IMG/VR virus record: IMGVR_UViG_3300035695_000015
Span: 1-36,652 of that record
Strand: one strand, 5' to 3'
Length of the DNA stretch: 36,652 nucleotides
Source of the DNA: a virus
In this document: piece after piece, positions 1 to 36,652 of the stretch
Position numbering within the stretch: the stretch's first letter is position 1
Layout: the number at the start of each line of letters is the position of its first letter
The notes under the pieces: generated by a model
What the model saw: the letters and a program-made list of their open reading frames with translations, nothing else
The model's database searches: none
Told to the model about the DNA's origin: nothing
Made by a program: the position numbers and the translations under genes

Positions 1-127
1 AGGTGAACATCGCCCAAATGGACCATGGCGATCATGTGATACCGGTTTTAGTAATAATAAATACCCTTGGTGCTGGAAAGATGGCGCAATGACATGGGAA
101 AGTCAATACGTAACTCATTGGATGCCA
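1..127. repeat. Terminal direct repeat, left copy
   Basis: Bases 1-127 are identical to 36526-36652. The reading frame of a DUF551-type gene continues without interruption when the ends are joined, so this is an overlap of a circular or circularly permuted molecule. The exact length of 127 matches a common assembler k-mer size, so it is probably an assembly overlap and not a biological terminal repeat. Confidence 0.97.
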
Positions 128-163
128 ATTCCGCATACTCCTTTTTCTAAGGAGAAATCATGA
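2..163 (+). CDS. DUF551-type protein, C-terminal part (5' part lies at the right end of the window)
   Basis: This is the 3' end of a gene that begins at 36374 and crosses the circular junction; the joined protein is about 105 residues. The end carries the DUF551 signature in which a T-H-W-M-P-[IL]-P motif follows a Trp-rich stretch (here YVTHWMPIP). The TGA at 161-163 overlaps the ATG of the next gene at 160. Many phages carry DUF551 proteins among early genes; their role is unknown. A second, shorter DUF551 protein is encoded at 4676-4915. Confidence 0.85.
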   Translation, partial: GEHRPNGPWRSCDTGFSNNKYPWCWKDGAMTWESQYVTHWMPIPHTPFSKEKS

Positions 164-360
164 ACGACCCACTAAAACACCTGAATGATCTTATAGATTA
201 CCATAATAAAAAAAACAAACTTGAGATCATGAAAGAAATGAAAGAAGGAATTGAGATAGCATTTAATGGCATACAAGAAAATGCAAAGAATATTGTTCTT
301 ATATGCAAAAAGATTGATGAATTACAATTTGCAGTGAAAAAATTAATGGAGAAAGCATGA
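160..360 (+). CDS. Small hypothetical protein, probably coiled coil
   Basis: This 66-residue protein is rich in Lys and Glu and reads as mostly helical, with a likely coiled coil over its second half. Its ATG overlaps the stop of the DUF551 gene before it (ATGA), and its own stop overlaps the next start at 357, so it is translationally coupled within the early operon. The Shine-Dalgarno site is AAGGAGAA just upstream. I do not recognise a family. Confidence 0.75.
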   Translation: MNDPLKHLNDLIDYHNKKNKLEIMKEMKEGIEIAFNGIQENAKNIVLICKKIDELQFAVKKLMEKA

Positions 361-542
361 ATACAGATATAAAACAAATGACAACAGAAATGCTTGAAAA
401 GCATTTAATTCAAGTGAATTCGGCATTAACAACACTCAAATATTTTTTAAAGACACTACAAGAAACTTATGATTTTACAGTAAAACTTTATTCTCAACAA
501 ATTGAATCCATTGAACAAGAACTTAAAAATAGAGGCCAATAA
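357..542 (+). CDS. Small hypothetical protein, helical
   Basis: The 61-residue product reads as amphipathic helices with heptad-like Leu/Ile spacing. It overlaps the previous gene by four bases (ATGA) and ends directly before the next ATG at 543. GGAGAAAGC lies upstream of the start. It forms a run with its two neighbours of similarly small, helical, charged proteins, possibly partners of one another. No family recognised. Confidence 0.72.
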   Translation: MNTDIKQMTTEMLEKHLIQVNSALTTLKYFLKTLQETYDFTVKLYSQQIESIEQELKNRGQ

Positions 543-752
543 ATGACAAAAGCATTCGATGAACTAAAACCTGTTTTTGATCAATTATTAAATCATACAG
601 AAGTTGTATTTAAAATTCTTGATAAAAGATTATCTATTGTAGAAAAACAGTTAATTGACCTATTTGAACCTAAAAATGCTGAAAGATTAAAAAATGATGC
701 AGAAGAAGTTATAAGTTTCTTAAATAAAATGGGAGAAAAAAATGACAAATGA
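543..752 (+). CDS. Small hypothetical protein, coiled coil
   Basis: This 69-residue protein has a helical core with several Leu/Ile heptads and an acidic C-terminal half. The stop lies inside the start region of recT (742), so the two genes overlap by 11 bases and are probably coupled. AGAGGCCAATAA before the ATG contains a weak ribosome-binding site. Function unknown; its position directly before recT makes a recombination-related role possible but unproven. Confidence 0.72.
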   Translation: MTKAFDELKPVFDQLLNHTEVVFKILDKRLSIVEKQLIDLFEPKNAERLKNDAEEVISFLNKMGEKNDK

Positions 753-1677
753 CCTCGCGATAAAAGAAAACCCACAGATTATTATTGTTCAGCAAGAAAA
801 CATGATTCTTAAGCTTAGGATGGAACTTCAAAAGCTTCAGGCACAGAAGGCTTCTCGATTAGACGATAGCCTATTCTCCCCTAATCTATTTGACCATTAT
901 AAAAGCGTAGCTGAGACTCTAGCCAAGTCAGGGGTTATCCCTAATGCTTATAAGAACAAGCCAGAGGACATCTTTGTAGCCATGGCTATGGGCTATCAGC
1001 TTGGGTTTCCAGTTGAACAGGCATTACAGGATATCGCTGTGATTAACGGCCGTCCTTGCCTGTGGGGAGACGGCCTAATGGCTTTAGTTCTTGTTCATCC
1101 AGAATGTGAAGCTATTGAAGAAGAACCCGTCTATAGCAGCGGCGTTGTAACAGGATACATCTGCACAGTTAAGCGCAAAGGACATAAGCCGCATTCTAAG
1201 ACATTTACCATTCAGGACGCTACAAACGCCGGCCTAGTGGCAAAAGGCGGCGTCTGGAAGAACTATCCAGAACGAATGCTTCAATTACGCGCAAGAGCTT
1301 ATGCGCTTCGAGATAAGTTCGCTGATGCCCTGCGCGGTATCCATCAGGCTGAAGTTGAAGAAGACAATGCAAATACTTATGAAGGTGAAGTTATTAAGTC
1401 TTCCATTGAAGACAATAGCCAAGTCGAAAAGCTTAAGATGATTCTCAAAAACAACTCTAAGACAGAAGAAAAGAAGACTGAATCCAAAAAGAAAGAGCCG
1501 GAAGATAATAGTCCAATTAGCGAGGATGATGTTCTTCAAATCCAGTGCATGATGGATGAAAGAGGATTTGATGAGGTCAGAAAGCTTAAGGCGATGGATT
1601 ACTTCAAAGTCACGAAGCTTTCTGATTTAACAGCTTCGCAGGCTAAAGTGTTCAAACTTCAATTGTCGAGGGCTTAA
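742..1677 (+). CDS. recT: RecT-family single-strand annealing protein
   Basis: This 311-residue protein resembles RecT-family recombinases, which anneal complementary single strands and work with a partner exonuclease in phage recombination and replication. Visible family features are the segment around residues 60-110 (P-E-D-I-F-V-A-M-A-M-G, then V-I-N-G-R-P-C-L-W-G-D), the aromatic W-K-N-Y-P-E-R-M motif near residues 173-180 and the following R-A-R-A-Y-A-L-R-D-K helix. An N-terminal coiled coil and a Lys/Glu-rich linker precede a small C-terminal helical domain. It shares an operon with a YqaJ exonuclease (35086-35934, across the junction) and an SSB (3568-3882), which supports the assignment. 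Confidence 0.88.
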   Translation: MTNDLAIKENPQIIIVQQENMILKLRMELQKLQAQKASRLDDSLFSPNLFDHYKSVAETLAKSGVIPNAYKNKPEDIFVAMAMGYQLGFPVEQALQDIAVINGRPCLWGDGLMALVLVHPECEAIEEEPVYSSGVVTGYICTVKRKGHKPHSKTFTIQDATNAGLVAKGGVWKNYPERMLQLRARAYALRDKFADALRGIHQAEVEEDNANTYEGEVIKSSIEDNSQVEKLKMILKNNSKTEEKKTESKKKEPEDNSPISEDDVLQIQCMMDERGFDEVRKLKAMDYFKVTKLSDLTASQAKVFKLQLSRA

Positions 1678-1678
1678 A

Positions 1679-1834
1679 ATGCATACCCTATTCGTCACTA
1701 TAGCTTTAATAGCAAGTCTAATATTAAATGCGATCCATATTTTCCATCCACATGCGTCATTTGTTAATGAGTATCTTGGACTAATATGCATACTACTTTA
1801 TGGAATATTTTCAGAGATTGAAGGTAAAAAATGA
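1679..1834 (+). CDS. Membrane microprotein
   Basis: The 51-residue product has two hydrophobic stretches (about residues 3-20 and 30-46) separated by a His-containing loop, so it probably spans the membrane twice. It starts at ATG 1679, directly after the recT stop, and its TGA overlaps the ATG at 1831. It is one of several tiny membrane proteins in this operon, any of which could be a holin or a host-envelope modifier. No family recognised. Confidence 0.6.
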   Translation: MHTLFVTIALIASLILNAIHIFHPHASFVNEYLGLICILLYGIFSEIEGKK

Positions 1835-2028
1835 GAAAAGTTTATGTGATTATCAACAATGAAGACATATTTGCTTTTTCTTCTGAAAAAGAAGCCAGAA
1901 AATTTATGGATGCTATAAACAGAACAAAAATAGGCAGTCAGAAAATGGCAGGAATTTTTTCGATTGATGTTCATTCAAAAGCAAATGAAATTTTAAGATA
2001 TAGGTTAATAGAGGATAAATATAAATGA
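1831..2028 (+). CDS. Small hypothetical protein
   Basis: This 65-residue basic protein begins with a beta-strand-like stretch (K-V-Y-V-I-I) and has two short helices. ATGA coupling joins it to the membrane microprotein before it, and its stop overlaps the start at 2025. GAAGGTAAAAA upstream provides a ribosome-binding site. No family recognised. Confidence 0.72.
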   Translation: MRKVYVIINNEDIFAFSSEKEARKFMDAINRTKIGSQKMAGIFSIDVHSKANEILRYRLIEDKYK

Positions 2029-2276
2029 AAAGTAGAGTAACTTACGAATCAGGATTTGATGAAGAACAAAAATTAATAGGAGTTACTATTTATAGTTGTC
2101 AGCCATCAAAAGATGGGACTCATATTTCAACGTCCTGTTTCTTTAATGCTTCTAGTTTAAAAAGACTAAGTAATAAAAATATTGACTCTTTGATTATAAA
2201 CATGGAAGCATCTATTGATCGTTGCATAGAAGAAGTTATTCGACGGAAAGAGCTGGAGAAATTAAATGAAAATTGA
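2025..2276 (+). CDS. Small hypothetical protein
   Basis: The 83-residue product appears to be a beta-rich N-terminal half followed by a helix rich in Arg, Lys and Glu. It overlaps the preceding gene by four bases and the following one by 11 bases. No motif that I recognise. Confidence 0.7.
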   Translation: MKSRVTYESGFDEEQKLIGVTIYSCQPSKDGTHISTSCFFNASSLKRLSNKNIDSLIINMEASIDRCIEEVIRRKELEKLNEN

Positions 2277-2643
2277 AGAACAATGTTGCTCTTTAGAGCT
2301 TGCAAAGCGGTTAAAAGAGCTTGGAGTTAAACAAGAAAGCATATTTTGTTGGCAACCAATTACTGGTGATAAGTCAAAGTTATTTCCAAGAAAATTTGAT
2401 TTGAATGAATTTAGGAATCCATCTGAAGATGACAGAGTAGCTGCATTCACCGTTGCAGAACTTGGATTAATGCTTCCTTATTGGTTTGACAGCGCTAAAA
2501 GGCAAGCCAATGATTGGGTTTGCAGAGTTATGGAAATAAATACTGAAAAAAATCACTATAGTTTTTCAGAAAAAGAAGCAAATGCAAGAGCAAAAATGCT
2601 CATCCACCTAATAGAAAATAATCTTATTGAGACTAAAAAATGA
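2266..2643 (+). CDS. Phage early protein of the E-L-A-K-R-L-K-E-L-G-V family, copy 1
   Basis: This 125-residue protein opens with C-C-S-L-E-L-A-K-R-L-K-E-L-G-V-K-Q-E-S followed by an aromatic stretch, has an A-F-T-V-A-E-L-G-L-M-L-P motif in the middle and ends with E-A-N-A-R-A-K-M-L-I-H-L-I-E-N. I know this three-block architecture from many phage and prophage hypothetical proteins; its function is not established. The next gene is a clear paralogue, so a tandem duplication has occurred here. The stop overlaps the start of copy 2 by four bases. Confidence 0.82.
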   Translation: MKIEEQCCSLELAKRLKELGVKQESIFCWQPITGDKSKLFPRKFDLNEFRNPSEDDRVAAFTVAELGLMLPYWFDSAKRQANDWVCRVMEINTEKNHYSFSEKEANARAKMLIHLIENNLIETKK

Positions 2644-3125
2644 ATATTAAAGACCAATGCTGCTCACTTGAACTTGCCAAAAAATTAAAGAACCTTGGAG
2701 TGCGACAGGAAAGCTATTTCTATTGGTGTCTTTCAAAAAAAGAAGGAAATGGAGGACTCCCCGTATTTTATCAGTTAGCCGATATAAATAGATTAGAAAA
2801 AAGTTGTTTTTGGCCTGAAGACAAAATTTCAGCATTCACATCATCTGAATTAGGGGATATGCTTCCATGTACTATTAACGTAATGGATGGAGCCGATTTT
2901 AAAATATTTCAATATATAGAATGGAAAATAACAGAAAAATATTTAATTAATTATTATTCATTATTTCCTGAAATATCAAATGAAATTCCATCTGCCAATA
3001 TTAAAGTCAAATATCATTTAATGGAAAATCATATATTTGAATCAAATGAAGCAAATGCCCGCGCGAAAATGTTGATCTTTTTGATAGAAAACAAACTAAT
3101 CGAGGTTCCCAATGGGAAAAGTTGA
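2640..3125 (+). CDS. Phage early protein of the E-L-A-K-R-L-K-E-L-G-V family, copy 2
   Basis: The 161-residue product has the same three blocks as the preceding gene: C-C-S-L-E-L-A-K-K-L near the N terminus, A-F-T-S-S-E-L-G-D-M-L-P in the middle and N-E-A-N-A-R-A-K-M-L-I-F-L-I-E-N near the end. It differs by a roughly 40-residue insertion between the second and third blocks. It overlaps copy 1 by four bases and the following gene by 14 bases. The divergence suggests an old duplication. Confidence 0.82.
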   Translation: MNIKDQCCSLELAKKLKNLGVRQESYFYWCLSKKEGNGGLPVFYQLADINRLEKSCFWPEDKISAFTSSELGDMLPCTINVMDGADFKIFQYIEWKITEKYLINYYSLFPEISNEIPSANIKVKYHLMENHIFESNEANARAKMLIFLIENKLIEVPNGKS

Positions 3126-3351
3126 TACTACAGTAATTACATGCGATTCGTGTGGGAAGGACATATCACCTGCAATTACAAACTATCCTAAAAATTATAT
3201 ATTAAAGTTGTCTGCATTAAATGTAGCTCAACACACTGAAGGATCGGTTATATATTCAATACAACTGTATCCTCCAATAGATAATGATATGTATTTCTGT
3301 GATCTGCAATGTCTTAAAGATAATATGAATAATTTAAAAGGATTAAAATGA
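3112..3351 (+). CDS. Small zinc-binding-like protein
   Basis: This 79-residue protein has a C-x-x-C pair at residues 11-14 (C-D-S-C-G) and a second Cys pair near the C terminus (F-C-D-L-Q-C), an arrangement typical of a single structural zinc site. It overlaps both neighbours by a few bases. Function unknown; small zinc proteins are unusually common in this genome. Confidence 0.75.
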   Translation: MGKVDTTVITCDSCGKDISPAITNYPKNYILKLSALNVAQHTEGSVIYSIQLYPPIDNDMYFCDLQCLKDNMNNLKGLK

Positions 3352-3578
3352 AAATTTATCTAGTTCTTCCTAAAAACATAGGATTCAAAAGAGAAAATGA
3401 TGCATATTTATATGCAGCACAATATTATCTTGAAACAGAAATTCATAGCGACATTAAAGAAATAGATGTTTTTAGAAACTTTAACGATATGATTGAAAAG
3501 AAGCGAAAAAATTTATTCGATTATGCATCTAAAACGTTATCTAAAGAAATAGATAAAGTGAGGAGAAATGATAAATAA
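3348..3578 (+). CDS. Small hypothetical protein
   Basis: The 76-residue basic protein starts with a hydrophobic strand and ends in a Lys-rich helix. It is coupled to its neighbours by overlapping start and stop codons and lies directly upstream of ssb, overlapping it by 11 bases. No family recognised. Confidence 0.7.
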   Translation: MKIYLVLPKNIGFKRENDAYLYAAQYYLETEIHSDIKEIDVFRNFNDMIEKKRKNLFDYASKTLSKEIDKVRRNDK

Positions 3579-3882
3579 AGCCATTCTACTAGGAAAGATA
3601 GTAGAAAGAGAATATCGACTAACAAAAGATAAAATCCCAATTTTGTCTATAACCCTTGAAACTAGAAAAAAGTATTCAAATCACGAGGGCGAAGAGAAAG
3701 AGGAAACAACGTGGCACATGGTCAATTTTTTTGATCAAGTAGCAATAGCAGGTAATCACATTTCTTCAAAAGAAGATATAGCCTATATAGAAGGAGAAAT
3801 CATTAACCGTAAAGTAAACGGCAAGATGGTTAATTCTATTAAGGGAAATTTAATTCAGATTGTTAAAAAGGATAAGGAATGA
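3568..3882 (+). CDS. ssb: Short single-stranded DNA-binding protein
   Basis: The 104-residue product shows the OB-fold pattern of phage SSBs: an N-terminal N-K-A-I-L-L-G-K-I-V strand, a T-W-H-M-V-N-F-F core (about residues 49-56) and an I-A-Y-I-E-G-E-I strand. It should coat single-stranded DNA during replication and RecT-mediated annealing. It is much shorter than E. coli SSB (178 residues) and ends in basic residues, so the acidic tail that normally recruits host partner proteins is missing. AGTGAGGAGAA upstream is a good ribosome-binding site. Confidence 0.82.
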   Translation: MINKAILLGKIVEREYRLTKDKIPILSITLETRKKYSNHEGEEKEETTWHMVNFFDQVAIAGNHISSKEDIAYIEGEIINRKVNGKMVNSIKGNLIQIVKKDKE

Positions 3883-4268
3883 AAAAGCTAATACCGTTTG
3901 ATTGGGATGAATACCAGAAAGGCGCAAAGCCGGTTTTTAAAAAAAGTATATATGGTAAGATTTTAACTATAATAAATTCTGGACTAGATGAATCTTATCC
4001 ATTACATGTAATTTATACAGATGAAAGTAATGAAAGTTACCATCAACATTGTGCATTAGATGGGAGATATAATGTTGATGAACAATATAACTTGCTTTTA
4101 TATAAAGAAGTAGAAGAAAAAGTGTTTTATGTCCCTATCTATAAATCAGAACTGACAGAATATTATTACGGATTGCCATTTGAAAAACCTTTTCCTCCAA
4201 ATGAAGATTCAGAAATTTATATTGGAGCTTTAAGAGTCACCTATACAGACGAGGATTTGATAAAATGA
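3879..4268 (+). CDS. Hypothetical protein
   Basis: The 129-residue protein is rich in Tyr, Glu and Asp. It begins I-P-F-D-W-D-E-Y, a start seen in several phage hypothetical proteins that I cannot tie to a function, and looks mostly beta. It overlaps ssb and the next gene by four bases each, with AAGGATAAGGA upstream of the ATG. Confidence 0.75.
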   Translation: MKKLIPFDWDEYQKGAKPVFKKSIYGKILTIINSGLDESYPLHVIYTDESNESYHQHCALDGRYNVDEQYNLLLYKEVEEKVFYVPIYKSELTEYYYGLPFEKPFPPNEDSEIYIGALRVTYTDEDLIK

Positions 4269-4519
4269 AATTCAAATACATTTTCTATTATCGCGACAAT
4301 GGATACGGATTGACGCATGATTTTTATCTTTTTGAATCAGATAAAGAATTAACAAATGAAATTGCTCAAAATATTCAGAAAAGGATCCCGGGAGCAGGAA
4401 GAACCGGTATAAACTTTAACAGCTTTTGTGAAAAAGCCGAAAAAGATGGATATAATTTTACTTTGCTAATGGTTTTAAATGATATCCCAATAATTGAAAA
4501 TATAACTGGAAATTACTAG
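4265..4519 (+). CDS. Small hypothetical protein
   Basis: This 84-residue protein has a beta-like N terminus, a short Arg/Gly-rich segment near residues 39-47 and a hydrophobic C-terminal strand. It is coupled to the gene before it by an ATGA overlap. No recognised family. Confidence 0.72.
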   Translation: MKFKYIFYYRDNGYGLTHDFYLFESDKELTNEIAQNIQKRIPGAGRTGINFNSFCEKAEKDGYNFTLLMVLNDIPIIENITGNY

Positions 4520-4529
4520 GATTAATTTA

Positions 4530-4679
4530 ATGAGAATATCAGTAGCCGACCTCCTCGGTTTAATATTCATAACCCTAAAACTTTGCCATCAAATTGATTG
4601 GTCTTGGTATTTGGTTCTTATGCCTTTTATTATAGCAATATCTATAACAACAATCACAAATTACAGGAGCATGAAATGA
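4530..4679 (+). CDS. Phage membrane microprotein (D-L-L-G-L-I-F-I-T-L-K-L type)
   Basis: The 49-residue protein contains V-A-D-L-L-G-L-I-F-I-T-L-K-L and then I-D-W-S-W-Y-L-V-L-M-P, with two hydrophobic segments. I recognise this as a widespread small phage membrane protein of unknown role. It starts at ATG 4530 and its TGA overlaps the start of the DUF551 gene at 4676. Confidence 0.72.
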   Translation: MRISVADLLGLIFITLKLCHQIDWSWYLVLMPFIIAISITTITNYRSMK

Positions 4680-4915
4680 ATGAGTGGATTAGTGTACTAG
4701 ACAGGCTTCCTAAACATAAGCAACATGTTTTAACTTATGGAATTAAAAACACAATTTATACACCAGACTTTACTGCATATGAAACAGCAGTTTATGAGGG
4801 CGATAGTTTAATTTATAATGAAGAAGATTTTGCATCAGGACACTTCTGTGAAGGCTCAAATGTTGGAAATGTAACCCATTGGATGCCACTTCCAAATCCA
4901 CCAGAGGATAAATAA
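4676..4915 (+). CDS. DUF551-type protein, copy 2
   Basis: I placed the start at ATG 4676, which has AGGAG six bases upstream and overlaps the stop of the microprotein gene before it; a longer reading frame from 4598 would run through that gene. The 79-residue product begins N-E-W-I-S-V-L-D-R-L-P and ends V-T-H-W-M-P-L-P-N-P-P, both DUF551 hallmarks. It is related to, and shorter than, the DUF551 protein that spans the junction. Confidence 0.88.
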   Translation: MNEWISVLDRLPKHKQHVLTYGIKNTIYTPDFTAYETAVYEGDSLIYNEEDFASGHFCEGSNVGNVTHWMPLPNPPEDK

Positions 4916-5281
4916 ATGGAACTAGTAATAGCCAATCTTTTATCTGCCACAGCTTCATTAACACTTTTTGCATTTGTTGTTTATTATTTTTATGGAAAAA
5001 AAGGGATTCGAAGTATTGTTAACGATGCTTTAGAAAATGATAAAAACTTTACCAGTATTAATATAAAAGAATCTGAAGAGCAAAAAAAAGTTACAAATCA
5101 TCATGACTTAATAAATAGAGCATTGCCTGTTATTAATACAAATAATAGGCCGTCAATTCAGCCTGTTGATATATCCGTGGTTGAGCTTGTCTTCCCTTCT
5201 CCAATCTATACAAGCCATGCACCAAATCAGCCTGTTGAAAAACAAGAAGATTCTATTAAAAATCAACTTAGAAAAGGATAA
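4916..5281 (+). CDS. Single-pass membrane protein
   Basis: The 121-residue product has one N-terminal transmembrane helix (about residues 5-27) followed by a basic patch, a charged helical part and a Pro-rich tail. This topology would suit a spanin-like or anchoring protein, but no lipobox or spanin signature is present. The ATG directly follows the DUF551 stop. Confidence 0.72.
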   Translation: MELVIANLLSATASLTLFAFVVYYFYGKKGIRSIVNDALENDKNFTSINIKESEEQKKVTNHHDLINRALPVINTNNRPSIQPVDISVVELVFPSPIYTSHAPNQPVEKQEDSIKNQLRKG

Positions 5282-5284
5282 ATA

Positions 5285-5626
5285 ATGGACTATAATACGT
5301 GTGAGTTATGTAATGGTAAAAAATACGTAATTGTTACTGGGTTAGTTGATGAGCCAAAGCAATTTCCTTGTAATTGTGTTACAGATAAAAAGTATAAAGA
5401 CGGAATGCATTTTTACTGTCCTGAAAATGGCTGTAATGGTCTTCTACTAGAATCTCCTATGGTTATATTAATGCATCCTTGTATACACAAGTATCAGTGC
5501 TTATCTTGTAATAAAAGATATCTTAGAAATGATGACGAATGCACAATCAGTTTAGATTCTAATCAAAAAAGAGACATGTATTTTCAAGATTTTAAAATAA
5601 AAAACATTGAATGGGAGTTAAAATGA
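5285..5626 (+). CDS. Cys-rich zinc-ribbon-like protein
   Basis: This 113-residue protein has Cys at 6, 9, 29, 31, 45, 50, 66, 72 and 75, with C-E-L-C and C-L-S-C pairs that suggest two zinc sites. It is the largest Cys-rich protein of the rightward operon. AAAAGGATAAATA precedes the ATG, and its stop overlaps the next start at 5623. Function unknown. Confidence 0.76.
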   Translation: MDYNTCELCNGKKYVIVTGLVDEPKQFPCNCVTDKKYKDGMHFYCPENGCNGLLLESPMVILMHPCIHKYQCLSCNKRYLRNDDECTISLDSNQKRDMYFQDFKIKNIEWELK

Positions 5627-5721
5627 GTGAGATAACAAACTGGCCTCAAGCGTTTACTATCGTTGGATTAGGTGTATGTGTGGCCTTAGTATTTTTTGCA
5701 ATGGCATGGAAAGATAGGTAA
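5623..5721 (+). CDS. Membrane microprotein (32 aa)
   Basis: ATG at 5623 overlaps the preceding stop (ATGA), with GGGAG upstream. The product has a single hydrophobic segment over about residues 10-27 flanked by W-P-Q and W-K-D-R. A one-helix microprotein at the end of an early operon could act on host membranes or be a pinholin, but there is no specific evidence. Confidence 0.55.
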   Translation: MSEITNWPQAFTIVGLGVCVALVFFAMAWKDR

Positions 5722-5730
5722 GGAAATTTA

Positions 5731-5868
5731 ATGCTATATTATTTTTACTTTTATACGGCCGTTATTTTTTCTCTAATTTTATTGAGAATTGATGATATAG
5801 CATTAGGATTCATAGCAACTTTATTAACATTTCCAATTTTTATATATCTAATTGAAAATACCAACTAA
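5731..5868 (+). CDS. Membrane microprotein (45 aa), last gene of the rightward operon
   Basis: The frame starts at ATG 5731 with AAGGAAAT upstream. It encodes two hydrophobic helices separated by L-R-I-D-D. Its last 29 bases overlap the 3' end of the VRR-NUC gene on the other strand, so the two operons converge here. Holin-like topology is possible; it is not next to the lysin on the same strand, so this is only a suggestion. Confidence 0.55.
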   Translation: MLYYFYFYTAVIFSLILLRIDDIALGFIATLLTFPIFIYLIENTN

Positions 5869-6226
5869 TAGTTTTAACTGCCTCTTCAAATGAATAGCAT
5901 ACATAAGTAGAATAATTGTGAGAGCTCATATCTTTAAGAAATCTCTCCTGATCTGGATTTAGCTTTCCTTTCTTACTTTTAAGCTCAATCCAGCAGCCTC
6001 CATAACCCATTCTTGGAACTGCTATAAATATATCGGCTACACCCTTTCGCATTCCTATAGCATTTAACCGTCTGGCATAACTATAAGAGCGCTTGCCTTC
6101 ATTAGGGCAGTGAATAAAGAAGTCTTTAAATTGCTTTATTAGGGGATTAATAGATACCCATTCCATGAGTGCTCTATGAATTGATTCTTCGGACGCTTCT
6201 CCACTTTTAAGACGTGATCTAGTCAT
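5840..6226 (-). CDS. VRR-NUC domain nuclease
   Basis: The 128-residue protein carries the VRR-NUC (PD-(D/E)xK) pattern: an N-terminal E-E-S-I-H-R-A-L helix with a catalytic-type Glu, then R-K-G-V-A-D-I-F-I (Asp near 65) and W-I-E-L-K-S-K-K-G (Glu81, Lys83) followed by a Q-E-R-F helix. Stand-alone VRR-NUC proteins cut branched DNA such as Holliday or flap structures. It is the last gene of the late operon and overlaps the endolysin gene by eight bases. Late expression suggests a role in resolving DNA for packaging, which is inference. Confidence 0.88.
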   Translation of the reverse strand: MTRSRLKSGEASEESIHRALMEWVSINPLIKQFKDFFIHCPNEGKRSYSYARRLNAIGMRKGVADIFIAVPRMGYGGCWIELKSKKGKLNPDQERFLKDMSSHNYSTYVCYSFEEAVKTISWYFQLDI

Positions 6227-6743
6227 TTAAGCGATTCAACCATCCTTTAAGGAAGCAATGTAGATTTGGACTATTATTGACTAATATAGTGTAAAACTTT
6301 GCTGCTTCATTTTTTATATTATTTATTAAAATATTAGACTTTCCTGAATCATTAGTAAAGTTAAGCAGTTTAATGGTTTTTTTACCCATTATTCCGTCTA
6401 CGGCTGTTCGATTAAGTCCAACCAGGTTTATTGCTCGTTGCACTATTTTGTGAGCCTCAAAAGACCCAACATTAACGGATAAATCAAATATCTTGGTTGC
6501 TACATCAGCGTTTCTAATAAGATCGTAATCATATTTATCCCACCAATATTGATAGTAAATATCAATGGCCTGCTCTTTTGTCAGGGATTTAACATCAAGA
6601 TCAATATTATTATCTTTTAAAAATAGAGTGCTGATTCCAAAGTTTGTAGCCTTTCCGGGATCGTCTGGATTATCTGAAAAACCGCCCTCATGTCTTAAGA
6701 CGACTTCAACAGCTTTATTGAATCTATCATCATAATTATGCAT
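6219..6743 (-). CDS. GH108-type endolysin
   Basis: The 174-residue protein has the glycosyl hydrolase 108 N-terminal motif R-H-E-G-G-F-S-D-N-P-D-D-P-G-K-A-T-N-F-G-I with catalytic Glu19, and a C-terminal part matching the associated peptidoglycan-binding domain (D-G-I-M-G-K-K-T). It should cleave the glycan strand of peptidoglycan at lysis. No signal peptide is seen, so a holin is expected. The ATG at 6743 lacks a clear Shine-Dalgarno site, which is odd for a late gene. A terminator and a perfect 18-bp palindrome separate it from the fibre genes upstream. Confidence 0.9.
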   Translation of the reverse strand: MHNYDDRFNKAVEVVLRHEGGFSDNPDDPGKATNFGISTLFLKDNNIDLDVKSLTKEQAIDIYYQYWWDKYDYDLIRNADVATKIFDLSVNVGSFEAHKIVQRAINLVGLNRTAVDGIMGKKTIKLLNFTNDSGKSNILINNIKNEAAKFYTILVNNSPNLHCFLKGWLNRLND

Positions 6744-6750
6744 AGCTGGA

Positions 6751-6768
6751 ATGTTCTACGTAGAACAT
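6751..6768. promoter_or_regulatory. Perfect 18-bp palindrome before the endolysin gene
   Basis: The sequence ATGTTCTACGTAGAACAT is its own reverse complement and ends eight bases upstream of the endolysin ATG on the minus strand. It could be an operator for a dimeric regulator or, in RNA, a hairpin that hides the translation start. No other copy was noticed in the window. Confidence 0.5.
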
Positions 6769-6769
6769 C

Positions 6770-6793
6770 AAAACGGGCAGCTTATGCTGCCCT
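6770..6793 (-). terminator. Intrinsic terminator after the fibre genes
   Basis: On the minus strand the stem GGGCAGC/GCTGCCC (6786-6792 with 6775-6781) has a four-base loop and is followed by G and a TTTT run (6770-6773). It lies downstream of the last fibre gene and upstream of the endolysin gene. Confidence 0.68.
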
Positions 6794-6836
6794 ATTTGAT
6801 GATATCAATCGATAAGGAGCCGCAAATAATAAATTA

Positions 6837-7586
6837 TTAGCTCGCCGCACGCAATACTTGATAGGAAATAGTTGTAGCCGCTCCAGGATCACCTGACAAT
6901 AGAACCGTAACGGTATCTGATGTTGGTGTTACCTTCTGAACAGTCACAGCATTCGTGCTTTCCTGAATCTGTGCAAAAACAACGTCCGTTACCAATGTGC
7001 CAGTGACCGTGATAGCAATTGTTGCTGACCCACCGCCATTAGCTTGTTTACCAGCAAACTTAATAATATGGCTAGGTGTAATTCCAGCGTCCAATTTTGC
7101 AAGCGTCACGTTAGCGTCAAGAATCTTAGCTGTTGTAACATTCGCATCAGCAATCTTGGCTGTAGTAACATTAGCATCTGTAATCTTAGCCGTCGTTATT
7201 GCATTTGCAGCAATCGTCAATACGCCTGTATTGCTAACAGTAGCATCGCCAGACATCGTTACGCCTGTCGCAACGCCACCAGCATTACCCACAAAAATCT
7301 GGCCATTTGCCAAAGCTAGCGGGGTTGAGTTTGTCGTTAATGACCAGTTGCCACCTGAAAATGTAACATTGAACAGATCGACAGTAGCAGTAAAAGCATT
7401 TGGTGTCGTTCTTGTAACGACTACTGCCATATCTGTTTCAAATAACTGATTTCCCTGAGAAACAAAATGGTTAAGATAACCAGCAGTTGAAACGGTCGCT
7501 ACTGTGTCATTTGTATTCAAAAAAACGAATCTCGGAACGTTCCCTGTGTTACCTATTGCATTTAATAAAAAGTTTAAAATAGCCAT
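6837..7586 (-). CDS. Tail fibre/virion surface protein with decapeptide repeats
   Basis: This 249-residue protein has an N-terminal A-I-L-N-F-L-L-N-A-I-G segment, a beta-rich middle and, at about residues 130-165, consecutive T-T-A-K-I-x-D-A-N-V decapeptides, then a beta-rich C terminus. Such low-complexity, Thr/Ala/Val-rich proteins are typical of fibre or adhesin parts of phage virions. It lies at the end of the structural operon before the endolysin. AAGGAGAAGATGAA gives a strong ribosome-binding site. Confidence 0.75.
   Translation of the reverse strand: MAILNFLLNAIGNTGNVPRFVFLNTNDTVATVSTAGYLNHFVSQGNQLFETDMAVVVTRTTPNAFTATVDLFNVTFSGGNWSLTTNSTPLALANGQIFVGNAGGVATGVTMSGDATVSNTGVLTIAANAITTAKITDANVTTAKIADANVTTAKILDANVTLAKLDAGITPSHIIKFAGKQANGGGSATIAITVTGTLVTDVVFAQIQESTNAVTVQKVTPTSDTVTVLLSGDPGAATTISYQVLRAAS
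7105..7194. repeat. Three 30-bp tandem repeats inside the fibre gene
   Basis: The units 7105-7134, 7135-7164 and 7165-7194 are imperfect copies, each encoding ten residues of the A-K-I-x-D-A-N-V-T-T type. Degenerate extra units flank them. Such repeats can change in number by slippage and alter fibre length. Confidence 0.75.
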
Positions 7587-7619
7587 TTCATCTTCTCCTT
7601 TAGTTTAAATAAAAAATCA

Positions 7620-8576
7620 TTACCGTCTACGACGACCGGCTATATAGCCAAATGCAGTAGCTGTTGATCCAAAAAGTGCAGCTACTACTAAATAAACAGT
7701 CGTGGTAGAATTCAGCGATAACCTGGTCATACCAGTAGGCAACCCATCTGCAAAAGCAGTTGAAAGACTAGCTGATAATTGAAAAAATGCCCCTGCTCCG
7801 GGAGGTGTTGGAAAGGTTGCACTTGTTGTACTAATAGCTCCTTTAATCTGAGTTGGAGCACCAGCAAAAGCATACCAAATATTCCCAAAAACATCCCAGT
7901 CCCCTGCTGTTAAACTGATACTGGTAATATTAGCCGGTGTATTATTAGTTAAAGAGATAGCGCTACCTTGCAGTACTGTTGATTCAATAATTTCTCCAAC
8001 GCTTCCGGCTGCAGCATTATCATTTGTTATAGTTCCAATAATTCCTGATGTTGAGCCGAAAGTTATGCTCAGGGCTGAAGCAGCACCTAGTGAAGGTGTA
8101 GTAAAGCCAGGGCTATTTGCAAAAACGAGTGCGCCTGTGCCAGTTTCGTCTGTTACGGCAGCCGCCAAGTTTGCGCTGCTCGGCGTTGCTAAAAATGTAG
8201 AAACCCCTGCTGCCATTCCTGAAACGCCTGTTGTTATAGGTAATCCGGTGCAATTGGTTAAAGTTCCAGAAGTCGGTGTACCCAAAACAGGCGTGACCAA
8301 TGTGGGAGAAGTTGCAAAAACAAGCGATCCACTTCCCGTTTCATCAGTAATCGCTGATGCTAAATTAGCACTTGAGGGTGTAGCCAAAAATGTTGCGATC
8401 CCCGTACCGAGACCCGATACGCCAGTACTGATCGGCAAGCCTGTTCCGTTAGTTAAAACAACAGCGCTAGGTGTTCCCAGTGCAGGGGTCGTAAATGAAG
8501 GCGAAACTGTTCCTGCAAATGATCCCGTTCCAGATTGACCTGATAATGATGTATTAACCGCATTATTAGTAGCCAT
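7620..8576 (-). CDS. Virion fibre protein with two long repeats
   Basis: The 318-residue protein carries two adjacent copies (about residues 25-155) of a roughly 66-residue unit with L-G-T-P, L-P-I-[ST]-T-G-V-S-G, F-L-A-T-P-S-S-A-N-L and T-D-E-T-G-[ST]-G-[SA]-L-V-F-A blocks, then a globular beta-rich domain and an unusual R-R-R-R C terminus. The repeat unit is a familiar element of phage fibre and surface proteins. It sits between two other fibre-like genes. Confidence 0.78.
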   Translation of the reverse strand: MATNNAVNTSLSGQSGTGSFAGTVSPSFTTPALGTPSAVVLTNGTGLPISTGVSGLGTGIATFLATPSSANLASAITDETGSGSLVFATSPTLVTPVLGTPTSGTLTNCTGLPITTGVSGMAAGVSTFLATPSSANLAAAVTDETGTGALVFANSPGFTTPSLGAASALSITFGSTSGIIGTITNDNAAAGSVGEIIESTVLQGSAISLTNNTPANITSISLTAGDWDVFGNIWYAFAGAPTQIKGAISTTSATFPTPPGAGAFFQLSASLSTAFADGLPTGMTRLSLNSTTTVYLVVAALFGSTATAFGYIAGRRRR

Positions 8577-8588
8577 TTTAAATCCTTA

Positions 8589-9881
8589 TTAAACTGTTGT
8601 AATTACCCCTTGAACGCCGCCGAGGACTGTCCAAACAGTATTAGCAGTTGTACAAATCAAATTTATTGAATCGGCTGATTGTGTGGAAGCAAGAGAACCG
8701 CCTACTCCGACTGTTGTTGTGCTGCTTCCAAATCGAATTGATTGATTTACGTTTTGAGCTATTAACCATCCCCCTGCCCCTTTTCCTATTACACTAATTG
8801 CAGTTCCTATTGCAGCTGTGACAGGAAGCGTCAGAGTAACTAATCCTGCATTATTTGCTATATAACCATTGTCTGGACTCATGGATTGAGAAGCGCCCGT
8901 TACTTCTGTCCATGACATCCCGCCACCTGTTCCAGAGATAGTAATCGCGCCTGCGGTGTTGCTTATTGAGATGCCTGTGCCGGCCGTCAGTGTAGAAGCG
9001 GTTGGCGTCGCACCTGTTGAGCCTATAATTAACTGCCCATTGGTCATGGAAGTGCTAAATACAGGAACGCCGGCTGATGTAGTCGTTAACACTGCACTGT
9101 TGGCTGTACTTAACCCAACTACTGTATTGGCGGACGATGAATATAAAATCTGATTTATTGTAGTGGTTGCTGGCCATGTTGCTGTAGACCATGCAGGTGC
9201 ACTACTAGCTCCAGATTGCAGCATCTGGCGTGCGGTTGCTGTGCCAGCCAATATCTGCATTTTTGTAGCATCACTATAGACCATACCACCATTGCTAGCA
9301 GTTAGTGACGCATTGGAACCACCGCTTGTTAATGATAATGGAGTAGTCAATGTCAATGCATTGAAAGTCGGTGAACTGGTTACATCAATATCTTGAGGTG
9401 TCGTAAATACAAGCGCGCCTGTTTGTGGAACACCGCTTGTGCCATTTACAAGAACCTGATGCACCGTTCCTGTTGCAGATGAAACAACAGGTGCACCACC
9501 GAAACTCAAATTGCCAAAGCCATCTGTAATGATGCCACTTCCAGCCACGCCATCAGAAAGTGGCCAATTAAGTTCATCCAGTTTTAAGCCAGCGGCTCCT
9601 TTTGGCCTTATCCAGATTGGAATATCTGTATCATCGCCTTCTGCCGTGTATTCAACCGCGAGACCGGGAAGTGAATTAATAACCTTTGGCCAGTTGACTG
9701 CTAATATTCCTGTGGTAGCCCACTGAAGCATGAGATTACCATTGACGTCTTTAACTCCAATTCCAGGGAAATCAAAAATAAAATTCTGAGTTAAATCACT
9801 GGATCGCAATCCAACAACTTGATCGCCAACCTGGCAGTTCCCACCCGATGTAAATTGGTCAAATCTTAAGTCAGCGGCCAT
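8589..9881 (-). CDS. Large fibre/virion surface protein
   Basis: This 430-residue Ser/Thr/Gly/Ala-rich protein contains repetitive beta-like segments, including S-S-P-T-F-N-A-L-T-L-T-T-P and G-T-A-T-A-R-Q-M-L-Q-S-G-A-S-S-A-P-A-W-S, which are common in phage tail and receptor-binding proteins. The C terminus resembles a small globular domain. It is part of a run of four adhesin-like genes downstream of the large tail protein. No enzymatic motif was found. Confidence 0.75.
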   Translation of the reverse strand: MAADLRFDQFTSGGNCQVGDQVVGLRSSDLTQNFIFDFPGIGVKDVNGNLMLQWATTGILAVNWPKVINSLPGLAVEYTAEGDDTDIPIWIRPKGAAGLKLDELNWPLSDGVAGSGIITDGFGNLSFGGAPVVSSATGTVHQVLVNGTSGVPQTGALVFTTPQDIDVTSSPTFNALTLTTPLSLTSGGSNASLTASNGGMVYSDATKMQILAGTATARQMLQSGASSAPAWSTATWPATTTINQILYSSSANTVVGLSTANSAVLTTTSAGVPVFSTSMTNGQLIIGSTGATPTASTLTAGTGISISNTAGAITISGTGGGMSWTEVTGASQSMSPDNGYIANNAGLVTLTLPVTAAIGTAISVIGKGAGGWLIAQNVNQSIRFGSSTTTVGVGGSLASTQSADSINLICTTANTVWTVLGGVQGVITTV

Positions 9882-9893
9882 CCTGTTGGCTCC

Positions 9894-10247
9894 TTAGTTA
9901 TTGGTGCCTAATGCGTACAATACAACGCTAACGCCAGCTCCACCGGCGGTCTGGAAAAAATGTAATACATCGTTTTCTACTACTTCTCTGCAAAGTGGAT
10001 AGTTTGCAGGCACAAGCTCAGATGTAGTAGCAGCAAATGGAGCACCACCCGGTACTGCTGCAGTTCCATTTATTGCAACCCAGACGCCAGCAGAATTCGT
10101 CTTAATCACAGCTTTATATCGACGAGCGCTACCTGGAATCGTTAAGGAAGTATCAGTTGCAGCCGCTAACGTTGAACTGAATTTTAAATCAGCAAATCGA
10201 TGAGCAAAGTCAGTTACGGGCTGCTGTGCTAAATAAGGTGTAATCAT
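9894..10247 (-). CDS. Small virion protein, possible fibre or decoration subunit
   Basis: The 117-residue product looks all-beta and contains a V-W-V-A-I-N-G-T segment and a hydrophobic C terminus. Its place between the large tail protein and the fibre genes argues for a structural role. AAAGGATATAAAA precedes the ATG. No family assigned. Confidence 0.65.
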   Translation of the reverse strand: MITPYLAQQPVTDFAHRFADLKFSSTLAAATDTSLTIPGSARRYKAVIKTNSAGVWVAINGTAAVPGGAPFAATTSELVPANYPLCREVVENDVLHFFQTAGGAGVSVVLYALGTNN

Positions 10248-10265
10248 TTTTATATCCTTTTTAAA

Positions 10266-12440
10266 TTAAACAATTCCAAGTCTACAATCTGCCACAAAAT
10301 GGTATTCATAGTATCCTTCGTCAGCTAAGGCGAATGTTTTACTTACGATAGCTGTTGGCGTACTAGCCTGGAGAACATATGAATAAATCCCTTGATTTGT
10401 TGGTGTCCAAAAAGACCCTATAGCTGCCAATGCATCTGCAACAGCAACACCTGGCTCTCTTATTACAGCTCTCAAAAGATTTGGAGTTCCAGATGTAGTC
10501 GCATAAAAAGTAACAATGGGGTCCGCTAATTTTATATTTTTAAAACTTGTGGTAAATGTTTTTGCATAAAGAATATCCAAACCTGCATCAAACTGAACAT
10601 GAAAATTTTGTGTTAAAGCACCAGCTGAAGTAATAGTTCCAGGCGGAGTACCAACCTGATATGAGCTTTCATAATAAAACTGACACTCTCTCAATATCTC
10701 ATCAGGACTCTGAATACCAGGTCTGCATGGCAAATCTCCTGGCACCAAAGAAACCGAATTTACAACAATAGTAGTTCCATCATCTGGATAAGCAAACGTA
10801 ACAAAAATAGCGAATTTATCAGTATCTTCTAACTGACCTGAATCAGTTAACTGCCATCCAGAGAAGCCAACATCATTTGCCGGATCAAACACATTCGTAT
10901 TGTCTACTTGATTTAACTTAAACGTAGGAACATCCAGGCCACTTCTTGGCATCAGAGTCCAGTTAGCTCCTGTTAACGTTAATGTTCCATCAACATTCAA
11001 TGTAGCAATCGTAGTTGGTAGAGTTGGTATGGAAGCTGTCGAACCACCTCTAAATAGATATATTCTTGCAGTAGCTTTATCAGTTGGACCTGTATTTTGA
11101 TATCCAAAAACATTTACTGATAGTCTGTTCTGGACTAATTGTTTTGCACGTTCGGCTGTTAAATACTGCAATATATAAAATGAATTGTTTGTTCCAGAAC
11201 AAGTGAATTCTAACCCTCCGGTCACATTTGCAGCATCAAGCCATGTAATCGTTCCGGCCGATTGCCTTTGCGAAATGGTCTGGTCTGAAATGTAGGCCGC
11301 GGATGTAGAGAGCGAGCCACTTGCTCCAAACTGAAATTGTGCAACTGCAAAATCCCATGCTACTAGATAACTGGGTATTCTTTTTGCTGCAGATCGAGGG
11401 ATATAGTAATCACCTTGATAAGCTTCATTCCTGTTAGAGGAATCAACGTCATAATGTACAAGATTAATAGTACTACTGGCTGTTGGGATAACTTGAATAC
11501 TGCTGACCCTAACATGTGATCCTGTTATAAAAGATAGATAGATATCAACATATCCATTGATTCCGGTATTCGTATCAGTTGAAGCTGGAATTTGATTTGC
11601 AGTTGATCCAGAGATCAATTGATAAGCAGACTGAAATGACCCATCTACTATTAATATTGGTGTTGAACCGCCAGAATTAGAATAAAACATCTGGATTCCG
11701 GTTGTTCCGACTGATTCACTGCGCGCGACATAGCTGCCTGCCAGGAATAATGGGGAATTTGGGGTGCTTGCCCATAATCCTGAATTGTATAAAAATCTCT
11801 GCCTCAAATAGCACGCTGTAATTCCCAATGACACCTGCACATCAAGTACATAAGGTGGACTCGTTGGAACCTTTTCATTACCACTAACAGGTATTCGTTC
11901 TACTATTACCGTTCCTGTTCCGCTGATCACAAAATCCCAATTGGGTGCCAGTTCAAAAACCTGATTACTAGCAGAACTGACTGAGAAAGTAGTAGTGATC
12001 CCTTCATTCAAGAAAGAATTTGTAAATGTTGTATTTGAAATCTGATTTTGTAGGCCAGATGCATCCTTTGAAGGATCATTGCCACTAGTTACATTTGGCC
12101 ATGCTTCACGTGTAAACTGCTGAATGCCATTTTGATTACGTACATCAACATAGTAAAGATCGAGATTTCCCTGTGTATCAAATGGGAAATAGTAAATTAC
12201 TTCATTATCACCGCCTGAGTTTTGAACTGTACCAACTGCGCTCAAAGTAATCTGTGCGCCCATAGAGGTGTATGTATAGTTGGGCGGTGACCCTGAAAGC
12301 TGAAAGACTTCTTTAGGAACGTTTCTAGCTGCATCTCGATAAAAAGTCAGTGTTCCATTAGCTAATGGAAGACCGGTGTCTTTATCCACGAAAAAACTTT
12401 CTAAGTCAGATGCAACTATATAACGTTCGTCTAATGACAT
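10266..12440 (-). CDS. Large tail protein, probable tailspike/fibre
   Basis: This is the longest adhesin-like protein (724 residues). Its N terminus holds D-L-E-S-F-F-V-D-K-D-T-G-L-P-L-A-N-G-T-L-T-F-Y-R-D, a pattern I know from phage tail fibre and tailspike head-binding regions. The rest is rich in beta-strand sequence, with several carbohydrate-binding-like Trp/Gly segments, and has no visible hydrolase motif. It follows the ejection-protein genes, the position occupied by the tailspike in P22-like phages. Confidence 0.75.
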   Translation of the reverse strand: MSLDERYIVASDLESFFVDKDTGLPLANGTLTFYRDAARNVPKEVFQLSGSPPNYTYTSMGAQITLSAVGTVQNSGGDNEVIYYFPFDTQGNLDLYYVDVRNQNGIQQFTREAWPNVTSGNDPSKDASGLQNQISNTTFTNSFLNEGITTTFSVSSASNQVFELAPNWDFVISGTGTVIVERIPVSGNEKVPTSPPYVLDVQVSLGITACYLRQRFLYNSGLWASTPNSPLFLAGSYVARSESVGTTGIQMFYSNSGGSTPILIVDGSFQSAYQLISGSTANQIPASTDTNTGINGYVDIYLSFITGSHVRVSSIQVIPTASSTINLVHYDVDSSNRNEAYQGDYYIPRSAAKRIPSYLVAWDFAVAQFQFGASGSLSTSAAYISDQTISQRQSAGTITWLDAANVTGGLEFTCSGTNNSFYILQYLTAERAKQLVQNRLSVNVFGYQNTGPTDKATARIYLFRGGSTASIPTLPTTIATLNVDGTLTLTGANWTLMPRSGLDVPTFKLNQVDNTNVFDPANDVGFSGWQLTDSGQLEDTDKFAIFVTFAYPDDGTTIVVNSVSLVPGDLPCRPGIQSPDEILRECQFYYESSYQVGTPPGTITSAGALTQNFHVQFDAGLDILYAKTFTTSFKNIKLADPIVTFYATTSGTPNLLRAVIREPGVAVADALAAIGSFWTPTNQGIYSYVLQASTPTAIVSKTFALADEGYYEYHFVADCRLGIV

Positions 12441-12449
12441 GTTAATTCC

Positions 12450-14219
12450 TTATTGCGCCACTGATTGTGCGCCAGCTTTTCCAATTAAATTATAAGCCTT
12501 CCCAATGAACTTATCGGTGTTACTAATATTTTTTAGCTTAGAAAGCTCTTCATCCCATTTAGGACTAGTTATCAAATTTACTCTGGCTTTATCGTATCTT
12601 CCGGCGCTCAACAATTCCTGGAGCATTCTGATAGCAGTAGCAGAGGATGCTCTATCCCTGCTTTGACTATTACGAGCTTGAGCCTCTGCAGATTTAGCGG
12701 TAGGGATATTTATTAAACGACTGAACACAGTTTTCATATCATTTAATCTATCTTGAGCGCCTGGAACATTACGTACATTATTTTGGAGTTTATTAAACCT
12801 GTCTTCATTGTTTAAAAACTTACCGAAATTTGTTCCAGTCATTTGTTTTGAATTAAATGCTTTTTCAATATTTCTTCGAGCAATTTCTTTTTCTGCTATT
12901 GCCCTGGCATCTTTATATTCTGGTGCAACAGTATCTAAAGTGTTAACTAAATCTTTTTGGGCAGACGTTATAAGTGATTTCTTAAACTTTTCTCCATTAG
13001 GGGTAATCATATCGCCCATTGTTCTTTTAACCATGTCAAGATAGTCCACGCTATCACGTGGAACTCCCTTTAATGCTTCTTCATAAACTGGATCACTTAA
13101 TAATTTATATTCAGCAGCTTTAAATATCTTATTTCCTGAATCTTTATCATTAGGATTTCCTCTAAATTTTTCCAATTCAGATTGAGGAACCTGTTGATTT
13201 TTTACTTTAGAATATAAATCAATTTTTTTCTGTTCATCCCTATCTGGATTATAAATATCACTTAATAAATCACTTATTGATTTCTGTTCTGCAGAGGCAC
13301 GTTTTTGACCTGCTTCATAAAGCATATTAGCGCCTTGGGGTGTTTTACCAATAGTTCCCTGTTCAGCGCCTGTAAAAGGATTTCCAGAAGCTTCTGCAGG
13401 CGTAACATAAGGGAGGCCTAATCTTCTTGAGGCTTCTAAAAATGGTTTATAGTCTGTTCCTTCAACGCCTTTCAATGCGCTTTCACGAGGATTTAATCCT
13501 TTCAAACTGGATAATCCAAGTAATGCTCCGACTAAATCAGATGTAGTATTGCCGGCACCTACTGCTTGAGCCCCCTTGTATCCAAGAGTACCAGCACCAA
13601 TACCTAATGCACCCCTTGAAATAGCTTTTAATACAGGACTTCCGCTCATTGCTGCTTGTGATAAAGCAGAGAATGGAGCGGCTATACCTGCTGCTTCGGT
13701 TGCGGCAGTTCCTTGATTTTCAGGAGACATTCCAGCCGCGTAAGCCCCTTGTGATATTGCATTTCCAATAGCAGTACGTAAGTACTTACCTGCCTCTGGA
13801 ATTTTTTCAATAGCGCGGCTTACAGGGCCAAGTTTTGTTTCAGGAACAATCATTGAACCAGCTAAATCAGGAGCGAATTGAATAAGCTTGTCTGCTAAAT
13901 CCTTCTTATCTTCTGGCATACCAAATTCAGCAGAATAATCAGTTGGGTCATAAGGAAGCTTTTTAGCTAATGCATCACTAAACATCGATACAATATTTCT
14001 TGGAGCATTATGTAGTCCTTGTCCAGCTTTAACTAAGCCTAATAGTGGATCTTTAACTCCATAGCGAAGAACTTTCTGGCCTAATGTTTCCTGATCATTT
14101 TGCGTATTATCAGGCTGATTTTCAGATACATGCTGCCCAATAACCTTCTCAATATCCTCATTACTCATCGAATCAGGAAACTGGGCTATTTGTCCATCTG
14201 GCATCTGCACATTAGGCAT
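12450..14219 (-). CDS. Probable DNA ejection/internal virion protein
   Basis: The 589-residue protein starts P-N-V-Q-M-P-D-G-Q-I-A-Q-F-P-D, typical of podovirus injection proteins. It has Gly/Ala-rich, membrane-active-looking segments around residues 150-250 and a long helical C-terminal half. In P22-like phages three ejection proteins (gp7, gp20, gp16) follow the tail accessory genes, and this is the third of three candidates here. The start overlaps the stop of the gene before it (ATG 14219, shared base). Confidence 0.7.
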   Translation of the reverse strand: MPNVQMPDGQIAQFPDSMSNEDIEKVIGQHVSENQPDNTQNDQETLGQKVLRYGVKDPLLGLVKAGQGLHNAPRNIVSMFSDALAKKLPYDPTDYSAEFGMPEDKKDLADKLIQFAPDLAGSMIVPETKLGPVSRAIEKIPEAGKYLRTAIGNAISQGAYAAGMSPENQGTAATEAAGIAAPFSALSQAAMSGSPVLKAISRGALGIGAGTLGYKGAQAVGAGNTTSDLVGALLGLSSLKGLNPRESALKGVEGTDYKPFLEASRRLGLPYVTPAEASGNPFTGAEQGTIGKTPQGANMLYEAGQKRASAEQKSISDLLSDIYNPDRDEQKKIDLYSKVKNQQVPQSELEKFRGNPNDKDSGNKIFKAAEYKLLSDPVYEEALKGVPRDSVDYLDMVKRTMGDMITPNGEKFKKSLITSAQKDLVNTLDTVAPEYKDARAIAEKEIARRNIEKAFNSKQMTGTNFGKFLNNEDRFNKLQNNVRNVPGAQDRLNDMKTVFSRLINIPTAKSAEAQARNSQSRDRASSATAIRMLQELLSAGRYDKARVNLITSPKWDEELSKLKNISNTDKFIGKAYNLIGKAGAQSVAQ

Positions 14220-15322
14220 TAGATCGGCTCCAATTTACCAGTTGAAGGGTTATATCTTAACGTGGCATTTCCCGAAGCTGATTTATTTTGTCTGGATGGG
14301 TTAGAAATATCGTATGCATTAATTGGAACAGATTGTCTAGATGACAAGGCATCATGTAATGCTTGTTTTAGAGAATCCATATATGTTTTTCGGTATCTAG
14401 CAGTCGTAATCCCATGGGTATCTTTTATATGCTGCTGGCCTTTTTTCATTAATTCTTCAGTAATAGTAGCTGTAGCCTCTCCGCTATTAATTTTATTCTG
14501 AAGGGTAGCTTGATCTATCGATAATTCATCAGCAACATCAGCCTTAGCCAGTCTATCTTGAGCTTCATCACTGGTATTAAAATTATCTTTTGTTCGCTGA
14601 GGACTTATGCCAAAAATTGTAGTTCCATAGGGTTGCTGCCATCTAGTAATATAATCTCCAATAACATCTAATTCATTACCAGCTTGCTGGCCTGTCAAAT
14701 TTCTGTTTAATGCTTGATTAGTAGTTATTGCCTTTGAAATACCAGATAATGCAACCATAGCATTTTTTGAAAGAGGAGCTAATTTAGTTCCATCGCTTAA
14801 AGTATCTCCTCCATCTTGTAAAACATTCGTAGCTTCATAAAGCTGAGAAGGCGAAAGATTTGGATTATCTTGAGCAACAGCGCGATTAAACATCAATTGA
14901 GCTTGTTTTAAAACACCACCACCTGCTCCCCCACTATTTCTTAAATAAGCATTTGCCTCATTTTGGTCAATCTGTGACTGAGTGACCTTATTGTACATTG
15001 CATTAGCTAACTTTTGTTTCTCAGCATCCAGAGGAGTCATTGTATTGATATTAGAAGCGTTGGCATTATTTAAGCCGACTCTTGATAAAGTATCAGCCTG
15101 CTCTGCTGAAAACTTCTCTGGCTGCTCTCTATTCAGCATAATCTGCATAACATTCGCTAACTGCTGTTTTTTGTTTTCCAAGTCCTGCTTTTGTTCTGCC
15201 TGACCTGTTTCAAATGGCAAGCGCCCAGCCTGAAAACCTTTAGTCAGATTCTCAACAAAATTCTGCGCCCAAGGATTCCCTTGAGGTGTGATATTTGCAT
15301 AATTAAAAGGTTGAAATGGCAT
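14219..15322 (-). CDS. Probable DNA ejection protein
   Basis: The 367-residue product is mostly helical and rich in Gln, Asn and Ala, without membrane helices. Position (second of three candidate ejection genes) and composition point to an internal virion protein like P22 gp20, but similarity to that family cannot be confirmed by eye. AAGGAATTGAT before the ATG is a ribosome-binding site also used by the next upstream gene. Confidence 0.66.
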   Translation of the reverse strand: MPFQPFNYANITPQGNPWAQNFVENLTKGFQAGRLPFETGQAEQKQDLENKKQQLANVMQIMLNREQPEKFSAEQADTLSRVGLNNANASNINTMTPLDAEKQKLANAMYNKVTQSQIDQNEANAYLRNSGGAGGGVLKQAQLMFNRAVAQDNPNLSPSQLYEATNVLQDGGDTLSDGTKLAPLSKNAMVALSGISKAITTNQALNRNLTGQQAGNELDVIGDYITRWQQPYGTTIFGISPQRTKDNFNTSDEAQDRLAKADVADELSIDQATLQNKINSGEATATITEELMKKGQQHIKDTHGITTARYRKTYMDSLKQALHDALSSRQSVPINAYDISNPSRQNKSASGNATLRYNPSTGKLEPI

Positions 15323-15331
15323 ATCAATTCC

Positions 15332-15955
15332 TTAAAAAAACTTACTGGCTACAGCCGCTCCCGCTGGGCCACCAAAATACCAACCTGCTCCACCAGCCGC
15401 TAATTTAGTAAGCGCTTCCATCAAATCGCTATGGGATTTATTCTGATTAGCCTGTCCTTGGAAGGCCAAGGTTCCCTGAGTTCCTAATGTATTGGACAAG
15501 TCACCAGCCAAATCACGGCTAGCATCAAATCCAGTATCATAAAGATGCTGCTCGCCTTGTAGTCCTCTATCTTGAACGCCTAATACATTTTTGAGCCAAT
15601 TCTGCATATCTTCGCCGAGGAGTGAATCAGTAATCCGAGATTGGTTTTTAATATCATTAATGCTTCCTCGCATTCCTCCTGCTGCTGCTGTGTTTCCTGC
15701 AGCACGAGTCAACTCATCATTTTTTAACTGATAGTCTTTCGACTTTATATAGCCGCCCATCAGAGAATCTATAAACCCTTGTGGGTCAGAGCTCATTCGT
15801 TGATAAATGGGATTGAAATTATTATAGGCTTCATTTCCACGATTCACATAGGGATCATAGGTATTATGTTCTATGCCAGGAATTTTATTGTAATAAGGCA
15901 TCGCTGAATCAGCAGGATTTTTCCCACCACCAAATAAATCATCAAGAATGCCCAT
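15332..15955 (-). CDS. Probable DNA ejection protein, gp7-like position
   Basis: This 207-residue protein begins M-G-I-L-D-D-L-F-G-G-G-K, is helical in the middle and ends in a Gly/Ala-rich hydrophobic tail (A-A-G-G-A-G-W-Y-F-G-G-P-A-G-A-A) that could insert into membranes. That architecture is common for small podovirus ejection proteins. It is first in the trio of ejection candidates downstream of the gp10-like gene. Confidence 0.7.
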   Translation of the reverse strand: MGILDDLFGGGKNPADSAMPYYNKIPGIEHNTYDPYVNRGNEAYNNFNPIYQRMSSDPQGFIDSLMGGYIKSKDYQLKNDELTRAAGNTAAAGGMRGSINDIKNQSRITDSLLGEDMQNWLKNVLGVQDRGLQGEQHLYDTGFDASRDLAGDLSNTLGTQGTLAFQGQANQNKSHSDLMEALTKLAAGGAGWYFGGPAGAAVASKFF

Positions 15956-15967
15956 ATCAATTCCTTA

Positions 15968-16291
15968 TTATGTGCTTGTAATCGTTTCAACAACTGCCGT
16001 ATCTGACTTGAATTGCAGTTTCTTCAAGTTGCTATTGTACCAAATAGTTCCTATTGGAACATTTGGTAATAATGCAGTAATTTGTGCAGTCGTCTTAATT
16101 GGCGGATTAATTCCATTAATAAGTACAGTACCATTTGTTATTAGAGTTGTAACCATGAGGTTAATCGTGTTTACAAGCAAATTTAACGCCTGATACATCT
16201 GATCGTTATACAAATAACCATCCGCCGCCAGATGCCCATCCGGCTTCGTATAAACCATGTCAAAAAATGTAGGAAGGTCTTGAATAGCCAT
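15968..16291 (-). CDS. Small tail protein, possible needle/plug
   Basis: The 107-residue protein has a helical centre (residues 30-50), then a C-terminal I-G-T-I-W-Y-N-S-N-L-K-K-L-Q-F segment of the sort found in tail-fibre tips. It shares its start base with the stop of the gp10-like gene, the position of the tail needle (gp26) in P22. It is much shorter than gp26, so the equivalence is only positional. Confidence 0.6.
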   Translation of the reverse strand: MAIQDLPTFFDMVYTKPDGHLAADGYLYNDQMYQALNLLVNTINLMVTTLITNGTVLINGINPPIKTTAQITALLPNVPIGTIWYNSNLKKLQFKSDTAVVETITST

Positions 16292-17868
16292 TAATACACA
16301 TCCATTACGCCATTAGACACCACAAAACGTTGAAATCCCCAAAATCTCAATTGAGGCGTTAATTCATTTGCCTGACCAAGTTGTTGCCATCTAATTTGAT
16401 TGCGATATTGGCCAACAGTATTTAGTTCGCGCCCAACAATGTTAGAGAACGACTGATTGCCGTTCTTTGAAAACGACATATCTACTCTGGGAACATTAGG
16501 CTGTAAAGATGAGCATGATCCCTGTTGACTCAACATATGTCCTCCTTGCTGGGTAAGGATTTTACCGCCTTGTTGAGTCAACAATAACCCGTTACATTGA
16601 TTCAGATTCTTTAAGTAATAAACATTGCTAACACCCTGTTCTATCCAGAATGTAAATTGGCCTGCTCTAAACGTGGACGAGTCTTCTTTTCGGATAGATT
16701 TGCATATTCTAATACGAGGTATTTCCTCTCCCAATGTTCCAGCATCTTTGCTGTAATCATAGGTAACTAGCGTATTATTCATTCGATAGATACCAGCATC
16801 ATTAAGTGAGATGAAATAGCTTTCTTCCTGAAAATAAACAACATCACGCGCAGGATGATAGTTCATTTTTTCATCACATACATGAAAGAAAAGGTTTGTA
16901 GTAAAATCTCTGAGCAGCGTTAAATTATCTGCCTTATTATAGAATGTAATCTGATAGAACAGATGGCCATCCTGCCTATACATAAAAGCAGTAGACTGCT
17001 CTGGAAACTGGATTGTAGCCAGAACAAAGTCTATTCCATCAGAGGAAATTCTTTGAGCCGATGCCCCGTCACTCACCATAATACATGGCGCATTGTTTTC
17101 ATTCTTTGCAAGCCATACGATGAACTCATCACTTGCTGCTATTGTTCCGGGTGATACCACACCATTATCAATATTAAATGATTGAACACGAATATAGTTT
17201 TTATCGCCACCAACCTGAGTCCACACCTCTCCAACAGAGGAACCAAGCACAAGAACATTATTGCCGCGTCCAGGAAGGCGCTTAATTGCCAGCGCAAAAT
17301 CAGGTTTAGTCTGCACTTCAAACTGACTATCAAACTTTATAGCTGTATCTGTATCTCTTTCAAATGCGTACCAGTTCTGAGAGTTAATGCTATTCTTGGC
17401 TGAACCAATCAAAAAGAATGAATTATGGTAACAGACATACCCTGGAATAATAGGCTGCGATAAAAACATCAATGTCTGTTTTGTAAATGTATTATTAGTG
17501 TAATTATAAATATATGCAGCATCGCCATCTACAATGCATATCTGGGATGAAAGATTTTCATCAACATATACTTCGCCGAAAGCAGAGTTAATCTGTCCAA
17601 TAAAGGTCGGTATTATGTTTCCATCCAGTTTATATACAGTAGATGAAACAACAGCTATTAAAAAATCACCGCGAATAGAATGGAATAGGGCTCTACCTTC
17701 CCCAGTAGGCAAAAAATCCAGTTTCTTCTTAAAACCGGCATAGTTAATCAGCCAATCGTCCGACTGAAACATATTGTAGGTCTTCTCCACGCTGATCTTT
17801 GGAAACCGACCAAATATGCTTGATCCGACAACGTTGACAGGGACTGGCTGTGACTTGCTAACGCCCAT
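16291..17868 (-). CDS. P22 gp10-like tail accessory (packaged-DNA stabilisation) protein
   Basis: The 525-residue protein resembles P22 gp10: an N terminus with S-I-F-G-R-F-P-K-I-S-V-E-K-T-Y-N-M-F-Q-S-D and a long beta-propeller-like body with W-[TL] and V-L-G-S-S-V-G-E-V-W-T repeats. In P22 it closes the portal channel with gp4 and gp26. Near residues 425-450 are three short Q-Q-G repeats (L-T-Q-Q-G-G). It lies next to the gp4-like gene, the same order as in P22. Confidence 0.8.
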   Translation of the reverse strand: MGVSKSQPVPVNVVGSSIFGRFPKISVEKTYNMFQSDDWLINYAGFKKKLDFLPTGEGRALFHSIRGDFLIAVVSSTVYKLDGNIIPTFIGQINSAFGEVYVDENLSSQICIVDGDAAYIYNYTNNTFTKQTLMFLSQPIIPGYVCYHNSFFLIGSAKNSINSQNWYAFERDTDTAIKFDSQFEVQTKPDFALAIKRLPGRGNNVLVLGSSVGEVWTQVGGDKNYIRVQSFNIDNGVVSPGTIAASDEFIVWLAKNENNAPCIMVSDGASAQRISSDGIDFVLATIQFPEQSTAFMYRQDGHLFYQITFYNKADNLTLLRDFTTNLFFHVCDEKMNYHPARDVVYFQEESYFISLNDAGIYRMNNTLVTYDYSKDAGTLGEEIPRIRICKSIRKEDSSTFRAGQFTFWIEQGVSNVYYLKNLNQCNGLLLTQQGGKILTQQGGHMLSQQGSCSSLQPNVPRVDMSFSKNGNQSFSNIVGRELNTVGQYRNQIRWQQLGQANELTPQLRFWGFQRFVVSNGVMDVY

Positions 17869-17908
17869 TGAATCCGCCTGTTTTTATGGTCAAAATCCAC
17901 TTCCCAAT

Positions 17909-18616
17909 CTAATAAGGCTGAAAACCGCGCCCAAGATTTACTTGGCTCCACGAGTATCCGCCCTTTCTCTGCAACGTAGACTGCTTCTTCATTCTTAGGT
18001 CAATAAGCCGTGATTTCTTATTAATCCACGCTTCATATTTGCCAAGCTGCCTCAATACATTTGGTGGAGTATCATAGTTGTACTCAGAACATATCCTATC
18101 GGCTAAAGCATAATGAAGATACGTTCTATAAAATTGATCTATCGTTAAACTTATATCTTGTCCCAATGCGACAGTAGATAGGCGGAAAACACCATGAATT
18201 TCCATCGGATAAGCTTGGTCAGGAGCAAAGTAGATATGAAGATTACCGCCTCCAAATTGACGTTCGAAGTACCACTCAAATGGGAGCGTCTGAATGTTCT
18301 CCACCCTCGGCGATCCGAAAAAATTGTTTCTCTTGTCATATTGCATTGCATATCGAACGGTATCGAGAAAGAAAACCAACGTATCTATCTTAATCAGATT
18401 AGGAATCGGATAAACAATCTGACCAATAACAAAATTTGCGTTATAGGTCGTTTCATAAGGTATCATTCCATCATCAACTGTTTTTTCAGTGAGGATATCA
18501 TTTAACCATATAAGAGCATCTGCCTGCTGACCCCCGCTGACAGTTTCAAATTCACGAGACACAACTCCGCTTGCATGATATGAACTCGTGATTAGCTCTG
18601 TCGTTGTATAAGACAT
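17909..18616 (-). CDS. P22 gp4-like tail accessory factor
   Basis: This 235-residue protein starts with helices, has L-I-W-L-N-D-I-L-T-E-K-T-V-D-D-G-M-I-P-Y in the N-terminal third and a helical A-L-A-D-R-I-C-S-E-Y segment later, matching the head-to-tail accessory factor of P22-like phages that binds beneath the portal. The basic C-terminal tail ends G-R-G-F-Q-P-Y. It follows a terminator and precedes the gp10-like gene. Confidence 0.8.
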   Translation of the reverse strand: MSYTTTELITSSYHASGVVSREFETVSGGQQADALIWLNDILTEKTVDDGMIPYETTYNANFVIGQIVYPIPNLIKIDTLVFFLDTVRYAMQYDKRNNFFGSPRVENIQTLPFEWYFERQFGGGNLHIYFAPDQAYPMEIHGVFRLSTVALGQDISLTIDQFYRTYLHYALADRICSEYNYDTPPNVLRQLGKYEAWINKKSRLIDLRMKKQSTLQRKGGYSWSQVNLGRGFQPY

Positions 18617-18633
18617 ATTTTTCTCCTTTTTAT

Positions 18634-18657
18634 AAAAAATCCCCCTTTTCAGGGGGA
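18634..18657 (-). terminator. Intrinsic terminator between the decoration gene and the gp4-like gene
   Basis: On the minus strand TCCCCC (18652-18657) pairs with GGGGGA (18640-18645) across a six-base loop, followed by six T. It lies eight bases past the stop of the 263-residue gene. Partial termination here would make the head genes more abundant than the tail genes. Confidence 0.85.
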
Positions 18658-18664
18658 ATAATTT

Positions 18665-19456
18665 TTATTGAGGAGCGCTTAAATAATCTTTGAATCCAGC
18701 AACAGAAATATCAACGCTATCGCTACCATTACTAACTTTATAGAAAATGCTATTGTCAAATGAAGGTACCATTACCATAGACGCTTGCGCTGCTGCGACA
18801 CCACCACCTACCGTAATGATGCTAGTGGAAGCTGCGGCACTGCTACCAAATTGCACTGTGTTAGTAGCAGAATTTGGTGTATATGTTACAAGTAACAATA
18901 ATTCAGTAATAGGAGAAATAGAAGCGGTAGTCGTACTAAACAGACTTGGCACAGCATTTGCCAATGAAACACCTGTAAAGGATGTCGCATTACCACCTGT
19001 GAGAATACTAATAGGTGCATCGTAATAGTATGTTCTATCCTGCGCTCTTCCATATTGAAACCATCTTAAAATATGAGAAGATCCATCTGTTCGCATACAT
19101 CCAACTCGTCTGAAAACATCATATCCGACAGGAAGTTGAGGAACTATAAAATTGGTAGAGAAAACAGCAGAACCCGAATGATTTCCTGTAGAATCTCCAA
19201 CAGCGTAAACATAGTAAGTCGTGCTTGCTGCGATTGTTCCAGTATCTAAACCACCCGGTCCTACAAATGCAGTACTTAATGTTATTCCGCTATTAATAGG
19301 ATTAAGCGGCGTTAAGATATCAATATCATTTTCGTCTCTGTTATCTCTTGCTTCACCAGCATATAACACCATCGTCGTGTTGGTTGCCCACTGCAAAATG
19401 CACCCGTTAACGTATTTGATACCTTGATTCACAATCGGGGTATTTGGATTTGACAT
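18665..19456 (-). CDS. Probable capsid decoration or surface protein
   Basis: The 263-residue protein contains L-P-V-G-Y-D-V-F-R-R-V-G-C-M-R-T-D-G-S, a motif I have seen in phage fibre and surface proteins, flanked by beta-rich segments. It lies between two terminators, directly after the coat gene, so it is transcribed with the coat protein at high level, as expected of a decoration protein or head fibre. P22 itself has no gene in this position. Confidence 0.66.
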   Translation of the reverse strand: MSNPNTPIVNQGIKYVNGCILQWATNTTMVLYAGEARDNRDENDIDILTPLNPINSGITLSTAFVGPGGLDTGTIAASTTYYVYAVGDSTGNHSGSAVFSTNFIVPQLPVGYDVFRRVGCMRTDGSSHILRWFQYGRAQDRTYYYDAPISILTGGNATSFTGVSLANAVPSLFSTTTASISPITELLLLVTYTPNSATNTVQFGSSAAASTSIITVGGGVAAAQASMVMVPSFDNSIFYKVSNGSDSVDISVAGFKDYLSAPQ

Positions 19457-19483
19457 AATTAAATATCCTTTTCAGTAAGATGC

Positions 19484-19512
19484 AAAAAGAACCGGTAACA
19501 TTTTGTTACCGG
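19484..19512 (-). terminator. Intrinsic terminator after the coat protein gene
   Basis: On the minus strand CCGGTAAC (19505-19512) and GTTACCGG (19492-19499) form an eight-pair stem with a five-base loop. TTC and a TTTTT run follow (19484-19488). Confidence 0.82.
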
Positions 19513-19522
19513 CTAGCCATAA

Positions 19523-20767
19523 TTAAATTGGTAATGCAACCATCATAGAATATTCATCTACGAGTGTTTTACCCCAGATAATGTCATGTACCATCCCGCG
19601 TTGATTCTGACCAAACAATGATCCATAGTACTGACGAATCGATGCACCGCTATCTTCGTCTGTAGCAACAGATGTTTTGTAGGGATCTTCATCAGGCAAT
19701 TTCGGCATAGCCAAATACAATGGATTACCAGACATAATCAATCCGCATCTATGATCCGGCAGAACTGTAACCTGCATACCCGGAACAATAGCGGTTGTAA
19801 TATTCTGATTTCGTCCAGATGTTGCTTGCAACGCCGGGAAAATAGTAACTGTAACCTGACTACCACCAGTAGAAGCAGCATTTGCAGTTGCTCTGAACTG
19901 GACAGGTGACTGAGATGGCAAATGCCCAATGAAGGTCAGGAAGCGAACATTTGTCTGTCCAGAAACCCCGTCACTAAACTGGAATTTGTCATACTGTTTT
20001 ACTGAGTTTGGATCGGTAGCAGCATGAGTACCACTGAAAGTAATGGATGTAACAGCTCCATCACCATCTACAGTCGTGCTTACTACTGTTAAAACGCTAC
20101 CAGAATTCCCTTCTGTGCCTGCCAAGTGAGTCTTCAAAAGGTTAGATTCATACCATTCACAATCCGAAAACTTACCCAGCATCCAGCTCATAGATTCTTT
20201 ATTATTGCGATCTATGGTGAACTGATTCAGGTTAGAGTTTACGATTGGCGGATAAGTTGTAACGCTTAAGTAACCTTTTGTATTATCTTTAGCTGCACCG
20301 TAGTTTCTGAAGAAAGCCAATGCGTTTGCTAACTGAAGAGCTGTTGAAATCGGTGTTACACCATCACCATAAAATCTATACGTATTAGATTCAGCAAGTG
20401 CAGCAACGTCTGCTTCAACCTGAGAACCCATTTCTGCAACAGCCGATTTACCGAATTTTTCCATGTAGTCACGAACGTTAAAGATGAACTGTTGCGCAGT
20501 GAATTGATACGAAACAGAAAGTTCTTTATTAACAGTAAGGTTCTGAACGCGCTGGGCTGCTGACTGAAAGCTAATAACCAAACTAGGCGTTGTTGTCATA
20601 CGGGGCGGCAGATCAAACGATACTGTGTCGCCAAGGTTCTTCGGCACATCATCATTAAATCGTTCGAATTTTTTATTTGCTGTAGAGATGAAAGCAAAGC
20701 TGTTTAAAAGTAATGCAAGGTTTGATTCGTTATAAGTGATAACTTGTTGCAAAATATTCGTAGTCAT
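19523..20767 (-). CDS. Major capsid protein, P22 gp5-like
   Basis: The 414-residue protein matches the P22 coat family: N-terminal helices with a T-Y-N-E-S-N-L-A-L-L-L-N-S-F segment, D-T-V-S-F-D-L-P-P-R then a Q-[RN]-L-T-V-N-K-E-L-S-V-S-Y-Q-F-T block, and an inserted beta domain in the middle. P22 coat has 430 residues, close to this length. Order portal, scaffold, coat, gp4-like is conserved. AAAGGAGTTTTCGC precedes the ATG, and a strong terminator follows the gene. Confidence 0.9.
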   Translation of the reverse strand: MTTNILQQVITYNESNLALLLNSFAFISTANKKFERFNDDVPKNLGDTVSFDLPPRMTTTPSLVISFQSAAQRVQNLTVNKELSVSYQFTAQQFIFNVRDYMEKFGKSAVAEMGSQVEADVAALAESNTYRFYGDGVTPISTALQLANALAFFRNYGAAKDNTKGYLSVTTYPPIVNSNLNQFTIDRNNKESMSWMLGKFSDCEWYESNLLKTHLAGTEGNSGSVLTVVSTTVDGDGAVTSITFSGTHAATDPNSVKQYDKFQFSDGVSGQTNVRFLTFIGHLPSQSPVQFRATANAASTGGSQVTVTIFPALQATSGRNQNITTAIVPGMQVTVLPDHRCGLIMSGNPLYLAMPKLPDEDPYKTSVATDEDSGASIRQYYGSLFGQNQRGMVHDIIWGKTLVDEYSMMVALPI

Positions 20768-20831
20768 TGCGAAAACTCCTTTAAGAAATTTTTTGCAACG
20801 GCAACGAGATTTTTGCGTTAGCTTATGTCAA

Positions 20832-21572
20832 CTACCCTCTAAGCCATGGCTCGCTTCGCAAGCTTTTAATCGTCTGCTTACCGTTGCTACCGGAAACTCT
20901 AGAGGCTTGCAAACGGTCGAGGGGGGCTGCTGTCTGTTGATCCTGAGCTTCAGATTGTGCTTGCTTATTTGCAGTTATCGATTGTGATAACTTCTGCAAT
21001 TCAGCGATAGCCTGTCTCGGGTTCTTCTCAGCAAGTCGATCAAGTCCAGCGATTTTTAATGGGTTCTTGGATATGTCGTACAACACATCGTGCGCATTAT
21101 CGACGTTCTCTGCAAGCAGATAAGCCAATTGCGGGAAGGCTGCCGGGTCAAAATCCTTCGTTACCTCATCAAAATCGTCATAAGCAGATTTACCTTGTGC
21201 CACTTTAGAAAGATATTTTTGAGAAACAGACTGAACATGAGCTCTCATCATCTCCTGCTCTTGCTTTTCTCTTTCCTGCTGTAATTGCTGGTTAAATCTT
21301 TCTTGTACCTTTTGGTACACAGCATCTGTATCAACAGCATTTGGAGAATTATTGTTTCCAGATGGCTGCTGGCTTCTGGAAGCATTTAACTGCTCCATGT
21401 CTCTTTGATACTTCTGCTCAAGCTCGCGTTTGGTAGCATCTACCGCCTTGGACTTTTCAGCATTCACAATCTTCGCTACCTGGTCACGGGTAAAAACTTT
21501 ATCCGTTTGAGGCTGCTGAACATTGGTATCTACTGAACCTGTACCAAGGTCTGAAACTTGAATCTCTTCCAT
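20832..21572 (-). CDS. Scaffolding protein
   Basis: The 246-residue product is highly charged, Gln-rich and helical, with a long coiled coil in the first half (about residues 28-110) and a basic C terminus ending L-R-S-E-P-W-L-R-G. The composition and the place between portal and coat genes fit a scaffolding protein that guides procapsid assembly and leaves before packaging. GAGGAAAAAGA precedes the ATG. P22 scaffold is a little longer (303 residues). Confidence 0.82.
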   Translation of the reverse strand: MEEIQVSDLGTGSVDTNVQQPQTDKVFTRDQVAKIVNAEKSKAVDATKRELEQKYQRDMEQLNASRSQQPSGNNNSPNAVDTDAVYQKVQERFNQQLQQEREKQEQEMMRAHVQSVSQKYLSKVAQGKSAYDDFDEVTKDFDPAAFPQLAYLLAENVDNAHDVLYDISKNPLKIAGLDRLAEKNPRQAIAELQKLSQSITANKQAQSEAQDQQTAAPLDRLQASRVSGSNGKQTIKSLRSEPWLRG

Positions 21573-21731
21573 TCTTTTTCCTCTTTGATTTTTTTGTCGC
21601 GCTTTTCTGCGCTAAGTTTCCTTCGTAACGAAAAGGATCGCCCATTTTACCGCATGAGTGCGTAGAGAATATCTTTTGTACGTACCTGTTAATATTCTGG
21701 ATATGATGTCATGTGAAATGTCAAGAAATAT

Positions 21732-21929
21732 CTATTTCTTTTTCATTTTTTTCAATGTGATTGCCAAAGAAGCTTGCTTTCTGGTCGTTGGATTTTTAGC
21801 ATTCTTCGCTTCACTTTTAAGTTTATCCATAGGAATGGTTTTTCCTTCCTTTACTCCCATTTTTTTACGAAGAGCGCCCTTGTGTGCGGGGTTAATAGCA
21901 TCCTGAATGAATTTCTTTTTATTCGCCAT
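21732..21929 (-). CDS. Small basic protein between portal and scaffold
   Basis: This 65-residue Lys-rich protein begins A-N-K-K-K-F-I-Q-D-A and has A-L-R-K-K-M-G-V-K-E-G and T-R-K-Q-A-S-L-A-I-T-L. I recognise this as a type of short basic phage protein that often lies near head genes. A DNA-binding or packaged role is possible. It resembles in style, but not in alignment, the 48-residue protein at 27240-27386. About 160 bases without a gene follow it before the scaffold gene. Confidence 0.68.
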   Translation of the reverse strand: MANKKKFIQDAINPAHKGALRKKMGVKEGKTIPMDKLKSEAKNAKNPTTRKQASLAITLKKMKKK

Positions 21930-24048
21930 GTCCTATGCTCCTTTCCAATGTATTATTAATGTGTTCGCCTATTTTTACTGCTGATTCGACAGAACTTCGA
22001 GTATTCTCGGCGTCTATCTCGGCTGCTTTTAACTGATTCTGTACGTCTGAATCTCTGATCTGGCTAATTACCTGCAAGAACTTGGTATCCGAGTCTCTCT
22101 GACGTAATTCTAAATTAGATGCATCTGTTTCAGCTTTCTGCTGAATAGCCATTACTGCAACTTGGCCTTCTGAAGGTGACTGCAGGTCTTTTTGCATTCC
22201 AGCAAGCTCTAACGCCTGTTTTTGAGATTCCAATTGGGCCTGTTGCATCTGCTGCTGCTGCATCTGCTCCTGAACTTTCTGTTGTTCCTGCATCCATTCA
22301 TTAGCCTGTTCTTTCAACTGGTCAATGCCACGCATCTCAATATTATCAAGAATAACTGGCAGTCCTTTAGCATTGAAGAAGTCAGCAAATCCTTTATTTG
22401 CCTGAGACATAGCAATAACAGTTTGTAGCGCCATTTCTTTCTGCATAGCAAAGTTAACGCCCATTTCAACTTTGACCTGTAAGCTATTAGGGTCATAGTT
22501 CATAAACAGAGAGCCTTTTTTATTGATCTCCATGAACTTGCGCTTACCATTTGGCAGCAATATAGGAAGGCTTCTAGGTGTTCTGTAGTATTTAGGAATC
22601 AGATCAACAATGATTTGAGCTACCCGGTTTAATCCTTTTATGTAACCAACCAGATATGGAACCGATGCTCCATCGCTTTGAATAGCACTTCTAGCGAACG
22701 CTATCCCTGACATTGGAGCCTGACTAATCCCCGATGACGTATCATAATTACCCAGTATGGCTTGGGTCATTTCATCCGTCATCCGAAAGGTATTCGTAAT
22801 TTCAGGCGGAATAGGCGTTCTATTAACTTCACGTGGTGGCGGCAATGTAATAGTAGGATTATTTGTATCTAGAAAGTGGTTGTACATCAAAACATCGGCC
22901 TTCTGGATATTTTGATATGGTTCCTGATAATCTTCTGGAATCGATTCAATAGCTACAATGAATTTATGCTGAATTGTATTCTCAAGCTCATTAGCTAATG
23001 ACTGACCAGCAAAGTTCTTTAACCGCTGAATGCCTTCCGCATGATAAACATAGGGACGTGTCATCTGGGTATAAGCACCAGAATCATTGATATTAACTGA
23101 ATTGCCATCAACGAATACTAGTGGAAGATACTTAAAGTTAGTTTCGACATAATCCAATACCCGGCTTTCACAGAATCTATATCGGCAGATGTATTCAATA
23201 AAAGTCTTTCTTTCACTAATAACTGCCGGTGGCTGGGCAATAATTCCTTGAGCTTCCCACTTTTCTAAAAATTCATTGTATTCATCTTTGGTAACGCTAT
23301 GCCCATTAGAAAGCTTATAAATAGTAGCCTTTTTCTTTTTCTTTTCATAAAAATCACAAACAAGGATGACTTTTTCTTTTTCAGCCTGAAATGACCAGTT
23401 AAATCCTGATAAAGAGCTGGTGAACTTCATTTCTTTTGCAATGTCTTCTCCAAACTCATCCTTGAATGCTTCTTCAGTCATTGGATAAAGTTCAGCAGCA
23501 AATCGCCCATCACCTTTATGGGATTTTTTAGCTAACGGATCAAATACAGTAAGCGTGGGATAGTTAACCTTCTCTACACATATGTTTTGCTCAAAAGACA
23601 TTTCATTGACGTATTCTGTATAAACTCGCATGACGGAAAAGCCGCCTGCTAGCAAATCTGAATACACGTTATAGTCGAGCATGTCATTTGCGCCATCAAA
23701 GAATATAGCTCTCAAATGAGCTTCAACTACACTCAAAGTGGCAGTGAAATTTGCATCTAGCATGTTTAGAGGAACACCATCGGCAGCTCTTACTGTCAAA
23801 GATGGTTGTTGTTTAGCAAAATCACCCCTCTTTTTCGAAACTATTGACTCTAGAATGTTAAATTCAAGAGTTGGCATTCCCATATCAGTTAATGTTGCTG
23901 TTGCATCTTGGTTCTGAGAAGTTTTGAATACGAATTTAACGAATTTTTCAAAGCGCTGTACATTTTCAGAGTTGGCTTGCTGGCCTTCTTCTACAAATTT
24001 CTTTAAATCAGGAAGTCTATCTGTGTGAATTTTAGCCAATTCTGCCAT
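21919..24048 (-). CDS. Portal protein, P22 gp1-like
   Basis: I placed the start at ATG 24048, which has GGCAGGAG nine bases upstream; the frame is open further upstream but would run 125 bases into the terminase gene. The 709-residue protein is close in length to P22 gp1 (725). It contains an N-terminal helical wing region, a central P-L-A-K-K-S-H-K-G-D-G-R segment and a Gln-rich coiled coil near the C terminus that matches the helical barrel of the P22 portal. Twelve copies would form the DNA entry channel. It overlaps terL by 17 bases. Confidence 0.88.
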   Translation of the reverse strand: MAELAKIHTDRLPDLKKFVEEGQQANSENVQRFEKFVKFVFKTSQNQDATATLTDMGMPTLEFNILESIVSKKRGDFAKQQPSLTVRAADGVPLNMLDANFTATLSVVEAHLRAIFFDGANDMLDYNVYSDLLAGGFSVMRVYTEYVNEMSFEQNICVEKVNYPTLTVFDPLAKKSHKGDGRFAAELYPMTEEAFKDEFGEDIAKEMKFTSSLSGFNWSFQAEKEKVILVCDFYEKKKKKATIYKLSNGHSVTKDEYNEFLEKWEAQGIIAQPPAVISERKTFIEYICRYRFCESRVLDYVETNFKYLPLVFVDGNSVNINDSGAYTQMTRPYVYHAEGIQRLKNFAGQSLANELENTIQHKFIVAIESIPEDYQEPYQNIQKADVLMYNHFLDTNNPTITLPPPREVNRTPIPPEITNTFRMTDEMTQAILGNYDTSSGISQAPMSGIAFARSAIQSDGASVPYLVGYIKGLNRVAQIIVDLIPKYYRTPRSLPILLPNGKRKFMEINKKGSLFMNYDPNSLQVKVEMGVNFAMQKEMALQTVIAMSQANKGFADFFNAKGLPVILDNIEMRGIDQLKEQANEWMQEQQKVQEQMQQQQMQQAQLESQKQALELAGMQKDLQSPSEGQVAVMAIQQKAETDASNLELRQRDSDTKFLQVISQIRDSDVQNQLKAAEIDAENTRSSVESAVKIGEHINNTLERSIGHGE

Positions 24049-25549
24049 GTTTAGCGGCTCCTGCCCGTATTTTTTGTTTGAAAGACCTACCCATATTTTC
24101 GGCCAAAGTTTTCCTCTGTGTTTGGCGATTGTCAATAGAGTACAATGTTTTTTCAATTAAAGCGATACGGATTCCGTCAGAGAGAGTATCTGCTATATCA
24201 TCAAATCGATGTGTATTATTTGCTGTTATTTTAGCCATGTGGTTAATACACATTTCAGAATGCTTGGAATTTGAAGTAAATGATACTCTCTTGGAAGCTA
24301 TATAGGGCTGTATTTCAAGGAACCTTTGTGTTTTTGAACCAGAAGCCTTTGTCCTTTCAATTTCTCTGATTGTTAATCCGCGCATATCTCGCAGAACATT
24401 AACCAATGTTACACCAGTAGATTTTCTCTCGATAGCTGCCATCATTGGAGGACATTTATGTAAAGTACAATTTGCGTAAAAATCAATAAATGCTTCTTTT
24501 AAATCTTTTGGCTCAATCCTGATCTCGACACAGTCAATCCAATGAATTCCCAGCTCGCCTGTTTTCTTGCCAAATGTTTCTATCTCATACACTCCAAACA
24601 TACTAAATACAGTAGCGTCATTCCACGACTTGTCTGTTTCAGAGGTATCAGCAGTGATAAATGTTGATATTATGGTAGGCTCTTCATCAAGCATAACAAA
24701 CCATTCTGGCTTGAATAAACCACCACCTGCCGGTAATGGGTCTTGTTGATATTGAGCAGCAAATACATAAGGTGATTTTTCTTGGAGGGCCAATAGTTTT
24801 TGTTTAGGCATCATTTCTGGATAGAGAGCATTTCCTGCTTCATCTAATCCCTTCAATACCGTTCGATTCCAAATATCAACGTCTTTTCCGCTCATAAAGT
24901 ATGCAGTTAGGTCAGCTTCATGAACGCATTGACCCACGCTAACAATAGGTACATTAATCCCACGAGGTCTCTGACGAATAGTTTCATCATAGTTTCGAAT
25001 CACGCTTTCACGAATAGTATCGCTATGTGCTTCATCTGGTTTATGAGCATCGTCTAACAAAACAGCGCCGCTCATTCTATCCAATCCTGGCAATCCGGCA
25101 TCTTGTCCAGTAATAGCGCCGGAGCTACCAAATGCTTTAATCGATCCGCCTTTTGTAGTTTTGAATGAATCTTTTGCTCGGCTGTTCGGGTCTAAAAACA
25201 CACCGAATAAGTAGCCATACATTCTGGATGACACAATGGATTTAATGAAAGCCGTATGCTTTGAAGCAAGCTCATGCCCATAAGATATATAAAGGAAATT
25301 ACAATCGGGATATTCAGACCAACACCACGCTACAAACATGCATAAAAATGTAGACTTACCGCATCCAGGAGGAACGTTAATAATCTCGCGCAAAGATTCT
25401 AATCTTCTTACCTTGGTGAGCGTGCGGCACACAGTAATATGGTGGCTCTCTCTGCCGATAGGGTTACTGACGATGAACTCCCGACCTGTGATATGCTGAA
25501 AGAAATACCGAGTAAACTCAAGAAGAGAACCGCGCAAACGGCTAGCCAT
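24032..25549 (-). CDS. terL: Terminase large subunit
   Basis: This 505-residue packaging ATPase-nuclease has Walker A N-V-P-P-G-C-G-K-S-T (near residue 60), Walker B A-V-L-L-D-D (near 165) and a C-terminal nuclease domain with T-A-D-T-S-E-T-D, A-I-E-R-K-S-T-G and H-R-F-D-D-I-A-D. The Walker B has Asp where many terminases have Glu. The start chosen has AAAAGGAAGAA upstream; an ATG nine codons earlier (25576) has AAAGG touching the start codon and is less likely. The protein translocates DNA through the portal and cuts it when the head is full. Confidence 0.92.
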   Translation of the reverse strand: MASRLRGSLLEFTRYFFQHITGREFIVSNPIGRESHHITVCRTLTKVRRLESLREIINVPPGCGKSTFLCMFVAWCWSEYPDCNFLYISYGHELASKHTAFIKSIVSSRMYGYLFGVFLDPNSRAKDSFKTTKGGSIKAFGSSGAITGQDAGLPGLDRMSGAVLLDDAHKPDEAHSDTIRESVIRNYDETIRQRPRGINVPIVSVGQCVHEADLTAYFMSGKDVDIWNRTVLKGLDEAGNALYPEMMPKQKLLALQEKSPYVFAAQYQQDPLPAGGGLFKPEWFVMLDEEPTIISTFITADTSETDKSWNDATVFSMFGVYEIETFGKKTGELGIHWIDCVEIRIEPKDLKEAFIDFYANCTLHKCPPMMAAIERKSTGVTLVNVLRDMRGLTIREIERTKASGSKTQRFLEIQPYIASKRVSFTSNSKHSEMCINHMAKITANNTHRFDDIADTLSDGIRIALIEKTLYSIDNRQTQRKTLAENMGRSFKQKIRAGAAKHGRIG

Positions 25550-25612
25550 TTCTTCCTTTTCATGGTCGATTATCATCCTTTGTAATATACCTTATCTTAT
25601 AACCTTACTTTT

Positions 25613-25717
25613 TTAAAATGGAAACATATTTAATCTCAACTGATTTTCTAGCCATCTTAAACAAGCCCTATAAGACCTTATCTTTTTGTAATTTACTTTT
25701 CGGATTTTAATAAACAA
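25613..25717 (-). CDS. Possible 34-aa basic microprotein upstream of terL
   Basis: A TTG codon at 25717 has AAAGGAGATC nine bases upstream, a better ribosome-binding site than many here. The predicted peptide is strongly basic, rich in Arg, Lys and Leu, and ends M-F-P-F. It overlaps the end of the small frame at 25707-25775. No family recognised; the TTG start makes it uncertain. Confidence 0.35.
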   Translation of the reverse strand: MFIKIRKVNYKKIRSYRACLRWLENQLRLNMFPF

Positions 25718-25775
25718 TTAAACGATCTCCTTTAGGCATCGATAGGGGGATTGTTGTGTTTAGTTGGATTATCAT
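25707..25775 (-). CDS. Possible 22-aa remnant of a phage I-Q-L-N...P-K-G protein
   Basis: The frame starts with an ATG overlapping the TGA of the preceding gene (ATGA) and reads I-I-Q-L-N-T-T-I-P-L-S-M-P-K-G-D before stopping. This resembles the N terminus of a small phage protein family that continues for about 60 residues. Here a stop codon follows after only 22 residues, so it may be a truncated remnant or chance. Confidence 0.3.
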   Translation of the reverse strand: MIIQLNTTIPLSMPKGDRLIVY

Positions 25776-25936
25776 TTAAAAAATTTTTGTATCCTATAAA
25801 AAAGTGTTTTATCACGTTTTAATTGAACTCTAACTGCTATATGTCTATGCAATAAATAAAAACATCGCAAAGTAACATCTTTCCAACCGATATCTGTTTT
25901 TTTCCAATTATTTTTAATCAGATATTTGTTTATCAT
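25772..25936 (-). CDS. Small basic hypothetical protein (54 aa)
   Basis: The ATG at 25936 directly follows the stop of the preceding gene, and AAAGGAAAATGA supplies the ribosome-binding site. The product is basic and aromatic (N-N-W-K-K-T-D-I-G-W-K-D and R-C-F-Y-L-L-H-R-H). Together with the two shorter frames it fills the apparently empty stretch before terL. No family recognised. Confidence 0.6.
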   Translation of the reverse strand: MINKYLIKNNWKKTDIGWKDVTLRCFYLLHRHIAVRVQLKRDKTLFYRIQKFFK

Positions 25937-26359
25937 TCATTTTCCTTTACGTAAAAAATACTTACACCACTCCAAGTGATTCGGAGAATATTTTGGATTC
26001 TGTGGAACACCGCAGATCTCACAACATGGCATTCCATTTAAAGGATATCTTTCTCTTCTTTTAATCATAACCTTTTCAATTTGTGGATTATCATTTTTTT
26101 CCGTTTCATTTGCTTCTTTCATAATTTGCAACTTTCTTTTAATGGAGTTTTTTACATAACAATAAGCATCGTATTCATACTGAAAAGATTCAGAATTGTT
26201 AAAAATTTCTCCATTAAGCCTGTATTCCTCTATTACTTCGTACATTTTAAAAATTTTAACAATACGATAGGAAAAATAATTGTCTGTATCGGGTATTCTA
26301 TGGATAAAGTAAGTTGGTTGTTCTTTAAATAAACCTTTTATGCACTTAATCAGCCCCAT
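25937..26359 (-). CDS. Hypothetical protein with C-terminal Cys/His cluster
   Basis: The 140-residue protein begins with a basic amphipathic segment and ends with C-C-E-I-C-G then H-L-E-W-C, which could bind one zinc. The middle is charged and helical. It overlaps the preceding gene by ten bases. It belongs to the run of small Cys-rich genes between the terminase subunits. Function unknown. Confidence 0.72.
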   Translation of the reverse strand: MGLIKCIKGLFKEQPTYFIHRIPDTDNYFSYRIVKIFKMYEVIEEYRLNGEIFNNSESFQYEYDAYCYVKNSIKRKLQIMKEANETEKNDNPQIEKVMIKRRERYPLNGMPCCEICGVPQNPKYSPNHLEWCKYFLRKGK

Positions 26360-26844
26360 ACGATTCCCTCACCTTCACATGAATGACAATCTTTACATGT
26401 CTTTAAATTTGTTCCGTATACTTCTTCAATCTTCAATCCATTTTGTATAATTCCTCTTCCTTCACACACCGGGCACTTGTGCGGTGTTTTTTCTTTACAT
26501 TCGTTATCCTTACAATTTATATCAGTAAAATATTCAAGCATGTTGATTCGTTTTTCAAAATTATGCAAAATATCCGTAAAATGATTCTCAATATTAATAA
26601 TTCTATCTTGCATAATATCTGTAATAGATATAATCCTTTTTTCAACGTTACTCACGAATTCAAAATATGCTTCTTTAAAAGAACCAATCTTTTCATAAAT
26701 AAGGCCTTTTTCCTTATTTTTAGCCAACTGTTCGATCTCTAATAGTTTTTTATTAATATATGACGCAGAAAAGCAATTTTTTTCTTTGCATAATGAGCAT
26801 TCTTTTTCTTGATTGGCGTGACAACAGCAAATACAAAATTTCAT
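26350..26844 (-). CDS. Cys-rich protein with DnaJ-type zinc motifs
   Basis: The 164-residue product has an N-terminal Cys cluster (Cys 4, 6, 7, 8, 16 and 19), a long coiled-coil centre and a C-terminal pair of C-x-x-C-x-G-x-G motifs (C-P-V-C-E-G-R-G and C-H-S-C-E-G-E-G) like those of the DnaJ zinc domain. The J-domain is absent, so this is not DnaJ. It may bind unfolded proteins or nucleic acid during assembly, but that is inference. Confidence 0.75.
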   Translation of the reverse strand: MKFCICCCHANQEKECSLCKEKNCFSASYINKKLLEIEQLAKNKEKGLIYEKIGSFKEAYFEFVSNVEKRIISITDIMQDRIINIENHFTDILHNFEKRINMLEYFTDINCKDNECKEKTPHKCPVCEGRGIIQNGLKIEEVYGTNLKTCKDCHSCEGEGIVWG

Positions 26845-27017
26845 TTTTTGTTTTCCGATATATTTTCTAATTTTTTAATCCTTTCTAACGCATCCTTCAT
26901 AACATAATCTATACTTAACATATAGTTATTAAGAATATGAATTGATGTTTCTACTTTCATTTTAAGATCATCAAAACATTCGCGCATTTGTTCGTATAAA
27001 CTTTTATCAATTGTCAT
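26841..27017 (-). CDS. Small helical protein
   Basis: I chose the ATG at 27017 because GAGGGAAAAA lies just upstream; the frame is open ten codons further but overlaps the preceding gene more. The 58-residue product reads as two helices with heptad spacing. It overlaps the next gene by four bases. No family recognised. Confidence 0.65.
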   Translation of the reverse strand: MTIDKSLYEQMRECFDDLKMKVETSIHILNNYMLSIDYVMKDALERIKKLENISENKK

Positions 27018-27243
27018 TTTTTCCCTCTTCAATCTTTTCCTGAGCACAAACAGTCATTTCAAACCTAAAGTAGTGAGAAGATTCCAATTTAGCTGATAAT
27101 ATATTTTTTAAGATTCTATCTACTAACTCAAAATATACTGGCTCTATAAAAAGCTCTTTTAAGTCTTTTTCTGTAATATTTTTTGTATTTATTAATGAAG
27201 TTAATACATTTTCACTAACAACCTTTGCGAAATTTACTGTCAC
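27007..27243 (-). CDS. Small hypothetical protein, GTG start
   Basis: The 78-residue protein starts with GTG at 27243, overlapping the TGA of the gene before it (GTGA). It is helical, slightly acidic, and ends K-I-E-E-G-K-N-D-N. No motif recognised. Confidence 0.65.
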   Translation of the reverse strand: MTVNFAKVVSENVLTSLINTKNITEKDLKELFIEPVYFELVDRILKNILSAKLESSHYFRFEMTVCAQEKIEEGKNDN

Positions 27244-27386
27244 TTCTTCTTCCTCTTTATCTTCTTGGCTTCTGAGAATGCGATGGCTATCGCCTGCTTC
27301 TGCGGCTTTCCTGCATCCATCTCTCGCTTGATGTTAGTCGAGATGCCTTTTTTTGTCTTTGCGGCTTTTCCTTTAACTAGAGGCAC
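27240..27386 (-). CDS. Short basic phage protein (K-Q-A-I-A-I-A-F type, 48 aa)
   Basis: This frame begins with GTG at 27386 and encodes a Lys-rich protein with P-L-V-K-G-K-A-A-K and G-K-P-Q-K-Q-A-I-A-I-A-F-S-E-A. I recognise it as a short basic protein found in many phages, usually near packaging or head genes, with unknown role. It overlaps the preceding gene by 14 bases and the next by four. Confidence 0.75.
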   Translation of the reverse strand: MPLVKGKAAKTKKGISTNIKREMDAGKPQKQAIAIAFSEAKKIKRKKK

Positions 27387-27672
27387 GTTCAGCTTCTCCT
27401 ATAGCATTTTGTGATTCCATCATTTTTGATGGCGGTCTCTTAAATTTATCATCCTCAGTATTATTATATGTTATTTTTAATGGACACCAATCAGGATTTT
27501 TTTCAATCTTTTTAACATGGCCGCCACAAATAACGCTTGAATATCCCTTTGGAGATTCTGGATGAGAACAATAATAAAAATATTCTCCATGATTATCTAT
27601 TGATGCCTTATGAGGACAATCAAAACAATTGGTGATCCTGTTAATATGCGAGTAAGTGGCATCTAGGCTCAT
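27373..27672 (-). CDS. Phage zinc-binding protein (C-x-D-C-P-H ... D-W-C-P-L type)
   Basis: The 99-residue protein has N-C-F-D-C-P-H-K, Y-Y-C-S-H-P-E-S-P and a later N-P-D-W-C-P-L motif. I know this pattern from small phage and prophage proteins, where it probably forms one zinc site; the function is not known. Its ATG overlaps the stop of the preceding gene (TAATG). Confidence 0.76.
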   Translation of the reverse strand: MSLDATYSHINRITNCFDCPHKASIDNHGEYFYYCSHPESPKGYSSVICGGHVKKIEKNPDWCPLKITYNNTEDDKFKRPPSKMMESQNAIGEAERASS

Positions 27673-27914
27673 TATCGTCCTGTATTAAGTTTATTACTAA
27701 TTTTTTGTGTGCCAATATTATCACTAAATCCATCCAGTATAGCTTGGATCATATTTGGCAAATTGTATTTTATGTCTTCTAGTGTCTCAAGGCATTTCAT
27801 GCTCGTAGCACAATTAACTGTTTTATCTTTGAATGTCATAAATATAGTAAAAGCTTCTAGCAGTTCTCCGTCTGCTGTATGCAGTTGTGATATTTCTGAT
27901 TTTATTTCTAACAT
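27672..27914 (-). CDS. Small hypothetical protein
   Basis: The 80-residue product starts at ATG 27914, which overlaps the stop of terS (TGATG), with AAGGAT upstream. It is mixed alpha/beta with no Cys pairing and ends in a basic tail. No family recognised; direct coupling to terS hints at a packaging-related role. Confidence 0.66.
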   Translation of the reverse strand: MLEIKSEISQLHTADGELLEAFTIFMTFKDKTVNCATSMKCLETLEDIKYNLPNMIQAILDGFSDNIGTQKISNKLNTGR

Positions 27915-28276
27915 CAATAATCCTTCTTATTCTTCTCATCCAGCTTCGCCTTGAGTTCCTGCAGCTCTTTCTTAAGCGATTCGTTGGATTCCAGCAAAGA
28001 CTCAGTATCCACTGTCCGCCATCGGGCGCGGGTTTTGAGCCAGAACGTTTGGGCTGAAACGTCATTGCCTTTAGTGGCTTTTTTAAATAATGAATTAGCA
28101 ACAGCTCTATTAGCATCTACCACGGCTGTCTCTAATTCTCTTTTATAATATTTTGTTAATGTTTCTACGCTGATATCTAAATATGTGGCAATCTCAGCAT
28201 CTGTATTGCCAAAACTCTTTAGTGCAGTAACACTTTCACGACTTTCAGAAGTAGGTTTATGAGATGGCATTACCAT
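27914..28276 (-). CDS. terS: Terminase small subunit
   Basis: The 120-residue protein has an N-terminal helix-turn-helix (G-N-T-D-A-E-I-A-T-Y-L-D-I-S-V-E-T-L-T-K-Y-Y) followed by A-V-A-N-S-L-F-K-K-A and the W-L-K-T-R-A-R-W-R-T-V motif, then a coiled-coil tail. This arrangement is typical of phage small terminases that recognise the packaging start. It lies about 2.4 kb upstream of terL in the same operon, with small genes inserted between them. Confidence 0.82.
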   Translation of the reverse strand: MVMPSHKPTSESRESVTALKSFGNTDAEIATYLDISVETLTKYYKRELETAVVDANRAVANSLFKKATKGNDVSAQTFWLKTRARWRTVDTESLLESNESLKKELQELKAKLDEKNKKDY

Positions 28277-28285
28277 TTTTTTACC

Positions 28286-28501
28286 TTATATTTCAGGTTT
28301 TGATTTACTTTCTCTCTTTTTTCTGATCTTAATTTCAACTTCTTTTGTGGCAGCCTCAATAGTTTTTATTTTGCCCTCACCTAAACACATCGGACAATCA
28401 ACCAACCGGCCGCCATTATTTGAATGAGTGTAACCTGATCCAAACCTATACATTTGTTTCCTTCCATTACATCTCATACAAATCATTTTGTCAGCATTCA
28501 T
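28286..28501 (-). CDS. Small zinc-finger protein, first gene of the late operon
   Basis: I use ATG 28501, which has GGAG four bases upstream; a TTG 19 codons earlier would read through an inverted repeat. The 71-residue product has C-M-R-C-N-G-R-K and C-P-M-C-L-G-E-G separated by a Gly/Asn-rich loop, the DnaJ-like C-x-x-C-x-G-x-G type also seen at 26350-26844, then a basic helix. As first late gene it might be a regulator or assembly factor. Confidence 0.72.
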   Translation of the reverse strand: MNADKMICMRCNGRKQMYRFGSGYTHSNNGGRLVDCPMCLGEGKIKTIEAATKEVEIKIRKKRESKSKPEI

Positions 28502-28523
28502 AATGCTCCAATTTTCACCAATT

Positions 28524-28546
28524 TTATCCACAAAAACAGTGGATAA
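28524..28546. promoter_or_regulatory. Inverted pair of DnaA-box-like sequences
   Basis: TTATCCACA (28524-28532), a perfect DnaA-box consensus, faces its near inverse AGTGGATAA (28538-28546). The core repeat is TTATCCAC/GTGGATAA with a seven-base spacer. It lies in the leader of the late operon and can also form a hairpin in RNA. It could bind host DnaA or a phage protein. Confidence 0.5.
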
Positions 28547-28606
28547 GTTTGTGTACAACCATGTTGATAAACTGATAAAGCTATATAGTAGTTAGTACAC
28601 ACAAAC
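28547..28606. repeat. Inverted repeat in the late-operon leader
   Basis: GTTTGTGTAC (28547-28556) and GTACACACAAAC (28595-28606) are inverted copies with a two-base bulge. The repeat starts at the predicted late transcription start and could form a 5' stem in the leader RNA or an operator pair. Confidence 0.5.
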
Positions 28607-28635
28607 ATTATACGTTGAAGTCAAAAAAAATCCAA
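28607..28635 (-). promoter_or_regulatory. Probable late promoter (minus strand)
   Basis: A perfect TATAAT (28607-28612, minus strand) has TTGGAT 17 bases upstream (28630-28635). It points toward the zinc-finger gene and terS. The weak -35 suggests that activation or antitermination may be needed. Confidence 0.5.
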
Positions 28636-28640
28636 TTAAT

Positions 28641-28693
28641 ACATGGTAAAAGATTTATATGAAAATTGTTGACATGGTAAATATACATGGTAA
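28641..28693 (+). promoter_or_regulatory. Three ACATGGTAA operators around the cassette promoter
   Basis: ACATGGTAA occurs at 28641-28649, 28672-28680 and 28685-28693. The second overlaps the -35 box and the third reaches the -10 box of the promoter at 28669-28696. The same nonamer is found at 34680-34688 (inverted) and 34960-34968. A protein bound here would block the cassette promoter. Confidence 0.65.
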
Positions 28694-28696
28694 TCT
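28669..28696 (+). promoter_or_regulatory. Promoter of the rightward mini-cassette
   Basis: TTGACA (28669-28674) is followed after 16 bases by an extended -10, TGG-TAATCT (TAATCT at 28691-28696). The first gene starts 30 bases further at 28727. The sequence TTGACATGGTAA is shared with the promoter at 34957. Confidence 0.68.
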
Positions 28697-28726
28697 ATCC
28701 TTATTACGAAGATAACCGGAGGCAAC

Positions 28727-28900
28727 ATGAAAGCGTCAAAACTGAAAGTTGGAATGATGATAAGACTTGGAAACAAAGATTTAATCGTGACATCAGTAAT
28801 CGAACATCAATATCTTGCATTTATCTACATGCTTGAAACTCTGGACGGCAAAACCAAATACGAATACATCCCTACTCGCGGAATTTACATCATCAAATAA
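28727..28900 (+). CDS. Cassette gene 1: small beta-rich protein (57 aa)
   Basis: The ATG at 28727 has a strong GGAGG site. The product is basic, with K-L-K-V-G-M-M-I-R-L-G-N-K-D and a C-terminal Y-I-P-T-R-G-I-Y-I-I-K, suggesting a small SH3-like beta barrel. It is the first gene behind the triple-operator promoter. No family recognised. Confidence 0.65.
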   Translation: MKASKLKVGMMIRLGNKDLIVTSVIEHQYLAFIYMLETLDGKTKYEYIPTRGIYIIK

Positions 28901-28959
28901 CAAGAAGCCCAATATGCTCATGGTTACAAAACGAGAATATCAATCTTTAAGGAGGAATC

Positions 28960-29058
28960 ATGATTTACCATTACTTCAGATGCAGTCGCTGCCACTCTGT
29001 CAGCAAAGGCAAATACTGCCCATTTTGTAAAAAAGGAGGATATGATAATGTCTTATAA
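28960..29058 (+). CDS. Cassette gene 2: 32-aa zinc ribbon microprotein
   Basis: A near-perfect AAGGAGGA precedes the ATG at 28960. The product has C-S-R-C (Cys 8 and 11) and C-P-F-C (Cys 20 and 23), enough for one zinc ribbon in only 32 residues, with a basic surface. The strong ribosome-binding site argues that this tiny frame is real; a competing frame through the same bases lacks one. Confidence 0.65.
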   Translation: MIYHYFRCSRCHSVSKGKYCPFCKKGGYDNVL

Positions 29059-29206
29059 AGGCCAGTTTGATGGATGGCACGGAGACGAAAATCTGTGTGA
29101 AGGCAGATGTGGACGAGGAAGCTGTTCGATGTGTGATGAACAGTACGATATGCGGTGTGACGAAGAATACGACCGCTGGAATGATCTTCAAGCCAATGGA
29201 GGATAA
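29048..29206 (+). CDS. Cassette gene 3: acidic Cys-rich microprotein (52 aa)
   Basis: ATG 29048 lies inside the end of the previous gene, with GGAGG upstream. The product is very acidic in its second half (Asp/Glu-rich D-E-E-Y-D-R-W) and has five Cys in C-x(3)-C-x(4)-C-x(2)-C-x(7)-C spacing. The charge pattern could mimic nucleic acid, as in some phage inhibitors, but this is speculation. Confidence 0.62.
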   Translation: MSYKGQFDGWHGDENLCEGRCGRGSCSMCDEQYDMRCDEEYDRWNDLQANGG

Positions 29207-29207
29207 C

Positions 29208-29399
29208 ATGGAAATCGTTAATGAATTAATGCCCTATCTGAACGGGATACTGGAAAAGAAGAAAAATTGCACAATAAGTTTGTATAAGGAAAACGAAGAC
29301 TTCATTCTGAATGTAAAAACAACATTCAAGAATAAAATAATCAAATCAAAAACCAGCTTCGGCCTTATCGTATGGCTTAGAGATTATCTTAAAAAATAA
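29208..29399 (+). CDS. Cassette gene 4: small hypothetical protein (63 aa)
   Basis: ATG 29208 has GGAGG directly upstream (GGAGGATAACATG). A longer frame from 29067 would overlap gene 3 and is less likely. The protein is basic with a helical start and a beta-like middle, ending W-L-R-D-Y-L-K-K. A strong terminator follows after six bases. Confidence 0.68.
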   Translation: MEIVNELMPYLNGILEKKKNCTISLYKENEDFILNVKTTFKNKIIKSKTSFGLIVWLRDYLKK

Positions 29400-29403
29400 A
29401 CAA

Positions 29404-29562
29404 TCAAGTGCCAGACTTATCCTCTGGCACTTTTCTTGCTTCTATCATTTTTTGCGTGACCCTCGAGATTCTTTTCAGGTGGTCTTTAAATTCTTGTAAA
29501 GTCATTCCAAACGATTCGCAAATGGACTTTATTTGCTCTATATCTTTTTCTTCTTGCTTCAT
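29404..29562 (-). CDS. Possible 52-aa helical protein, convergent with the cassette
   Basis: The minus-strand frame from ATG 29562 has AAGGG upstream and encodes a charged helical protein (K-Q-E-E-K-D-I-E-Q-I-K and L-K-R-I-S-R-V-T-Q-K). Its last codons lie inside the terminator stem of the cassette, which is possible but makes it less certain. Confidence 0.42.
   Translation of the reverse strand: MKQEEKDIEQIKSICESFGMTLQEFKDHLKRISRVTQKMIEARKVPEDKSGT
29406..29434 (+). terminator. Terminator of the rightward mini-cassette
   Basis: A perfect ten-pair stem AAGTGCCAGA/TCTGGCACTT (29406-29415 with 29423-29432) with a seven-base loop ends in a T run. It directly follows cassette gene 4. Confidence 0.85.
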
Positions 29563-29615
29563 GCCCTTATCCCTTTGATTTTCGGTATAATATCAGAAAT
29601 CCGGAGGGATTTAAC

Positions 29616-29780
29616 ATGCGCAAAAAGACGGATAATAGAACAAAAATTATTCTAGTAGCGTTCGTAATTACTACATACATCTTCATGCGGTTTTGTATAA
29701 GGGACTTGCATTATACCGACACAAATCCTGAACAAATCGCATCACAACTCATCATTAACATTTTGTTGTCGAAGGAGTAG
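29616..29780 (+). CDS. Single-pass membrane protein (54 aa)
   Basis: The ATG at 29616 has CCGGAGGG upstream, and a TATAAT lies at 29586-29591, so it may have its own promoter. The product has a basic N terminus, one hydrophobic helix (about residues 11-27) and a C-terminal helix, an N-in topology seen in small holins and membrane effectors. Its end overlaps the 3' end of the leftward gene at 29755. Confidence 0.6.
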   Translation: MRKKTDNRTKIILVAFVITTYIFMRFCIRDLHYTDTNPEQIASQLIINILLSKE

Positions 29781-29994
29781 TGCAATCCGTCGGTGGATAA
29801 CCGTGCAATAAGCTGCTCAGTATTGCAGCCAATGACGGATGCTTCCCTTTCAAGGCTGCCTGAACTTCGCCAGCGAGCTTGTGGACGAGGATCATGTCCT
29901 CAACGAGAACTGGAAGAGTTGGGGTAGCGATTGTTTGCATTACTGCCTGAGTGGCTTCTACGATAGGCGGAATGGTTGTTTCTTGATCTGTCAT
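29755..29994 (-). CDS. Small hypothetical protein downstream of the replication gene
   Basis: I chose ATG 29994, which has GGAG six bases upstream, over ATG 30006, which has none. The 79-residue product has a helical core (L-V-E-D-M-I-L-V-H-K-L-A-G-E-V) flanked by Pro/Thr-rich ends. A DnaA-box-like GTGGATAA lies within the gene at 29793-29800. No family recognised. Confidence 0.62.
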   Translation of the reverse strand: MTDQETTIPPIVEATQAVMQTIATPTLPVLVEDMILVHKLAGEVQAALKGKHPSLAAILSSLLHGYPPTDCTTPSTTKC

Positions 29995-30051
29995 GCTGTT
30001 CTCCATTTAAAACGAGATTGTAAATTATTTGTATTAAATCGTAAATGCCAT

Positions 30052-30741
30052 TTAAAGCTCATTATGAGGCCGTGGTTCAATTTTATTTTTACCCGCCATG
30101 TTGGTATTGGTTTGGCATTTGTAATTAATCCTAGCCCTTCCTTTTGAGATTTTAACAAGGTTCTTTAACTCCTCTGGTGGTTTACATCGTTTGTAAGCCT
30201 CATTTCGCTTAATGCTAGCCTTCTCATTCATCATGGGTGCGAAATCATGTTTCTTTTCGTTATCAGCCTTATGGTTTTCCACAGTTTTTGGCTTTTTGGA
30301 TTTAGGCGAAGCGCAAAAGCTTTTTTTATATTTATTATTATATTTATTATTATGGTCCGACTTAGCAGAATTTTTTTCTGCTAACTCGGAATTTCTGTCT
30401 GCTATCTCGGAATTTAGATTATTTTTTGATCTATTTACTCTTGGCTTATCCACAGGCAATCCTTCAGTTTCTATAAATCTGGAAGGCTGCAAAATGTATT
30501 TTTTTCCACCTTTTCTGACTCGTTTTATTTCATTCATTTTTTCAAAATAAAGAAGGGATTCATAAATTGTGGATTTAGCGAGCCCTGTTCTTTCCACAAA
30601 TTCATCAATTCCAATGAAACATGGTTTATTGCTATACCAAAGATTAAAAATATGGGCATAAACTTTTATGTAAGATAATTGAACACCTTCAAGATAATAA
30701 ATTCGATTTGGAATTATGGATAAATTAAGCTCAAATGACAT
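30052..30741 (-). CDS. Replication initiator with winged-helix N terminus (lambda O-like)
   Basis: The 229-residue protein has an N-terminal helix-turn-helix/winged-helix region (I-G-I-D-E-F-V-E-R-T-G-L-A-K-S-T-I-Y-E-S-L, near residues 42-62, then a basic wing), a linker of seven-residue repeats (N-S-E-I-A-D-R, N-S-E-L-A-E-K, N-S-A-K-S-D-H) and a basic tail. Phage initiators of the lambda O type bind the origin, which is often inside their own gene, and recruit a helicase. The repeats in the linker are also DNA repeats at 30356-30415. No helicase gene was recognised, so the host helicase is presumably used. Confidence 0.72.
   Translation of the reverse strand: MSFELNLSIIPNRIYYLEGVQLSYIKVYAHIFNLWYSNKPCFIGIDEFVERTGLAKSTIYESLLYFEKMNEIKRVRKGGKKYILQPSRFIETEGLPVDKPRVNRSKNNLNSEIADRNSELAEKNSAKSDHNNKYNNKYKKSFCASPKSKKPKTVENHKADNEKKHDFAPMMNEKASIKRNEAYKRCKPPEELKNLVKISKGRARINYKCQTNTNMAGKNKIEPRPHNEL
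30275..30454. other. Candidate replication origin inside the initiator gene
   Basis: From left to right the region holds a DnaA-box-like TTTTCCACA (30275-30283), an AT-rich tract (30321-30353), a 15-bp inverted repeat with one mismatch and a T5 loop (30356-30370 with 30376-30390), a direct repeat TCTGCTAACTCGGAATTT / TCTGCTATCTCGGAATTT with 21-bp period (30377-30394, 30398-30415) and a perfect DnaA box TTATCCACA (30446-30454). Iterons beside an AT-rich unwinding element in an O-like gene is the lambda origin design. Confidence 0.55.
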
Positions 30742-30761
30742 ATAAAAATCCTTTTTATAAT

Positions 30762-31322
30762 TTACTGGTTAATTAAAGATTCTAAGTGACCAAGAAGTTG
30801 AATTGTGTAATTCCTTAGTGCTTTTAGAGTTTCAATATTTTCTATTTCAGAAAAAGAGAATCTGCTTAAATGATGAGCAAATAAATAGGCAATGTCAGTA
30901 TTAAGATGATTCATTTCAGGTATAACATATTGTCGAGGATTGCAAGTATAACAGAACCCATATTCATCTATATCACATGGTTTTTCGCACTGGCCACAAA
31001 TACCTGTGTGACCACAATCATCTACAAAATAATCAGTAGATTCTCGAAATTTAATTTTTTTTACAGTATGGCCACAGAATTCACAATATTTAACTTCTTT
31101 TCCGAGATGATGAATTACCAAAAATCGAAGAATACCAGTAGAAATTCTAAATTTCTCACAAATTTCTGATACTTTATAGACATAATAATTAGTAGGAGTT
31201 TGTTTATCTTTTTTAGTATCAATATATTGTTTTTGTAAAAAATATAGATCACATATTTCGTTTATATTATCTTTGAATTCTCTTAATGCCCTTTTTCTCT
31301 TTTTTTCACCTAAAATTTGCAT
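30762..31322 (-). CDS. Zinc-binding hypothetical protein
   Basis: The 186-residue protein has a basic helical N-terminal third, then a Cys-rich middle with C-E-F-C-G-H, C-G-H-T-G-I-C-G-Q-C-E-K-P-C and C-Y-T-C (about residues 79-132), and a helical C terminus. The Cys/His count fits two or three zinc sites. It directly precedes the replication initiator in the same operon and may be a DNA-binding partner. AAGGGATAGATTT precedes the ATG. Confidence 0.72.
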   Translation of the reverse strand: MQILGEKKRKRALREFKDNINEICDLYFLQKQYIDTKKDKQTPTNYYVYKVSEICEKFRISTGILRFLVIHHLGKEVKYCEFCGHTVKKIKFRESTDYFVDDCGHTGICGQCEKPCDIDEYGFCYTCNPRQYVIPEMNHLNTDIAYLFAHHLSRFSFSEIENIETLKALRNYTIQLLGHLESLINQ

Positions 31323-31361
31323 AAATCTATCCCTTTTTTATAAATGGCTGCTTGATTTAAT

Positions 31362-31433
31362 AAAAAAAGATGATAGGATAGCGGTACGTTTGTTATGTTT
31401 GGGGGTAGTTGCCGCTGCCCCTCATCTTTTTGA
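31362..31433 (-). terminator. Long inverted repeat, probable terminator
   Basis: AAAAAGATGA (31364-31373) and TCATCTTTTT (31422-31431) are perfect 10-bp inverted copies. Inside them AGCGG and CCGCT can pair further. On the minus strand the structure ends in seven T and sits after the stop of the gene at 31439. It is nearly symmetric, so it may stop transcription from both sides. Confidence 0.6.
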
Positions 31434-31438
31434 TAAGA

Positions 31439-31693
31439 TTACTTTTCCGCCTCAAGCATCTCACTTTCAGCCTGCTTAATCAAATGATTGTAAGCCTCTT
31501 TGCGAGACTTGAACAAATTTTCCTCTTTGTACCAGAGATTCTTATCGCAGGTGTAATAAAGCCCATCTTCATTCTTTACAATCCCGTTGATTGATATCTC
31601 TAGGATAAGATGAGTCTGCATGCCCACATTATACGCATACGCCTTATCTCCTATTAAAAACTTACTTCCTTTAGTGCAAATTAGCGCTGTCAC
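31439..31693 (-). CDS. Hypothetical protein (84 aa), GTG start
   Basis: I chose GTG 31693 because AAGGAGG lies six bases upstream; an ATG seven codons earlier has no such site. The product begins T-A-L-I-C-T-K-G-S-K-F-L-I-G-D-K-A-Y and ends in a helical, charged tail. It looks like a small beta domain plus helix. No family recognised. It overlaps the preceding gene by 23 bases. Confidence 0.68.
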   Translation of the reverse strand: MTALICTKGSKFLIGDKAYAYNVGMQTHLILEISINGIVKNEDGLYYTCDKNLWYKEENLFKSRKEAYNHLIKQAESEMLEAEK

Positions 31694-31961
31694 TTGCTGC
31701 CTCCTTAACTTCATTTTGTAAATTGTCTAATGCTGCCTGAGATTGATCCAATTTGGCAAGCTCACGCCTGAAATCCATATACCACGAGCAGAATTGAGCG
31801 GATATCCAGATAGCGCTTCCCTGCTCGATTAGTTTTGTACTGACCATGTCTGTCTCAAGGACAAGCATTAAATTACGAATATCCTCAAAAACTCCCTTAA
31901 TTCGATTAATCTGTTCGTCTTTCTCTTCTTGAGACATTTCAGACATCTTGACTTGTTTCAC
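31671..31961 (-). CDS. Hypothetical helical protein (96 aa), GTG start
   Basis: GTG at 31961 has AAGGAG six bases upstream. The protein is helical and acidic at the start (M-S-Q-E-E-K-D-E-Q) with several Trp/Phe in the middle and a coiled-coil end. It overlaps the HTH-YopX gene by 23 bases. No family recognised. Confidence 0.68.
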   Translation of the reverse strand: MKQVKMSEMSQEEKDEQINRIKGVFEDIRNLMLVLETDMVSTKLIEQGSAIWISAQFCSWYMDFRRELAKLDQSQAALDNLQNEVKEAASDSANLH

Positions 31962-32517
31962 TATGAACTCCTTCGAAAGAATTACCTATTATTGAAAAAT
32001 TTCCCTCTATTCCATCAGAAACATTGTTTTCTGAATAAATTTGATCCAGATTTTTAAAAGTAATCTGAGTGTTTTCATCATAAATCTCATGATTATGAAA
32101 AACCACAATATCATTTTCATACAAAAATGATCCATTAATGTCTTTTATAGAACTGCCTTGCATCAGGCATTTTTTATCAAAAGAAGTAAATGTCTTATTA
32201 ACATCATCTTTGTAGAAGATAATCTTTGTGTTAAATCTTGGCTTGAATATGAGAGATTTTACCTTGCACATTCCAAGTTTGTCGCTCCAAAAGCGATACA
32301 TCGGAAAATGCAATATTTCCTGATTTTTAATAATATCAAGATGAGATTTATTGCTTGCTTTTAACTTACCTTTTGAATCTTGTTCAAACCGTTTCTGTTT
32401 GTCGTAGGGAATCGCGCCTAACTTATTCCACCGATAAGCAATCTGTCTGGAAACGCCAATAGCAGTCGCTGCACAACACATCGTTCCGTAATATTCGCAG
32501 ACTTCTTCAAGCGTCAT
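31939..32517 (-). CDS. Cro-type HTH protein fused to a YopX-like domain
   Basis: Residues 1-55 match the Cro/YdaS-like fold: T-L-E-E-V-C-E-Y-Y-G-T, then A-T-A-I-G-V-S-R-Q-I-A-Y-R-W-N-K-L-G-A-I-P-Y and K-G-K-L-K-A-S. The C-terminal part (about 115-185) has the YopX pattern of L-M-Q-G-S-S-I-K-D-I-N-G-S-F-L-Y-E-N-D-I-V followed later by F-S-I-I-G-N-S-F-E. The stand-alone YopX protein at 36057-36377 shows the same blocks. This is the only clear transcription-regulator candidate. Its ATG overlaps the stop of the preceding gene. Confidence 0.8.
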   Translation of the reverse strand: MTLEEVCEYYGTMCCAATAIGVSRQIAYRWNKLGAIPYDKQKRFEQDSKGKLKASNKSHLDIIKNQEILHFPMYRFWSDKLGMCKVKSLIFKPRFNTKIIFYKDDVNKTFTSFDKKCLMQGSSIKDINGSFLYENDIVVFHNHEIYDENTQITFKNLDQIYSENNVSDGIEGNFSIIGNSFEGVHSETSQDV

Positions 32518-32717
32518 TGATTATCCTTATTTTGATATCTTTTTAAAGCATCTTCATATCGAATAGTATATTTATTATGATTAGAACACGTATAAACAGA
32601 CGGTAAAAAAAATCCACCTAATGGAATTATATGATAGCGCTCAATTAGTCCTCCTTCACACTCTTCATTTTCAAAAAAACATGTTGGATGGATATATTCT
32701 TTTTTTTTAATTGCCAT
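32514..32717 (-). CDS. Small hypothetical protein with Cys/His residues
   Basis: The 67-residue product begins A-I-K-K-K-E-Y-I-H-P-T-C and has C-E-G-G, a Y-H-I-I-P-L-G-G-F-F segment and Y-T-C-S-N-H-N-K-Y. The spaced Cys and His resemble a minimal HNH/zinc fold, but no complete catalytic motif is visible. It overlaps both neighbours by one to four bases. Confidence 0.62.
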   Translation of the reverse strand: MAIKKKEYIHPTCFFENEECEGGLIERYHIIPLGGFFLPSVYTCSNHNKYTIRYEDALKRYQNKDNQ

Positions 32718-32872
32718 TAAATATCCTTTTTCAAACAGTTATTTTTTAACCAATGATCAAAGCATCCTAAAGAACAAAAATTAATCTCTGGAAGCATAGG
32801 CATCTTTACTATTCCATATAAAAGTCCATCTGGAATTTCTTTTTCACAATAATCACATATTATTTTTATCAT
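32717..32872 (-). CDS. Small zinc-ribbon protein (51 aa)
   Basis: The frame from ATG 32872 encodes C-D-Y-C near the start and F-C-S-L-G-C-F-D-H-W near the end, a likely single zinc site. The end overlaps the ATG of the next gene (TAATG), which supports it. The ribosome-binding site is weak. Confidence 0.65.
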   Translation of the reverse strand: MIKIICDYCEKEIPDGLLYGIVKMPMLPEINFCSLGCFDHWLKNNCLKKDI

Positions 32873-32939
32873 TTTTATTTTGTATCCAATTAATGCTAAA
32901 ATATATTCAACAACACCCGCTACGCCTCTTAATAATGCG

Positions 32940-32956
32940 AACCCGAGCGGGTTTTT
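32940..32956 (+). terminator. Terminator-like hairpin on the plus strand
   Basis: AACCC-GAGC-GGGTT is followed by a T run (TTTTT ends at 32956). An alternative longer stem pairs CCCGCT (32916-32921) with AGCGGG (32946-32951). No plus-strand gene precedes it, so it may block antisense transcription. Confidence 0.4.
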
Positions 32957-33293
32957 ATAATCCTAAATGGACTTGTAATTTCCATTTTTTTCTAATTCCA
33001 ATCAACCATCTGTATAGAAAAATTTTTCTATATTCAGAAGCATGCTCAAAAATTTCGTCTTCCAAATTTCCGTGTAAAAATCCACCACATTCTTTTTTCA
33101 GCCATTCTTGCGGTTTTAAACAATTAGAACATGTTTTAAAAATAGATACCTTTCCTACCCACACTCCAAAAACATGTCGGTATTTTTCTTTTTTCTCAAT
33201 GATACGGCTACATTCACAACAAATGTGTTCTTTTCTTGCTATTCTATCTGTTTCAGAATAAACAGACGCAACATCATAATCTATGGAGCACAT
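32955..33293 (-). CDS. Phage Cys-rich protein (H-I-C-C-E-C type)
   Basis: The 112-residue protein has A-R-K-E-H-I-C-C-E-C-S-R-I-I-E-K, K-Y-R-H-V-F-G-V-W and K-T-C-S-N-C, a pattern I know from small phage proteins that probably bind one zinc. The C-terminal half is helical and basic. The function is not known. It begins 15 bases downstream of the tRNA gene. Confidence 0.75.
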   Translation of the reverse strand: MCSIDYDVASVYSETDRIARKEHICCECSRIIEKKEKYRHVFGVWVGKVSIFKTCSNCLKPQEWLKKECGGFLHGNLEDEIFEHASEYRKIFLYRWLIGIRKKWKLQVHLGL

Positions 33294-33307
33294 TTATAAG
33301 ATCCTCT

Positions 33308-33389
33308 TGGAAAGGGCTGGATTCGAACCAGCGCGCCTTTTGGGAGCAAATTTACAGTCTGCCGGTTTCAGCCACTCACCCACCTTTTC
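33308..33389 (-). tRNA. tRNA-Tyr (anticodon GUA)
   Basis: The minus-strand RNA folds as a type II tRNA: acceptor GAAAAGG/CCTTTCC with one A-C mismatch, D arm with GAGTGGCTGAA loop, anticodon stem GCAGA/TTTGC with loop CTGTAAA, a variable arm, and a T arm GCTGG-TTCGAAT-CCAGC. The anticodon GTA reads tyrosine codons, and the long variable arm fits bacterial tRNA-Tyr. CCA is not encoded. It is the only tRNA noticed in the window. Confidence 0.93.
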
Positions 33390-33416
33390 TAAAAAATTAA
33401 AATCGTCGGCCGTAAA

Positions 33417-33566
33417 CTATTTAACTTTACAGCATTTTACACAGCAATATTTATATCCCGGATATAACACTGTAAAACAATAAATATGAGTCATATCTTT
33501 AAAAATATGTCCTCCCGATTTGTAGCATTTATATCGGTCTATCCAATCCATCATTTTAAATAGCAT
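33417..33566 (-). CDS. Small Cys-rich protein (49 aa)
   Basis: The minus-strand frame from ATG 33566 has AAAGGATA upstream. It contains Y-K-C-Y-K-S-G-G-H and ends Y-C-C-V-K-C-C-K-V-K, giving six Cys. It lies between the tRNA and the structured RNA candidate. No family recognised. Confidence 0.55.
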   Translation of the reverse strand: MLFKMMDWIDRYKCYKSGGHIFKDMTHIYCFTVLYPGYKYCCVKCCKVK

Positions 33567-33584
33567 AAATTATCCTTTAACCTT

Positions 33585-33702
33585 GAGACGCTGCCCGAAT
33601 TGCACGGGCTTGATAGGATTGCCACAATTTCAGGTGTTAGCGCGCATCCCTTAGTACCTATCTTTAGGACTTCATCGTTTCGCTGTCAACGCCGAGCGTC
33701 TC
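33585..33702 (-). ncRNA. Candidate structured RNA (about 118 nt)
   Basis: GAGACGCT (33585-33592) and AGCGTCTC (33695-33702) form a perfect 8-bp closing stem. Directly next to it lies hairpin GCCCG/CGGGC (33593-33597 with 33605-33609), and inside is GATAGG/CCTATC (33612-33617 with 33657-33662). The stretch is clearly more GC-rich than its surroundings and has no good reading frame. Strand is assumed from the neighbouring genes. I do not recognise an Rfam-like family. Confidence 0.5.
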
Positions 33703-33708
33703 GTAAAC

Positions 33709-34029
33709 TTAGCTTTCTAAAAGATGTTTCAATAATTCTTTTTTCTTATCAATATCCATTTCCTCTTTTGACTTATCAATAATTTCAAATTCAAAATCAT
33801 CAACATTGTCAATCTGTAGGATTTCTTTAATAACTCTACGCGTAGTTTCTTCATCATCATAATTACCGTAACATTTATTGTCAGATTTAAGATTAACTCG
33901 GATAAAGTATTTTATAGAATCTTTTGAAATAACCTTTGCTGCTCCTAGCATATCAATTTCATTCAAATTTATATAAACATCATCAGGCAAACCCTTCTTA
34001 TCTTTTGTTTTTAACAAATAAAACGACAT
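33709..34029 (-). CDS. Hypothetical acidic protein (106 aa)
   Basis: The product starts S-F-Y-L-L-K-T-K-D-K-K and is mixed alpha/beta with many Asp and Glu and a Lys-rich C-terminal helix. ATAGGAGAAAGTA precedes the ATG. It belongs to a group of four small genes (33709-34928) with similar acidic composition. No family recognised. Confidence 0.7.
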   Translation of the reverse strand: MSFYLLKTKDKKGLPDDVYINLNEIDMLGAAKVISKDSIKYFIRVNLKSDNKCYGNYDDEETTRRVIKEILQIDNVDDFEFEIIDKSKEEMDIDKKKELLKHLLES

Positions 34030-34044
34030 TACTTTCTCCTATTT

Positions 34045-34251
34045 TTAATCAATAAATTTTTGTAAAATTTTTCTAAATGCATTAGCTTTAATTGAAAAAA
34101 GAGGAAATAATTCCTTATTTTCATCATCTGAAATTTTAACAGTTATAATATTTTCATCATCATGTTTAGTAAATTGCATATTTAAACCAGTTGGAAAATC
34201 AGGATCATCCTCATTTTCATCATGTAAAGAATAATATACTTCTGTTAACAT
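34045..34251 (-). CDS. Small acidic protein (68 aa)
   Basis: The 68-residue product is rich in Asp, Glu and Asn with a D-E-N-E-D-D-P-D-F-P stretch and a hydrophobic C-terminal helix. TTGGAGAATAA precedes the ATG. Small acidic phage proteins of this kind are often inhibitors of host proteins, but no family can be assigned. Confidence 0.68.
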   Translation of the reverse strand: MLTEVYYSLHDENEDDPDFPTGLNMQFTKHDDENIITVKISDDENKELFPLFSIKANAFRKILQKFID

Positions 34252-34263
34252 TTATTCTCCAAT

Positions 34264-34449
34264 TTATCCTATTTCTTTTAACATCATTTTATGGCCTAAA
34301 ATATCACAATTTCCTATCTTGGCTTCGAATTCCATTTTTACCAGCTCCGCTATATCTGCAGGTGAAGAAGATTGAGAAGCATGAACATCTCTGTCAACCA
34401 ATTTTATTCTTATGTCTACATATCCATTTACAATATATGTTGAGCTCAT
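34264..34449 (-). CDS. Small hypothetical protein (61 aa)
   Basis: The product begins with beta-like S-S-T-Y-I-V-N-G-Y-V-D-I-R-I-K and has a helix around residues 29-43. TTGGAGAGAAAATT precedes the ATG at 34449. It is the first well-supported gene after the leftward promoter at about 34.67 kb. Confidence 0.66.
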   Translation of the reverse strand: MSSTYIVNGYVDIRIKLVDRDVHASQSSSPADIAELVKMEFEAKIGNCDILGHKMMLKEIG

Positions 34450-34565
34450 AATTTTCTCTCCAAAAAAGGCGGCTTCCTACATCTCGTATCTGATTTCGAA
34501 TAGATTAAAATTAAGTGCACGTCATTAATCATCTTCTCTTTTCCCATGCTCACAGAGGCTTTCAC
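34446..34565 (-). CDS. Possible 39-aa leader-encoded peptide
   Basis: A frame from GTG 34565 (or ATG 34547) ends in a TGA that overlaps the ATG of the next gene (ATGA), as for many true gene pairs here. The ribosome-binding site is poor and the region looks structured, so the frame may be accidental. Confidence 0.28.
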   Translation of the reverse strand: MKASVSMGKEKMINDVHLILIYSKSDTRCRKPPFLERKL

Positions 34566-34664
34566 TCTCGCGGGCAATCTTACATAGGATCGTCAGCCAT
34601 AATCTTTACCTACTCTCCCCCGCCACATAGCAGATGTTAACAGGGGGATTTCGGATGACTTTTC
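34462..34664 (-). ncRNA. Candidate structured leader or ncRNA (about 200 nt)
   Basis: Transcripts from the -10 at 34671-34676 would begin near 34664. They contain a CCCCC/GGGGG stem (34643-34647 with 34617-34621). They also hold GGCGG (34620-34624) that can pair with CCGCC (34468-34472), which is directly followed by six T (34462-34467), a terminator-like end. Two mutually exclusive pairings of the G-rich strand would allow attenuation. The region is GC-richer than its surroundings and has no convincing gene. Confidence 0.42.
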
Positions 34665-34670
34665 ATGGTT

Positions 34671-34688
34671 ATTATACAATTACCATGT
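34671..34688 (-). promoter_or_regulatory. Leftward promoter -10 with ACATGGTAA operator
   Basis: On the minus strand ACATGGTAA (34680-34688) is followed by TTG and TATAAT (34671-34676). A second, degenerate site (CATGGTTA, 34664-34671) lies on the other side. The -35 region is poor. The promoter would drive the leftward regulatory and replication genes. Confidence 0.55.
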
Positions 34689-34706
34689 GAAATTTAGTAG
34701 TTATTT

Positions 34707-34928
34707 TTAACCGTCTTTTTTATATAAATCAGCTTCTTCAATTATTTGTTGTTTAAAGTCTTCGATGAAATCCCATACCGTAAATTTAGCTATTTCGTTG
34801 CTTTCTTGATTATCAAGGCTATTCAATACCATTTCTAAACATGCATCGAAACCTTCCCAGAAACTTATATCCGGATCAAATTTGTTAGGTATGATTAAAC
34901 GAACTGAATCATCTTTAAATATTTCCAT
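34707..34928 (-). CDS. Small acidic protein (73 aa), divergent from yqaJ
   Basis: The 73-residue protein begins E-I-F-K-D-D-S-V-R-L-I-I and has an acidic, aromatic helical second half (T-V-W-D-F-I-E-D-F-K-Q-Q). It is divergently oriented to the rightward promoter, with AAGG nine bases before the ATG. Position next to a key promoter would suit a regulator, but there is no HTH. Confidence 0.65.
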   Translation of the reverse strand: MEIFKDDSVRLIIPNKFDPDISFWEGFDACLEMVLNSLDNQESNEIAKFTVWDFIEDFKQQIIEEADLYKKDG

Positions 34929-34956
34929 AAATTTAAACCTTTTTAAAATTTATCTG

Positions 34957-34985
34957 TTGACATGGTAAAACATCCTCGCTACAAT
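34957..34985 (+). promoter_or_regulatory. Early rightward promoter with ACATGGTAA operator
   Basis: TTGACA (34957-34962) and TACAAT (34980-34985) are separated by exactly 17 bases, close to the sigma70 consensus. ACATGGTAA (34960-34968) overlaps the -35 box and spacer, so a bound protein would block polymerase. It drives yqaJ and the long early operon. Confidence 0.82.
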
Positions 34986-34992
34986 TACAACC

Positions 34993-35054
34993 GTTGAATA
35001 CTTAAATGAGATTTCTCGAATCAGTGATGTGGCGCGAATGTTTGGGTATTCAAC
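34993..35054 (+). promoter_or_regulatory. Inverted repeat in the early-operon 5' leader
   Basis: GTTGAATAC (34993-35001) and GTATTCAAC (35046-35054) are perfect inverted copies enclosing 44 bases, just after the expected transcription start. The stem would fold at the 5' end of the mRNA and ends about 30 bases before the yqaJ start. Confidence 0.55.
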
Positions 35055-35085
35055 ATTATTATTAACTAACTTACGTAGATAACCT

Positions 35086-35934
35086 ATGATAACTGAAGAA
35101 CAAAGATTAGAAAGACGACTAGGAATCGGCGGATCGGATATGCCGATTATTCTAGGATTCTCAAGCTATAAAACCCCTTACCAGCTTTACTGCGAAAAGA
35201 AAGGAATAATAGATACTACTTTTGAAAAGACTCCCCTACAATACTGGGGAGAACAATTAGAGCCTGTTATCCGTAGAGAATTCAGAAAACGTAATCATGT
35301 TTTAATCAAGAACCCCAAAACAACATTCGTTCATCCATTCTATGACTTTATCCGTGGAAATCTGGATGGATTCATTCCCAAGTGGAATGCTGTATTTGAG
35401 GCCAAGTGCTCTCATGCCTTCATGGCGCAGAATTGGGGTGAATCTGGTTCAGATACGATTCCAATGGAATATCTGGTACAGGTAGCCTTCTATTGCAGCA
35501 TAACGAACTCAGATGCGGCCTATATAGCTGTCCTGATCGGAGGGAACGATTATCGGGAATTCAAATATACCCGTGATCTTGAGCTTGAACACAACATCAT
35601 AAATGCAGCCGCTAACTTCTGGTATGCGGTACAACATGATATTGCTCCACCCCCTACTGCTATGATTGACCTAAAGTTAATGTACCCTAAAACAGACCCT
35701 AATAAGATTAAAACAATTAACAAAGAAATAATGGAACAATACTCACGATTTGTGGGTGTCAAGGAAAAAATCAAAGAACTTACAGAACAGGCCAACAAAG
35801 AAAGATTTAACATATTGAAGTTTATGGAAGATACAGAATGCCTTGTTGATGAATGGGGAAATACCATTGCAACAGCAAAAATCAATAAAAGAGGAACTAG
35901 AACGTTTTTGGTTAAAGGAGATAGAGATGAATGA
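35086..35934 (+). CDS. YqaJ-family recombination exonuclease
   Basis: The 282-residue protein has the YqaJ/lambda-exonuclease signature: G-I-G-G-S-D (residues 13-18), Y-W-G-E-Q-L-E-P (near 53-60), G-N-L-D-G-F (Asp94), F-E-A-K-C (Glu105, Lys107) and Y-L-V-Q-V (Gln132). These are the metal-binding residues of the PD-(D/E)xK fold. It digests one strand of double-stranded DNA ends to make tails for RecT. It is the first gene of the early operon, with only a weak ribosome-binding site. Confidence 0.9.
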   Translation: MITEEQRLERRLGIGGSDMPIILGFSSYKTPYQLYCEKKGIIDTTFEKTPLQYWGEQLEPVIRREFRKRNHVLIKNPKTTFVHPFYDFIRGNLDGFIPKWNAVFEAKCSHAFMAQNWGESGSDTIPMEYLVQVAFYCSITNSDAAYIAVLIGGNDYREFKYTRDLELEHNIINAAANFWYAVQHDIAPPPTAMIDLKLMYPKTDPNKIKTINKEIMEQYSRFVGVKEKIKELTEQANKERFNILKFMEDTECLVDEWGNTIATAKINKRGTRTFLVKGDRDE

Positions 35935-36073
35935 ATTCGACCTTGAAAGAATCACGATAGAATTTAAAAAATCACAAATGCATGACCCTGTGATATTTAA
36001 AGGAACCGTTAAGGAATTTTTTGAACAGTCTGCTAAATTAATACTGGATAAAGAATATGAACCGAGAAATTAA
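35927..36073 (+). CDS. Small hypothetical protein (48 aa)
   Basis: I start it at ATG 35927, which has AAAGGAG seven bases upstream and overlaps the yqaJ stop; the frame is open upstream inside yqaJ but this start fits better. The product is acidic (N-E-F-D-L-E-R-I-T-I-E-F-K) and overlaps the yopX gene by 17 bases. No family recognised. Confidence 0.65.
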   Translation: MNEFDLERITIEFKKSQMHDPVIFKGTVKEFFEQSAKLILDKEYEPRN

Positions 36074-36377
36074 GTTTAGATATTTTTGCTCAAAAGATAA
36101 AAAAATGGTTTATTCGGATGAGTTTCCTGGATTTGAAGGATTCTTCTGTCATTTTGATAATCAATCAAATCCATTGCAGTTCTACACCGGATTAAAAGAC
36201 AAAAACGGAAAGGAGATTTATGACGGGGATATATTAAAAACACCATTTGGAATAATAATCATGTGTTATGAAGATCACATATACAGATGCGGGGTTAGTC
36301 AATCTTGTATTACGATGGAACATTTAGAAATAATAGGCAACATCCACGAAAATCCAGAATTATTGGAGAAACCATGA
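36057..36377 (+). CDS. YopX-family protein
   Basis: The 106-residue protein has the YopX hallmarks: N-terminal N-R-E-I-K-F-R-Y-F, the central L-Q-F-Y-T-G-L-K-D-K-N-G-K-E-I-Y-D-G-D-I-L and a C-terminal L-E-I-I-G-N-I-H-E-N-P-E-L-L. YopX proteins are common in phages of many bacteria, with unknown function. Its stop overlaps the DUF551 start (ATGA). A related domain is fused to an HTH at 31939-32517. Confidence 0.88.
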   Translation: MNREIKFRYFCSKDKKMVYSDEFPGFEGFFCHFDNQSNPLQFYTGLKDKNGKEIYDGDILKTPFGIIIMCYEDHIYRCGVSQSCITMEHLEIIGNIHENPELLEKP

Positions 36378-36652
36378 CTAACAATGAATTTAATAATTGG
36401 ATAGATATACATGAAAAATTACCTATAGACGGTCAAAGATGCATTATATGGGATGAACGGTCTCATGTTTCTTACAATGGAAACCCAGAAACAATAGTTC
36501 ATGTTTATGCAGCATGGTTCATACAAGGTGAACATCGCCCAAATGGACCATGGCGATCATGTGATACCGGTTTTAGTAATAATAAATACCCTTGGTGCTG
36601 GAAAGATGGCGCAATGACATGGGAAAGTCAATACGTAACTCATTGGATGCCA
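36374..36652 (+). CDS. DUF551-type protein, N-terminal part (continues at the left end of the window)
   Basis: The ATG at 36374 overlaps the yopX stop, and AACC follows a GGAG. The frame is open to the window end and continues at position 2 after joining the ends, to stop at 163. The N terminus I-D-I-H-E-K-L-P-I-D-G-Q-R resembles the start of the other DUF551 protein. The joined protein is about 105 residues. Confidence 0.85.
   Translation, partial: MTNNEFNNWIDIHEKLPIDGQRCIIWDERSHVSYNGNPETIVHVYAAWFIQGEHRPNGPWRSCDTGFSNNKYPWCWKDGAMTWESQYVTHWMP
36526..36652. repeat. Terminal direct repeat, right copy
   Basis: This is identical to 1-127 and marks the circular closure of the assembly. Confidence 0.97.

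Follow-up and report, generated by a model that had tools for sequence, protein, structure and literature searches.

A cassette of four small genes opposite the terminase genes, a probable early and exchangeable takeover operon of a podophage-like virus

We describe a cassette of four very short genes, g1 to g4, which runs against the replication and packaging genes of a podophage-like genome and is probably an early, accessory and swappable host-takeover operon of an apparently non-lysogenic phage. One promoter, four genes and one terminator lie antisense to the late genes, and the promoter shares its operator with the promoter of the recombination gene RecE; the timing of expression, the regulator and the host-directed activity of the products are inferred. 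A takeover or accessory role is favored because the operator is common to and covaries with that of RecE, because a strong promoter is almost universal at this site in related phages, because no integrase or S24 repressor was found in 23 related phage records, and because the cargo is exchanged between relatives.

Results

The DNA analyzed, referred to here as the window, is the whole of a 36,652-base IMG/VR virus record. The genome is podophage-like, with genes for a terminase, a portal, a major head protein, an endolysin, an SSB, RecE and RecT as well as an O-like replication gene. In IMG/VR we found 46 relatives of its terminase, at 56-76% identity, whereas among GenBank phages none exceeded ~32% identity; a near cultured relative is therefore not known. 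The sole genome match, a contig of phage size binned with a Bacteroidetes MAG, was probably mis-binned and did not identify a host. The cassette (28669-29434, plus strand) is flanked by two leftward genes, the O-like gene and that for the small terminase, so that its orientation is opposite to that of the flanking replication and packaging genes. The leftward early region also holds a tRNA-Tyr (GTA) gene at 33308-33389 (minus strand). The features on which the argument depends are as follows, with loci of related phages designated by L numbers.

28641..28648, plus: upstream operator copy (ACATGGTAA), identified from sequence and chance expectation
28669..28696, plus: cassette promoter, TTGACA, 16-nt spacer and extended -10 TGG-TAATCT, overlapped by two operator copies
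28727..28900, plus: g1, 57 aa; small family comprising the window, L003/L005 and L084
28960..29058, plus: g2, 32 aa; zinc-ribbon-like peptide, CxxC-x8-CxxC
29048..29206, plus: g3, 52 aa; new family, start backed by the family alignment
29208..29399, plus: g4, 63 aa; new family, predicted alpha-beta-beta-beta-alpha fold
29406..29432, plus: hairpin terminator with a perfect 10-bp stem, usable in either direction
31939..32517, minus: p192, candidate operator-binding regulator with a Cro/YdaS-like HTH and a YopX-like C-terminal domain
34681..34688, minus: operator copy beside a leftward TATAAT promoter-like site, identified from sequence
34957..34985, plus: RecE operon promoter, TTGACATGGTAAA...TACAAT, containing the operator copy at 34960

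The -35 box of the cassette promoter (TTGACA, 28669-28674) is perfect, and the -10 element at 28691-28696 is extended, but its hexamer is poor, with three of six positions matching; the promoter consequently scores 9 and was missed by a consensus scan. A preliminary description of this DNA had called the promoter strong, a term that the -35 box and extended -10 may justify and the hexamer does not. Copies of the operator ACATGGTA occur at 28641, 28672 and 28685 (plus strand), the latter two being 13 bp apart and overlapping the promoter, and the same promoter-operator arrangement is repeated in L005/L003/L084/L073. Elsewhere in the window there are two further exact sites, at 34681 (minus) and 34960 (plus); the total of five compares with an expectation of 0.86, and none of 100-200 shuffles yielded five. 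The operator is an imperfect palindrome, TTNAC-ATG-GTNAA, and takes the form GTTGACATGGTCAAC in one relative. At the other end of the unit, the terminator hairpin has a folding energy of -14.9 kcal/mol (z -4.8) and an imperfect U-tract. All four genes carry strong ribosome-binding sites, which had been described as near consensus, and AAGGAGG occurs on the plus strand of the window just twice, at the sites of g2 and g3. The triple-operator promoter, the four small plus-strand genes and the terminator were thus read correctly in the preliminary description. Its view of the unit as isolated is approximately correct but is weakened by a possible fifth rightward frame beyond the terminator (29616-29780, 54 aa), which has a GGAGG site and one likely transmembrane helix and for which no relatives were found. 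A second hairpin at 28523-28547 (TTATCCAC...GTGGATAA, with a DnaA-box-like sequence) lies between a 90-aa leftward gene and the cassette, and a similar hairpin is found at the matching place in L005.

Control of the cassette appears to be tied to that of recombination. Upstream of g3, 36 of 37 loci have, within 1,200 bp, a promoter that matches the consensus at 10 or more of 12 positions (0.26 expected per stretch); in 23 of the 37 the match is at least 11 of 12 (0.035 expected). In many of the related phages, the cassette promoter is overlapped by a sequence similar to that at the phage's own early rightward promoter, and it is this early promoter that drives RecE in the window and in L065, L069, L072, L073 and L080. 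The operator-like sequence itself differs from phage to phage, being ACATGGTAAC in L063 and L073, TTGACATGTACGCA in L080 and TTGACAAACTATAA in L069. Across 18 phages, the match between the operator-like sequences of the cassette and RecE promoters averaged 8.7 of 16 positions within a phage and 6.1 of 16 between phages; none of 10,000 permutations reached so high a value, with the same outcome when four near-duplicates were removed, although the figure is not an exact probability, since the phages are themselves related. On this sequence evidence, an operator shared by and covarying between the two promoters places the cassette under probable early-gene control, most likely through a regulator common to both. 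A candidate for that role is p192, which may act at the operator sites. It is conserved in L003/L005 at 41%, and a second YopX protein is encoded at 36057-36377 (plus strand).

Comparison of terminase neighborhoods indicates that the cassette occupies a fixed site with exchangeable contents. Wherever a terminase locus carried g3 or g4, the genes ran opposite to the terminase, and they were either adjacent or separated by one small gene of family F3 or F5. The genes upstream of them vary and include F2, F4, g1 plus g2, F10 and singletons; in L027 a gene for an LPD25 protein comes first in the unit. Several relatives (L009, L037/L045) have neither g3 nor g4 in the slot, and relatives of this kind can hold other small genes there behind a strong promoter. 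The slot of L010, for example, contains an F2-like gene, a small acidic gene and a gene for CsrA. CsrA genes are also found inside or close to the g3 units of L070, L075, L077, L079 and L080, immediately 3' of g4 in L070, L075 and L080, and the match in L075 reaches 82 bits; the CsrA profile (PF02599) had no match in the window. Optional cargo that varies at one fixed site is the pattern of an early takeover or accessory cassette.

The g3 family comprises 36 distinct sequences, including that of the window, under purifying selection (median dN/dS 0.13). Within the motif MxYxGMMDGWHGDE, positions M1, G9, W10 and D13 are invariant. The four cysteines (CxxxC..CxxC) are nearly so, being missing in L007 and L017, and since these two members keep the N-terminal motif without the cysteine cluster, the core of the protein is this motif rather than the metal site. 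The emphasis initially placed on cysteines therefore needs correction: GMMDGWxxDE outlasts them in both sequences. The protein is acidic and was modeled with a C-terminal helix, although overall model confidence was low (73). A resemblance to plectasin (E 0.01) spanned only 16 positions and was rejected, and tblastn searches with g3 relatives returned nothing from GenBank phages or plasmids.

For g4 there are 33 distinct sequences, the window included, with a median dN/dS of 0.26 that again indicates purifying selection. The model is confident (pLDDT 92) and has an alpha-beta-beta-beta-alpha order. Its best matches among natural solved structures were T7 gp1.2 (Z 7.5), a dsRBD (6.5) and HPF/YfiA (5-6.3), all below the Z of 8 from which a common arrangement is expected. 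The alignment with T7 gp1.2 extends over 61 residues at 2.3 A, under that caution level, and no sequence relationship was detected, the hhalign probability being 0.2 against the single T7 sequence. The dsRBD (of DCL4) and HPF/YfiA have their elements in the same order as the g4 model, again at Z values under 8, and the Pfam dsRBD profile matched none of the 33 g4 members. Among viral models, the single match with E < 0.001 was an uncharacterized protein of an uncultured phage (E 8e-5, TM 0.92). We claim no kinship with AcrIIA4, for which Z is just 4.5; homology to cassette family F4 was tested and not found, and tblastn with g4 relatives gave nothing in GenBank phages.

The two upstream genes are more restricted. 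For g1 there are three distinct sequences, that is, the window and two relatives, with a dN/dS of 0.26 from one usable pair. No relative of g2 was found, even by tblastn against the neighborhoods of related terminases. Its knuckles, C8-x2-C11 and C20-x2-C23, agree with the 32-residue zinc ribbon of the preliminary description; a CxxC..CxxC pair in a frame of this size is expected 0.02 times per shuffled window, and matches to the zinc motifs of RecR and Spt4 were both sub-threshold. We regard g2 as a putative zinc-binding peptide.

Searches of Pfam, PHROGs, NCBIfam, PADLOC and PDB sequences assigned no significant family to any of g1 to g4, in keeping with the earlier impression that none is familiar. 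Close-relative searches of IMG/VR with the single small proteins also gave nothing. Conservation of g1, g3 and g4, the absence of which had been named as grounds for abandoning the cassette, emerged solely through tblastn on the neighborhoods of related terminases, and the family counts derive from iterated profiles, from running the g3 profile against IMG/VR once more and from scanning genome contigs. Family conservation and dN/dS values well below 1 identify g1, g3 and g4 as real genes. The proteins and the slot appear to be undescribed in the libraries searched, whereas early regions made up of small takeover genes are known as a kind.

Outside the cassette, an abiF RNA (Rfam RF03085) was detected at 32916-32952 (plus strand) with 37.1 bits against a cut-off of 37. 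The RNA scored 47.2 bits in L021, and 35.8 and 26.4 bits, both under the cut-off, in L007 and L037. No Abi_2 protein was found in the window phage or in L021, and the RNA of the window is possibly a solo, antitoxin-like decoy against a host AbiF.

Discussion

We suggest that host RNA polymerase would transcribe the cassette soon after injection, alongside the recombination operon, and that a Cro-like phage regulator, for which p192 is the candidate, would later turn it down. The very strong ribosome-binding sites could then produce a burst of small proteins, of which g3, acidic, probably zinc binding and with a C-terminal helix, and g4, a compact alpha-beta3-alpha domain, may bind a host factor or RNA and thereby switch host functions, possibly including defenses, to the benefit of the phage; g1 and g2 would represent variable cargo suited to particular hosts. 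The layout had been regarded from the outset as typical of host takeover or anti-defense, and the early-type operator, the promoter and the swappable cargo agree with this, while a direct activity of the four proteins is a prediction from sequence.

Anti-defense is one plausible form that such a function might take. A stricter version, in which the whole operon encodes anti-CRISPRs or serves a single anti-defense purpose, is a special case of takeover that we regard as possible but doubtful. Small unfamiliar proteins behind a strong early promoter are in its favor, as is the presence elsewhere in one relative, the phage of L028, of a Tad2-family gene (Thoeris anti-defense 2-like, PF11195, 65.6 bits; G010:1581-1847, plus strand, locus L101), which lies outside the cassette. 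Against it, no HTH match was obtained in g1 to g4, so that the unit has no aca-like gene, and PADLOC gave no match, which is weak evidence because PADLOC is a library of defense systems. A gene of L079 was also considered as Tad2 and fell below the curated cut-off.

The main rival is a role in phage DNA replication or recombination, with the cassette supplying accessory partners of RecE/RecT or of the O-like initiator. Small zinc proteins can serve as adaptors in both processes, the cassette adjoins the O-like gene, and control in common with RecE fits this reading as well. We nevertheless consider it unlikely, since the cargo is variable, and some or all of it is missing in relatives that keep the terminase core, and since CsrA and LPD25 proteins travel as cargo in some of them.

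It is improbable that the genes are a moron, inserted independently and expressed from a prophage to the benefit of the lysogen. The cassette does have its own promoter and terminator between genes of the opposite strand, as a moron should, and its presence is optional, but its operators are common to lytic early promoters, and neither an integrase (PF00589) nor an S24 repressor (PF00717) was found in the 23 phage records of the group, window included, whereas controls were detected. This result, which concerns known families and leaves room for a repressor of another kind, makes a lysogenic role unlikely. Finally, the notion that the small frames are spurious, which their extreme shortness and the lack of g2 relatives might encourage, is refuted for g1, g3 and g4 by family conservation and dN/dS far under 1 and persists for g2 alone; overall it has very little probability.

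Takeover thus stays the preferred function, and its interest lies in a fixed, promoter-defined slot, in a clade without a near cultured relative, where small takeover or counter-defense genes would collect. Two conserved families with testable motifs, g3 and g4, are represented in no library searched, and the slot can be mined by position, with CsrA, the LPD25 protein and several unknown families as ready candidates.

Among known systems, phage-encoded CsrA/RsmA is represented by the CsrA genes inside or close to the related cassettes of L010, L070, L075, L077, L079 and L080, although g3 and g4 are themselves not CsrA. A proposed effect of such phage proteins is to change host physiology and repress CRISPR immunity (PMC8450108; see also PMC7366521). 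A bolder proposal, which we offer tentatively, is that g3 and g4 are the core members of a novel class of immediate-early effectors, directed at a conserved host target (RNA, the ribosome or a defense enzyme), interchangeable with or complementary to phage CsrA in a promoter-conserved takeover slot, and widespread in uncultured podophages. A further parallel is offered by the early host-takeover regions of virulent phages such as T7 (genes 0.3-0.7 and gene 1.2). Early takeover regions of the T7 type encode small, unrelated and optional proteins from strong promoters early in infection, much as the cassette would; the cassette differs from them in lying antisense to the late genes and in sharing its operator with a recombination operon.

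Follow-up and report, generated by a model that had tools for sequence, protein, structure and literature searches.

A phage protein joining a Cro-type domain to a divergent YopX domain

The Cro proteins of phages N15, phiKO2 and PY54 are all-alpha dimers (PDB 2HIN, 6ON0), and the Cro of P22 (PF14549; PDB 1RZS) is a single small domain. Passages in PMC4488713 report that C-terminal truncation of PY54 Cro raised reporter transcription approximately three- to four-and-a-half-fold, and that the strength of dimerization differs strongly between P22 Cro and N15 Cro (also in a passage of PMC4997575). YopX proteins (PF09643) occur in many phages, and their function is not known. The solved YopX namesake comes from Bacillus subtilis, according to the title of 2I2L; passages in PMC10530707, PMC12323379, PMC10654107 and PMC5524643 interpret the name as that of an outer protein of Yersinia and class the gene as a virulence gene or an auxiliary metabolic one.

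Here, we describe a phage gene that encodes both domains in a single protein. Each domain family is known; the combination stands unremarked in databases (very probably A0A6J5L359). No description of a Cro-YopX fusion was found in the open-access literature on YopX with helix-turn-helix (HTH) or Cro, and the YopX passages in PMC7289586, PMC12323379, PMC10221047 and PMC4168068 describe none. That selection retains a YopX domain on a Cro-type protein is independent evidence that YopX takes part in controlling phage genes, and the fusion offers a tangible starting point for asking what its function may be.

The DNA analyzed, hereafter the window, is a 36,652-base phage record (IMGVR_UViG_3300035695_000015). 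A perfect direct repeat of 127 bp lies at its ends (1–127 = 36526–36652), so that the window appears to be a complete genome of 36,525 bp, assembled as a circle.

Table 1. Positions of the fusion gene, its parts and neighboring features in the window
Feature	Position	Strand	Basis or remark
Cro-YopX fusion protein	31939..32517	-	Open frame, 192 aa; Pfam, PHROG and model matches
N-terminal Cro domain, residues 1–58	32344..32517	-	P22_Cro match, N15 Cro PDB profile, pLDDT 83–97, Z 9.6
Linker, residues 59–70 (~12 residues)	32308..32343	-	Low-pLDDT block 61–70
YopX domain, residues 71–187	31957..32307	-	Pfam, PHROG, structure match, shuffle control
Upstream small gene	32514..32717	-	4-base overlap with fusion start
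Next gene	31671..31961	-	23-base overlap with fusion; kept after the fusion in L004, L006, L051 and L052, 38% identical
Second downstream gene	31439..31714	-	Same order, 54–56% identical in L004, L006, L051 and L052
Replication-initiation (O-like) gene, downstream, same direction	30052..30741	-	PHROG 345, E = 5e-6
Promoter-like site before recE, TTGACA-17-TACAAT	34957..34985	+	11/12 consensus matches
Hairpin in recE leader, arms GTTGAATAC/GTATTCAAC	34993..35054	+	Folding of 34988–35090
RecE-like exonuclease, divergent early gene; beside cro in relatives	35086..35934	+	PHROG 434, E = 1.8e-64
Free YopX protein, 106 aa, downstream of recE	36057..36377	+	PF09643, E = 8.6e-18

Domain architecture of the fusion protein

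The fusion gene begins with an ATG codon and has TAAGGA upstream. A profile search matched residues 4–59 of its product to P22_Cro (PF14549, E = 5.9e-6, 26.4 bits; curated cut-off 30.2) and residues 101–182 to YopX (PF09643, E = 3.1e-4, 21.2 bits; cut-off 22.4). PHROG 409, annotated as transcriptional regulator, covered residues 1–58 (E = 9.2e-8), and PHROG 98, which also catches the free YopX protein of the same phage, covered residues 72–182 (E = 4.3e-7). Since both Pfam scores lay just below their cut-offs, relatives were sought. Two of them (L006 and L051), whose fusions are ~41% identical to the window protein, exceeded both thresholds, with 38.4 and 37.5 bits for P22_Cro and 23.4 and 24.1 bits for YopX, respectively. 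Among PDB profiles, the N-terminal half matched N15 Cro best (2hin/6on0, E = 4.5e-6), followed by P22 Cro (1rzs, E = 0.0018).

A structure of the full-length window protein was then predicted by AlphaFold2 from 50 aligned sequences: three fusions, six stand-alone Cro proteins and 41 YopX cores (40 of 64 trimmed core sequences and the window's own). Trimmed cores were used because in the MAFFT alignment the first strand of free YopX was shifted relative to that of the fusion. The pLDDT block means (83–97 in the Cro part, 57–81 over residues 71–190, lower in the tail) and a pTM of 0.48 indicate two domains whose mutual placement is uncertain. Helices were predicted at residues 3–10, 13–19, 24–33, 38–47 and 57–65, of which the first four are confident and include the HTH; the model thus has the all-alpha fold of the P22/N15-type Cro. 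Compared by VIA-align 2, residues 1–57 superimposed on N15 Cro with Z 9.6 (rmsd 1.6 over 57 residues, 32% identity), and P22 Cro reached Z 9.2 over 61 residues; the two Cro matches fall within residues 1–65 of the window protein. The L006 model again matched Cro (Z 9.1). A YdaS structure scored only Z 4.4 against the window model, and the YdaS_toxin family was not among the matches listed for the window protein and was below its cut-off of 30 in L006 (17.5 bits). DNA binding by the Cro half is likely, judging from these profile and fold matches.

Residues ~68–189 of the model matched all four solved YopX structures, 2ox7, 2qyz, 2p84 and 2i2l, with Z 8.2, 7.6, 7.4 and 6.0, respectively (113 residues aligned to 2ox7, rmsd 4.5). 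These values are at about the middling level of VIA-align 2, and no other family reached them for the C-terminal half; the matches of the L006 model were weaker (Z 5.8–5.0 over 57–65 residues). A profile of 80 free YopX proteins (79 of the 80 loci kept, plus the window's own) gave 27.9 bits on the fused half of the window, against 13.1 for the best of 500 shuffles. The fused halves of L006 and L051 scored 16.9 bits each, with shuffles at 13.3 and 13.2. From the YopX signature TGLKDxxGxxIYEGDI / IGNIHENPEL, the fusion has kept D, G, E, D and I as well as IGN..E, and has lost TGL and NPEL.

Such losses, together with the sub-threshold Pfam scores, would suit an artefact, in which the C-terminal half is not YopX at all or the open reading frame wrongly joins two genes. 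However, the same architecture recurred in six contigs as three distinct sequences, the relatives L006 and L051 stood above both cut-offs, shuffled sequences scored below the fused half, and the model matched four YopX structures. We therefore consider an artefact extremely improbable and, as far as sequence can decide, already refuted. An internal start producing a separate YopX isoform was rejected as well: TTG at residue 69 and ATG at residue 73 of the window protein are absent at the equivalent positions of L006 and L051, and the three sequences share no start codon where the two domains meet.

Collectively, the profiles, homologues, shuffles and model confirm the central claim of the preliminary description, a Cro-type DNA-binding domain fused to a YopX-like domain. 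The window frame encodes one protein, made of an N15/P22-type Cro, a linker, and a divergent but complete YopX. The description had placed the YopX part at residues 110–192; the match holds and the boundary does not, as the domain begins at about residue 70. Likewise, of its Cro/YdaS assignment of the HTH, Cro is favored over YdaS, which is weaker in profiles and in structure.

Homologues and selection

An IMG/VR scan with the terminase yielded 46 related loci. Full-length homologues of the fusion were found by tblastn in L004 and L006 (41% identity over residues 1–184), and a profile scan added the fusion loci L051, L052 and L055; these five contigs hold two distinct sequences besides that of the window. 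L006 and L051 differ at 69 of 546 bases. For this one pair, dN/dS (Nei-Gojobori) was 0.171 in the Cro domain and 0.089 in the YopX domain, against 1.37 in a 15-residue linker, the last value resting on 17 changes. By this codon-level comparison the Cro and YopX domains are under purifying selection and the linker is not, as expected of two functional domains on a free tether.

The best match among predicted viral structures (BFVD) was A0A6J5L359, a 184-aa 'YopX protein' of an uncultured Caudovirales phage that aligned with the window protein over 189 columns (29% identity, E = 4.9e-13). On this structural match, it is very probably another Cro-YopX fusion, outside the present phage set. Scanning with the YopX half recovered the five fusion contigs already found and no others, and a scan of genome contigs with the fusion gave no match. 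Among 80 free-YopX loci kept of 467, none had an N-terminal extension of more than 42 aa. Of 52 YopX matches in 395 genomes of one phylum, the frames of 30 were inspected by eye and none of these showed an HTH. A tblastn match in Fusobacterium phage Funu1 (E = 0.07), considered as a second fusion, spans two separate genes and was discarded. We also noted, by eye, a C-terminal zinc-ribbon-like extension (CPMCGG...CVRC) on the YopX proteins of L141 and L142, a further case in which YopX is joined to what may be a nucleic-acid module.

The cro position, the early region and the free YopX protein

Next, we compared gene order. The Cro profile, built from nine sequences (the window and eight of the matched loci), found a Cro in 13 of 51 related loci, many of which are too short to include the Cro region. 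Five of the 13 were fusions and eight were stand-alone Cro proteins (L010, L011, L012, L018, L022, L029, L048 and L057); the finds independent of the make-up of the profile are only L011, L048, the second copy in L012, L004, L052 and L055. Pfam P22_Cro was found in all seven related records tested, once in each except for two copies in the L012 record, with the matches of L011 and the window below the cut-off. In L011, L018, L022 and L029 the stand-alone Cro (~60–70 aa) is divergent from recE and lies 0.1–0.4 kb from it, and none of the three fusion genomes tested had a P22_Cro match other than the fusion. As relatives keep a stand-alone Cro, in four of them beside recE, the fusion appears to replace it. 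The regulatory nature that the preliminary description had ascribed to the fusion is supported by this equivalent slot and by the sole match in three genomes.

The neighborhood fits an early control region next to replication genes, a trait of P22/N15-type Cro: the fusion lies upstream of a replication gene, and its downstream neighbors in all the fusion phages compared are two conserved small genes and then a replication-type gene. Its distance from recE is 1.1 kb in L006, 1.8 kb in L051 and 2.6 kb in the window, where several small genes intervene, so that it is not promoter-proximal as in the phages with stand-alone Cro. A tyrosine integrase was found in none of seven related records (14/14 controls recovered), and HTH_3 (PF01381) gave no match in the window, L006 or L051 and a weak one in a single record of seven. 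Hence, no lambda-type CI is visible that a classical Cro would oppose. The Cro half resembles enterobacterial N15-type Cro, and two related contigs were binned, possibly wrongly, in Bacteroidota MAGs.

This position bears on the idea that the Cro half merely addresses YopX to phage DNA for replication, recombination or protection rather than transcription. The fusion gene does lie upstream of a replication-initiation gene, and YopX genes often sit in replication modules (also a passage of PMC10530707). Nevertheless, relatives carry a stand-alone Cro in the equivalent slot, which would make no sense for such a function in the absence of YopX, and we regard this explanation as improbable.

The recE upstream regions were inspected for possible operators. 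In L018 (1884–2022) and L029 (1739–1895) the recE and cro promoters appear by eye to overlap fully, most clearly in L018, with inverted TTGACA arms. These arms could be operators, and the overlapping promoters appear to form a compact switch without CI. Nothing equivalent to this motif was found in the fusion phages, and no clear palindrome is common to the sequences upstream of recE in the window, L006 and L051. The recE leader of the window folds at –22.4 kcal/mol (z –2.3; 5 of 200 shuffles as good).

Several RNA features were noted in passing. The recE leaders of L006 (2737–2996) and L051 (4181–4440) contain tRNA-like pieces (GGAAATC ... GGTTCAATTCC / GGTTCGAATCC ... GATTTC), which ARAGORN does not call as a tRNA, and a tRNA-Tyr (gta) lies within the leftward early gene cluster of the window (33308–33389, minus strand). 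The Rfam abiF RNA (RF03085) was found in the window at 32916–32952 on the plus strand (37.1 bits; gathering threshold 37) and in L022 at 6867–6904 (47.2 bits), i.e. above the cut-off in two of 26 records, window and relatives together, with two further matches below. No Abi_2 protein gene was found in the window phage or L022; such an orphan abiF RNA could serve a phage as a decoy for an abortive-infection system of the host.

The free YopX protein of the window, confirmed here as a canonical member of the family, had been proposed as a possible interaction partner of the fusion. YopX matches occurred in only two of 24 related records, and both were the fusion itself; no second YopX match at E ≤ 0.1 was found in the records of L006 (G002) or L051 (G027). 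As the ends of these records overlap by 123 bp and 127 bp, respectively, both are apparently complete circular assemblies. Free YopX is therefore not a needed partner and the proposal is weakened, though the two proteins could interact in the window phage alone. A recent duplication of this free YopX onto Cro was rejected as the origin of the fused half, because BLAST matches between them were short and weak (best 41% over 17 aa, E = 0.008).

The free YopX of the window was matched by 410 of 50,697 phage records. Among 143 neighbors at 75 free-YopX loci, the named families serve mostly replication, recombination or methylation (DNA polymerases, NinB, NinG, RusA, primase/helicase). This would suit a sensor function of the YopX half. 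Binding to a protein of the phage or its host would then turn the Cro half on or off and so couple early replication and transcription by feedback; the protein bound would be a replication or recombination factor or, in phages that have it, free YopX. The two conserved small genes and the replication gene behind the fusion agree with this, as does the YopX half being the most constrained part of the fusion. Against it, no constant partner emerged, since families other than YopX types each occurred in no more than 3 of the 143 neighbors, and the two apparently complete fusion genomes do without free YopX. We hold a sensor to be a tentative and rather unlikely alternative.

Proposed role and comparison with known systems

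The reading that we favor, at a probability of about one in two, is that the fusion is the Cro-type early repressor of the phage, i.e. the usual Cro with a C-terminal YopX domain for self-association. Of this, sequence and model comparisons establish that both domains are present and conserved together and that the gene occupies a cro-like position. A usual ~60-aa Cro would have gained a C-terminal YopX domain and become the early repressor of the window phage. Its Cro half would most likely bind, as a dimer, to a single palindromic operator or to a small number of them and turn down early transcription, with the promoter-like site before recE as a possible, candidate target. The YopX half, on its free linker, would most likely add a protein-protein contact, and our guess is that by self-association it reinforces dimers on DNA or links them to one another. 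A further association module at the C-terminus is plausible, given the effect of the PY54 Cro C-terminus and the difference in dimerization between P22 and N15 Cro.

Another view, to which we give little credence, is that phages generally use YopX as a domain for contacting the transcription machinery and that Cro-YopX is its tethered version at one promoter. UvrD and CarD dock on RNA polymerase, and the SH3/Tudor-like N-terminal half of YopX might dock in the same way on host RNA polymerase or on the phage replication complex. The SH3/Tudor-like matches reached Z 3.4–4.4 in a low-confidence part of the L006 model, and RNA-polymerase docking is therefore kept only as an outside case. If true, Cro-YopX would be more than a road-block, and free YopX proteins would be diffusible regulators of early transcription.

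The closest described counterparts are the Cro proteins of N15, phiKO2 and PY54, which residues 1–57 of the fusion resemble. Those proteins stop soon after the fifth helix, whereas the window protein adds a YopX domain of ~117 residues, and no CI/CB gene was seen beside the fusion. P22 Cro is likewise confined to one small domain, in contrast to the 192 residues of the window protein, whose match to the P22 family stays below the Pfam cut-off; the window phage shares with P22 a P22-like portal. A0A6J5L359, whose structural match makes it a probable counterpart, is annotated only as YopX in BFVD and UniProt. With the YopX family (2I2L, 2OX7, 2P84, 2QYZ) the fusion has DxxG, ExDI and IGN..E in common, and it differs from that family in lacking TGL and NPEL and in carrying its YopX domain behind a DNA-binding domain.
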